Shown here in pieces: positions 1 through 43,944 of a stretch of 43,944 nucleotides of DNA (its first letter is position 1; each line of letters opens with the position of its first letter). The translations under genes and the position numbers were made by a program. The notes below the pieces were generated by a model that did not search any database, was not told the DNA's origin, and was given only the letters and a program-made list of their open reading frames with translations. The stretch comes from an uncultured Chitinophagales bacterium (GTDB lineage: Bacteria > Bacteroidota > Bacteroidia > Chitinophagales > JAHDHT01). The stretch spans positions 1 through 43,944 of the forward strand of contig CALHDG010000008.1 of assembly GCA_938023075.1 (NCBI GenBank), given 5' to 3'.

Positions 1-2117
1 GCATTCGGGTTCACCAATAGCGAATTTTCATCAGGCGGCTGGTCGTAACAACCAATCATATTTGCCGAAAATGTACTGCCTCTTTCTGCCGAAAAATTAT
101 TGCTTAAGGTAATGTTGTCTTTTGCCCGCAATTGTAAATCGCCACCGCTTTGTACCATGTTGTTCGCTTCAATGCTATTGATTACTTGTACCGTTTCCCT
201 GGCACCATTCGCTATCTCAAAATTCACCAGAAAATCTTCGGGGCAATCTTGCGGATTATCATTCAAGCCTTCAATTTGCCAAAGTTGGTCATTATCATCC
301 TCGAAACCATTAATGGCAACATCATTATTAGCCTGCGCCGCTAAGTATAAACCTGCCCAACGGTTTTTTATGCGATAGGTATTGCCACTCACCGGTTCTA
401 AAATCCATTGCATACTCCACCAATCTTCATTCAAAGGATAAACGGTGGTAGACGCTCCGGTAAAATCAAAACCCGATTGTAAATATTGCTCGTTCCACCA
501 ACCTTGAAACCGCACACTGCCCTCCGGTCCGTTAAAAATATTCCAACGTTGGCTATGCCAATCCAGATTTAAACCCTGAACATTTACATTCGCACCATCC
601 GCTTCTTCCGTTTGGGAGAGATATAAATTTTTACCCACATTACGCAAACGCACCTCTTGCACCGGCTCTAACACCCACAGTTGATTATTGGAATTTCCAT
701 TAAAATTATAAATACCAACATTATTATTTTGTTCGGTAGTTAAATAACGTTGCGCCCAACGGTTTTTTATGCGATAGGTATTGCCACTCACCGGTTCTAA
801 AATCCACATCATACTCCACCAATCTTCATTTAATGGATACACCGAAGTAGACGTTCCATTGGCATCATTTCCCGACTGCAAATATTGCTCATTCCACCTG
901 CCTTGCAGCCGAATACTACCTTCCGGTCCCTCTACAATATTCCAGCGTTGACTGTTCCAATCGGTATTTAAATTTTGCGTATTGACGTTTGCACCCGGCT
1001 CGTTAGTGGTTTGCGACACATATAAATTGTTAGCCACATTCCGCAAGCGCACTTCCTGTAATGGAATAACAGGCGGGTCGGGATTTTGCGGTTCTTGTGG
1101 CTCACCAATATACTCCTGAAAAGCCTCTACCATACCCCAATACGCCGGCTTCTTTTGCATATTACCATCAAAAGGTAAGGGGTAATGCGTTTGACTTGGG
1201 TCGTGTTCGTTCCACCAAGTGTACAAATCCGATAAGCCCCAACACTGAATATATTCGCCGCGCGTAGCATTGTTTAAAAATATTTGGGTAATCTTTTTAT
1301 ACGCCTCTTTTTGGCGATTGAGTTGAAAAGAAGAATTATCCGGTATACGAATATCCAACTCGGTAATGTAATTTTTCAAGCCCATTGCCGAAATCTCCGC
1401 CATATAATCCGCCAAAGCAAAATTAGGGTCTAACACATCATCTACGTACACATGCATTTGCCAACCCAACCCCGTTAAGCCTACATTTTCATACTGCAAC
1501 CAGCCCAACAAATCTTTAATGGTATTAAACTTGGTACGGTTAATTTCCATTTCATAGTCGTTATAAATTAAGCCCGCTGCAGGGTCAACTTCGTGCGCCT
1601 TTCTAAATGCCTTAATGATGTATTCGCCCGTCATTGCCCGGTTCCAATAACTGTAGCGGTAAGTACCATCATAATCAATGGCTTCATTCACCACGTCCCA
1701 CACTTTAATTTTACCGGCGTACCTGCCCATTACCGTTTCAATATGGTCGAGCATAATCGCTTCAGCTTCCCAAAGCGGTTTAGCCAACACCCAATCCGGA
1801 ATAAATTGGTCAACCCCCCAAACCAGCGGATGCCCGTGCATCTCCGCACCAATCTGTTCCGCTAAGCTGACCGCAGCATCCGTTTCTCCAAAGGTATAAT
1901 TGCCCTCCGAAATGTGCGTTGTCCATTTCCAGTACGCCATAATAGTCGCCACACTAATTTGGTCGCGATACAATTGCTCATAATTCCCATCATAGGTATG
2001 CTGCAATGGCGAACCAAATTTTACCCCAACTTGGTTGCCCAAATTCACTAATTCCTGAGCCTTTGTGCTTACGAATAAAGCGACCATTATCCATAGAAGG
2101 AAAAATACATTTTTCAT
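1..2117 (-). CDS. Secreted GH10 endo-1,4-beta-xylanase with two ricin-like beta-trefoil units (3' end outside window)
   Basis: Likely cleaves internal beta-1,4 bonds of xylan outside the cell. The ATG at 2117 is followed by a signal peptide (about residues 1-20, ending STKAQ). The GH10 barrel follows, with the acid/base Glu145 in WDVVNEA and the nucleophile Glu253 in ITELDIR, a normal spacing for the family. Residues about 354-619 form two tandem units of about 133 residues, each with three QxW-like subrepeats (SQRWNI, SMMWILE, NQLWVLE), as in ricin-type carbohydrate-binding trefoils. After them comes a Cys-containing segment with SNNFSAERGSTFSANMIGC, typical of the three-coathanger-stack region found near the end of Bacteroidota secreted proteins. 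At least 705 residues are open to the window edge, so the C-terminus (possibly a sorting signal) is not seen. The catalytic call is firm; substrate detail is inferred. Confidence 0.93.
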   Translation of the reverse strand, partial: MKNVFFLLWIMVALFVSTKAQELVNLGNQVGVKFGSPLQHTYDGNYEQLYRDQISVATIMAYWKWTTHISEGNYTFGETDAAVSLAEQIGAEMHGHPLVWGVDQFIPDWVLAKPLWEAEAIMLDHIETVMGRYAGKIKVWDVVNEAIDYDGTYRYSYWNRAMTGEYIIKAFRKAHEVDPAAGLIYNDYEMEINRTKFNTIKDLLGWLQYENVGLTGLGWQMHVYVDDVLDPNFALADYMAEISAMGLKNYITELDIRIPDNSSFQLNRQKEAYKKITQIFLNNATRGEYIQCWGLSDLYTWWNEHDPSQTHYPLPFDGNMQKKPAYWGMVEAFQEYIGEPQEPQNPDPPVIPLQEVRLRNVANNLYVSQTTNEPGANVNTQNLNTDWNSQRWNIVEGPEGSIRLQGRWNEQYLQSGNDANGTSTSVYPLNEDWWSMMWILEPVSGNTYRIKNRWAQRYLTTEQNNNVGIYNFNGNSNNQLWVLEPVQEVRLRNVGKNLYLSQTEEADGANVNVQGLNLDWHSQRWNIFNGPEGSVRFQGWWNEQYLQSGFDFTGASTTVYPLNEDWWSMQWILEPVSGNTYRIKNRWAGLYLAAQANNDVAINGFEDDNDQLWQIEGLNDNPQDCPEDFLVNFEIANGARETVQVINSIEANNMVQSGGDLQLRAKDNITLSNNFSAERGSTFSANMIGCYDQPPDENSLLVNPN
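263..1058 (-). repeat. Tandem duplicated beta-trefoil units inside the xylanase gene
   Basis: Two in-frame units of about 399 bp (660-1058 and about 263-659). Both begin QEVRLRNV and share long identical stretches such as VYPLNEDWWSM and EPVSGNTYRIKNRWA. The high similarity points to an in-gene duplication of the carbohydrate-binding module. Confidence 0.85.
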
Positions 2118-2180
2118 ATTTCAATTAATTGATTGATTACGTAATTAGCGGTAGGATTTGGTCAGGCGTTCGTTTGTTCG

Positions 2181-2211
2181 GGTGTTTTGGTGTTTTGGTG
2201 TTTTGGTGTTT
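2181..2211. repeat. 8-bp microsatellite, GGTGTTTT x 3.9
   Basis: Four back-to-back units, the last missing one base. It lies 64-94 bp upstream of the xylanase start, where slippage would change promoter spacing. Any effect on expression is speculation. Confidence 0.8.
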
Positions 2212-2292
2212 GATTTTCAATTTAAAGATACCAAAAATAGGGTTTTGGTTGTATGTTTTTGTTAAGATATTTTGAATATTTTTTATTTTTAT

Positions 2293-2432
2293 TAGAAAAC
2301 GAGCGGTTGAGCTTCGTGGAAAGTGCAGTCCCGCTATCCGCTCAAATACCATTTTGCCAACGCTACAAAGCCACCGCGACAAATGGTATAACCGCTGCTA
2401 TCGGGTTTAGGTTTGTAGCTTTTGTGCTTCGT
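2293..2432 (+). repeat. Family A intergenic hairpin repeat, copy A1
   Basis: Shares GCAGTCCCGCT.TCCGCTCAAAT and ATAACCGCTGC.ATCGGG with copies near 8231, 20633 and 28827. The inner stem is ATACCATTT (2346-2354) with AAATGGTAT (2381-2389), a perfect 9-bp match around a 26-base loop. The 5' TTTGAAGCGAAAC box is degraded in this copy. Confidence 0.75.
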
Positions 2433-2465
2433 TGGAGGTTTGCTTTAGTGAAAAATTCGCTTAGT

Positions 2466-2592
2466 AATGCGGAGAATATAAATCTGCTTTTTATGTCAAA
2501 GTCATTTTTTGATAGACGAGGCGAAAAACGTAGTCATAGTGGGGCTAAGACGAGGCTTTTCAACGAAGCATATCGAAAAATGGCAAAGACAG
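2466..2592 (+). repeat. Family B intergenic repeat, copy B1
   Basis: Runs from AATGCGGAGAATATAAAT through GATAGACGAGGCGAAAAACG to CGAAAAATGGCAAAGAC. It matches copies near 9117 (reverse), 17167 and, in part, 17307 and 18599. No protein-coding function is apparent. Confidence 0.7.
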
Positions 2593-2771
2593 AAATGTAG
2601 TTTTATTTTTTACTATTTGTCAACAAAATTGAGAAGAATGATACATATTTAAAAATAGTTTTTTTAACAAACAGACAAAGTAAATATTTAGTGAAAAATA
2701 ATACAACATTTAATTATTAAGAAGGTGTTGATTTCAATATAAAAGCATCCATATCTAAAGCCAATTTTATT

Positions 2772-2779
2772 TATATTTG
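2772..2779 (+). promoter_or_regulatory. Bacteroidota -7 box (TATATTTG) upstream of xdhA
   Basis: Matches the TAnnTTTG consensus and lies 47 bp before the xdhA start. No good -33 TTTG is seen at the usual spacing, so this is a moderate call. Confidence 0.4.
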
Positions 2780-2825
2780 TAGATGAAAAATTCCAGATAA
2801 CGAAATGGAACATTAGTCACAAAGA

Positions 2826-4211
2826 ATGATAGAATTCATATTAAATAATAAATTACTTAAAACGGCAGCGCGTCCTGGAATGACCGTATTAGATTTTGTG
2901 CGTTACCAACAACAATTGCGCGGCACTAAAATTGGTTGTAGAGAAGGAGATTGCGGAGCTTGCAATGTGTTGGAAGGCAAATTGGAGAAAGGCAAGATGC
3001 ACTATCAAAATATAACTGCTTGCCTAATGCCTTTAGCCAACGCCCATGGCAAACATATTGTTACTATTGAAGGGATGAATATGAAACAGCTAAACCCGGC
3101 GCAACAAGCTATGGTAGATGAAGGTGGCACACAATGTGGGTTTTGTACAGTGGGTTTTATTGTTTCCATGACCGGTTATTGTATGACGCACGAACAGGCA
3201 ACTTATGAAGAAGCAATTGCTGCCATTGATGGCAATATTTGCAGATGCACCGGTTATAAATCTATTGAAAGAGCTTGCCAGAAATTGATACAAGCTGTAA
3301 AAAAGAAATCAATTGATAAACCAATAGAATGGTTAATTAAAAAACAATATTTACCCGAATATTTTAGCAACATACCAAATCGGCTAAAAAAAATAGCTGT
3401 GATTGAACAAAAAGTTAAAACCAATAGCATGGCGGTTGGTGGAGGAACAGATTTATATGTTCAACGCCCCGAAGAAATGCTGGAGCAATCAGCAAAACAT
3501 TTATTCAATAATAAAGCCTACAAAAAAATTTATAGCAAAGATGGCTTTATTTATATTGGAGCAGAAGCTACCGTTACCGACATTATGGAAGCCCCCATTA
3601 TGAAAAAACATTTCCCCCAATTACCTCAATATATGAAATTGGTTTCTTCCACCCCCATCCGTAATATGGGTACTATTGCCGGTAATTTTGTAAATGCATC
3701 TCCTATTGGTGATTTAACTATTTTTTTTCTGGCACTCAATAGTGAGATCATTCTTACCAAAAAAGAAAATGAACGAACGATAGCACTCAACAATTTTTAT
3801 GTAGATTATAAGAAAATGCGGAAGAAAGCCGGTGAGATAATCCGTTGGGTGCGCTTTAAAAAGCCCGGCAAAAATCATCAGTTTAATTTTGAAAAAGTAA
3901 GCAAACGAACTCATTTAGATATTGCTTCGGTGAATAGTGCGATTTTAATTTCGACTAAGCAAAACAAAGTTGAACAGGTACATATTTCAATTGGTGGTGT
4001 TGCGCCCATACCGACCTATTTATTTAAAACCTCCAAATTTTTACAAGGAAAAACCTTATCATTAGATTTAATAAATGAAGCCAAGCCAATTTTAAATACT
4101 GAAATTTCGCCTATCAGCGATGCGAGAGGTACGGCTGACTACAAACGCCTGTTAGCAAGGCAGTTGTTTTTTGTTCATTTTGTTGAGTTGTTTCCGGAAC
4201 AATTTCATTAG
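2826..4211 (+). CDS. xdhA: Xanthine dehydrogenase small subunit (2Fe-2S + FAD)
   Basis: Electron-transfer subunit of a molybdenum hydroxylase that oxidises hypoxanthine/xanthine to urate. The N-terminal plant-ferredoxin-like domain has Cys38, Cys43, Cys46 and Cys66. The second [2Fe-2S] domain has Cys104, Cys107, Cys139 and Cys141 (CGFC and CRCTGY), so all eight cluster ligands are present. The FAD domain follows, with AVGGGTDL near residue 203 and TPIRNMGTIAGN near 276. At 461 residues it has the length of bacterial XdhA, in which the iron-sulfur and FAD parts are fused. The large subunit follows 235 bp downstream on the same strand. No XdhC-like chaperone is present in the window. Substrate could be another purine or aldehyde, but the domain order fits XdhA best. 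Confidence 0.92.
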   Translation: MIEFILNNKLLKTAARPGMTVLDFVRYQQQLRGTKIGCREGDCGACNVLEGKLEKGKMHYQNITACLMPLANAHGKHIVTIEGMNMKQLNPAQQAMVDEGGTQCGFCTVGFIVSMTGYCMTHEQATYEEAIAAIDGNICRCTGYKSIERACQKLIQAVKKKSIDKPIEWLIKKQYLPEYFSNIPNRLKKIAVIEQKVKTNSMAVGGGTDLYVQRPEEMLEQSAKHLFNNKAYKKIYSKDGFIYIGAEATVTDIMEAPIMKKHFPQLPQYMKLVSSTPIRNMGTIAGNFVNASPIGDLTIFFLALNSEIILTKKENERTIALNNFYVDYKKMRKKAGEIIRWVRFKKPGKNHQFNFEKVSKRTHLDIASVNSAILISTKQNKVEQVHISIGGVAPIPTYLFKTSKFLQGKTLSLDLINEAKPILNTEISPISDARGTADYKRLLARQLFFVHFVELFPEQFH

Positions 4212-4216
4212 TTGAA

Positions 4217-4378
4217 ATGAAACAATATTTTTTTGAAGCGAAACTTGATGGCATTATCATACTAACCAATCAAGTTAATTCTATTAATTGGATAGCAAGG
4301 CAAGCAGCCTTTGCGGGGCGTGTTGATAAGGCGACCCTCGAAGCGGTAGTCAAAAGAATTCAGCTCCTTATTAATTAA
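4217..4378 (+). CDS. Possible 53-residue protein between xdhA and xdhB
   Basis: An open frame from ATG at 4217 to TAA at 4378, starting 5 bp after the xdhA stop. It starts MKQYFFEAKLDG and ends in an amphipathic-looking segment (RVDKATLEAVVKRIQLLIN). I do not recognise it. Codons 4-9 (4227-4244) coincide with the TTTTTTTGAAGCGAAAC box that opens family A repeats, so part of the frame may be repeat-derived and the reading frame fortuitous. The tight spacing after xdhA is the main argument for translation. Confidence 0.35.
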   Translation: MKQYFFEAKLDGIIILTNQVNSINWIARQAAFAGRVDKATLEAVVKRIQLLIN

Positions 4379-4446
4379 ACAGGTATGTTCGATATGGATA
4401 CAAAAAGAAATAACTTAACTTTACACTGAAAGAAAGCAGGTATAAA

Positions 4447-6741
4447 ATGGTAAAAAAAATAAAGGAAATACCAACCCACATCCCCAGTATGAAAAACATT
4501 GATTCGCATAGCCACGTAAGAGGCGAATCCATTTATATAGATGACATACCAGAAGCACAAGGTACACTATACACAGCGGTCTGTACTTCCACTATTGCAC
4601 ACGGAAAAATAATCTCAGTTAACTATAAGGAGGTTTTAAAAAAGGAAGGCGTAATTCAAATTATTAACCACCACGATATTCCTGGTGAAAACCAGATTGG
4701 TGGGATTATACCCGACGAGCCTTTATTTGCTGATAAAGAAGTGCATTATCAAGGGCAACCAATTGCTATGGTATTGGCAACTACCGAAGCTATTGCGAGA
4801 GCGGCTGTTCATCTAATCAAAATAAAATATAAAGAATTACCAGCTATTGTTGATCCCATAGAGGCATACAAAAAAGGAAACTTACACATACCTTCCCGAA
4901 CCTTTTCTTTAGGTAAGATGGACAAAGCGTGGAAACAATGTGAATATATAATAGAAGGGAAAGCAGATACCGACGGGCAAGAACATTTGTATTTAGAAAC
5001 ACAAGGAGCCTATGCTTTCCCCAATGAAAATGGACATATCACCATCGCTTCTTCCACACAAGGACCAACCGCCTTGCAACGCACCGCTGCTAAAGTACTA
5101 AACATACCCATGCATAAAATTGAAGTAGATGTGCGAAGGCTTGGGGGTGGCTTTGGAGGTAAAGAAGATCAGGCAACTGCTTGGGGCGTTATGGCGGCTT
5201 TGGGTGCCACAATCACGCGCCAACCGGTTAAATTAATTTTACACCGTATGGATGATATGAAGATGACCGGCAAACGGAATCCTTATCGTTCCACTTACAA
5301 AATTGGTTTAGACAAACAGTTAAACATACTCGCTTATGAAGCTGATTATTATCAAAACGCAGGTGCTGCCGCCGATTTGTCGCCTGCTATTTTAGAACGG
5401 ACTTTGTTTCATAGCACCAATGCTTATTATGTTCCTAACGTAAAAGTAACTGCGCATTCTTGTATCACCAATATTCCGCCAAACACTGCCTTTCGTGGTT
5501 TTGGTGGTCCGCAAGGGATGTTTGTTATGGAGGCTGCCATTGCGAAAGCTGCCCGAAAAATTGGCGTAAAGAGCAGGGCTATTCAACAGCAAAATTTACT
5601 CAACAACGGACATGTTTTTCCTTATGGTCAAAAAGTAGAAGAATGTGAAGCTATAGCAACATGGAAAGGCTTGGAAAAAAAGCATCCTTTAAAAGCTATT
5701 CAACAAAACATCGATCAATTTAATGCTGAAAATATTCATTACAAAAAAGGAATGGCAGTTATGCCCATTTGCTTCGGCATTTCTTTTACCAATACCCCCA
5801 TGAATAATGCCCGTGCCTTAGTGCATATATATCAAGATGGCAGCATTGGCATTAGTACTGCCGCCGTTGAAATGGGGCAAGGCGTAAATACCAAAATGGT
5901 ACAGGTTGCCGCCAAAATTTTATCGGTTCATGCCGATCGAATAAAAATTGAATCGACCAACACAACCCGCATTGCCAATACCTCGCCATCAGCAGCAAGT
6001 GCTACAGCCGATTTAAATGGAAAGGCAGTAGCTATGGCTTGCGAAGTTTTGAAAAAAAGATTATTGAAAGTAGCCGCCAAAATTCTAAAGGTCAAAATTA
6101 CGGAGCTTCGTCTGAAAGATGAACGTATACTTGTAAAAAATAGTCCCGTAAAAATAGCTTGGCAAACCTTAATTCAGGAAGCCATGTTGCAGCGGGTAAA
6201 TTTAAGTGAACATGCCCATTATGCAACCCCTAAAATTCATTTTGACAAAAATAAAGAAAAAGGACATCCCTTCGCTTATCATGTTTATGGCACAGCTGTT
6301 TTTGAAGTTACTATAGATTGCATACGTGGCAGGTACGAGTTTGATGCGGTAAAAGTAGTTCACGATTTTGGTACGAGTATGAACCGCATTATTGATTTGG
6401 GTCAGATGGAAGGAGGTTTGGTACAGGGAATGGGTTGGATGATGATGGAAGAACTAATCTATAATAAAAATGGAAGGTTGCTATCCAATGCACTATCTAC
6501 CTATAAAATTCCCGACATTTATTCTGTACCCAAAGAAGTAGACGTTACGTTTTTAAATACTGATGGTAATGATATGGCAATCTTCAAATCAAAAGCCGTT
6601 GGTGAGCCACCTTTGTTGTATGGCATTGGTGCCTACTTTGCTTTGTTAGATGCGGTTCAACAATTTAATCCAAACTTTGAACCGGAAACTTACCATGCAC
6701 CGTTTACGCCTGAGAAGGTTTTGATGGGTTTGTATGGATAG
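4447..6741 (+). CDS. xdhB: Xanthine dehydrogenase large subunit (molybdopterin-binding)
   Basis: Catalytic subunit carrying the molybdenum-pterin cofactor and the substrate pocket. Visible family motifs are QEHLYLETQGAYA (178-190), GGGFGGKE (233-240), AFRGFGGPQG (348-357) and near the C-terminus VGEPPLLYGIGA, in which Glu720 is the expected catalytic base. At 764 residues it matches XdhB of two-subunit enzymes. It begins 235 bp after xdhA with a small open frame between, so the two are probably co-transcribed. An alternative is a related aldehyde or nicotinate hydroxylase; the start at 4447 is the first ATG before the conserved N-terminal SHVRGES segment. Confidence 0.92.
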   Translation: MVKKIKEIPTHIPSMKNIDSHSHVRGESIYIDDIPEAQGTLYTAVCTSTIAHGKIISVNYKEVLKKEGVIQIINHHDIPGENQIGGIIPDEPLFADKEVHYQGQPIAMVLATTEAIARAAVHLIKIKYKELPAIVDPIEAYKKGNLHIPSRTFSLGKMDKAWKQCEYIIEGKADTDGQEHLYLETQGAYAFPNENGHITIASSTQGPTALQRTAAKVLNIPMHKIEVDVRRLGGGFGGKEDQATAWGVMAALGATITRQPVKLILHRMDDMKMTGKRNPYRSTYKIGLDKQLNILAYEADYYQNAGAAADLSPAILERTLFHSTNAYYVPNVKVTAHSCITNIPPNTAFRGFGGPQGMFVMEAAIAKAARKIGVKSRAIQQQNLLNNGHVFPYGQKVEECEAIATWKGLEKKHPLKAIQQNIDQFNAENIHYKKGMAVMPICFGISFTNTPMNNARALVHIYQDGSIGISTAAVEMGQGVNTKMVQVAAKILSVHADRIKIESTNTTRIANTSPSAASATADLNGKAVAMACEVLKKRLLKVAAKILKVKITELRLKDERILVKNSPVKIAWQTLIQEAMLQRVNLSEHAHYATPKIHFDKNKEKGHPFAYHVYGTAVFEVTIDCIRGRYEFDAVKVVHDFGTSMNRIIDLGQMEGGLVQGMGWMMMEELIYNKNGRLLSNALSTYKIPDIYSVPKEVDVTFLNTDGNDMAIFKSKAVGEPPLLYGIGAYFALLDAVQQFNPNFEPETYHAPFTPEKVLMGLYG

Positions 6742-6785
6742 GTTGTTTCATTTAAGTAGTTTATTAAAATTATAGCAGAAACAAA

Positions 6786-8051
6786 TTAGGCTTGGATTAA
6801 TGTAATTTGCGTAATTTCGGGCATTATGCCAATTCGACCGGGATAGCCAAGATGCCCGATGCCTCTATTAACGTAAATGTGTTGGTCGCCTTCTGTATAG
6901 AGTCCTGCCCATTCTTTATAAGCGTATTTTACCGGACTCCATTTTAACCAGGGAATTTCTACCCCAAATTGAAAGCCATGTGTATGTCCGGATAAGGTTA
7001 AATCAATATCTGTATATTGTTGAATGACTTCTTGACGCCAATGGGTAGGGTCGTGAGAAAGAAGAATTTTTACCACACAATCTTCGCAACCAACATAGGC
7101 TTTTTGCAGGTCTCCTTTTGATGGAAAATATCGCTTCTTGCTCCAGTTTTCTACTCCAATTATGGCTAATTTATCGTTACCTATTTCAATAACTTTATTT
7201 TCGTTGTTGAGTAGTTGCCAACCTATTTTTTTGTGGTAGTCTTTTAGTTTTTGCAGGTTCGCCGCTATGCTTACTTTATTTTTTTCATCATCTTCGTGAA
7301 ACCGGTGGTAATAGCCATAATCGTGATTACCGAGAACAGAATAGGTGCCCAACTTAGATTGAATGCCTTGCAATACTTCAACAAACGGTTCCATTTCTTC
7401 GGCAACTGCATTTACAATATCGCCGGTAAAGAAAACCAAATCGGGTTGTATTTCGTTTATCATATCAACGGCTTGTTGTAGCTTGCTGGCATAAATCATG
7501 CTGCCGGTATGTAAATCGCTTATTTGAACAATTTTCAACTGCTCGAAAGCTTTGGGTAAATTTTTGACTGGCACTTTTGCATGGTATACTTTAAAACGAT
7601 AGGCATTGCGGACGGCACCATGTACTACAGTAACTAAAGGTATGGCTCCGGCAAGTAAAGCCAATTGACTAACGAATTTTTTACGTGAATAATTAAAGGT
7701 TACCTCCTTGTTAAATAAGCTACTGAATTTGGCTAATACCCATTTTCCGGTTCTAAAAATATCTTCGGAAAACATAATGCTTGAGAAAAAGAGTTTGAGT
7801 AAGAAAATGCCCAAGAAGAGTGTTATGGCATATCCTTGAATGGCTTTGCTGGTTTCCCAACCGCCTCTGCCTTTTACCATAGTAATACCAATAATGGTAT
7901 AAAATATTACAGATAAAAGCATATAAGTAAGAAAAGTAAATCGCTTAGCCCAAGTGCTTTGATCGCCAAAAGCAGTTTTTACTGCTTGAAAAATATAGTA
8001 TTCTGATAATAATAGTAATATTAGTATTACAAAAGGAAATATCAATCTCAA
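6786..8051 (-). CDS. Membrane-anchored metallophosphoesterase
   Basis: Calcineurin-like phosphoesterase with an N-terminal membrane part of four likely helices (about 4-22, 41-58, 72-93, 128-146) and a C-terminal catalytic domain. The metal ligands are in place: ISDLHTG (Asp179, His181), TGDIVN (Asp211), GNHD (Asn242, His243), LSHDP (His334) and SGHTHG (His356, His358). This layout is common for YaeI-like enzymes that hydrolyse UDP-diacylglucosamine or related lipid phosphates. The substrate cannot be read from the sequence. It is transcribed toward the xdhB 3' end (convergent). Confidence 0.88.
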   Translation of the reverse strand: MRLIFPFVILILLLLSEYYIFQAVKTAFGDQSTWAKRFTFLTYMLLSVIFYTIIGITMVKGRGGWETSKAIQGYAITLFLGIFLLKLFFSSIMFSEDIFRTGKWVLAKFSSLFNKEVTFNYSRKKFVSQLALLAGAIPLVTVVHGAVRNAYRFKVYHAKVPVKNLPKAFEQLKIVQISDLHTGSMIYASKLQQAVDMINEIQPDLVFFTGDIVNAVAEEMEPFVEVLQGIQSKLGTYSVLGNHDYGYYHRFHEDDEKNKVSIAANLQKLKDYHKKIGWQLLNNENKVIEIGNDKLAIIGVENWSKKRYFPSKGDLQKAYVGCEDCVVKILLSHDPTHWRQEVIQQYTDIDLTLSGHTHGFQFGVEIPWLKWSPVKYAYKEWAGLYTEGDQHIYVNRGIGHLGYPGRIGIMPEITQITLIQA

Positions 8052-8230
8052 TTTTAAATTATGTTATTGCAAAGATACGAAAGGTGCCACTTTATAGCAG
8101 TAGCTTAAGTTATTTTAATATAAATACTAAATTTCAAAAAGCTAATTATAAAACACGAATTCTGATCTTCAAACGCTGATAAAAATTTCAAATTTTGAAA
8201 ACCTGATATTATATTTATACAAAAGAAAAC

Positions 8231-8380
8231 CTATCTACGTAGCTGTGCCGTTTGATGCCTAGCCCTGATTGCAGCGGTTATGCTATTTTGCGGTTGGCAT
8301 TGAAGCGCAGCAATAGCATTTGAGCGGAAAGCAGGACTACACTTATTTACGACCCAATCTGTTTCGCTTCAAAAAAAAAA
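8231..8380 (-). repeat. Family A intergenic hairpin repeat, copy A2 (reverse)
   Basis: Reads on the minus strand as a T-run, GAAGCGAAAC, a spacer, CCTGCTTTCCGCTCAAAT, the stem, then ATAACCGCTGCAATCAGGG. The inner stem is ATGCTATT (8280-8287) with AATAGCAT (8312-8319). It lies downstream of the small gene at 8501-8722, in that gene's orientation. The rest of 8052-8500 shows nothing else. Confidence 0.75.
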
Positions 8381-8500
8381 TAAACGAAATGCATAGGTAA
8401 TCTTCTTTATATTGCATTGTATTATATTTGATCTAAACTTTTATCATAGTGTATATAAGAGATTTGTAAGTTTACGATTGGCAAAGTTTATGGTAAAGTA

Positions 8501-8722
8501 TCAATACTCGTCATCATTAAACATAAAGTCTGCCTTTGTTGGAAAATCGGGCCATACATCATAAATGCCTTCATACATTTCTCCTTCGTCTTCTAATTCT
8601 TGCAGGTTTTCAATTACTTCTACCGGCGTGCCTGATCGCATCGAGAAATCGATCAACTCATCTTTAGTGGCTGGCCAAGGTGCATCTTCAAGATACGTTG
8701 CTAATTCTAATGTCCAAAACAT
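8501..8722 (-). CDS. DUF2795-like small acidic protein
   Basis: 73 residues, strongly acidic, starting MFWTLELATYLEDAPWPATK with KDELIDFSMRSGTPVEVIENL after it. This matches what I recall of the DUF2795 fold (a short helical domain with a conserved D/W-P-A-TK-eLi pattern), common and single-copy in Bacteroidota. No catalytic residues are evident and the function is unknown. It stands alone between two long AT-rich gaps. Confidence 0.8.
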   Translation of the reverse strand: MFWTLELATYLEDAPWPATKDELIDFSMRSGTPVEVIENLQELEDEGEMYEGIYDVWPDFPTKADFMFNDDEY

Positions 8723-9116
8723 ATTTGTTCAATTTTAAGGTGTAGAAACTAAACTTGTTATTACTACTTGTTAAATAATATTTTAAAAAAGTGGAATAAT
8801 TGATAAATAACTGTTCATTTTTGTCTTTGGTATCTTCTGATTTACTTTGTTAAATATATTCACCTTAACATTCGTAAGGCTGTTTTTATTTTATCGCATA
8901 TCAAAAAATCTCGTCGCCAAAATTTGAATATTTATTTTCTCATCATTCCTAAATGGCATTGCTGCCATTGCGCATAATCGGGTTTTATTTGTAATATATA
9001 GCTTAAAAAGCGCAAAAGTAAATTTATATTTGACATTTGCAAGTTTTTTTCAAAATTTATTTTTTGAATGTTGCTATTTGGAATGTTACAAAAATAAATT
9101 TACTATCTGCACTGAT

Positions 9117-9239
9117 CCATTTTCTCCTTGGCTTCGTTAAAAAGCCTCGTCTTAGCTTAGGCTAAGCCTACGTTTTTTACCTCGCGAGGAAAAAAAATAA
9201 TCTATTCCAAATTGGTAAATTTATTATCTCCGCATTCCA
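9117..9239 (-). repeat. Family B intergenic repeat, copy B2 (reverse)
   Basis: On the minus strand it runs from GGAATGCGGAGATAATAAAT to CCAAGGAGAAAATGG, with GTAAAAAACGTAGGCTTAGCC and GACGAGGCTTTTTAACGAAG inside. A small hairpin CTTAG/CTAAG lies at its centre. It fills the space just beyond the cobalamin adenosyltransferase 3' end. The remainder of 8723-9245 is AT-rich with no gene. Confidence 0.7.
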
Positions 9240-9245
9240 TACAAT

Positions 9246-9797
9246 TTATTTTGCTTTCGAGTTCCATTGTAATTCGTCAATTTGATTATCTTTTGCTGTT
9301 TTTCTACTTAATATGAATAAATAATCGCTTAAACGGTTTAAATATTGTATTACTAAATCATCAACTTGCTCTTTTTTTGATAATTGTACCACCAAACGCT
9401 CTGCCCGCCGGCAAACACAACGGGCAATATGGGTAGTACTAACGGCTTGATGCCCGCCCGGAAGGATAAAATGTTTTAGTTCTGGCAATTCGGCAGTCAT
9501 TTCATCCATCTTAGTTTCTAACAAAACTAGGTCATCCATTTCAATTTTGGGTAATTGCATTTTACTTTTTTCTGGATCTGCGGCTAAGTTTGAGCCAATA
9601 GTAAACAATATATCTTGTATATGTTTTAAATCGGCACGAGTAATATCTTCTTTTTGATAATCTCTAACCAACCCTATGTAAGAATTGAGTTCATCTACTG
9701 TACCATAGCACTCAATGCGTAAATGAAATTTATTTACACGAGTTCCTCCAATTAGTCCGGTTGTACCGTCATCTCCTTTTTTGGTATATATCTTCAT
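9246..9797 (-). CDS. Cob(I)alamin adenosyltransferase (PduO/MMAB type)
   Basis: Transfers the adenosyl group of ATP to cob(I)alamin to make adenosylcobalamin. The 183-residue protein has the family's N-terminal ATP-binding signature YTKKGDDGTTGLIGG (residues 4-18) and the GTVDELNSYIG helix. The C-terminal RCVCRRAERL and LNRLSDYLFILSR helices form the rest of the active site. Length is typical for the PduO-type catalytic domain. It lies 37 bp downstream of the ABC ATPase gene in the same direction, which suggests one transcript, though the two jobs are not obviously related. Confidence 0.93.
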   Translation of the reverse strand: MKIYTKKGDDGTTGLIGGTRVNKFHLRIECYGTVDELNSYIGLVRDYQKEDITRADLKHIQDILFTIGSNLAADPEKSKMQLPKIEMDDLVLLETKMDEMTAELPELKHFILPGGHQAVSTTHIARCVCRRAERLVVQLSKKEQVDDLVIQYLNRLSDYLFILSRKTAKDNQIDELQWNSKAK

Positions 9798-9834
9798 AAT
9801 AAAAACCTAACGGTAATAAAAAAAAACTACATAA

Positions 9835-10539
9835 TCAACTATTTTTTTGGTCTGACTCAATTTTTCCATCCCTCATTCGAATAATTCGTTGGGCATGTTG
9901 GGCAATATCTTCCTCATGAGTTACTAAAATTACCGTATTACCCCGTTTATGGATATCGTTTAATATTTCCATAATTTCGTACGAAGTTTTGGTATCGAGG
10001 TTACCGGTAGGTTCATCGGCAAGAATAATAGAAGGATTATTAATGAGTGCCCGGGCAATGGCTACCCGTTGGCGTTGCCCACCTGAAAGTTCATTAGGTT
10101 TATGGTCTAAGCGATCGCCCAAGCCTACTGCTTCTAACATATCATCCGCTTTATCTAAACGTTGATTGCGGCTCATACCAGAATAAACCAAGGGCAATGC
10201 TACATTAGCGGTAGCGGTTAAACGTGGCAATAAGTTAAAGGTTTGAAATACGAAACCGATTTCTTTATTTCGAATTTTTGCTAATTCGTGATCAAATAAA
10301 GTGGCTACATTTTCTCCGTTTAAAATATAATCACCCGAAGTTGGGGTATCTAAGCATCCCATCACGTTCATTAAAGTTGATTTACCTGAACCTGAAGGAC
10401 CCATTAAGGCAACATACTCGTTTTTATGGATGGTTAAATCTACCCCATTTAGGGCTTTTATGGTAATCTCCCCTAATTCGTAAAACTTGGTTACTTGTTT
10501 TATTAGTAAAACCGGTTGGTTGGAATAGTTCTTCTCCAT
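9835..10539 (-). CDS. ABC transporter ATP-binding protein, LolD/MacB-like
   Basis: ATPase subunit of an exporter of the LolD/MacB/FtsE class. Walker A is GPSGSGKST (47-55), the Q-loop is in [10 protein letters not shown], the signature [10 protein letters not shown] begins at 151, Walker B is IILADEP (171-177), and His208 is the switch histidine. The 234-residue length fits a stand-alone ATPase. No permease gene is next to it, so the partner must be elsewhere. Lipoprotein release or macrolide/peptide export are both possible. Confidence 0.88.
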
Positions 10540-10596
10540 TTAACACAAGATAAAGGAATTTTCTATTTTTTAAAGGATAACCTACCGGCAAAAAAA

Positions 10597-10628
10597 TGCG
10601 TTTAACTTTATTTAAAAAGTTAAACGCA
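10597..10628 (-). terminator. Intrinsic terminator after the secreted protein gene
   Basis: Perfect 13-bp stem TGCGTTTAACTTT / AAAGTTAAACGCA around a 6-base loop. Read on the minus strand it is followed by a run of seven T, so it ends transcription from 10655-11521 and insulates the ABC gene. Confidence 0.8.
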
Positions 10629-10654
10629 TAAAAATCCTATAATAAACTTTTTGA

Positions 10655-11521
10655 TTACTTTACCAAATACATGGAATTTGTTTTCACAAACACATGTTGT
10701 TGTTTTACAGGATTTTTTATACGCATACTTACTATGAAAAAAGTATTTTGATTTTTCTTTGTACCCATAAATTGATTGGAAGAAAAATTAATATCATTTA
10801 AGGTGTATAAGATCTTGCCGTCAATTGTATAAATGTTAGCCTCTTCATAAACTACCTGATCTCTACTAACATATTGAACAAGATCAAAAAATGAGTTAAA
10901 TTGAACATTGTCTTGCTGATAAATGTTCGATAGCCTTAAATTCGGTTCATTGTTTAACATTTTGCCTCCACCGGTTGGATTGAGGGCGAGACCCATAGTA
11001 AAGAAAGAAACTAGGCTATAATTGGGATTGTTAGTTTCAGGTGCTGCGCCGGACCCAACTCTAAAGGCAGGCCATACAATCACAACGTTGTTATTATTAG
11101 GATCTACTTTTTGAGGATCAATCATTACATCTTCGGTGAAAAATAAACTTTCGCCAGGGTTGAGATAAACATTTGTTAGTTGTTGGTCTTCGATAACACT
11201 ATCAGATTCGAGCTCATTTAAATCAGTTTCATTTTCCATTTCAAAACCCAAATTAATTCTAATGCTTCCATCAAATAATTCATTACCAATATTTTCAAGA
11301 TAAGCACTTATGGTAACCACTTCTCCTACCGAAACCGTATCAGGAAAGTTAATGTTAACAATTTCTAAATCACAAATATTTCCCGATCGAATTAATAAAA
11401 CCGGAGCAGAAACTAACGATTGGCTTCTAATTGGGTTAAATAATCTTTGCGCAAAAACATCTCCCAAACTCAACAAAAAAAGCGTGGTAAATAGCACAAC
11501 ATTTTTAATCATAACTTTCAT
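10655..11521 (-). CDS. Secreted protein with CARDB-like domain, function unknown
   Basis: An open frame extends upstream to 11548, but a start at 11521 (MKVMIKN...) is preferred: it puts an ordinary signal peptide (VVLFTTLFLLSLGDVFAQ) at the N-terminus and has AAAGG just upstream. The mature part begins with CDLEIVNINFPDTVSVGE and resembles the beta-rich CARDB-type domains of cell-surface proteins. The C-terminal 75 residues (YTIDGKILYTLND...) look like a type A type-IX-secretion sorting domain, but I am not certain. It is divergent from the 11621 gene and ends at a strong terminator. Confidence 0.7.
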   Translation of the reverse strand: MKVMIKNVVLFTTLFLLSLGDVFAQRLFNPIRSQSLVSAPVLLIRSGNICDLEIVNINFPDTVSVGEVVTISAYLENIGNELFDGSIRINLGFEMENETDLNELESDSVIEDQQLTNVYLNPGESLFFTEDVMIDPQKVDPNNNNVVIVWPAFRVGSGAAPETNNPNYSLVSFFTMGLALNPTGGGKMLNNEPNLRLSNIYQQDNVQFNSFFDLVQYVSRDQVVYEEANIYTIDGKILYTLNDINFSSNQFMGTKKNQNTFFIVSMRIKNPVKQQHVFVKTNSMYLVK

Positions 11522-11620
11522 AAACACCTTTATACAACAAAGTAACACAAATTACTTTATAGTTACATGTTTTTATAATCGCATTTATCCTATTATCTTA
11601 CCTGCCCAAAAATTGCATAC

Positions 11621-13132
11621 ATGGATATTGTAAAGTCGTTGAATAAAGAAGAAAGTAGAAATTTTAAGCTTTTTTTAAAAAGATCGAATGCAAATGTAGA
11701 CACTGCACCGGTTAATTTATTATTTGACTCCTACAAATTGGACAACTTTAAAAGTGATAATGAAATATACGACAATTTGTTTGGGCATATTAAAAAAAAT
11801 GCCTTTTACCGCTTGAAAAACAGAATGATAGAGGATATTTACAAGAGTTTATTAGTTTTAAATTACGATAAAGATGACCATATTACCGTTCATAACAATG
11901 TTATTTTAGCAGAGATTTTTTCGTATAAATCGGAATATCAAATTGCTTTAAAAATATTAAAAAAGGCAGAGCAAAAAGCGCTTAAAAATGAATTTTACTC
12001 TCTACTAGAAATTGTTTATGATAAAATGCTAGACTTAAGTAAGCATTACTCAGAAGTACCGGTGATGGAAGTAATTGAGAAAAAAAATGAGATTTTAGAA
12101 AAAAAACAATTTGCTTCAAAGTTAAACGATTTAGTCGCACAACTTACTTGGTATTTGTTAAACTCAAATTTCGATTCGAAAGAAATTAATATTATGGAAC
12201 AATTGGATACCATTAAAAGTGAGTTAGCCAATAGCCATTTGTTAGAAACCTCCGTATCCATCCAATTTCAAGTTCAAGATAACATTAGTTATATTTTATT
12301 GAAGAAGAAAGATTATGTTTCTTTAGATTTTTACTTGGAAACACAATTGTTAACTTTTGAAAATAAGCAAATATTTAATAAAAACAACTATCATCATAAA
12401 ATTACGATATTGGTGTGGTTAGCCAACACTAATTTAAAATTACTTCAATTTGAAAAAGCAGAGCGCTATGCAGAACAACTAAAGCAGAGTTTAGAAGCTT
12501 TTAAAAGACTACATTATAACAATTATATTTGGGCATATTATCAACCTTTATTTATTGCCAGCTACTATACAGGGCAATTAAATAGATGTTTAGAAATTTT
12601 GGAAGAACTTAATAAAGAGAAAATTATTAAAGGACACCGGGTATATGATATTTTTGTTAATTTAAATTCGGCTATCGTTTTTTATGGACTTAACAATCTT
12701 AAAAAAGCTAATGAATATATCAATAATTTACTGCAACCTGAATTGTTTAAAACGCTTTCTCCAGAACTGAAACTCAACATTAGAATTGTCGATTTAATTT
12801 TCTATTTTGAAAATGAAGATTACGATTATTTGTTATACAGTATTAAACAATTCAAACGAAAATTTAATCATTTATTAAAGTTAGATGCTTTTACATTAGC
12901 CAAAGAATTTGTTAATCTATTGGAGAGCTTAAGTAAAGCTAACAATAAATTAGAAGACACTGATTTTGCCAATAAAATAAAAGATTTCATTAAAAAATCA
13001 CCACCATTTGAACCGGGCAATAACGAAGCTTTAGATTATAGAATTTGGTGGCTTTCGCGTTTGAACAAGAGAACCTATTTTGAGCAGTTGTTAGTGTATG
13101 TGGAAGAATTGGGCGGAGGGAAAAGTGTATGA
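11621..13132 (+). CDS. Helical-repeat cytoplasmic protein, function unknown
   Basis: 503 residues without a signal peptide, starting MDIVKSLNKEESRNFKLFLK. The sequence is almost entirely alpha-helical, with TPR-like pairs (YQIALKILKKAEQKAL near residue 107, later FEKAERYAEQL and LKKANEYINNLL). I recognise the type as a Bacteroidota-specific hypothetical scaffold but know no function. There are no catalytic motifs. Codon use is as AT-rich as its neighbours. It stands alone between a divergent secreted-protein gene and the AlbA/HATPase gene 93 bp downstream. Confidence 0.75.
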   Translation: MDIVKSLNKEESRNFKLFLKRSNANVDTAPVNLLFDSYKLDNFKSDNEIYDNLFGHIKKNAFYRLKNRMIEDIYKSLLVLNYDKDDHITVHNNVILAEIFSYKSEYQIALKILKKAEQKALKNEFYSLLEIVYDKMLDLSKHYSEVPVMEVIEKKNEILEKKQFASKLNDLVAQLTWYLLNSNFDSKEINIMEQLDTIKSELANSHLLETSVSIQFQVQDNISYILLKKKDYVSLDFYLETQLLTFENKQIFNKNNYHHKITILVWLANTNLKLLQFEKAERYAEQLKQSLEAFKRLHYNNYIWAYYQPLFIASYYTGQLNRCLEILEELNKEKIIKGHRVYDIFVNLNSAIVFYGLNNLKKANEYINNLLQPELFKTLSPELKLNIRIVDLIFYFENEDYDYLLYSIKQFKRKFNHLLKLDAFTLAKEFVNLLESLSKANNKLEDTDFANKIKDFIKKSPPFEPGNNEALDYRIWWLSRLNKRTYFEQLLVYVEELGGGKSV

Positions 13133-13182
13133 AACAATCTTCGTACGAATAAAATTTTTTTATGGTAGAATTTCCAATAGAA

Positions 13183-13208
13183 TTGCTTATAATTAATATT
13201 TAGTTTTG
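13183..13208 (+). promoter_or_regulatory. Promoter-like TTG / TAGTTTTG upstream of the AlbA-HATPase gene
   Basis: A TTG at 13183-13185 and TAGTTTTG at 13201-13208 match the two Bacteroidota promoter elements, with a 15-base spacer (a little short). The -7 box ends 17 bp before the ATG at 13225. Confidence 0.4.
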
Positions 13209-13224
13209 TAAAAAAGATAAGTAG

Positions 13225-14388
13225 ATGGATGCCATAGAATTCTTAGATCTTCTAAAAAAAGGTGAAACAAGTCAAGTACAATTTAAAGAAGCATTACCCA
13301 ATTCGGAAAGCCTTTCCAGAGAAATTGTAGCCATGTCTAACACAGCAGGAGGCCTTATTTTATTTGGCATTAAAGATAAAACGGCTGCTGTAATCGGTTT
13401 ATCAGCAGAGCAAATAGAATATGCTGACCGAAAAATAGCCGAATATGCCGATGCGATAGAACCTCCTATTTATTTATTTACTGAGGTTGTTGAATTTGAG
13501 GCTAATAAATTAGTATTGGTAGTACATATAAAAGAAGGTATTAACAAACCTTACAAAACGGCTAAAGGAGAAATTTATGTAAAACAAGGTTCAAATAAAA
13601 GATTGCTAACTGATAATACTGAGATTTTAAGGCTTTTTCAAAGTAGTGGTCAATTATTTTTTGATGAAACAACCGTTTTTGACTCCTCTGTTAATGATAT
13701 TAATGAGGATAAAGTACGAGCATATTTAAAACAAATACCCGGTAAAAGTGAAGAGGAATTGCCTCTGATTACCACCACTCTACTAAAAAATTTATTGGTG
13801 TTAAAAGAAGGCAAACTCACTATTGGGGGCTTATTATTTTTTGGTAAAGCTCCTCAAAAATATCGACCGGCATTTTGCGTAAAAGCCATATCTTTTTTTG
13901 GCAATGAATTAAGCGGAACGGAATATAGAAGCAGCAAAGATATTATTGGAACCATACCTGAAATGTTTGAACAAAGCCTAAGTTTTTTAAATGCCAATTT
14001 GCATTCATTACAATCAGGTCAAAATTTTAACTCTGTTGGAAAACTTGAAATAGCTCCTATTGCATTAGAAGAATTGGTGCAGAACGCTTTGATACATAGA
14101 GACTATCTTAAAAATGCACCGGTTCGAATTGCTATTTTTGACAACCGGTTAGAGATTATTAGTCCTGGAAAGTTACCGAATAGTTTAACAGTTGATGCTA
14201 TTAAAATAGGTAATGCTGCGGTTCGGAATAACTTGATGGTGTCTTACAGTGCTAAAACCATGAAGTACCGGGGTTTTGGTTCTGGCATAAGCCGTGCAAT
14301 TCAACATCAACCCAATATTGAATTGATTAATGATACTGAGGGAGAACAGTTTATTGTAAAAATTCCCCGACCGGCTTTTAAGGAATGA
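13225..14388 (+). CDS. AlbA-domain / HATPase_c_4 protein (Schlafen-like regulator)
   Basis: 387 residues. Residues about 10-130 form the AlbA_2 (Schlafen AlbA-type) putative nucleic-acid-binding domain, with VQFKEALPNSESLSREIVAM and NTAGGLILFGIKD. The C-terminal third resembles the HATPase_c_4 region often called RecG-like: EELVQNALIHRDY and FDNRLEIISPGKLP. Members are usually annotated as transcriptional regulators or putative ATP-binding proteins. It could regulate the gene upstream or act alone; nothing in the context decides. It is convergent with urocanate hydratase (49-bp gap). Confidence 0.85.
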   Translation: MDAIEFLDLLKKGETSQVQFKEALPNSESLSREIVAMSNTAGGLILFGIKDKTAAVIGLSAEQIEYADRKIAEYADAIEPPIYLFTEVVEFEANKLVLVVHIKEGINKPYKTAKGEIYVKQGSNKRLLTDNTEILRLFQSSGQLFFDETTVFDSSVNDINEDKVRAYLKQIPGKSEEELPLITTTLLKNLLVLKEGKLTIGGLLFFGKAPQKYRPAFCVKAISFFGNELSGTEYRSSKDIIGTIPEMFEQSLSFLNANLHSLQSGQNFNSVGKLEIAPIALEELVQNALIHRDYLKNAPVRIAIFDNRLEIISPGKLPNSLTVDAIKIGNAAVRNNLMVSYSAKTMKYRGFGSGISRAIQHQPNIELINDTEGEQFIVKIPRPAFKE

Positions 14389-14437
14389 GGAGAATATGAA
14401 TTGATTATTTAAACTGAAACTTAAGTTATTTATAAAT

Positions 14438-16453
14438 TCAAAACAAGTTCTCAAGTCTTTCCTCATCCACCATATTAGGCAAAGTAACTTTCAAATCCGG
14501 TCTTCGTTTCATTTCACGTTTTATAGCAAACAGTGCCTCTTCGTTTCTTGCCCAACTTCTTCTGGCAATACCATTATTTACATCATAAAAAAGCATGTGT
14601 TCTAATTTTTGTGCAGCTTCTTCACTGCCATCTAACAACAAACCAAAACCACCGTTAATCACTTCACCCCAACCTACGCCGCCGCCGTTGTGAATGGAGA
14701 CCCAAGTGGCTCCTCTAAAGCTATCGCCAATTACATTATGTATAGCCATGTCGGCGGTGAATTTGCTCCCATCATAAATATTACTGGTTTCTCTATAGGG
14801 AGAATCCGTTCCACTTACATCATGGTGGTCTCTACCTAAAACCACCGGAGCAGAAATTACTCCGTTTTGAATTGCTTTGTTAAAAGCCTGTGCAATTTTA
14901 ATTCTTCCTTCTGCATCGGCATATAAAATTCTGGCTTGCGAACCTACTACTAAGTTATTCGCATTCGCTTCTTTTATCCATTTAATATTATCGGCTAATT
15001 GTAATTGAATTTCTGGTGGTGAAGTAGCTTTAAGATTCTCTAAAACAGCTGTTGCAATCTCATCTGTCTTTTGTAAATCTGCAGCGTCGCCAGAAGTGCA
15101 AACCCATCTAAAAGGTCCAAAGCCATAATCAAAACACATGGGTCCCAAAATATCTTGTACATAAGAGGGGTATTTAAAATCGATTTGATCTTCTGCCATA
15201 ATGTTGGCTCCGGCACGACTAGCTTCTAATAAAAATGCATTACCATAATCAAAAAAATAGGTGCCTTTTTCGGTATGTTTGTTAATGGCTTCTGCCTGTC
15301 GTTGCAACGATTTTTTGACTGCTACTTTAAAGGCATCCGGATCATCACGTAACAATTGATTCGCTTCTTCATAAGACAAACCAACCGGATAATAACCACC
15401 CGACCATGGATTGTGTAAGGACGTTTGATCAGACCCTACATCTACAAAAATATTAGCATCGTAAAAACGTTCCCAAACTTCAACCACGTTTCCACAATAG
15501 GCTAAAGATACCACCTCTTTATTGGCTTGGGCTGATAATACGCGTTCAACTAATTCATCTAAACTGTAAAACAATTCATCTACCCAAGCTTGTTCGTTCC
15601 TTTTTTTGGCTGCTTTTTCGTTTACTTCGGCGCAAACCGTAATACAACCGGCAATGTTTCCGGCTTTCGGTTGGGCACCACTCATGCCACCCAAACCCGA
15701 AGTTAAAAAGATTTTACCAGCAATATCTTCCCCTTCTTTTAAACGATTTCTGAAAGCATTCATGACCGTGATCGTAGTCCCATGTACTATACCTTGTGGA
15801 CCTATATACATATACGAACCAGCCGTCATTTGTCCATATTGAGTAACACCGAGCGCATTGTATTTTTCCCAATCATCAGGTTTGGAGTAGTTGGGTATCA
15901 TCATACCATTAGTAATTACCACACGTGGTGCATTTTTTGAGGATGGGAACAAACCCATTGGATGTCCGGAATACATATGCAGCGTTTGTTCATCTGTTAT
16001 CTCAGCCAAATATTGCATAGTTAAAAGGTATTGCGCCCAATTTTGAAAGACGGCTCCATTGCCACCATAAGTAATCAACTCATCGGGGTGTTGCGCTACT
16101 TTTGGGTCTAAGTTGTTTTGTATCATCAACATAATAGCAGCCGCCTGTTGGCTTTTTGCCGGATAATCATTAATCGGACGAGCATACATCGGATAGTCCG
16201 GCTTAAACCGATACATATAAATACGTCCGTAATCGTTTAACTCGTCTAAAAATTCTTTGGCAAGCATTTTATGCCACGCTTTAGGAAAATAACGCAAGGC
16301 ATTTTTAAGGGCTAATTTTTTTTCGGGTACAGATAAAATATCTTTTCGTTTAGGGGCGTGATTTATTTGAGTATTGTAAATTTTTTTTTCAGGTAATTCT
16401 GCGGGTATACCTTGTAAAATTTGTTCTTTAAAATTAACTGCTATTTCAACCAT
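14438..16453 (-). CDS. hutU: Urocanate hydratase
   Basis: Converts urocanate to imidazolone propionate in histidine breakdown, using tightly bound NAD+. The 671-residue protein is the long form seen in Bacteroidota. Family signatures include YGGNGAVFQNWAQYL, SGHPMGLFPSS, LTSGLGGMSGAQPKAG (nucleotide-binding), GSDQTSLHNPWSGGYYP and SIHNGGGVGWGEVINGG. No hutH, hutI or hutG lies in this window, so the pathway genes are dispersed. It is divergent from the toxin-antitoxin pair at 16582. Confidence 0.95.
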   Translation of the reverse strand: MVEIAVNFKEQILQGIPAELPEKKIYNTQINHAPKRKDILSVPEKKLALKNALRYFPKAWHKMLAKEFLDELNDYGRIYMYRFKPDYPMYARPINDYPAKSQQAAAIMLMIQNNLDPKVAQHPDELITYGGNGAVFQNWAQYLLTMQYLAEITDEQTLHMYSGHPMGLFPSSKNAPRVVITNGMMIPNYSKPDDWEKYNALGVTQYGQMTAGSYMYIGPQGIVHGTTITVMNAFRNRLKEGEDIAGKIFLTSGLGGMSGAQPKAGNIAGCITVCAEVNEKAAKKRNEQAWVDELFYSLDELVERVLSAQANKEVVSLAYCGNVVEVWERFYDANIFVDVGSDQTSLHNPWSGGYYPVGLSYEEANQLLRDDPDAFKVAVKKSLQRQAEAINKHTEKGTYFFDYGNAFLLEASRAGANIMAEDQIDFKYPSYVQDILGPMCFDYGFGPFRWVCTSGDAADLQKTDEIATAVLENLKATSPPEIQLQLADNIKWIKEANANNLVVGSQARILYADAEGRIKIAQAFNKAIQNGVISAPVVLGRDHHDVSGTDSPYRETSNIYDGSKFTADMAIHNVIGDSFRGATWVSIHNGGGVGWGEVINGGFGLLLDGSEEAAQKLEHMLFYDVNNGIARRSWARNEEALFAIKREMKRRPDLKVTLPNMVDEERLENLF

Positions 16454-16541
16454 ACTGCAAGATACTATTTTGTTGATTATTGTTGATAGGTACAGATCAA
16501 TAATAGTTCGTTTTTAAGTTATTAAGTGCATCAGGTATTAT

Positions 16542-16549
16542 TATATTTG
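16542..16549 (+). promoter_or_regulatory. -7 box (TATATTTG) of the mazEF-like operon
   Basis: Perfect TAnnTTTG match 32 bp before the antitoxin ATG. A second match (TAAATTTG, 16570-16577) is too close to the start to be the main promoter. Confidence 0.45.
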
Positions 16550-16581
16550 TATGTACAAAGTAATTACATTAAATTTGTTAA

Positions 16582-16827
16582 ATGGAAGTAGCAATAGTTA
16601 AAATAGGTAATTCAAAGGGTATTCGTATTGCTAAATCAGTTTTAGATCAATATGGAATAAAAGATGCCGTAGAATTGATTTTGGAAGATGAGTTTCTAAT
16701 ACTAAAACCGATAAAAAAGGTTAGAAAAGGATGGGAGACTGCTTTTGAAAATATGGCAACCAATAACGAAGACCAACTATTAATTGATGATGTATTTGAA
16801 GATGAAAACTTTATGGAATGGGACTAA
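16582..16827 (+). CDS. MazE-like antitoxin (AbrB/SpoVT fold)
   Basis: 81 residues. The N-terminal swapped-hairpin DNA-binding domain shows VKIGNSKGIRIAKSVLDQYG, as in AbrB/MazE proteins. The acidic C-terminal tail (LLIDDVFEDENFMEWD) is the likely toxin-binding segment. Its last 10 bases overlap the toxin gene, the usual coupled arrangement. By family knowledge it should neutralise the toxin and repress its own promoter. Confidence 0.88.
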   Translation: MEVAIVKIGNSKGIRIAKSVLDQYGIKDAVELILEDEFLILKPIKKVRKGWETAFENMATNNEDQLLIDDVFEDENFMEWD

Positions 16828-17147
16828 TACTTCAACAATACAACATAGTAATTGTTAATTTGGATCCAACCATTGGCAGTGAAATAAAAAAAACGAGACC
16901 TTGTATAATTGTTTCACCCGATGAAATGAATGATCATTTGAAAACCATTATTATCGCTCCGGTCACTTCAAAATCGAGGAATTATCCTACACGGGTTATG
17001 ATTATGATTGATCATAAAAAAAATTGGGTTGTTTTAGATCAAATCAGAACTGTTGATAAAAGGAGAATATTAAAAAACATTGGAACCTTAGCAACAAAAG
17101 AAATTAAATCCCTCAAGGCTGTAATAAAAGAAATGTTGGTTGATTAA
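16818..17147 (+). CDS. MazF/PemK-like endoribonuclease toxin
   Basis: 109 residues of the PemK/MazF fold: NLDPTIGSEIKKTRPCIIVS (residues 14-33), the TIIIAPVTSK strand and LDQIRTVDKRRI. These segments carry the Arg and Thr used for RNA cleavage in the family. It overlaps the antitoxin gene by 10 bp. The pair looks intact. Cleavage sequence cannot be predicted from this. Confidence 0.88.
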   Translation: MGLILQQYNIVIVNLDPTIGSEIKKTRPCIIVSPDEMNDHLKTIIIAPVTSKSRNYPTRVMIMIDHKKNWVVLDQIRTVDKRRILKNIGTLATKEIKSLKAVIKEMLVD

Positions 17148-17166
17148 GAAGGTCTGTCTATTATTT

Positions 17167-17289
17167 GGAATGTGGAGAAAATAAATTTCCCAATTCTGAT
17201 AATGCAATTAATTGATAGACAAGTTGAAAAACGAAGGTCTAAGGCGAAGCCTTTTCAAACAAGTATAACGAAAAATGGTAAAGTCATAC
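17167..17289 (+). repeat. Family B intergenic repeat, copy B3
   Basis: AATGTGGAGAAAATAAAT ... TTGATAGACAAG ... GAAAAACGAAGG ... CGAAAAATGGTAAAG, collinear with copy B1. It sits 20 bp after the toxin stop. Confidence 0.65.
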
Positions 17290-17306
17290 CAGTTTGACTG
17301 TAAAAA

Positions 17307-17382
17307 GTGACACAAAAATTTTGGAATTAATTTGGTGAACTCAAGGCAAAAAACGCAGACATAGCCAGCGGCTGTGGCGATA
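17307..17382 (+). repeat. Family B partial repeat, copy B4, running into the truncated gene
   Basis: Contains CAAGGCAAAAAACGCAGACA and TAGCCAGCGGCTGTGGCGA, the core of the family including the AGCC/GGCT mini-hairpin. It ends inside the open frame that starts at 17374. Confidence 0.6.
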
Positions 17383-18459
17383 AACAAATCAATTGATAAA
17401 TTAAAAAAAGCCAACAAAAGAGATAAGTATATTCTAATTTTAGAAGAAGCCTATGCCGAAGCCATCAAGTTAGATTTACATAAAGTGGATAGATGGACCA
17501 ATCATGATTTGGTAAACAATTGGGAAAAAGTAAGAAATCTATATCGTAAATTAGATAGTCGCCAAAACAAGATAGAACAATATTTGCCATTATATATTGA
17601 GCAAGAAGGAAGACAGGCAGAGTTTGTACTAAACAATTATCAGGAAAAAATACACGCTCTGACCAATAATGTGTCTGAGTATTTGTACCGAACAGCTAAT
17701 GTATTGTTACAAGATAAGGACAAGGTAGCTGCCCGTAAAGCCTACGAAGTATTAGCAGAATTATGCTCTCTAAAACCCAATTATAAAGATGCCAGAAGTT
17801 TAAAGCAACATGCTTATGTAAAAGGACAAAACCATATTTTAGTAGCAATTGATAATCGATATGGCACTGGTTTACCGTTTGGTTTTAAAAGAGATTTAAC
17901 TAATCTAAACATTAAAGGAACTAACAGCAAATGGGTAGTATTTCACAACAACAGCCGCAGCAATTTACAATTTGATTATGTGGTTGAAATTGATATGAAT
18001 AAAGTAAATGTTTCGCCAGATAGTTTTGAAGAAAGGGTATATACTGATAGAAAAGAAGTAAGAGACGGTTGGAAATACGAGTTAGATAAAAAAGGCAATG
18101 TTTTAAAAGATACTTTAGGTAATGATATTAAAGAACCCAAATATAAGTGGATTACCTGCGAGGTGATTGAAAGCTGTCAAACAAAATCTGCCCAATTATC
18201 AGGCACGCTGCATATTTATGATAACCAAACCAATGTATTATTAGATAAAATTCTGGTACGTAGTTCTGCAAATTTTACAAACACCTTTGCCAATACCAAA
18301 GGTAATATCAATGCCCTAAGCGAAGCCTCCAAAACCAAAATACGTGCAAAAGCCAAACCGTTCCCAAACGATTTACAAATGTTAGAACGAGGTATTGAAT
18401 CAATGAAACCAAAAATTGAAAATGCCCTTACAGATAGGTTGGAACTAGTATTGTATTAA
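17374..18459 (+). pseudogene. 5'-truncated Bacteroidota lipoprotein-like gene
   Basis: The frame reads from a GTG at 17374 that lies inside a family B repeat; a stop (TAG, 17362-17364) sits three codons upstream and there is no in-frame ATG until past the middle. The remaining 361 residues begin in what looks like the interior of a helical N-terminal region (KLKKANKRDKYILILEEAYA) and continue to a beta-rich C-terminal half (NVSPDSFEERVYTDRKEV, KDTLGNDIK). I recall similar Bacteroidota proteins that begin with a lipoprotein signal and a short TPR-like stretch, both missing here. The C-terminus is intact and is followed by a good terminator. It may still be made from the GTG as a cytoplasmic fragment, so calling it a pseudogene is an inference. 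Confidence 0.6.
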
Positions 18460-18507
18460 TATTGGACAAACAGATAAAACATCTTAACGTAAAGAATAAT
18501 TCAACTA

Positions 18508-18536
18508 CCTCGTGTGCTTGCTTACGAGGTTTTTTT
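18508..18536 (+). terminator. Intrinsic terminator after 17374-18459
   Basis: Stem ACCTCGT / ACGAGGT around a 10-base loop, followed directly by a run of seven T. Confidence 0.8.
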
Positions 18537-18598
18537 ATCCCATCAAAGTTTCTTGCAAAAGACTACTAAGTAACGGTTAAAAAATAAGTTACTGATTT

Positions 18599-18700
18599 AG
18601 ACAAAGTTATTTTGTTTTTATGCAAGGCGCAAAAACGAAGCATAGCCGGAGGCTCTGTGAGGATTTTGTAACGCAGCAGTAAGGCAAAAGAACAAGTATA
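18599..18700 (+). repeat. Family B partial repeat, copy B5
   Basis: GCAAGGCGCAAAAACGAAGC, ATAGCCGGAGGCTCTGTGAGG, TTTTGTAACGCAGCAG and a trailing GGCAAAAGAAC align with the family core. It lies between the terminator and recQ. The rest of 18460-18788 holds no gene. Confidence 0.6.
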
Positions 18701-18788
18701 AACCGGTATAGTTATTATTTATCCGTTACTAAGGAAAAAATTAATTAATAATGAATAATCAATTAATTGCATTGCTTATCTTTATGAG

Positions 18789-20624
18789 GTGATTCATACT
18801 ACCAAAAGTTCAGCAGAAGAAATCTTAAAAAAGCATTTTGGGTATAGTGCGTTCAGGTCTCATCAAAAAGAAATTATAGAGGCAACCTTAAATGGTGAGC
18901 ATACCTTAGTCTTAATGCCAACGGGTGGCGGAAAATCACTATGTTTTCAAGTGCCTGCTTTAATGTTAGAGGGCTTAACCTTAGTAGTTTCTCCACTCAT
19001 TAGTTTAATGAAAGACCAGGTAGATGCCTTAAAAGCCAACGGCATTGCTGCCGAATTTTTAAACAGTTCGCAAAGTATAGAAGAACAGCGATCAATAGAA
19101 AATCGCTTGATTAAGGGTGAGATAAAATTGCTCTATACTGCCCCTGAACGCTTGGTTACTTTTGAATTCAGAACCTTACTAAAACAAATACAATTGAGTT
19201 TGGTAGCTATAGATGAAGCGCATTGTATCTCCCAATGGGGGCACGATTTTAGACAAGAATATACCCAACTAGGTTTTTTAACCGAAATGAACATACCCGT
19301 AATGGCGCTAACGGCAACAGCAGATAAAATTTGCCGGCGCGATATTACCTCACAACTCAACATAGAAAATGCTAATATTTTTATAGCTTCTTTTGATAGA
19401 CCGAACCTAAGTTTAAGTGTAAAACCCGGTCAAAAAAAATTGGAACAACTACTGCAATTTTTAAAACAACACCATAAAGATTCCGGCATCATCTATTGTT
19501 TAAGTAGAAATGGAACCGAACAACTTTCAGCAAAACTAAATGAAAAGGGCTACCAAACGGCATACTACCACGCGGGCTTAGAAAGTCATCTTAAAAATAA
19601 AGTACAAGACGACTTTTTAAAAGATGAAACCTTAATTATTGTGGCGACCGTCGCTTTTGGCATGGGTATCGATAAATCGAATGTGCGTTTTATTGTGCAT
19701 TATAACTTACCGAAAAATTTAGAAAGTTATTATCAGGAAATTGGCAGAGCCGGCAGAGACGGTTTGCCCAGCAACACCATGTTGTTTTACAGTTATGCCG
19801 ATGTAATGAAAATGAAAAGTTGGGCAGACGATTCGGGGCAACCCGAACTGCAAGGCAACAAGCTAAAACGAATGCAGCAATATGCAGAGGCTTCCATTTG
19901 CCGCAGGCGCATGCTGCTCAGTTACTTTGGCGAACATTACGAAAAAGATTGCGGCAATTGCGATGTGTGTAAAAACCCACCAAAATATATGGATGGTAAA
20001 GAGTTGGCACAAAAAGCCTTATCAACTATTGAGCGAATGCACCGCAAGGGTGTAGCCCCTAAATTGACCTTGTTAGCCGAAGTGCTCAGAGGTTCGGGCA
20101 AAAGAGAAATTTTCGATGCCGGATTAGATAAACTTTCTACCTATGGCATTGGCAGAGACATTCCGTTTTTAGATTGGCAACAGTATTTGGTGCAAATGCT
20201 TCACTTGGGCTTGTTTGAAATTGCCTACGATCAAAACAATACCTTAAAAACCACAGATGCCGGTTGGCGTGTTTTAAAGGGTGCCCAAGTTCAATTAACC
20301 CAACCCATCAATTATAAACAAAAAGAAGCTAGCAGAAAAGCCAACAACAAGGCAGAAATCCCTACCATTTATGATGGCGATTTGTTTGAGGCATTACGGA
20401 CCATGCGCAAAGCCATAGCTGTTGAGCAAAATGTGCCGCCCTTCGTAATTTTTCACGACAGTACTTTAAAAGCCATTGCGGCGCATAAGCCCACTACGTT
20501 AAATGCCATTGGCGAAATGCCCGGTATTGGTGAGCATAAATTAAACAATTACGGCAATAAAATTATGGAAGCCGTAAACGAATATATTAAAATACAAAGT
20601 ACCATTAAAGAACAAGACAATTAA
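18789..20624 (+). CDS. recQ: ATP-dependent DNA helicase RecQ
   Basis: 3'-5' DNA helicase for repair and recombination. Walker A is PTGGGKS (44-50), the DEAH box is at 142-145 followed by CISQWGHDFR, and motif VI is QEIGRAGRDG. Zinc-binding cysteines in ICRRRMLLSYFG...DCGNCDVC mark the RecQ-C region, and an HRDC domain closes the protein (about 535-605, PPFVIFHDSTLKAIA). The 611 residues are usual for bacterial RecQ. The start used is a GTG just after an ATGAG that is out of frame; no in-frame ATG precedes the conserved EEILKKHFGY segment. A family A repeat follows 9 bp after the stop. Confidence 0.95.
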   Translation: MIHTTKSSAEEILKKHFGYSAFRSHQKEIIEATLNGEHTLVLMPTGGGKSLCFQVPALMLEGLTLVVSPLISLMKDQVDALKANGIAAEFLNSSQSIEEQRSIENRLIKGEIKLLYTAPERLVTFEFRTLLKQIQLSLVAIDEAHCISQWGHDFRQEYTQLGFLTEMNIPVMALTATADKICRRDITSQLNIENANIFIASFDRPNLSLSVKPGQKKLEQLLQFLKQHHKDSGIIYCLSRNGTEQLSAKLNEKGYQTAYYHAGLESHLKNKVQDDFLKDETLIIVATVAFGMGIDKSNVRFIVHYNLPKNLESYYQEIGRAGRDGLPSNTMLFYSYADVMKMKSWADDSGQPELQGNKLKRMQQYAEASICRRRMLLSYFGEHYEKDCGNCDVCKNPPKYMDGKELAQKALSTIERMHRKGVAPKLTLLAEVLRGSGKREIFDAGLDKLSTYGIGRDIPFLDWQQYLVQMLHLGLFEIAYDQNNTLKTTDAGWRVLKGAQVQLTQPINYKQKEASRKANNKAEIPTIYDGDLFEALRTMRKAIAVEQNVPPFVIFHDSTLKAIAAHKPTTLNAIGEMPGIGEHKLNNYGNKIMEAVNEYIKIQSTIKEQDN

Positions 20625-20632
20625 AAAATTAA

Positions 20633-20790
20633 TTTTTTTTTGAAGCGAAACGTAATTTGGATTTACGAAAGCGCAGCCCGCTGTCCGTTCAAATGCTGTA
20701 GCTATGCGGCATCATCCAACGCTACATACAGCATAACCACTGCCATCGGGGCTAAACTTCCAACTTCGCCCATGTTTAATAACATGCCAA
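20633..20790 (+). repeat. Family A intergenic hairpin repeat, copy A3
   Basis: T-run, GAAGCGAAAC, spacer, GCAGCCCGCTGTCCGTTCAA, stem, ATAACCACTGCCATCGGGG. The inner stem is ATGCTGTA (20693-20700) with TACAGCAT (20727-20734). It begins 9 bp after the recQ stop in the same orientation. Confidence 0.75.
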
Positions 20791-20858
20791 AGTTCTATCT
20801 ATCCAATTAAAAAAAATTATTCTTACACTAACCTGATTACAGAATTATATTATGGATA

Positions 20859-21566
20859 TCAAACTATATCCGTATCCTTTGCTTGTGCGCTCAATTCAAA
20901 ACCCAACCGCTTGCCGGTTTTAAAAGAAGCATTACCTTGCTGTTGTATTTTTTGAAAAACAGTTAACTCACGCACTTTATCAAATGGCGGAACCAGCAAT
21001 TCAAAATCTAAGGCGCAAACAATAGCAGCTTCTACAATTGACTTGATGTAGACATCGTTTAACACCATCTTATCTACATCATTAAATAAAAAACCTAATT
21101 GACGTTTGCCTTCAACAAAAAAATGTTTTTCTCTGTTAATGAAAACCCGTCCGATTAAATAACCCAAATCATTCATTCTTTTATATTTAAATGAATCTGC
21201 CAAAAAATTATGAATTTGCAGCATCCCGAAGTATTGGTTGCGGTTATCCTTTTCTATATAAGCTGATTTGTGGACTTGATGATTTTCATCAAAGCTGAAA
21301 ATATTAGAGTGCATCGTAAACAGCAAAATATCACCCGAAAATTTTAGATGTGCCTCAAAGCCACCTTTTTCCTCATATTCTACCGATACTCTCTTATCTA
21401 TTGCACCAATATTGCTTTCTAAGTAGCCGGCAATCTCTTTTAATTGTATTTTAAATGCCTTAAAAATTTCTTGCAACATTTCATACAATTCTTGTTTGGT
21501 GCAAGCTTTTTGTTTTAGCAAGTCAACAATTTCTTGTCTGCTATCTTTACCTTCTTGTGAAGCCAT
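20859..21566 (-). CDS. Conserved Bacteroidota protein of unknown function
   Basis: 235 residues, no signal peptide, starting MASQEGKDSRQEIVDLLKQK. An N-terminal helical part (about 1-60) is followed by a mixed domain with FEAHLKFSGDILLFTMHSNI, MLQIHNFLADSFKYKRMNDL and FINREKHFFVEGKRQLGFLF. I have seen similar Bacteroidota hypothetical proteins but know no function. It is convergent with recQ, with a family A repeat between them. The 285 bp upstream of its start (21567-21851) contain nothing I can name. Confidence 0.7.
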   Translation of the reverse strand: MASQEGKDSRQEIVDLLKQKACTKQELYEMLQEIFKAFKIQLKEIAGYLESNIGAIDKRVSVEYEEKGGFEAHLKFSGDILLFTMHSNIFSFDENHQVHKSAYIEKDNRNQYFGMLQIHNFLADSFKYKRMNDLGYLIGRVFINREKHFFVEGKRQLGFLFNDVDKMVLNDVYIKSIVEAAIVCALDFELLVPPFDKVRELTVFQKIQQQGNASFKTGKRLGFELSAQAKDTDIV

Positions 21567-21851
21567 TCAATTTATTTTAAGTGCAAATATACATGTTATG
21601 CACAAGCTCTGAAAAAAGCAGAGGTGCCATTTAATACATTTGGATTGATCAAAATTACAAGCCAATGTAAGAAAGCAAAAGAGCTTGGTTTTTCTTCTCT
21701 TATTCTACTGATAATTTTCTTGTTTATTTAACAAGTGTTTTTGAAATGTTTTATACATTGGTAACTGATTTAAACATTAAGTTAAAACAGGATAAAAGGG
21801 CTTTTAGAACAGGATCACATAATAAAATTTAGCTCACTGAATTGAAAGTAA

Positions 21852-22054
21852 ATGAAATCAACCGAAATACAACATAAGCTCCAAAATTTAATCGACAATT
21901 TCTCGATACAACCATAGAACAATTTTACCGTTTACAATCTTTTAAAAATGATACGGAGCGTTTGGAATATTTGTTCAAAAAATACGAGGAAATGGTAAAA
22001 AAGGACACGCTTTTTGCAAAGCGGAAGAAAACAAGCAAAAAGAAATTGAAATGA
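21852..22054 (+). pseudogene. Remnant of a DNA methyltransferase gene (both ends kept, middle deleted)
   Basis: The ATG at 21852 reads MKSTEIQHKLQNLIDNFS and then stops. In the next frame LDTTIEQFYRLQSF, NDTERLEYLFKKYEE and a Lys-rich tail run to a TGA at 22054. From memory, the first part resembles the N-terminus and the second the extreme C-terminus of the long MmeI/Eco57I-like class I SAM-dependent DNA methyltransferases of Bacteroidota (about 900-1000 residues). A single out-of-frame internal deletion near 21905 would explain both. The TGA overlaps the rhuM ATG, as if the two once formed an operon. The family assignment rests on short segments and is tentative. Confidence 0.5.
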
Positions 22055-22851
22055 ATTCAGAAATAATAATATATAATACGGAAGACGGACAGACAAAAAT
22101 CCAAACTCGTTTAGAAAACGAAACTGTTTGGCTTAATCAAGAGCAAATGGCAGAGCTTTTTCAAAGGGAAAGGAGTGTTATTACCAAACATATAGGTAAT
22201 ATTTTCAAGGAAGGAGAATTAGAAGAAAAAAGCAATATGCAATTTTTGCACATTAGTGGTTCTGACAAGCCTGTGAAGTTTTATAACCTAGATGTTATCA
22301 TATCTGTTGGATATAGGGTAAAATCGCAAAGAGGCACACAGTTTCGTATTTGGGCAACACAACGATTGCGAGAATACATTGTTAAAGGCTTTACGATGAA
22401 TGATGACTTGTTGAAAGAAGCAGGAGGTGGCAAATACTTTGATGAACTTATAAACGTATTGATGCCAACAAAACCAATTTGGGGTTAACCAACTTTAAAG
22501 GTAATAAACCGACCAAAAAAGAAACTGAGATAGCAAAAAACTATCTCAATGAAAAAGAAATAGACATACTAAACCGAATGGTAACAGCTTATTTAGAACT
22601 TGCCGAATTGCAAGCACTAAACAGAAAGCCAATGTATATGAAAGATTGGATTAATCGGTTAGATGATTTTTTGACAATGACAGGCAACGACATTTTAACA
22701 CACGCAGGGTCTATTAGTCATAAAAAAGCATTAGATAAAGCTCACGAGGAATACGGTAAATACAAAGGAGCTAACTAAAAATGAGCTTTCGAAAGCCGAG
22801 AAGGATTTTATAAAACAGATAGACAACACCTCAAAAAAATTAAAGAAATAA
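22051..22851 (+). pseudogene. Broken rhuM-family gene
   Basis: The first 138 or so residues match RhuM-family proteins (TRLENETVWLNQEQMAELFQ, FKEGELEEKSN, GYRVKSQRGTQFRIWATQRL) down to GGGKYFDELINV. The frame then ends with MPTKPIWG and a stop at 22488. In the next frame the same DNA reads NKTNLGLTNFKG and continues with GNKPTKKETEIAKNYLNEKE and DDFLTMTGNDILTHAG, the normal C-terminal part, to a stop at 22778. A third frame carries the tail NELSKAEKDFIKQIDNTSKK to 22851. About 75 residues normally found between the first two parts are missing. An internal deletion plus a second frameshift make it non-functional. Confidence 0.8.
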
Positions 22852-22927
22852 GAATGTCAAACTTAATCAATATAAAGTAAAACCTAAAGTCGATTGGTGC
22901 TTCCATTTGCACAACAATTTTACACAC

Positions 22928-24961
22928 CTACCAAATACCCCTCAACTCCCAAGCGTTGGCAGTTTGTAAATCGGCATGGCTTGTTTTAATTTCTATTTGT
23001 GTATAGTTTTCATTTGGGAAAAACAACTCGGTAAAAACCGTTAAGCCATTATCTGCAAAAAGCTCTACAGAACTAACATCAAAAAACAGATGCAAAGGAA
23101 AGTCATCACCATCTACTAATCGTTTACCAAAAATTTTGAAGGCGAAATCGGCAGAGAAATCTATTTTACCTGATGCAGTTCTATCTACATAAAACTGATT
23201 AGTACTTCGCTCAAAACCAAGTATCGTTTTTTCATTTAAACTATTGGATAAGATAATTTCAATAGTGGCAGTTGCCCCTAAAGTGAAGTATAAATCCAAT
23301 TCCATTAAACTGCTTGCTGGCATGCTTACGGTTTCATTGGCTTTAAGGTTAATCGCTTTTTTACGTAATTGTTGCAGTTCAACTGCGGGTTCCATAGCCA
23401 ATCTTGGTATACCATCTACTTCAAGCAAAGCTAAGGTACGGGGTATTGTCATAGCACTTCGCCAACGTTCGGTAGGTACATTTTGTGCATAAGCCCAATT
23501 AGACATCCAACCTAAAAAAATGCGTCTGCCATCTTCGGCAGGAATGTCGCTCCACGTAACGCCGGCATAATTATCTCTACCTTGATCTGCCCAAACCGAA
23601 CCTTCTAATACAGGATAGGCTTTTTCGTCTGCCAATCGTAATTCTTTTATAGCGATGTAAGCATTCTCTTTAGTGTATTGATCAATTAATTCTATATGCG
23701 CCATTTTACCTTTATAGTTGGCTACATTCCAACCTTTCCAAACCGGTTTGGTGTTGTTAAGTGCTTCTGCTTCCCGCACCCGTTTGCCATCTATTACCAA
23801 AGCAATTAAAGTTTGACCTCTATGGTTGCTTCCTGCTATTTCAAAATTTATTGCGTTTTTGGTAATTTCAAAAGGTTTTGATTTTATGATGCCTTTAGTT
23901 GAATTAGCACTTGAAGTGAGCATGCCATCTTTTACAATAAAAGTTTCGCCTTCCTGTTTCCACATAGCCAAACCGTTTTCGAAATCATCAAGCGTTTCAC
24001 CGGCTGGAATAGGTGCTTCTTTTCTTGCTAACAACTGATTAAAGGCTTCATCTACCACAAAATCTTTACCATTAAAATCACCTACAAAATATTGCAAACC
24101 ACTACCGCCATTAGGGTTACCGGGGTTCATATTTTGCAACAACACCCAACGTTCTCCATCTTTATAAGGTAAAGGAAAAATGTCGGGGCATTCCCAAACT
24201 CCGTCGTGACTGCCAATGGCTTTGCCGAAATCGCTTATTAAATTCCACTTTTTTAAATTAGGTGAAGCATAAATTTGTAAGTGATTTAAAGTTGCCAATG
24301 CCATTATCCACTGCTCACTTGCTGCGTGCCATATTACTTTAGGATCTCTAAAATCGCGAATACCCGGGTTTTCAATTACAGGGTTACCCTCATATTTTGT
24401 CCAGGATCTGCCCTTGTCATTACTATAAGCAATCCCTTGTGTTTGATACAAATCACTTTTTCCAGCACGTTCCATTTCCATATTATGGTAAGAAAAAATG
24501 GCGACCATCGGCGGCTTACCGGCTACTCCAAAACCGCTGCTATTATTCCAATCAATTACGGCACTACCCGAAAAAATCAAACCATGTTTATCAGGATATA
24601 GCGCAATAGGCAAATGCTTCCAAGTTACCAAATCGGTACTTACTGCGTGTCCCCAATGCATGGGTCCCCAAACAATATCTTCTGGATAATACTGATAAAA
24701 TAAATGATATTCTCCTTCGTAAAACACCATTCCATTGGGGTCGTTCATCCAGCTTGCTTTAGGGCTAAAATGAAATTGCGGGCGATGGGGTTCTTTATAT
24801 AAATTATCCAACAACTCCTCCTTTTGCGTGGCTGTTTCTTCGCCTTCTGGCATAGCTAGTATTTCAAGCGATGTATTAGCTTTGGTTTCTAATACTTGTT
24901 TTGATGTTTTACAAGTGAAGAACAAGGTACTCAAACTTAAGAGTATAATATATTTTTTCAT
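22928..24961 (-). CDS. GH32 beta-fructosidase lipoprotein with an inserted domain
   Basis: Hydrolyses beta-fructosides (levan, inulin or sucrose). The start at 24961 gives a lipoprotein signal ending FFTC; a longer frame to 24988 adds nine residues before the signal. The catalytic residues are present: WMNDPNG (nucleophile Asp74), FRDPKV (Asp206) and ECPDIF (acid/base Glu257), numbered from 24961. The five-bladed propeller is interrupted at about 313-446 by an extra domain beginning ETLDDFENGLAMWK and ending YIAIKELRLAD. The propeller resumes with YAGVTWSDIP and FLGWMSNWAYA, and the GH32 C-terminal beta-sandwich ends the protein. No transporter (SusC/D) or fructokinase is adjacent. Confidence 0.92.
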   Translation of the reverse strand: MKKYIILLSLSTLFFTCKTSKQVLETKANTSLEILAMPEGEETATQKEELLDNLYKEPHRPQFHFSPKASWMNDPNGMVFYEGEYHLFYQYYPEDIVWGPMHWGHAVSTDLVTWKHLPIALYPDKHGLIFSGSAVIDWNNSSGFGVAGKPPMVAIFSYHNMEMERAGKSDLYQTQGIAYSNDKGRSWTKYEGNPVIENPGIRDFRDPKVIWHAASEQWIMALATLNHLQIYASPNLKKWNLISDFGKAIGSHDGVWECPDIFPLPYKDGERWVLLQNMNPGNPNGGSGLQYFVGDFNGKDFVVDEAFNQLLARKEAPIPAGETLDDFENGLAMWKQEGETFIVKDGMLTSSANSTKGIIKSKPFEITKNAINFEIAGSNHRGQTLIALVIDGKRVREAEALNNTKPVWKGWNVANYKGKMAHIELIDQYTKENAYIAIKELRLADEKAYPVLEGSVWADQGRDNYAGVTWSDIPAEDGRRIFLGWMSNWAYAQNVPTERWRSAMTIPRTLALLEVDGIPRLAMEPAVELQQLRKKAINLKANETVSMPASSLMELDLYFTLGATATIEIILSNSLNEKTILGFERSTNQFYVDRTASGKIDFSADFAFKIFGKRLVDGDDFPLHLFFDVSSVELFADNGLTVFTELFFPNENYTQIEIKTSHADLQTANAWELRGIW

Positions 24962-25191
24962 AATACCTATTGTTTTAAATTTTGTCAATCATTGAAATTG
25001 ATTATCAGATTTTGGGGTTCATCTATTTCATTTTATTGGATTCCAAATATAAGGTATTGCTTCTTGAATTCCTTTATTTTCATAATTATATATGGCAAGT
25101 GTACAGCAAATAGAACTGATAAAATATAGTATAGAAAAGCGGACAAAATTGAATCTTCTTACATTTATTTTTTTACCAAATAGCTGATGCT

Positions 25192-26310
25192 TTAACTCCA
25201 AATCAACTCCATCAGTTGCTCTACTGATTTTTGGTTGTCATACAAATCATACAAATTAGTCTTCCTTTTATCGATGGCTTCGGCAGTAAACGGTTTTGTA
25301 ATTAACTGCTTAATCCGTAAGTTAAATTCTTCTGGTGTATCTGCCATTGGGCAAAGTTCATCTAAGCCGGTGCCATTCAACATTTCGGGTTTTACCAAGC
25401 AATGTCTGCCATTAAATAAGGCATTAAGTAATTTTAATTTGATACCGGTGGTTTGAAAAGTAGGTAACAAATTGATGTGTGCTTTTTGGATTAGTTCGCG
25501 AAGTTCAACATCAGTTGGGTTGGCGTGCAATTTAAAATTAGACTTACCCGCAATTAACTGACGCATCTGTTCTGATGGATTTTTGCCGGCAATAATAATC
25601 GGCATATTAAAATCTATTGGAATGGTGTTGGCTATAAATTCAACAGCTTTTTCGTTTTCGTTAACGCTTAAATTGCCATGGTATAAAATGTGCTTACCCA
25701 TTCCGGTTTCGGTAAGCACCTGCTTATTGGGATGAAAAGGTGGAATATAAAATACGTTTTCATATTTGAAACTATAATAGGTAAATTCTGTTTTAGATAG
25801 GGCAACAATAAATGCAGAAGCAATCTTGTTCTCAGATCGTTTTAGCTTCAACTGCTCCAACTTATAAAAGAATTTTTTCCAACTTTGCTTTTCATTTTCT
25901 GCCAACTGTTCATAGTATTTCCATTCAACATTATGTTGACGTAAAAACTTTTGACGGTTTGAAAGTGCCGGATGATTTAACAAACCGCTGGTATGATGCC
26001 CTTCAAATAAAATAGGTGCATTAACAGCTTTTAATCGGGGCAGTAAATCAACATGCATTCGCGAAGCGATGATGTAAGGCTGCAAAGTAAACAAACTGGG
26101 TAAAAGAGATTTTCGGGAGTAGTAGTAAATTTCGGAACAATACGGTTCTAATGCTGCCGGTTTGCCTCTGCCATATTCAAAACAATGCAATAGTATTTTT
26201 ACGCCATTTTCGCTCAAGGCTTTAATTTTGCAAAATACATCAATAGCACCACCATAATCAGGAGGATAAGGTACATCAAAAGCAACGATATGTAAAATTT
26301 TATGTTTCAA
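25192..26310 (-). CDS. Glycosyltransferase, GT4-like
   Basis: 372 residues with the two-Rossmann layout of GT-B enzymes: an N-terminal strand HIVAFDVPYPPDYGGAIDVF with the usual glycine-rich acceptor loop, and a C-terminal nucleotide-sugar half with ILYHGNLSVNENEKAVEFIA and INLLPTFQTTGIKLKLLNAL. The last segment carries the family's conserved E/K position in a degenerate form. Its start overlaps the upstream glycosyltransferase gene by 11 bp, so the two are translationally linked. Probably builds a cell-surface glycan; donor and acceptor are unknown. Confidence 0.8.
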   Translation of the reverse strand: MKHKILHIVAFDVPYPPDYGGAIDVFCKIKALSENGVKILLHCFEYGRGKPAALEPYCSEIYYYSRKSLLPSLFTLQPYIIASRMHVDLLPRLKAVNAPILFEGHHTSGLLNHPALSNRQKFLRQHNVEWKYYEQLAENEKQSWKKFFYKLEQLKLKRSENKIASAFIVALSKTEFTYYSFKYENVFYIPPFHPNKQVLTETGMGKHILYHGNLSVNENEKAVEFIANTIPIDFNMPIIIAGKNPSEQMRQLIAGKSNFKLHANPTDVELRELIQKAHINLLPTFQTTGIKLKLLNALFNGRHCLVKPEMLNGTGLDELCPMADTPEEFNLRIKQLITKPFTAEAIDKRKTNLYDLYDNQKSVEQLMELIWS

Positions 26311-27349
26311 ACCTCTGGTAAAATTCTATTAGTTTTTTCGATTCATTTTCCCAATTAAATATAGCTTTAGCAGCTATACAATTTTTACTTAAGTGCTTAT
26401 ACAAGGCTTCATCTTTGATTAACCTATTCAGTTGTTCAGCCAATTTTTTCACGTTCAAATCATCTAACAAAACTGCCACTTCATGCTGCTGGTTAATCCG
26501 TTTATATTCTGGAAAATTCATACTGATTTGCGGAATACCGGCGTGCATATAGTCAAAAAATTTATTAGCTAATGAGTAGTAATAATTTAAACTATAGGCT
26601 TTTAAAAGATTGACTCCAATATAAGCTTGTTCAGTAATTGCCAACAAAGCTTTAGGTTGCAAATAGCCCAAAAATTCAATTTTATGTTCCAGTTGATATT
26701 GATGAACCAAGTCTTTTAACTGCGCATCAATTTCGCCCGAACCAGCAATTTTTAAAGGAGCATCCACCCATTGCATGGCTTCTATTAATTCTTCTAATCC
26801 ACGTCCTTCATTTAAAGCACCTTGATATAATATAAAATCTTTTTTTGCACTTATCCGCTCTCGTAATCGAGGGCAGTTTCTTACAATTTCCATATCTATA
26901 CCATATTCCATTTGATACCAGTTCGCAATGCTTTCATTAACGGTGTAGCCTTTTTTAATAGTAGGATAAATCCACTTTTCTAACCTACTCCATATCCATT
27001 TAGTTAAAGGGCGATGCTCAATTTCGGGCAAGCCTAAAAAGAGCTCATGGGCATCTAATACCATGGGCTTTTTATACCATAAGGATGCTAAATAATGGGC
27101 TAAAGCAGTATCTAAATCAATGGCTGCGTACACATCAAATTTATGTCGCATAAGATAAAAAAATAATCTAATGTTGTACTCTATATAGAACAATTTTCCT
27201 TTTTTAAACCAAAGCGACAATCTTTTTTCGGTATAGTCTCTAGTTGGTAAAGCTGGAGATTGTGACTTTAAAAATCCAATTAAGCTAACCCTAAATCCAG
27301 CAGTAGACAAGGCTGAACAGATGCGTTGCATGCGCCTGTCGTAGCTCAA
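26300..27349 (-). CDS. Glycosyltransferase, GT4-like (start uncertain)
   Basis: GT-B type enzyme with MVLDAHELFLGLPE (acceptor-side domain), VRNCPRLRERIS and a donor-side half with FILYQGALNEGRGLEELIEA and LANKFFDYMHAGIPQISMNF (the EX7E-like region). The first in-frame candidate start is a TTG at 27349, which falls inside the conserved first-strand motif. The frame stays open upstream as ACACATATAGTATTTACCGT (HIVFTV), giving HIVFTVTNNLSYDRRM, which is what the family normally has. The real start is thus probably a non-ATG codon further up, such as the ATT at 27391. It is the first gene of the glycosyltransferase pair and divergent from the NDH-2 gene. Confidence 0.82.
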   Translation of the reverse strand: MSYDRRMQRICSALSTAGFRVSLIGFLKSQSPALPTRDYTEKRLSLWFKKGKLFYIEYNIRLFFYLMRHKFDVYAAIDLDTALAHYLASLWYKKPMVLDAHELFLGLPEIEHRPLTKWIWSRLEKWIYPTIKKGYTVNESIANWYQMEYGIDMEIVRNCPRLRERISAKKDFILYQGALNEGRGLEELIEAMQWVDAPLKIAGSGEIDAQLKDLVHQYQLEHKIEFLGYLQPKALLAITEQAYIGVNLLKAYSLNYYYSLANKFFDYMHAGIPQISMNFPEYKRINQQHEVAVLLDDLNVKKLAEQLNRLIKDEALYKHLSKNCIAAKAIFNWENESKKLIEFYQRFET

Positions 27350-27520
27350 ATTGTTAGTAACGGTAAATACTATATGTGTTTTATTTTTAATGGTCTGGTT
27401 TTGCGCAAAAGATACAAATAGACAGCCATATTTCAGTTCATTTAGTTATTCTATTTTTAAGCGATAATTATTGATGACTCAATTTGACTATCAAACCGAT
27501 AAATAATAACTTGCTCGCTT

Positions 27521-28810
27521 ATGAATATTCCGAATATTGACCTTCCACGCCTAGTAATTATTGGTGCTGGTTTTGCCGGTTTGCAAATTGCCCGTAGAAT
27601 GAATACGAATTACTATCAAACCGTTTTATTAGATAAAAATAACTACCATACGTTTCAGCCTTTGTTATATCAAGTAGCATCTGCCGGTTTAGAACCCGAT
27701 TCTATTGCTTACCCCATCAGAAAAACCTTACGCAACCGGAAAAATACCTTTTTCCGGTTGGCAGAAGTGCAACAAATAGATGAAGAGAACAAACAAGTAA
27801 AAACCAATATTGGAAATTTAAAATTTGACAAATTAGTAATTGCCACCGGAGCATGCAATAATTTTTTTGGCAATGCAACTATAGAAATGAATAGCTTACC
27901 AATGAAATCGTTGACCGATGCCTTAAACTTAAGAAGTAAAATATTAGGTAATTTCGAAAAAGCCTTAAACACCAACAATTTATTAGAACGTGAAGCCTTG
28001 ATGAATTTTGTAATTGTAGGTGCCGGACCAACCGGTGTTGAATTAGCCGGTGCCTTAGCAGAGCTAAAAAACAAAGTACTTCCCAAAGATTTTCCTGATT
28101 TAGATTTGCGGAAAATGAACATCAATTTAATTGAAGGTGCACCAAAAATATTAGCTGCCATGAGTGAAACATCTTCCCAAAAAGCTCATCAATTTCTAAA
28201 ACAAATGGGAGTATATATTTACACCGATACCTTAGTTACCGACTACAAAAACAACCTGGTATTAACCAATAAAGATATTCAATTTACCACAGACACATTA
28301 ATTTGGGCAGCCGGTGTACAAGGTGATTTCCCGAAAGGTAAACACACCGAATTGATAGGCAAAAGTAACCGCATTATTACCAATGAGTTTTGTCAAATAA
28401 AAACGAGCGAAGATATTTTTGTGCTTGGTGATGCCGGCATTATTCAATCAGAACAATACCCGAACGGATTGCCTATGCTAGCTTCGGTGGCAATGCAACA
28501 AGGGCAATATTTGGCGAAAACCCTTAATCAAATGGCAGCCAATAAAAGTATACAACCATTTGTTTACAACGATAAAGGTACTATGGCGACAATAGGCAGA
28601 AATCAGGCGGTAGCAGAAATAGCGAAGTACAAATTTCAAGGCATATTTGCTTGGTTTGTTTGGATGCTCGTTCATCTGATGCTGCTGGTCGGTTTTAGAA
28701 ATCGCATAGTCGTTTTTATTAACTGGACCTGGAATTACTTTAATTACAACAATGGTTTGCGGCTAATTATCCGACCCTATAGACGACCCTTCAAAAAGAA
28801 CGTTCAATAA
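27521..28810 (+). CDS. Type II NADH:quinone oxidoreductase (NDH-2)
   Basis: Non-proton-pumping NADH dehydrogenase that passes electrons from NADH to the quinone pool. The N-terminal FAD-binding site is VIIGAGFAGLQIAR (12-25) and the central NADH-binding site is FVIVGAGPTGVELAGAL. The second FAD motif is DIFVLGDAG. The C-terminus has a hydrophobic, Trp-rich stretch (IFAWFVWMLVHLMLLVGF) that would anchor it to the inner membrane. 429 residues is typical. A family A repeat begins 17 bp after the stop. Confidence 0.93.
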   Translation: MNIPNIDLPRLVIIGAGFAGLQIARRMNTNYYQTVLLDKNNYHTFQPLLYQVASAGLEPDSIAYPIRKTLRNRKNTFFRLAEVQQIDEENKQVKTNIGNLKFDKLVIATGACNNFFGNATIEMNSLPMKSLTDALNLRSKILGNFEKALNTNNLLEREALMNFVIVGAGPTGVELAGALAELKNKVLPKDFPDLDLRKMNINLIEGAPKILAAMSETSSQKAHQFLKQMGVYIYTDTLVTDYKNNLVLTNKDIQFTTDTLIWAAGVQGDFPKGKHTELIGKSNRIITNEFCQIKTSEDIFVLGDAGIIQSEQYPNGLPMLASVAMQQGQYLAKTLNQMAANKSIQPFVYNDKGTMATIGRNQAVAEIAKYKFQGIFAWFVWMLVHLMLLVGFRNRIVVFINWTWNYFNYNNGLRLIIRPYRRPFKKNVQ

Positions 28811-28826
28811 AAGTTAAATACAATAT

Positions 28827-28960
28827 TTTTTTTGAAACGAAACGATGTTGCCTGCAGTAACTCGAGGTCCCGCTTTCCGCTAAATCTTTTTATTCCGCAA
28901 GCTCCATAAAAAGGATACCGCTGCAATCGGGGTTAACTTGCCAACCTCGCTCCGCCACAA
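28827..28960 (+). repeat. Family A intergenic hairpin repeat, copy A4
   Basis: T-run, GAAACGAAACG, spacer, GTCCCGCTTTCCGCTAAAT, stem, ATACCGCTGCAATCGGGGTTA. The inner stem is ATCTTTTTAT (28884-28893) with ATAAAAAGGAT (28906-28916), with one bulge. Confidence 0.75.
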
Positions 28961-29027
28961 TAATGTATTCTATTGAACATAAATTAATTACGAAATACCG
29001 TAATTTTACCAGCAAATTTTTTAGTTG

Positions 29028-30581
29028 ATGGTACTCTTTGTATTGAATTTGGGTTGGATAATAGTTTTATTGATCATAGCTTTTTTAATTATGGTCGCTA
29101 TTTATGATGTGTTTATCCAAAAAACTCATACCATATTGCACAACTTTCCAATAGTTGGGCATTTACGCTATTGGATAGAAAGTGTAGGACCCGAATTTAG
29201 GCAATACATAGTTGCCAACAACCGCGAAGAATTGCCCTTTAACCGAAGCCAACGCAGCTGGATTTATGCCTCTTCAAAAAAAGAAAACAATTACGAAGGT
29301 TTTGGATCGGACAAAGATTTCAACAGCCCCAACTATATTATTATTAAACCCGCCATGTTCCCCTACGCGGTTAAGAAAAATCACATCAACTATAAAGAGA
29401 AAGATTTTTTACCCGCCGCTAAAGTAATTGGTGCGAAACGTCAGAAACCCTATCGCCCCAAATCGGTTATTAATGTTTCGGCGATGAGTTATGGCTCGCT
29501 TTCCAAAGCAGCCATTGAAGCCTTAAACAAAGGCTCGATAAAAGCGGGCAATTATCACAATACGGGCGAGGGTGGCTTATCTCCATATCACAGTTTTGGA
29601 GCGGATGTCTGTTTTCATTTCGGTACCGGTTATTTTGGGGTACGCAATAAACAAGATGGTTCTTTTAGCATGGATAAAATGAAAGAGTTGGTAGCCAAAA
29701 ATCCCTTCATCAAAATGATTGAAGTAAAGCTCTCGCAAGGCGCTAAGCCCGGTAAAGGAGGTGTGTTACCGGCTAAAAAAATTACCCAAGAGATTAGTGA
29801 AATACGAGGTGTTGAAATGAATAAAGATGTCTTGTCGCCAGCTAATCATTCGGCATTTCACAATATTGATACCTTAATTGATTTTGTAGAAAGCATAGCC
29901 GAAGCAACGGGTTTGCCGGTAGGCATAAAATCAGCTGTAGGTTGTATGTCGCAATGGAATGAGTTAGCCGAAAAGATGAAAGCCACCGGCAAAGGACCAG
30001 ATTTTATTACCATTGATGGAGGTGAAGGCGGAACCGGAGCCGCCCCGCCCGCTTTTGCCGATCACGTTTCGATGCCTTTTATTTACGCTTTCCCAAAAGT
30101 GTATAAAGTATTTCAAAAATACGATATGGCAAAACAAATTGTGTGGATTGCTTCTGGAAAATTAGGTTTACCCGACCGCGCCACTATGGCTTTTGCCATG
30201 GGTGCCGACATTATTAACGTAGCCCGCGAAGCGATGCTATCTATTGGCTGTATACAAGCCCAAATTTGTCATACCAATCATTGCCCTAGTGGAGTAGCTA
30301 CACAAAACAAGTGGTTACAAAAAGGGATTCATGTTCCGCAAAAATCCGATCGTTTTTACCATTATGTAAAATCCTTACGCAAAGAACTATTAGAAATTAC
30401 GCACGCCTGCGGTTACGAACATCCCTGCGAAATAGAAATGAAAGATGTGGAAATTGCGATGGGCGATAATAATAAAACCATCACGTTACAACAATCGTAT
30501 GGCTACAAAAAAGAGCCGGTAGATTTTGCAGGAATGCAAGAGATGGTGGATTGTTGTTTTTTGGGTGGAGCTAATGCTTAG
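29028..30581 (+). CDS. FMN-binding glutamate-synthase-family protein, membrane-anchored
   Basis: Related to the synthase domain of glutamate synthase (GltB) but without the amidotransferase half. A TTG at 29025 is directly before the ATG at 29028; the ATG is preferred. A hydrophobic N-terminal helix (about 1-28) is followed by the conserved FMN barrel: INVSAMSYGSLSKAAIEAL, HNTGEGGLSPYH, KPGKGGVLPAKK, ITIDGGEGGTGAAP. The cysteine motif C-x5-C-x4-C (408, 414, 419) corresponds to the [3Fe-4S] ligands. Members are common but their physiological reaction is not established; glutamate synthesis cannot be assumed. The last 4 bp overlap the convergent anti-sigma-like gene. Confidence 0.9.
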   Translation: MVLFVLNLGWIIVLLIIAFLIMVAIYDVFIQKTHTILHNFPIVGHLRYWIESVGPEFRQYIVANNREELPFNRSQRSWIYASSKKENNYEGFGSDKDFNSPNYIIIKPAMFPYAVKKNHINYKEKDFLPAAKVIGAKRQKPYRPKSVINVSAMSYGSLSKAAIEALNKGSIKAGNYHNTGEGGLSPYHSFGADVCFHFGTGYFGVRNKQDGSFSMDKMKELVAKNPFIKMIEVKLSQGAKPGKGGVLPAKKITQEISEIRGVEMNKDVLSPANHSAFHNIDTLIDFVESIAEATGLPVGIKSAVGCMSQWNELAEKMKATGKGPDFITIDGGEGGTGAAPPAFADHVSMPFIYAFPKVYKVFQKYDMAKQIVWIASGKLGLPDRATMAFAMGADIINVAREAMLSIGCIQAQICHTNHCPSGVATQNKWLQKGIHVPQKSDRFYHYVKSLRKELLEITHACGYEHPCEIEMKDVEIAMGDNNKTITLQQSYGYKKEPVDFAGMQEMVDCCFLGGANA

Positions 30582-31330
30582 CTTAGCTTTTTTAATAAGT
30601 CTTGCGCTTGATTATAAAAATCAGCACTTTCGGGTAATTTTTTGAGGTGTTGAATAGCTTCACCTTTGTCTTTCTTTTTCAAGTAGGTTAAGGCTGCATA
30701 CCAATTAGCATAGTTTTTAAAACTTTGGTTGCCGGTGCGTTCAATTACAAAATTAAAAGTTGCAATCGCTTCATCGTATTTGCCTACATTATATTCTGCA
30801 TTGCCTTTGGCTAAATGTAGTTTTAAATCGCCAGTTTGGTTGTTGATGAAAATGTTGAGGGCGGTTTCGTAATCTTCATTTTGGTAGGCTTTTATGCCTT
30901 CATCTATAATTGTTTTTGGGAGTAAGTTTGGATCTTTTTGATATAAGTAAGGACTATAATATTGATCAGCAACATCGGAAAGTTTGGGAGAGCTAATCAT
31001 AAAAAATAAAACAGCGGCGGCAGCGGCAAGTGTTGCAAGAGGAAATAATCTTCTTACTAGACTAGGTCGTTTGGGCATAGGTTTCTCAACCATTTCTTCA
31101 CCATCCATCACTTTACTCAAAATACCTTCAAACTCCAAGCGTTCACCTTCATCAATTTTATTTATAGCTTGATAATTTGCAGCTAAGGTAGTATCTACTT
31201 CTATATGAAAGTTGACTTCCTCGTTTAAAGCTTTGTCTTGCTGCAGCAATTTTTCAAAAGCGGTTAATTCATCTTCCGCTAATTCGCCGTTTATATATTT
31301 GCTTATCGTTATGTTATCTTTGTTATTCAT
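30578..31330 (-). CDS. Anti-sigma-factor-like membrane protein with TPR domain
   Basis: Residues 1-60 (YINGELAEDELTAFEKLLQQ) have the helical form of Bacteroidota anti-sigma N-termini, without a zinc motif. One membrane helix follows (about 95-113, alanine-rich). Residues about 125-250 are TPR-like (AYQNEDYETALNIF, NVGKYDEAIATFNF, KKDKGEAIQHLKKL) and would be outside the inner membrane. It lies 81 bp downstream of the ECF sigma gene, the standard order for a sigma/anti-sigma pair. By analogy it would hold the sigma factor at the membrane until an envelope signal reaches the TPR domain; this is inferred from family and context. Confidence 0.75.
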   Translation of the reverse strand: MNNKDNITISKYINGELAEDELTAFEKLLQQDKALNEEVNFHIEVDTTLAANYQAINKIDEGERLEFEGILSKVMDGEEMVEKPMPKRPSLVRRLFPLATLAAAAAVLFFMISSPKLSDVADQYYSPYLYQKDPNLLPKTIIDEGIKAYQNEDYETALNIFINNQTGDLKLHLAKGNAEYNVGKYDEAIATFNFVIERTGNQSFKNYANWYAALTYLKKKDKGEAIQHLKKLPESADFYNQAQDLLKKLS

Positions 31331-31411
31331 AGTTACAATTTTACACTTTTCCTTTGTATAACTATATACCCCGTGTTTTAAAAATCTTAGGGCGTCTTTT
31401 TTTAATTAACC

Positions 31412-32032
31412 TTATCCAAAATTAAGTGTGTTAAATTCAGGATGTGCTTCAATGAGCTTTTTCAATTTTATCCGGCAACCGTGCATCGCCACAAAAACGG
31501 CGTTTGTAGAGTGTCTATCCATAATTTTTCTAATTTCTTCTGCTTTTTTTCCTTCAAACTTCAAATTAAGCATTTTTTGACAGTCTTCGCTCAACTTTTT
31601 AAAACAATCGTCAAATACATGCAACCTTCTCTCTTTAATATTTTCAGTATCCATATTAAAATAGTCCTCTACCGCTTCTGTATATTTGGGCACATCATTA
31701 ATTTCTGTGGAGGTATCTATGTTTTTTCGCTCTTTATCTCTGTTTAAATAGTTCAGCCACTTAAACCGGTATACCGGATAAAAATATGCGCCAAAGCTTG
31801 AAGTAAGTTCAACATTATTACTTTTTACTTTTTCCCACAAGGAAGTTAAAGTCTCCTGAAAAAGATTCTTTGCCTGATCTTTGGTGCCACTGTTTTGAAG
31901 TACAAATTGTACAACATCGCCATACCATTGTTGATAAATTTCTTTTATTAAAACATTATCATTATGCTTTAAGGCTTCAATATATTTTTGATCAGGATGT
32001 AAGGCCATACTACTTGGTTTTAATTTTGACAT
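31412..32032 (-). CDS. ECF-type RNA polymerase sigma factor
   Basis: 206 residues. The sigma-2 region (about 30-100) shows YQQWYGDVVQFVLQNSGTKD and LFQETLTSLWEKV. The sigma-4 region (about 140-195) shows CFKKLSEDCQKMLNLKFEGK and AVFVAMHGCRIKLKKLIEAH. It is divergent in type from housekeeping sigma factors and pairs with the anti-sigma-like gene downstream. The targets are unknown; the neighbouring secreted-protein genes (32340-42620) are the obvious candidates. Upstream, 32033-32339 has a palindrome at 32217 and nothing else I recognise. Confidence 0.87.
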   Translation of the reverse strand: MSKLKPSSMALHPDQKYIEALKHNDNVLIKEIYQQWYGDVVQFVLQNSGTKDQAKNLFQETLTSLWEKVKSNNVELTSSFGAYFYPVYRFKWLNYLNRDKERKNIDTSTEINDVPKYTEAVEDYFNMDTENIKERRLHVFDDCFKKLSEDCQKMLNLKFEGKKAEEIRKIMDRHSTNAVFVAMHGCRIKLKKLIEAHPEFNTLNFG

Positions 32033-32216
32033 GTTAAATTTAGGAAAATTTTTTATATAATTTGAATTTGTTCATTTTATTTTGTGCTATATAGGTTGCT
32101 ATCTAGAGCATTGTACAAATATGATGCTTTTTGTATTAGCTAAATAAATTGAATGACTAATGGTTTAAATTATATGATGAATTGCCATTTTAAACGGATA
32201 AGTTATATTCACTGCA

Positions 32217-32251
32217 AAAGGTGACACCTTTTTTTTAAAGATGTCACCTTT
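32217..32251. repeat. Double palindrome, left of the EGF lipoprotein gene
   Basis: Arms AAAGGTGACACCTTT and AAAGATGTCACCTTT (14 of 15 complementary) around five T. Each arm is itself a near-palindrome. It is 89 bp beyond the 3' end of 32340-33623 and could act as its terminator; an almost identical copy is at 33887. Confidence 0.75.
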
Positions 32252-32339
32252 GTTGATCCAACCAATTGAGCTTTGAAATTCTTTCGATTGAATTTAACCA
32301 TAAAATATTATGATTTACTTTATGGGAGAAGCTATACTA

Positions 32340-33623
32340 TTATTCGTTTACTAATTCATAAGTTATGGGGTTAAAATAAATGTCTAAGTTTGCATCATAA
32401 TCTCGGTTTTGATGAAGGTCATCACCGCTTGTATCGCCAATTATTTCAAAACGGTTTACCAAGTTACCAGCAAAGCTGCAATTCTCTTCAATACATTGGG
32501 TAGCACTTAAAACATCTAATGCATGGTCATTATCCATGTAATGGCACTTTGAAAATGTTTCGCTAACAATTCTATGAAATACCTTTCCGGGCGGAGCAAA
32601 CCTTAATGTGGTTACTTCTTCCTTTTTTCCTTCAGAACCATCTCCTCTCGTTTCTTTTGCCCGAAAAAATTTTCGAAGTTTCAACTCTCTTTTGTTTTTA
32701 ATAAAAATTTCTGCTTCAGCCCAAACTTCAGGACCGTTACCGCCAAACTCTGCATCTCCTCGCACTCGCTCGCTTGGATAAAACCGAATAACTGGAGGAG
32801 GTGTGAATGTATGGACAGTTGACTTTAACTCACTACAGTCGTGTCCTGTATATCCTTCTGGGCAATCACATTCCCCATTCACACATCTTCCACCATTTCT
32901 GCAAGATACCCCGACACAAGCATCAAAATTTTGGCAACGATCTCCACTATAGCCTGAAGGACAATCACATTTACCATCGATACAAACACCACCATTTAAA
33001 CAATTTGGAGGTTGAGTAATACATTTGTCTTCTTTTTCACATAACGTTCCACTGAAACCATTTGGACAGTTGCAAGCTCCATTTATACAAGTACCTCCAT
33101 TTTGGCAATTCACATTATCACATGGATTTTCTACTTTAGTTTCGCAACTGGGTCCGGTAAATCCATCTGGACAGATGCAAGCACCATTAAGGCAAGTTCC
33201 ATCATTTTCGCAAACAATGCCTTCCGTTTTGCAAGGGTCTTCGTTTTGACATCTTTCTCCACTAAAACCATAAAGGCATTCGCAAGTGCCATCTACGCAG
33301 CTGCCACCATTTTGGCAATCAACAGCATCGCAAGGCATAACTATTTTTGTTGCGCAGTCAGCTCCGGTAAAGTCATCTGGGCATTTACAAGTGCCATCAA
33401 CACAAGTACCTCCATTTAAACAATTTGGATTTTGAGTAATGCATTTGTCTTCAATTGTACACTTTGTACCTGTAAAACCTTTCGGGCATTCGCAAGTACC
33501 TTCCATACAAATACCGGAATTTTCGCAGACTACATCTTTACAAGCATCCGTACAAGATTGCATAATTAGTAATAAAGTGCTAACGACTGTTAGCCATAAT
33601 AGTTTTGATTTAATTACTTTCAT
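32340..33623 (-). CDS. Lipoprotein with seven EGF-like modules
   Basis: 427 residues. A lipoprotein signal ends at Cys24 (LLLIMQSC). Residues about 28-268 are seven EGF-like modules of 28-30 residues, each with six Cys and the CxNGGxCxxGxCxCPxGFxGxxC pattern (for example CQNGGTCINGACNCPNGFSG). The C-terminal 150 residues (FTPPPVIRFYPSERVRGDAE, LRFAPPGKVFHRIVSETFSK) are unlike anything I know. EGF arrays outside animals usually mediate protein contacts at the cell surface. It is divergent from the LRR-subtilase gene and flanked on both sides by GGTGACACC palindromes. Confidence 0.85.
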   Translation of the reverse strand: MKVIKSKLLWLTVVSTLLLIMQSCTDACKDVVCENSGICMEGTCECPKGFTGTKCTIEDKCITQNPNCLNGGTCVDGTCKCPDDFTGADCATKIVMPCDAVDCQNGGSCVDGTCECLYGFSGERCQNEDPCKTEGIVCENDGTCLNGACICPDGFTGPSCETKVENPCDNVNCQNGGTCINGACNCPNGFSGTLCEKEDKCITQPPNCLNGGVCIDGKCDCPSGYSGDRCQNFDACVGVSCRNGGRCVNGECDCPEGYTGHDCSELKSTVHTFTPPPVIRFYPSERVRGDAEFGGNGPEVWAEAEIFIKNKRELKLRKFFRAKETRGDGSEGKKEEVTTLRFAPPGKVFHRIVSETFSKCHYMDNDHALDVLSATQCIEENCSFAGNLVNRFEIIGDTSGDDLHQNRDYDANLDIYFNPITYELVNE

Positions 33624-34284
33624 TTTTTTGGATTTTAAAAGTTTTAAGAAAATTAAGTTTTTGATTCATTTTTCATTTTTTTAAAAGATTATATAATTGT
33701 TGTTACAAAAGGATATACCAAACAGTTGAAAATACTTAGCTGATTTTTATAAAAATTTTAAAATATTCAGTAATTACTAACTACAATTCAATTCTGCCTT
33801 TATATCCTTCTATACCAACATTGATATTTTTATTAGTCGGATGGATGATATTTTTTTGATTAGTTTTGAAAAAGCACTTCGCAAATGAGGTGACACCTTT
33901 TCAAAAAGGTGTCATCTCTGTAGTACAATCTTTTCCGTCATTCAGAATAGCAACGAAAAGAAACGAATAGTTTACTCAAAATCTGCTTATATAAAAAAGC
34001 AGGTTGGTCGCTCCATCGACTTTTAAAATAATTGGGAGATACTGCACCAATAATTCCGCTACACTACATCATTTCGCAGCGTGACTTGGGTATTTATCAG
34101 TCAGTCGTTTTCATCATTGTAAGAAGCTACAAAACAAAAAGCAACAGCCCACTCAAAAATTATTGTACAAAAAAAACCAACCCACTACTAAGGTTTTTAA
34201 AGTTTGTGATATATACAAACGTATGACAAAACAACAACCCTAAAACAATTATTATTTTTAGGTAATTAAAACAGTAAAAGAATT
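33624..34284. other. Divergent regulatory region, EGF lipoprotein / LRR-subtilase
   Basis: 661 bp with no convincing gene. It carries the second double palindrome (33887-33918) and a short inverted repeat GTTTGT/ACAAAC (34202-34207 and 34215-34220) 65 bp before the LRR-subtilase start. Both promoters must lie here. Confidence 0.6.
33887..33918. repeat. Double palindrome, right of the EGF lipoprotein gene
   Basis: Arms GAGGTGACACCTTTT and AAAAGGTGTCATCTC (14 of 15 complementary). Same core as the copy at 32217. No gene ends here on either strand, so a terminator role does not explain it. Confidence 0.75.
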
Positions 34285-37200
34285 ATGAAAGGAACAAGAA
34301 CAACTATTTGGCTATGCACCTTATTACTAATGTTATCATTAACCCACCTAACTGCCAATGCCCAATGCCATTTGGACGATTGGATTGCTTTAAAAGCCTT
34401 GTACGAAAGTACTGATGGCGATAATTGGACTGACAATACCAACTGGCAAGAGGTTACAGGTAATCAACCCACAGGCAATTGTAATCTGGGCAATTTGTTT
34501 GGAGTTCAATTAGATGAAAACGGCAGAGTTAGTTGCCTTGATTTAGACGGAGTTGATGATTGTTTAATTAATTACGGAAATGATGGTAATAATTTGAATG
34601 GAAGTATTCCACCCGAATTGGGTCGTTTAAGCGGTTTGACTCACTTGCTTTTGCAAAAAAATGAACTCAGTGGCAGTATTCCACCAGAAATGGGCGAATT
34701 AAGTAATTTGACTAACTTGTATTTGTCAGACAATCAACTCACCGGCAGTATTCCTCCAGAATTGGGCGAATTAAGCAATTTGGCTGCCTTGAGGTTGAAC
34801 TTCAATAAACTTAGCGGTAGTATTCCCCCTGAATTGGGTAAGTTAACCAATTTGGAATCTTTGTATTTGTCTGGCAATGAACTCAGTGGCAGTATTCCTC
34901 CCGAATTGGGCGAATTAATCAATTTGAAAGGTATGTGGTTAAATCAAAATAAACTTAGCGGTAGTATTCCCCCCGCGTTGGGTAAATTAAACAAATTGAT
35001 TTGGTTAATGTTGTACATGAATGAACTAAGTGGTAGTATTCCCCCTGAGTTAGGCGATTTGAGTAATTTACATGAGTTGGGCTTATTCAGAAATCAACTT
35101 AGCGGCAGCATTCCTCCCGAGTTGAGTACATTAAGCAAATTAACTAAATTGACTTTATACGCCAATCAACTCAATGGCAGTATTCCCCCCGAATTGGGTA
35201 ACTTAAACAATTTAGATTGGTTGGAAATTAATCATAACAACTTAAGCGGCTGTTATGATGCCAATTTAGCAAAACTTTGCACACAACTAAGCAACCCTGA
35301 TTTTAAGGGAAACGCAGACATTAGCGATGGTAACAACTTCGATGCTACATGGGAAGATTTTTGTGCTAAAGGTGTGGATGCTTGTATACCACCTGTTACT
35401 AATTGCCATATAGATGATTGGACAGCTTTAAAAGCATTATACGAAAGTACCGATGGCATTAATTGGACAAACAATACCAACTGGCAAGAGGTTACCGGTA
35501 ACCAACCAACCAACAATTGTAATTTGGAAACTTTATACGGAGTTCGTTTAGATGAAAACGGCAGAGTTAGTTGCCTTGATTTTGATGGGGTTGATGATTG
35601 TATAATTGATTACGGAGATGGTGGTAATAATTTGAATGGAAGTATTCCACCAGAAGTGGGTCGCTTAAGCAATTTAACTCGCTTGCTTTTGCATAACAAC
35701 AACCTCAGTGGTAATATTCCATTCGAATTGGGGAATTTAAGTAATTTGATTTTGTTGAATTTGTCAAGAAATAAACTAAACGGTAGCATACCTGTTGAAT
35801 TGGAAAAATTAAGCAATTTGACTTTGTTACATATGTTCACCAATCAGTTAAGTGACAACATCCCACCCGAATTGGGGAATTTGAGTAATTTGACTTCACT
35901 GTGGTTAGAAGGAAATCAACTCAGTGGCAATATTCCTCCAACATTGAGCCGTCTTAACAAATTGGAATATTTGGTTTTGCATAATAACCAACTGATTGGA
36001 GACATTCCCTACGAATTGGGTGAATTAAGCAATTTATTAGCATTGGGTTTATCAGGTAATCAACTCAGCGGCAGTATACCACCCGAGTTGAGCAAATTGA
36101 GCAAATTAATTTCATTATTATTGGCATTCAATGAACTCAACGGTACTATTCCGGTAGAGTTGGCTGATTTAACTGAATTAAAAAATTTGGAGTTACACGT
36201 CAATCAACTGAGCGGTAATATTCCTATCGAATTAACCAATTTAAGTAATTTGGAAAAATTGTCTTTGTCCATCAATCAACTTAGTGGTAGTATTCCTCCA
36301 GCATTGAGCAAGTTGAGCAATTTACAATATTTAGGCTTAAGAGAAAATGAATTTAGCGGCAGTATACCCCCCGAATTAGGCAATTTAAGTAATTTGCAAT
36401 ATTTAGGTTTGAGCAAAAACAAAATAATAGGTAACATGCCTACAGAATTGAGTAACTTAATCAATTTAGATTGGCTGGAAATTAATAATAATAACTTAAG
36501 CGGCTGTTATGATGCCAATTTAACGATACTTTGTACACAACTAAACAACACTAATTTTAAGGGAAATGCAGACATTAGCGATGGTAACAACTTCGATGCT
36601 ACTTGGGAAGATTTTTGTACCACGGATGCTGGTGTATGTATACCACCTATTACCAATTGCCATATAGATGATTGGACAGCTTTAAAAGCCTTATACGAAA
36701 GTACTAATGGCATTAATTGGACAAACAATACCAACTGGCAAGAGGTTACCGGCAACCAACCAACCAACAATTGTAATTTGGAAACTTTATACGGAGTTCG
36801 TTTGGATGAAAACGGCAGAGTTAGTTGCCTTGATTTTGATGGGGTTGATGATTGTATAATTGATTACGGAAGTGGTGGTAATAATTTGAATGGAAGTATT
36901 CCACCCGAAGTGGGGCGTTTAAATAATTTAACTCGCTTGCTTTTGCAAAATAACAACCTCAGTGGCAGTATTCCACCCGAATTGGGGAATTTAAGTAATT
37001 TGATTTGGTTGATTTTGGCTATAAATGAACTCAACGGCAGTATCCCAGCCGAATTAGGAAATTTAAACAATCTGACTTGGTTACATATATTCACAAATCA
37101 GCTAAGTGGCAGGATACCTCCCGAACTGGGAAATTTAAGTAATTTGTCTTCACTGTGGTTGGCAGACAATCAACTCATTGGAGAAATTCCTACCGAATTG

Positions 37201-39750
37201 GGTGAATTAAGGAATTTATTAGCATTGGGCTTTTCAGGTAATCAATTCAGCGGCAATATTCCCACCGAATTGGGCAACTTAAGCAAGTTGGAGTTCCTTA
37301 GTGCTAATCATAACAACTTAAGCGGTTGTTATGATGCCGATTTAGCAAAACTTTGCACACAACTAAACAACCCTGATTTTGAAGGAAATGAAGACATTAG
37401 CGATGGTAACAACTTCGATGCTACATGGGAAGATTTTTGTGCCAAGGGTGTAGATGCTTGTATCAAATATTGCCACATTGACGACTGGACTGCTTTAAAG
37501 GCAATATACCTTAGCACAAATAATGCTGCTAATTGGACAAATAGGGACAACTGGGATATTTTTAAAAATGAAAACCCTCCGCAAGATTGCAATTTAAGCG
37601 GTTTGCACGGTGTAAGTTTTGATGATGAGGGAAGAGTAGATAGTATTAATTTAAGTAGAAACAATTTGAGTGGCAACTTATCTGATGAACTGGGCGAAGC
37701 GAATTTTAGTGTAATAGATATTAGCCATAATTATTTTTCATTTCAAGAAGTTGCAAATGCTAAACCTACTAACAAGTTCAAATACTCGCCACAATACTTT
37801 GGTGAAATTGAGTGGTACAACCAAACTGAAAGAGATACGGTAACCATTTCAACATCTTACCCATATCTTAATCAATTAAGTGAACCAACTTATAAATGGA
37901 AAAAAGATGGCATTCTTATAAACGAAATTGACACTATATTTTCTATAGATGATGCCATGCAGAATGATGTAGGCGCATATCGGCTTCACATAACTGAAAG
38001 TAATGCGGATATTGAGTTAGAGCTGATTTCTGAACCCATCCATTTATTAGTTAAAGGTTTTGACCCAATAGGAGCGCCTGTTAAGCCAAATGAATTTTTG
38101 TACGATTTTGATAATCAAGAAGCGCTTGAGGCTTTTAAAGAAGAATATGAGCAAATAACCTTTGTAGATTCTTGCCATTGTGATAGCCGACTTTTATATT
38201 TAATTAGGCACGAATCAGATAGTATTGCTGCCACCGTTATGTTAGATATTCTGCAAAAAACTGAAACCATAGTGGACACCACTTTTATTGAAGATTCTAA
38301 TCATATTGTAGAAAGTGGTGTTATTACAGATAGAGGACCAGTTTTCAAATACCGATATCCTCCCTTACCAAATATACAAAACTCCGTTTCTATTTATTTG
38401 TTAGATACTGGTTTTGATTTTGGAATGACGATTAACACAGCACATTTTGGTACGCCGAATAATCAGCTTTGTCCAGCTATTTCACAACAAGATTTTGTAA
38501 CGAAAATTGACGACATTAATGGTCACGGTTCTAATGGTTTCCGTTTTATTACTGATGGTTTAGATGCATCTTCCCAAATTAAAGTAACGCCACTTAGAGT
38601 TTTTGAAGATAGACAAACCAGCCTCTTTAAGTTAATTTGTGCATTATACTATTCAATTGACCAAGGAGCTGATATTATAAATTTGAGTGCAGGCTATAGT
38701 GGCTTACGTTCAAAAATATTAGAAGATGCCTTAAGTTATGCCCAGGAAAAAGGTATTTTTATTGTTACTGCAGCGGGTAATGATGGGGTAGATATTGACC
38801 TTAAACCACATTACCCCGCAACTTTTTCAGGTGGATATAAAAACGTAATTTCAATAGGTTCTATCAACCATAATAATAGGCTTACCGAATTTACAAATTA
38901 TGGCGACACTGCCGTTACCTTAGTAGCGCAAGGTAAAAATATGATTGGCTTTGGTATGGATGATAAAGATATTATTGGGAATGGCACTTCCTATTCTACC
39001 TACTTTGTTGCCAGAATGTTGGCTTTAGTTATTGCAGAAGATAACACTTTAAGTAGTGAAGAAGTTTGGAGCAAATTTGACACGAAATATTTAATTGACA
39101 ACCCAGAAACAATTGGGATGTGCAGCACAGGAAAAAGATTAGATATAGAAGTAATTGAGATAAGTGACAGCACATGTTTTACACCACAAACAATTGAAAT
39201 CAATTCAATTGAAGCTAACAAAGCTTCTATTGCGTGGGATGATTTTAGTTCAAGCATATCCTACACACTTAAAATTAGAGAAAAGGATAGTTTATATTGG
39301 GAATTAGAAATGGAAGAAATTAATACCAACAAATATGAGCTGACAAATTTGAAAGATTGTACCACTTATGAAGTAATTGTACAATCTAATTGTATGCATA
39401 ATACTAATAGTGGATACTCTCAAATTCAAAGCTTTACTACAAAAAATTGTACACATTCACCGCCACCGTCGCCACCACTTTGTCCAACACCTGTATACAT
39501 AGCAGCCAATAAGGTACAAAGTAAGTCAGCAGAAATTGAATGGCATAAATATAGTAAATGCGGGCAAACGGGCTACAATTTTGAATATCGAAAAGTAGGC
39601 GGAGAATGGATTTGTAAAGAAACTATAGGTGTTGTTTATCAACTTAATAATTTAGAAAAATGTACAACATACCAAGCTCGGGTAAATATGATTTGTGCTG
39701 ATGAAAAAAGTGGCTATTCGCCTACTATTGAATTTACAACATTAGATTAA
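34285..39750 (+). CDS. Giant secreted LRR - Ig-like - subtilase - Fn3 protein
   Basis: 1821 residues with a signal peptide (1-27, ...HLTANAQ). Three blocks (28-373, 374-791, 792-1062) each open with a CHxDDWxALKALYEST cap, run through plant-type leucine-rich repeats (LGNLSNLxxLxLxxNxLSGSIPPE) and close with a Cys-containing cap (LSGCYDANL...WEDFC). A fourth, short block starts at 1063. An Ig-like domain follows (about 1165-1260). The peptidase S8 domain has Asp1374 (LLDTGFD), His1414 (NGHGSNG), Asn1499 (AAGNDG) and Ser1569 (GTSYST), so the triad and oxyanion Asn are intact. Two Fn3 domains (about 1631-1727, 1733-1821) end it; no standard sorting domain is visible. A surface protease guided by the LRRs is the plain reading, and the targets are unknown. 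Confidence 0.92.
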   Translation: MKGTRTTIWLCTLLLMLSLTHLTANAQCHLDDWIALKALYESTDGDNWTDNTNWQEVTGNQPTGNCNLGNLFGVQLDENGRVSCLDLDGVDDCLINYGNDGNNLNGSIPPELGRLSGLTHLLLQKNELSGSIPPEMGELSNLTNLYLSDNQLTGSIPPELGELSNLAALRLNFNKLSGSIPPELGKLTNLESLYLSGNELSGSIPPELGELINLKGMWLNQNKLSGSIPPALGKLNKLIWLMLYMNELSGSIPPELGDLSNLHELGLFRNQLSGSIPPELSTLSKLTKLTLYANQLNGSIPPELGNLNNLDWLEINHNNLSGCYDANLAKLCTQLSNPDFKGNADISDGNNFDATWEDFCAKGVDACIPPVTNCHIDDWTALKALYESTDGINWTNNTNWQEVTGNQPTNNCNLETLYGVRLDENGRVSCLDFDGVDDCIIDYGDGGNNLNGSIPPEVGRLSNLTRLLLHNNNLSGNIPFELGNLSNLILLNLSRNKLNGSIPVELEKLSNLTLLHMFTNQLSDNIPPELGNLSNLTSLWLEGNQLSGNIPPTLSRLNKLEYLVLHNNQLIGDIPYELGELSNLLALGLSGNQLSGSIPPELSKLSKLISLLLAFNELNGTIPVELADLTELKNLELHVNQLSGNIPIELTNLSNLEKLSLSINQLSGSIPPALSKLSNLQYLGLRENEFSGSIPPELGNLSNLQYLGLSKNKIIGNMPTELSNLINLDWLEINNNNLSGCYDANLTILCTQLNNTNFKGNADISDGNNFDATWEDFCTTDAGVCIPPITNCHIDDWTALKALYESTNGINWTNNTNWQEVTGNQPTNNCNLETLYGVRLDENGRVSCLDFDGVDDCIIDYGSGGNNLNGSIPPEVGRLNNLTRLLLQNNNLSGSIPPELGNLSNLIWLILAINELNGSIPAELGNLNNLTWLHIFTNQLSGRIPPELGNLSNLSSLWLADNQLIGEIPTELGELRNLLALGFSGNQFSGNIPTELGNLSKLEFLSANHNNLSGCYDADLAKLCTQLNNPDFEGNEDISDGNNFDATWEDFCAKGVDACIKYCHIDDWTALKAIYLSTNNAANWTNRDNWDIFKNENPPQDCNLSGLHGVSFDDEGRVDSINLSRNNLSGNLSDELGEANFSVIDISHNYFSFQEVANAKPTNKFKYSPQYFGEIEWYNQTERDTVTISTSYPYLNQLSEPTYKWKKDGILINEIDTIFSIDDAMQNDVGAYRLHITESNADIELELISEPIHLLVKGFDPIGAPVKPNEFLYDFDNQEALEAFKEEYEQITFVDSCHCDSRLLYLIRHESDSIAATVMLDILQKTETIVDTTFIEDSNHIVESGVITDRGPVFKYRYPPLPNIQNSVSIYLLDTGFDFGMTINTAHFGTPNNQLCPAISQQDFVTKIDDINGHGSNGFRFITDGLDASSQIKVTPLRVFEDRQTSLFKLICALYYSIDQGADIINLSAGYSGLRSKILEDALSYAQEKGIFIVTAAGNDGVDIDLKPHYPATFSGGYKNVISIGSINHNNRLTEFTNYGDTAVTLVAQGKNMIGFGMDDKDIIGNGTSYSTYFVARMLALVIAEDNTLSSEEVWSKFDTKYLIDNPETIGMCSTGKRLDIEVIEISDSTCFTPQTIEINSIEANKASIAWDDFSSSISYTLKIREKDSLYWELEMEEINTNKYELTNLKDCTTYEVIVQSNCMHNTNSGYSQIQSFTTKNCTHSPPPSPPLCPTPVYIAANKVQSKSAEIEWHKYSKCGQTGYNFEYRKVGGEWICKETIGVVYQLNNLEKCTTYQARVNMICADEKSGYSPTIEFTTLD
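34366..37470 (+). repeat. Three tandem LRR blocks within the subtilase gene
   Basis: Blocks begin at 34366, 35404 and 36658 (lengths 1038, 1254 and 813 bp). The first 250 bp of blocks 2 and 3 are almost identical at DNA level, differing at only a handful of positions. This indicates recent duplication; the blocks differ mainly in the number of LRR units. Confidence 0.85.
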
Positions 39751-39786
39751 ATAAACTCTGATAAGTATTGTATCGAATTTTATTTA

Positions 39787-39831
39787 AACTACATAGACAT
39801 ATAGTGACTTAGACTATATGTCTATGTGGTT
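39787..39831 (+). terminator. Long hairpin between LRR-subtilase and CHAT genes
   Basis: A perfect 15-bp stem ACATAGACATATAGT (39791-39805) / ACTATATGTCTATGT (39813-39827), extendable to 19 bp with one G-T pair. A short T-rich stretch follows. It probably ends or weakens read-through, so the two genes may have separate promoters. Confidence 0.6.
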
Positions 39832-39922
39832 CATTTTCAATTCTATTTTATGAAAGATGTAGCATTTTTTAATAAAAACATTCAGTTTCTTTATATTAAA
39901 GTTGATAAAAATTTGTATCTAT

Positions 39923-39942
39923 AACGTTTTTAGATAAACGTT
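39923..39942. promoter_or_regulatory. Inverted repeat next to the CHAT gene start
   Basis: AACGTTT / AAACGTT around six bases, ending 5 bp before the ATG. It could be an operator or an mRNA hairpin near the start; no binding protein is known. Confidence 0.35.
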
Positions 39943-39947
39943 TTACA

Positions 39948-42620
39948 ATGAGAAAATTTTCTTTCGTAATCTGCGCTATTTTTTTATTGGCAAATTTTAA
40001 TACAAATGCACAATTAATTCAATTTAGTTATGGTGATTGCCAAAGAGACGACCTCAATTGTAGCACTATTTCAAGAATTGACTCTTTGGTTCAATCAGTT
40101 GGAAATACTTATTCAGGTGCTGAATTAGCTTGCATTTATCATCATTTAGGCAATTGTTATATAAGAAAGCAAAAAAAAGTAGATGCCATCAATTGTTATA
40201 ATAAATCAAAACAACTTAGAGAAAAAATTGATGATGGATTGTTGTGGAAATCTTACTTTTCAATCGGTCAGGCATATCAAAGAATTGGAGACCATAAAAA
40301 AACAATTGATAATTTTGAGAAAGCTTTATCTGCAGATGGTATCAAGCCACCTAAAGAGTTAGCATATTTAATTAAGTTTTTGGGTGGCAAATATTCAGAA
40401 ACGGGTGACTATGAAAAGGCAATTAAATTATGTGAGACATCTATTGAAAGAATGAACATACCAGACTCAAATAGAGCAGATTTATTAGATGTGCTTAGTA
40501 ACATTTTAGTTGATACCAAAAATGTAAAATATTTAGAAAAAGCAATCGAAACCGGAAACGAATCCATCAAAGTATACACGTCAATAGGGCAATTACATAA
40601 AACAGCCCTGCCTTTAAATAATATTGGAAGGGCTTTTTTTGAATTGAAAAAATATGATTCGGCATTATTTAATTTTGAAAAAGCCTTAAAGTTAATTGAT
40701 GCTAATGCTAAAAGCCATATTGTAAGTATTAATAATAATATTGGTGCTGTTTATTTTGAACAAAAAAAATATGAATTATCTATTAAATATTTATTTAAGG
40801 CATTAAAGATGAAAGATGAAATTTACGATAAAGAAAAATATCGTTCAGAATATCATTACCAATTTTACAACATAGCTGAAAACTTAATGAAATTAAAAAA
40901 GTATGCTGAAGCCTTGGATTACATTCAACAATCAATAATTTGTTTAGCGAATAATTTTATAGATGAGAATATTTTTACTAATCCTAATGAAACTGACTTA
41001 GCATTAGATATGGTTGAGTCATTAAATTTAAAAGCATTAATTGCCCATCAATATTATAAAGAAAATAAGCATAAAGATTATTTAAACCTTGCTGAACAGA
41101 CTTTTAAAAAAAGCGCAAAATTTTATATGCAGCTATTGCAAAATATTGATTTTAAAGAATCTCGTTTAATGCAAGCACAAAATTTATTACCATCTTTAGA
41201 AGATGCCCTTTCCGTTTGTTATGATTTACAGAAAGAGAATAACTCTTTTAAAGAAACCGCCTTTCAATTTATAGAATTAAACAAAGCCACGGTTCTTTTG
41301 CAATCTATTTATGAAGCAAAGGCTTTAAAAAATACAGCAATTCCCGACTCATTATATAGTCTTCAAAAAGCATTAAAAGATTCAATTTCACTTTACAAAA
41401 AAGAAATAGATACAATCAATAATGAAAGGGGTCAAACATATCTAAAAAGAAAAAAATTATTATTCGATATGGAAATAGCTTATCAGCGCTTGATTGATGA
41501 ACTTGAATCTAATTATCCAAAATATTACGATTTAAAGTATAAACAGGCTTCAATAAAAGTTTCAGTAATTCAAAACCAACTAAAATATGGTAAGGCTCTT
41601 TTAGAATACTTCATAGGAGACAACACCATTTACACAATGACCATACAAAAAGAACAAGTAGATTTTCATCAAATTAAAAAACCATTAACTTGGCAAGGTG
41701 ATATAAAAAAATTAGGTGAAGCCATTATTTACAATCATAACAATTATATACCTGATGCATATGCTTTATACCAACTAATTTTAGAAAAACCATTAAGCTG
41801 TTTAAATGAGGAAATTAAACATGTACAAATTATACCGGATGCCGAATTGAACACTATACCATTTGCTGCTTTGCTAACAAATAAGCACGACCTCCCTAAA
41901 AATTTAGCTAAACTGGATTACACTAAGTTGAGTTTTCTTGCTAATCAATTTTATATCAGTTATGCGTATACAGGCAAATTACTGTTAGAAGCTCAAAAAA
42001 GAAAAGGGTCTATTGATTCCATTAATAATTATGCATCCTTCTTAGCGAAAGATGATATTGTAACAAAATACTGCGCCCAGTATATTGATTATGTACCAAA
42101 AGGCATGAGTGGAAAAATATATAAGAACGAAGCATGCAATCCGATTAATTTTAAAGATTACGCTAATAAATATAGCATCGTGAATTTAACCATGCATGGA
42201 TGCGGCAAGTTGGGGTCATTGTCTTTTACTGATGAAGATTTATTTGATACGGATATTTATAATTTGGACTTAAGCAACAATCAACTAATTTACCTCACCG
42301 CCTGCGAAACTAATGTAGGAACCATCCAAAAAGGCGAAGGCGTTATGAGCCTATCCAGAGCTTTCACTTACGCAGGCTGCCCATCTCTTGTAAGCACTCT
42401 ATGGAGTGTTCATCCAGAATCAACCTGTGTAATTACTAGCGAATTTTTTAATCAAATAAAATTAGGTAAAACCAAAGATGTTGCCCTTTGGGAAGCTCAA
42501 AAATGGTATATAAACAATTATGTAAGGAATCCTGATAAATTGGAAAAAGACTTAACCGCCCATCCCTACTACTGGGCAGGCATTATACCAATCGGCAACA
42601 TGACACCCATACAATTTTAA
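39948..42620 (+). CDS. Secreted TPR-CHAT (caspase-like) protein
   Basis: 890 residues. A signal peptide (1-21, ...FNTNAQ) is followed by TPR repeats over about 60-350 (YHHLGNCYIRKQKKVDAINC, FFELKKYDSALFNFEKAL, YFEQKKYELSIKYLFKAL), a helical linker, and a C-terminal CHAT domain (about 600-890). The dyad of the caspase/separase clan is present: His750 in TMHGCG and Cys786 in LTACETNVG. The domain ends with HPYYWAGIIPIGN, a CHAT hallmark. CHAT proteins are proteases activated by a sensor, and here the TPRs are the likely sensor. Export makes it unlike the cytoplasmic CHAT of craspase-type systems. It lies 197 bp after the LRR-subtilase gene in the same direction. Confidence 0.92.
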   Translation: MRKFSFVICAIFLLANFNTNAQLIQFSYGDCQRDDLNCSTISRIDSLVQSVGNTYSGAELACIYHHLGNCYIRKQKKVDAINCYNKSKQLREKIDDGLLWKSYFSIGQAYQRIGDHKKTIDNFEKALSADGIKPPKELAYLIKFLGGKYSETGDYEKAIKLCETSIERMNIPDSNRADLLDVLSNILVDTKNVKYLEKAIETGNESIKVYTSIGQLHKTALPLNNIGRAFFELKKYDSALFNFEKALKLIDANAKSHIVSINNNIGAVYFEQKKYELSIKYLFKALKMKDEIYDKEKYRSEYHYQFYNIAENLMKLKKYAEALDYIQQSIICLANNFIDENIFTNPNETDLALDMVESLNLKALIAHQYYKENKHKDYLNLAEQTFKKSAKFYMQLLQNIDFKESRLMQAQNLLPSLEDALSVCYDLQKENNSFKETAFQFIELNKATVLLQSIYEAKALKNTAIPDSLYSLQKALKDSISLYKKEIDTINNERGQTYLKRKKLLFDMEIAYQRLIDELESNYPKYYDLKYKQASIKVSVIQNQLKYGKALLEYFIGDNTIYTMTIQKEQVDFHQIKKPLTWQGDIKKLGEAIIYNHNNYIPDAYALYQLILEKPLSCLNEEIKHVQIIPDAELNTIPFAALLTNKHDLPKNLAKLDYTKLSFLANQFYISYAYTGKLLLEAQKRKGSIDSINNYASFLAKDDIVTKYCAQYIDYVPKGMSGKIYKNEACNPINFKDYANKYSIVNLTMHGCGKLGSLSFTDEDLFDTDIYNLDLSNNQLIYLTACETNVGTIQKGEGVMSLSRAFTYAGCPSLVSTLWSVHPESTCVITSEFFNQIKLGKTKDVALWEAQKWYINNYVRNPDKLEKDLTAHPYYWAGIIPIGNMTPIQF

Positions 42621-42641
42621 AAAATTAGCTATCTTTACGAT

Positions 42642-43274
42642 ATGACAGCCGTACAGCAGCATTCCACAAAAAAACAATACAGCCTGGAAAATTATTACCA
42701 ATTGCAAGACGAAATTAGCACCAAAGGCTTAATCGTAGACGGACAACACATTAGCCGGATAGAATACAACAATGGAGAAATCCGGTTTATGGCTGGTGGT
42801 ACCATACCTCACTCTATAATTACTACCAATCTAATGGGGAATATCTTTCCACTATTAGAAACCACAAAATGCAGACCATTTGGTGACTCCGCCAACTTGG
42901 CGATAGACCAAATTAAAACGATTCTACATTCAGACTTATGTATTGTGTGTGATGGGATTCAAAAAGGCGAATTCGACAGAAATGGAGTTACCAATGCCAA
43001 AGTAATTGTTGAAGTTTTATCAAAATCAACTGCCTTATACGATAGAACGGGTAAATTTAGAAAGTACAAACAAATCCCTGAATTTGAAGAATATATTTTG
43101 ATTAATCAAGATAAAGCATTAATCGAGACTTTCGTGAAACACGACAATAACTTGTGGCATTTTAAAGAATGCGAAGGCTTAGAGCAACATTTCACCATCG
43201 AGACCTTAAAGTTAAACATACCGATGGAATCGATTTATAAAGATGTTGATTTTGAAGTGGTTGAAGTTGAGTAA
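42642..43274 (+). CDS. Uma2-family (DUF820) putative nuclease
   Basis: 210 residues, PD-(D/E)XK-like fold of the Uma2 family. Visible motifs are LHSDLCIVCD, KVIVEVLSKST (Glu of the active site in EVLS) and KFRKYKQIPEFEEYILINQD. Family members are very abundant in cyanobacteria and Bacteroidota, but their role is not established. It starts 21 bp after the CHAT stop, so it could be read with it, although a TATCTTTA box just upstream could also be a separate weak promoter. It may simply be a passenger. Confidence 0.87.
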   Translation: MTAVQQHSTKKQYSLENYYQLQDEISTKGLIVDGQHISRIEYNNGEIRFMAGGTIPHSIITTNLMGNIFPLLETTKCRPFGDSANLAIDQIKTILHSDLCIVCDGIQKGEFDRNGVTNAKVIVEVLSKSTALYDRTGKFRKYKQIPEFEEYILINQDKALIETFVKHDNNLWHFKECEGLEQHFTIETLKLNIPMESIYKDVDFEVVEVE

Positions 43275-43480
43275 TGTAATATTGATCAACGAACATTGGT
43301 TAAAATTTTCTACGAAATTTATAAAAGTATCTCATTAAATGAACGACATAAAATGTAAAAGTTTGTATCAATCGAACTTCGGTTGAAAATTAAAGGAGAT
43401 TCTCTTGAGTTTGACGGTTTTAGACGATAAAGTGCTGTAAATCAGTAAATTAATTTTTTGGCGGTGCACTACCTGATTTC

Positions 43481-43743
43481 AGAACTCCAGACCCCAGCCC
43501 TAAAAACCAGCAGTTCCAGGCAGTTGTTTCGTAAAATAAAATGCGTATTTTTCGGCATGCAGTTACGATTACCGATTTTTCCACGGCTTCACAGCCTGTC
43601 GGCTAGCAGATACAACTATGCCGCAAAGCAACTGTGCCAATTACTTAATGAAACAAATACAATTTTCCCAAATTCAACCTTAACGATGCGCTTCGAAACA
43701 ACCTTTTAGGTGGCAGTTTAATTTACGAGGGGTCTGGAGTTCT
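43481..43743. mobile_element. 263-bp stretch bounded by 15-bp inverted repeats
   Basis: AGAACTCCAGACCCC at 43481-43495 and its exact complement GGGGTCTGGAGTTCT at 43729-43743. The interior has no plausible gene. It could be a small non-autonomous element, or two insertion-sequence ends facing each other; the stop codon of the neighbouring transposase-like gene overlaps the right repeat. The 206 bp to the left (43275-43480) hold nothing I recognise. Confidence 0.6.
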
Positions 43744-43944
43744 TAATATGTAAAATATTGATTAATAACACTTTGCGGGTTCTCATCTTTCGGTATTTTC
43801 AAACCCAGTCGATCGATTGTTTGAAGCTGCAGTTCATCTACCTTAGAGCGGATGTAGACCGTCTTACCGGTTTTGGTATCTTCAATTTCGGATAGTTGCA
43901 TTTTATCTATTGATTTGATTAGTGCCGTATAGGGTAGTTTGGTT
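43743..43944 (-). CDS. 3' end of a transposase-like gene (5' end outside window)
   Basis: The minus strand is open from the window edge to a TAA at 43743-43745: TKLPYTALIKSIDKMQLSEI, KTGKTVYIRSKVDELQLQTI, then DRLGLKIPKDENPQSVINQY and FTY. The C-terminal pattern reminds me of IS1634/IS4-type transposases. The position against a perfect inverted repeat supports an insertion sequence. Only 66 residues are visible, so the family is uncertain. Confidence 0.5.
   Translation of the reverse strand, partial: TKLPYTALIKSIDKMQLSEIEDTKTGKTVYIRSKVDELQLQTIDRLGLKIPKDENPQSVINQYFTY

Follow-up and report, generated by a model that had tools for sequence, protein, structure and literature searches.

Three genes, encoding an ECF sigma factor, a putative TPR anti-sigma factor of the inner membrane and an exported, predicted TPR-CHAT protease, form a recurrent core in Bacteroidota. 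In the window, i.e. the whole stretch of 43,944 nucleotides from an uncultured Chitinophagales bacterium that was analysed here, they are encoded together with an EGF-repeat lipoprotein and an exported LRR-subtilase (S8). CHAT proteases are chiefly familiar as defence effectors inside the cell, Craspase among them. The present arrangement is met with repeatedly in the phylum and is similar to a protease circuit linked to CRISPR, so that it may be how these cells convert outside contact into gene expression. I would give an even chance to the locus being a local, self-contained envelope switch from protease to sigma factor, with CHAT acting on the anti-sigma factor.

Proteins encoded at the locus

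A first-pass annotation had placed the five genes side by side, and all five were found where it had put them; its range (30578-43274) also takes in a Uma2 gene that it had left unmentioned. The features are the following:

30578..31330, minus strand: putative TPR anti-sigma factor (position beside sigma, architecture, model)
31412..32032, minus strand: predicted ECF-type sigma factor (Pfam, NCBIfam, PDB profile match)
32340..33623, minus strand: exported EGF-repeat lipoprotein, a local accessory (Pfam)
34285..39750, plus strand: exported LRR-subtilase (Pfam LRR, Peptidase_S8 and fn3; residues)
39787..39831, plus strand: AT-rich hairpin of 19 pairs between the LRR-subtilase and CHAT genes
39948..42620, plus strand: exported TPR-CHAT caspase-like predicted protease (Pfam, residues, model, fold search)
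42642..43274, plus strand: Uma2-family nuclease-like gene (Pfam, PADLOC)

The sigma factor is predicted to be of the ECF type, being a short protein with regions 2 and 4: Sigma70_r2 scores 27.4 bits (Pfam, cut-off 24) and sigma70-ECF TIGR02937 scores 54.6 bits (NCBIfam, cut-off 42.9) over model positions 4-163 of 165, region 4 giving no separate Pfam match; its best PDB profile match is SigW (3e-13), and its start is probably Met 9 (nt 32008). The anti-sigma factor is putatively identified by its place next to sigma and by its architecture, namely a helical N-terminal domain at residues 3-75 (structure model, mean pLDDT 86.5), a single modelled transmembrane helix at residues 96-112 (nt 30995-31045) and, beyond the membrane, a TPR domain with modelled helices at residues 141-249 (nt 30584-30910). 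The best of its TPR matches, TPR_16, lies slightly below the Pfam cut-off (30.9 against 32.7 bits), TPR matches are among the matches listed in a fold search, and the curated NCBIfam model NF052375 scores 25.1 bits over residues 10-112 (cut-off 100).

The TPR-CHAT protein comprises a signal peptide, a TPR superhelix and a CHAT domain (nt 41757-42599; Pfam PF12770, 122.4 bits, cut-off 24), and its modelled caspase-like fold with a His-Cys dyad makes it a predicted CHAT peptidase. Both proteases do keep their catalytic residues, as the first reading had it: the dyad of CHAT consists of His750 (nt 42195) and Cys786 (nt 42303), conserved in 66/66 and 69/70 ungapped rows, respectively, of an alignment of 72 CHATs, and the triad of the subtilase of Asp1374, His1414 and Ser1569. 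In the structure model of CHAT (pLDDT 87.9, pTM 0.89), the closest fold is the TPR-CHAT protein Csx29 of Craspase (Foldseek 2.5e-16 to 8eey; Z 33.2 over 419 residues at 3.5 A with 7y83). The transmembrane anti-sigma factor DdvA (8rot) is matched with a Foldseek value of 2.5e-10 and a Z of 22.7 over 568 residues, albeit at the large rmsd of 11.8 A and partly through TPR helices; at sequence level, too, a PDB search with the CHAT-domain profile ranks DdvA first (1.4e-7), and both the His and the Cys position are conserved in it.

Signal peptides and transmembrane helices were called by simple hydropathy rules, not by SignalP or TMHMM. By these rules the window CHAT begins like a signal peptide and has no C-terminal transmembrane helix of the kind typical of its relatives. 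Among the loci L040-L119 (the best 80 of 470, see below), 48/54 CHATs have an N-terminal signal or transmembrane stretch and 48/53 long CHATs a C-terminal transmembrane-like stretch, usually followed by a basic tail (the L113 CHAT, under 400 aa, was excluded from the latter tally); most of these proteases would therefore be located beside the anti-sigma factor. Location also bears on a reading that casts CHAT as an executioner, set off by contact or damage in cells that are multicellular or form colonies, with the sigma/anti-sigma pair doing no more than setting the dose. I consider it improbable: the signal peptide of the window CHAT would put cytosolic targets out of reach, and a Pfam scan of nine proteins around the locus revealed neither a STAND nor a known pore domain, even though the genome holds 16 CHAT matches and conflict systems with a caspase domain, an ECF sigma factor and TPRs are described from bacteria of multicellular habit (EACC2; PMC8195603).

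The second protease starts with a signal-peptide-like N-terminus (by eye) and has three capped LRR blocks (nt about 34360-37734), an S8 domain at residues 1324-1619 (nt 38254-39141; Peptidase_S8, 90.2 bits, Pfam cut-off 21.8) and an Fn3 tail; its sequence predicts a protease with a complete Asp-His-Ser triad. For its Ig-like part, Pfam gives nothing at E<=0.01. A type IX C-terminal sorting domain is found neither on this protein (no Por_Secre_tail, Pfam) nor, by eye, in the other frames preceding CHAT; three companions elsewhere in the same genome do carry such tails. Exposed LRR positions are highly variable (pN about 0.7, pS 0.37-0.87 and saturated); these data document variability, not positive selection.

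As to the remaining features, the Uma2 gene begins 21 bp past CHAT and its association with the locus is uncertain, the genome having 22 Uma2 matches. It was also the one hit (PDC-S03) of a PADLOC search for known defence systems in six window proteins, which otherwise gave weak matches only; those to CARF1 (1e-4, anti-sigma) and Cmr5 (0.007, sigma), together with that of a TPR model to the CHAT of L085, were taken as chance or TPR. The hairpin could possibly uncouple transcription of the LRR-subtilase and CHAT genes; the number of terminator-like sites in the region (11) is close to that in shuffles (mean 8.3). Rfam finds no RNA family in the locus; a Flavo-1 RNA lies outside it (28862-28938).

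Recurrence of the neighbourhood

Sigma, anti-sigma, S8 and CHAT occur together on three more contigs of the same genome, hence their neighbourhood is not due to chance. The S8-CHAT pairing is found on contigs C186, C144, C249 and C193, and 5/16 CHAT matches have an S8 gene within 6 kb, against 0.58 expected at random placement (with 7 kb between centres, at least five pairs arose in 0.0001 of 20,000 simulated runs). Both CHAT and S8 lie within 12 kb of 4/11 family sigma genes and of 0/28 other Sigma70_r2 genes (Fisher p=0.004), and either of them near 6/11 and 3/28, respectively (p=0.008). In this comparison three family members (C163, C85, C162) count as negative though their contigs break within about 1.1 kb on the divergent side, C237 and C180 count with the other sigmas, and the C56 and C211 pairs, with CHAT, stay outside the family set because the family search did not match them.

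Across the phylum, 80 loci were compared, these being the best 80 of 470 fetched by sigma similarity alone; 74/80 hold an anti-sigma match, 54/80 CHAT, and 13/80 both CHAT and S8. Neighbourhood of the homologues had been set beforehand as a refutation test for the first annotation, and sigma, anti-sigma and CHAT do adjoin in many Bacteroidota, with S8 joining in those 13. Where at least 7 kb is available on both sides of sigma, 40/51 loci of the best 80 hold CHAT and 11/51 do not. Gene order was scored in 78, for no plus-strand sigma ORF was called in L106 and L119; in 71/78 the anti-sigma relative lies directly downstream of sigma on the same strand, and in 29/53 of these best loci with a scored CHAT, the latter lies upstream of sigma on the opposite strand. 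Companions of CHAT in the 54 CHAT loci of the best 80 are S8 (13), a PKD-type protein (26) or neither (15), never both; labels for PKD-type proteins and lipoproteins come from jackhmmer at E 1e-10, with one L061 protein as query for each. The idea of a two-protease system of equal partners thus needs revision: CHAT belongs to the core, whereas S8 is a companion, PKD-type proteins being the other kind.

The reverse search started from CHAT in 60 other genomes of the phylum; a family sigma and a TPR anti-sigma gene lie within about 8 kb in 12/33 stretches, 20/33 have no family sigma (E below 1e-12; some stretches end at contig ends), and one, L241, holds an S8-CHAT pairing. Along the same line, among relatives of the order CHAT is near 7/16 anti-sigma loci, including all five of G010, and not near 9/16. 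Given sigma loci without CHAT and CHAT stretches without the family sigma, neither gene strictly requires the other.

A case in point for the standing of the subtilase is how regularly it is placed. In the S8 loci of the best 80 it is on the CHAT strand in 13/13 and directly adjacent to CHAT in 12/13, some overlapping by a few bases (one reading frame intervenes in the thirteenth), and in 10/13 sigma, anti-sigma, S8 and CHAT follow each other on one strand in this order. The pairing also recurs in several lineages, namely Dyadobacter, Chitinophagaceae, Lunatimonas, Neolewinella and other Saprospiraceae, besides L241 and four contigs of the window's genome. All this makes it very doubtful that the adjacency of the LRR-subtilase is incidental in the window and that the system consists of sigma, anti-sigma and CHAT alone, a reading favoured by the lack of S8 in 41/54 CHAT loci of the best 80, by the restriction of LRR-S8 fusions to this genome (none in L040-L119, the best 80 of 470) and by the Lunatimonas S8 proteins (L057, L059), which have no recognisable Asp and Ser motifs. 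At a single locus, L119, a separate LRR protein adjoins CHAT.

The EGF and LRR parts, which had been counted with the set, are indeed present in the window; they look local. No relative of the EGF lipoprotein's C-terminal part was found in the own-genome loci or in the best 80 of 470, and the lipoprotein is not supported as a conserved component; a different lipoprotein family occurs in 25/80 of the latter loci, mostly adjoining sigma.

Upstream motifs and the direction of control

In relatives, the sigma operon is preceded by a promoter motif. GTTACC occurs in 32/78 sigma upstreams of the best 80 loci against 2.0% of 615 control upstreams, at a median of 53 bp from the ATG, and points toward sigma in 32 cases against 1 reversed. 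It is absent upstream of the window sigma; the related TGTTAC is likewise absent there and, in the window, is no commoner than in shuffles. The expectation of a shared motif upstream of sigma, EGF, LRR-S8 and CHAT failed, their alignment giving A+T richness and no common box.

These data bear on an alternative in which sigma turns on CHAT and S8 as weapons or digestive enzymes with targets outside the cell or in the periplasm, the anti-sigma factor sensing the envelope by its TPR domain and being cut by housekeeping proteases. The companions are exported and adhesin-like or hydrolase-like, three in this genome with type IX tails; the LRR variability is that expected of binding surfaces, and a CHAT gene divergently placed upstream of sigma, as in the 29/53 loci above, is a frequent layout for sigma targets. 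The motif, however, is directed at sigma and not at the divergent operon (1/78 reversed, best 80 of 470), the C-terminal membrane helix of most CHATs would be odd in a secreted weapon, Csx29 targets a sigma inhibitor (PMC10028731), and DdvA has a TPR-CHAT inside an anti-sigma factor; I therefore regard this alternative as rather unlikely.

Searches for a wider regulon were negative. The 12-base form of the motif, TTTTGTTACCCC, has 14 matches in 6/8 whole genomes against 18 for the reversed control, i.e. no enrichment. Four of the matches (L151, L154, L156, L158) are sigma loci of the same family; the other ten share no common function, though at L163 a further sigma resembling the family lies about 1.3 kb away. 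In the genome of L085 all four matches are away from the sigma locus; upstream of that sigma, the final base of the motif is a different one. The motif thus marks sigma upstreams, and a wider regulon in the eight genomes is unsupported. A palindrome that lies upstream of sigma (32217-32251) and again between the EGF and S8 genes (33888-33917) was rejected as a regulon signal for being a genome-wide repeat (54 matches, reversed control 0). Sigma70-like sites are as frequent in the region as in shuffles (58 against 58.6). A weak lead to a regulatory element is CYGRCTAMAYAGG, present in intergenics of C85, C186, C247 and C249; of its six genome matches (reversed control 1), four are the defining loci, which is circular, one, on C23, precedes what by eye is a short exported reading frame, and one, on C264, lies within a gene.

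A candidate switch and its known counterparts

In the favoured reading, that of a local protease-to-sigma switch, the anti-sigma factor would at rest hold sigma by its cytosolic N-terminal domain, with its TPR domain toward the periplasm, where the exported TPR-CHAT would also reside, in most relatives with a C-terminal helix as its membrane anchor. A signal, perhaps contact or damage, would reach CHAT via exported companions, that is, the LRR-subtilase as putative sensor or activator and perhaps the EGF lipoprotein; activated CHAT might then cut the periplasmic part of the anti-sigma factor, its presumed substrate, or change its hold, and freed sigma would transcribe its own operon and perhaps neighbouring exported genes too. 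The first-pass idea of surface recognition plus a proteolytic response thus survives in part: exported companions are present, yet proteolysis by the two enzymes does not have to be the output, for fold and fusion evidence permits CHAT to act upstream, on the anti-sigma factor. If true, the coupling of a conserved, exported CHAT to a sigma/anti-sigma pair would give a large phylum a general route from surface event to transcription, and the module is directly testable in cultured carriers (Aquimarina, Chitinophaga, Dyadobacter, Pedobacter). Titles and abstract starts, with thin coverage of subscription journals and preprints, yielded no exported CHAT with such a pair.

In E. coli, the action of DegS on RseA frees RpoE. 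The proposal shares with this type, in which the anti-sigma factor is regulated by proteolysis (PMC10028731), a membrane anti-sigma factor with a periplasmic first cut; the proposed protease differs, being a locus-encoded caspase-like CHAT and not DegS. The EACC2-caspase systems, compared by description (PMC8195603), likewise bring together a caspase-domain protein, an ECF sigma factor and a TPR gene; in contrast to those systems with their DUF1822 genes, the window CHAT is exported and nine Pfam-scanned proteins show no DUF1822 match.

The output arm of Craspase (Csx29, Csx30, CASP-sigma) encodes together, as the window does, a TPR-CHAT, a sigma inhibitor and an ECF-like sigma factor. According to PMC10028731, Csx29 cleaves the inhibitor Csx30, and sigma motifs at the type III-E CRISPR locus point to autoregulation. 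The window CHAT differs in being exported, the putative inhibitor is not Csx30 but a TPR protein of the membrane, and the set is accompanied by exported proteins of the binding or protease kind; no Cas7-11/gRAMP was found among nine Pfam-scanned or six PADLOC-scanned window proteins.

DdvS/DdvA of Myxococcus xanthus, of which DdvS controls an antiphage island (PMC12288465), also pairs an ECF sigma factor with a transmembrane anti-sigma factor, the large domain of DdvA being TPR-CHAT-like (8rot, 8rw5). DdvA is one chain, whereas the window has separate genes for the putative anti-sigma factor (30578-31330) and TPR-CHAT (39948-42620), plus exported partners, and most relatives of this pair have a membrane anchor on each protein; DdvA hence resembles a fusion of two genes that are neighbours here. 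No ORF of the loci L040-L119 (best 80 of 470) matched both HMMs, and a 1000-aa CHAT at L168 weakly matches the anti-sigma HMM (4e-6), perhaps via TPR.

Somewhat short of an even chance, in my view, is the broader reading of a Bacteroidota-wide envelope caspase as the dedicated first-cut protease of the anti-sigma factor, multiplied in the window's genome and served by interchangeable partners for recognition (LRR-subtilase, PKD proteins, lipoproteins), whose variable LRR arrays would provide parallel recognition channels. DdvA would then be its fused form and the Craspase arm its cytosolic version, both falling within one wider theme of protease, anti-sigma factor and sigma factor.

The protease locus and its copies in the genome

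The window ends in a 13-kb stretch that carries six genes:

30578-31330, minus strand: TPR anti-sigma
31412-32032, minus strand: ECF sigma
32340-33623, minus strand: EGF-repeat lipoprotein
plus strand: LRR-subtilase, 1821 aa
plus strand: TPR-CHAT (caspase-like) protein, 890 aa
42642-43274, plus strand: Uma2 gene, directly 3' of the CHAT gene

The sigma scores over the NCBIfam ECF cut-off, and the anti-sigma is predicted by its model to comprise a four-helix N-domain, a single membrane helix and, past the helix, a TPR domain. Both proteases had been said to keep their catalytic residues, and indeed the subtilase (S8) triad Asp1374, His1414 and Ser1569 and the CHAT dyad His750 and Cys786 are all there.

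In the LRR-subtilase a 72-nt unit occurs 23 times in register; across 19 LRR units the framework positions are nearly invariant and the exposed ones highly variable, as would be expected of a binding surface, variability being what is observed and selection not being inferred. DNA likeness between cap regions is 85% within one family, and 89% and 70% within another. A fusion of LRR and S8 was not found among the best 80 sigma-family loci of Bacteroidota; in one of them, from a Bacteroidia MAG, a separate 963-aa LRR protein (L119:2998-5889) adjoins the CHAT gene, without an S8 match.

The draft genome (6.12 Mb in 288 contigs) holds 16 CHAT, 16 S8, 15 anti-sigma and 13 sigma matches, one gene holding two of the latter, as well as 22 Uma2 matches; a Uma2 gene also precedes the sigma/anti-sigma pair on contig C180. 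In the annotated stretches, sigma, anti-sigma, S8 and CHAT are grouped on the window's contig, C144, C186 and C249; C193 has an LRR-subtilase and CHAT, its data stopping within the LRR region; on C247 and C283 the sigma/anti-sigma pair is accompanied by S8 proteins, and C56 and C211 carry more distant pairs with CHAT. Both proteases lie within 12 kb of 4/11 family sigmas versus 0/28 other Sigma70_r2 genes (p=0.004; three family sigmas at contig ends scored as negatives), and S8 lies within 6 kb of 5 CHATs versus 0.58 expected. On C273, an 875-aa reading frame (L029:6925-9552) combines several anti-sigma-like N-domains with a region that, by eye, resembles a response-regulator receiver, and the adjoining sigma has a duplicated N-terminal half; on C237, a distant sigma and a possible anti-sigma sit within a cluster resembling, by eye, type VI/contractile-injection parts.

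Recurrence across Bacteroidota

A scan for sigma relatives returned at least 470, the best 80 loci of which were kept. An anti-sigma match is present in 74 of these 80, CHAT in 54 and S8 in 13, always accompanied by CHAT (13/13). CHAT occurs in 40 of the 51 loci flanked by at least 7 kb on each side, and in 13 of the 27 with shorter flanks. The first-pass annotation had proposed the whole neighbourhood as one system; what stands is a real and conserved core of sigma, anti-sigma and CHAT, S8 being one recurrent companion. Among the 54 CHAT loci the companion is a PKD-type protein in 26, S8 in 13 and neither in 15, PKD-type and S8 never being found together. Ten loci (Dyadobacter, Chitinophagaceae, Lunatimonas, Neolewinella) have the order sigma, anti-sigma, S8, CHAT on a single strand. 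In Aquimarina, Chitinophaga, Mucilaginibacter, Pedobacter and Niastella the divergent side runs from lipoprotein through PKD-DUF7619-DUF7849 protein to CHAT. Of the 13 loci with S8, 12 have it immediately next to CHAT, and in some of them the two genes share a few bases, which suggests a single transcript for both.

Among order relatives, CHAT lies near the anti-sigma in 7/16 loci, including all five of one genome (G010), and is absent from there in 9/16. A search that started from CHAT found it in 24 of 60 further genomes sampled from the phylum (25/61 counting the own genome), with 33 stretches fetched for 34 matches. As 13/33 stretches hold a family sigma and 12/33 a sigma together with an anti-sigma (next to each other in 8, separated by CHAT in 4), the link viewed from CHAT is strong, not universal.

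Topology and control of the sigma operon

By simple hydropathy rules, a signal-like or TM stretch is present at the N-terminus of 48 of the 54 CHATs of the best 80 loci, and a C-terminal membrane-helix-like stretch, usually followed by basic residues, right behind the CHAT domain in 48 of 53 long ones. A CHAT with both stretches is, judging from sequence, probably a periplasmic protease anchored in the inner membrane, near the anti-sigma TPR domain. The CHATs of the window, C186, C191 and C211 would be soluble, because the chain stops at the CHAT domain. An Indibacter CHAT (L043:12546-15323) has Gly in the catalytic Cys column, which may point to an inactive variant or to an alignment error; the Lunatimonas S8 adjoining CHAT (L057:14354-15748, L059:13766-15160) has no recognisable Asp/Ser motifs and may be a pseudo-protease.

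The core may well be a protease-to-sigma envelope switch; this reading ranks as the most likely, at about an even chance. Its main rival, in which CHAT and S8 are instead the output of the sigma system, is rather less probable. Eleven Aquimarina loci share a conserved stretch upstream of sigma, around TTTTTTGTTACCCT. GTTACC precedes 32 of 78 sigmas versus 2.0% of 615 control upstreams from the same loci, in the orientation of sigma in 32 cases versus 1 reversed, at a median of 53 bp from the ATG; it looks like an ECF-type -35 box, with self-activation of sigma. In eight genomes, a 12-base form matched the sigma locus in four and ten other sites, and its reversed control gave 18 matches, therefore no regulon beyond the sigma operon is claimed from it. 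GTTACC was not found before the window's sigma, and the shared motif looked for in four upstream regions of the window did not emerge as a common box. A REP-like palindrome around AAAGGTGTCAYC lies at 32217-32251 and 33888-33917, with 54 matches in the own genome versus 0 for the reversed control; copies flank a Uma2 match on C88 on both sides. A Flavo-1 sRNA (RF01705; 60.2 bits) lies at 28862-28938, minus strand.

Comparison with Craspase and DdvA

The predicted fold of the window CHAT, modelled at pLDDT 87.9 and pTM 0.89, lies nearest to Csx29, the TPR-CHAT of the type III-E CRISPR complex Craspase; separases and gingipains rank lower, and the matches include DdvA, a transmembrane anti-sigma factor of Myxococcus (8rot, 8rw5). 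With a CHAT-domain-only profile, DdvA 832-978 is the best PDB sequence match (1.4e-7), retaining the His and Cys positions; DdvA therefore unites anti-sigma and TPR-CHAT in one chain, whereas here they are two genes of one locus. Cleavage of Csx30 by TPR-CHAT relieves sigma factor inhibition in Craspase (PMC10028731), DdvS is the ECF sigma partner of DdvA (PMC4374960), and a review reports that DdvS controls an antiphage island (PMC12288465). Because of the separate chains, and with no Cas7-11 among the proteins scanned, the locus belongs to neither type by the tests made; by analogy, it would work like both DdvA and the sigma arm of Craspase.
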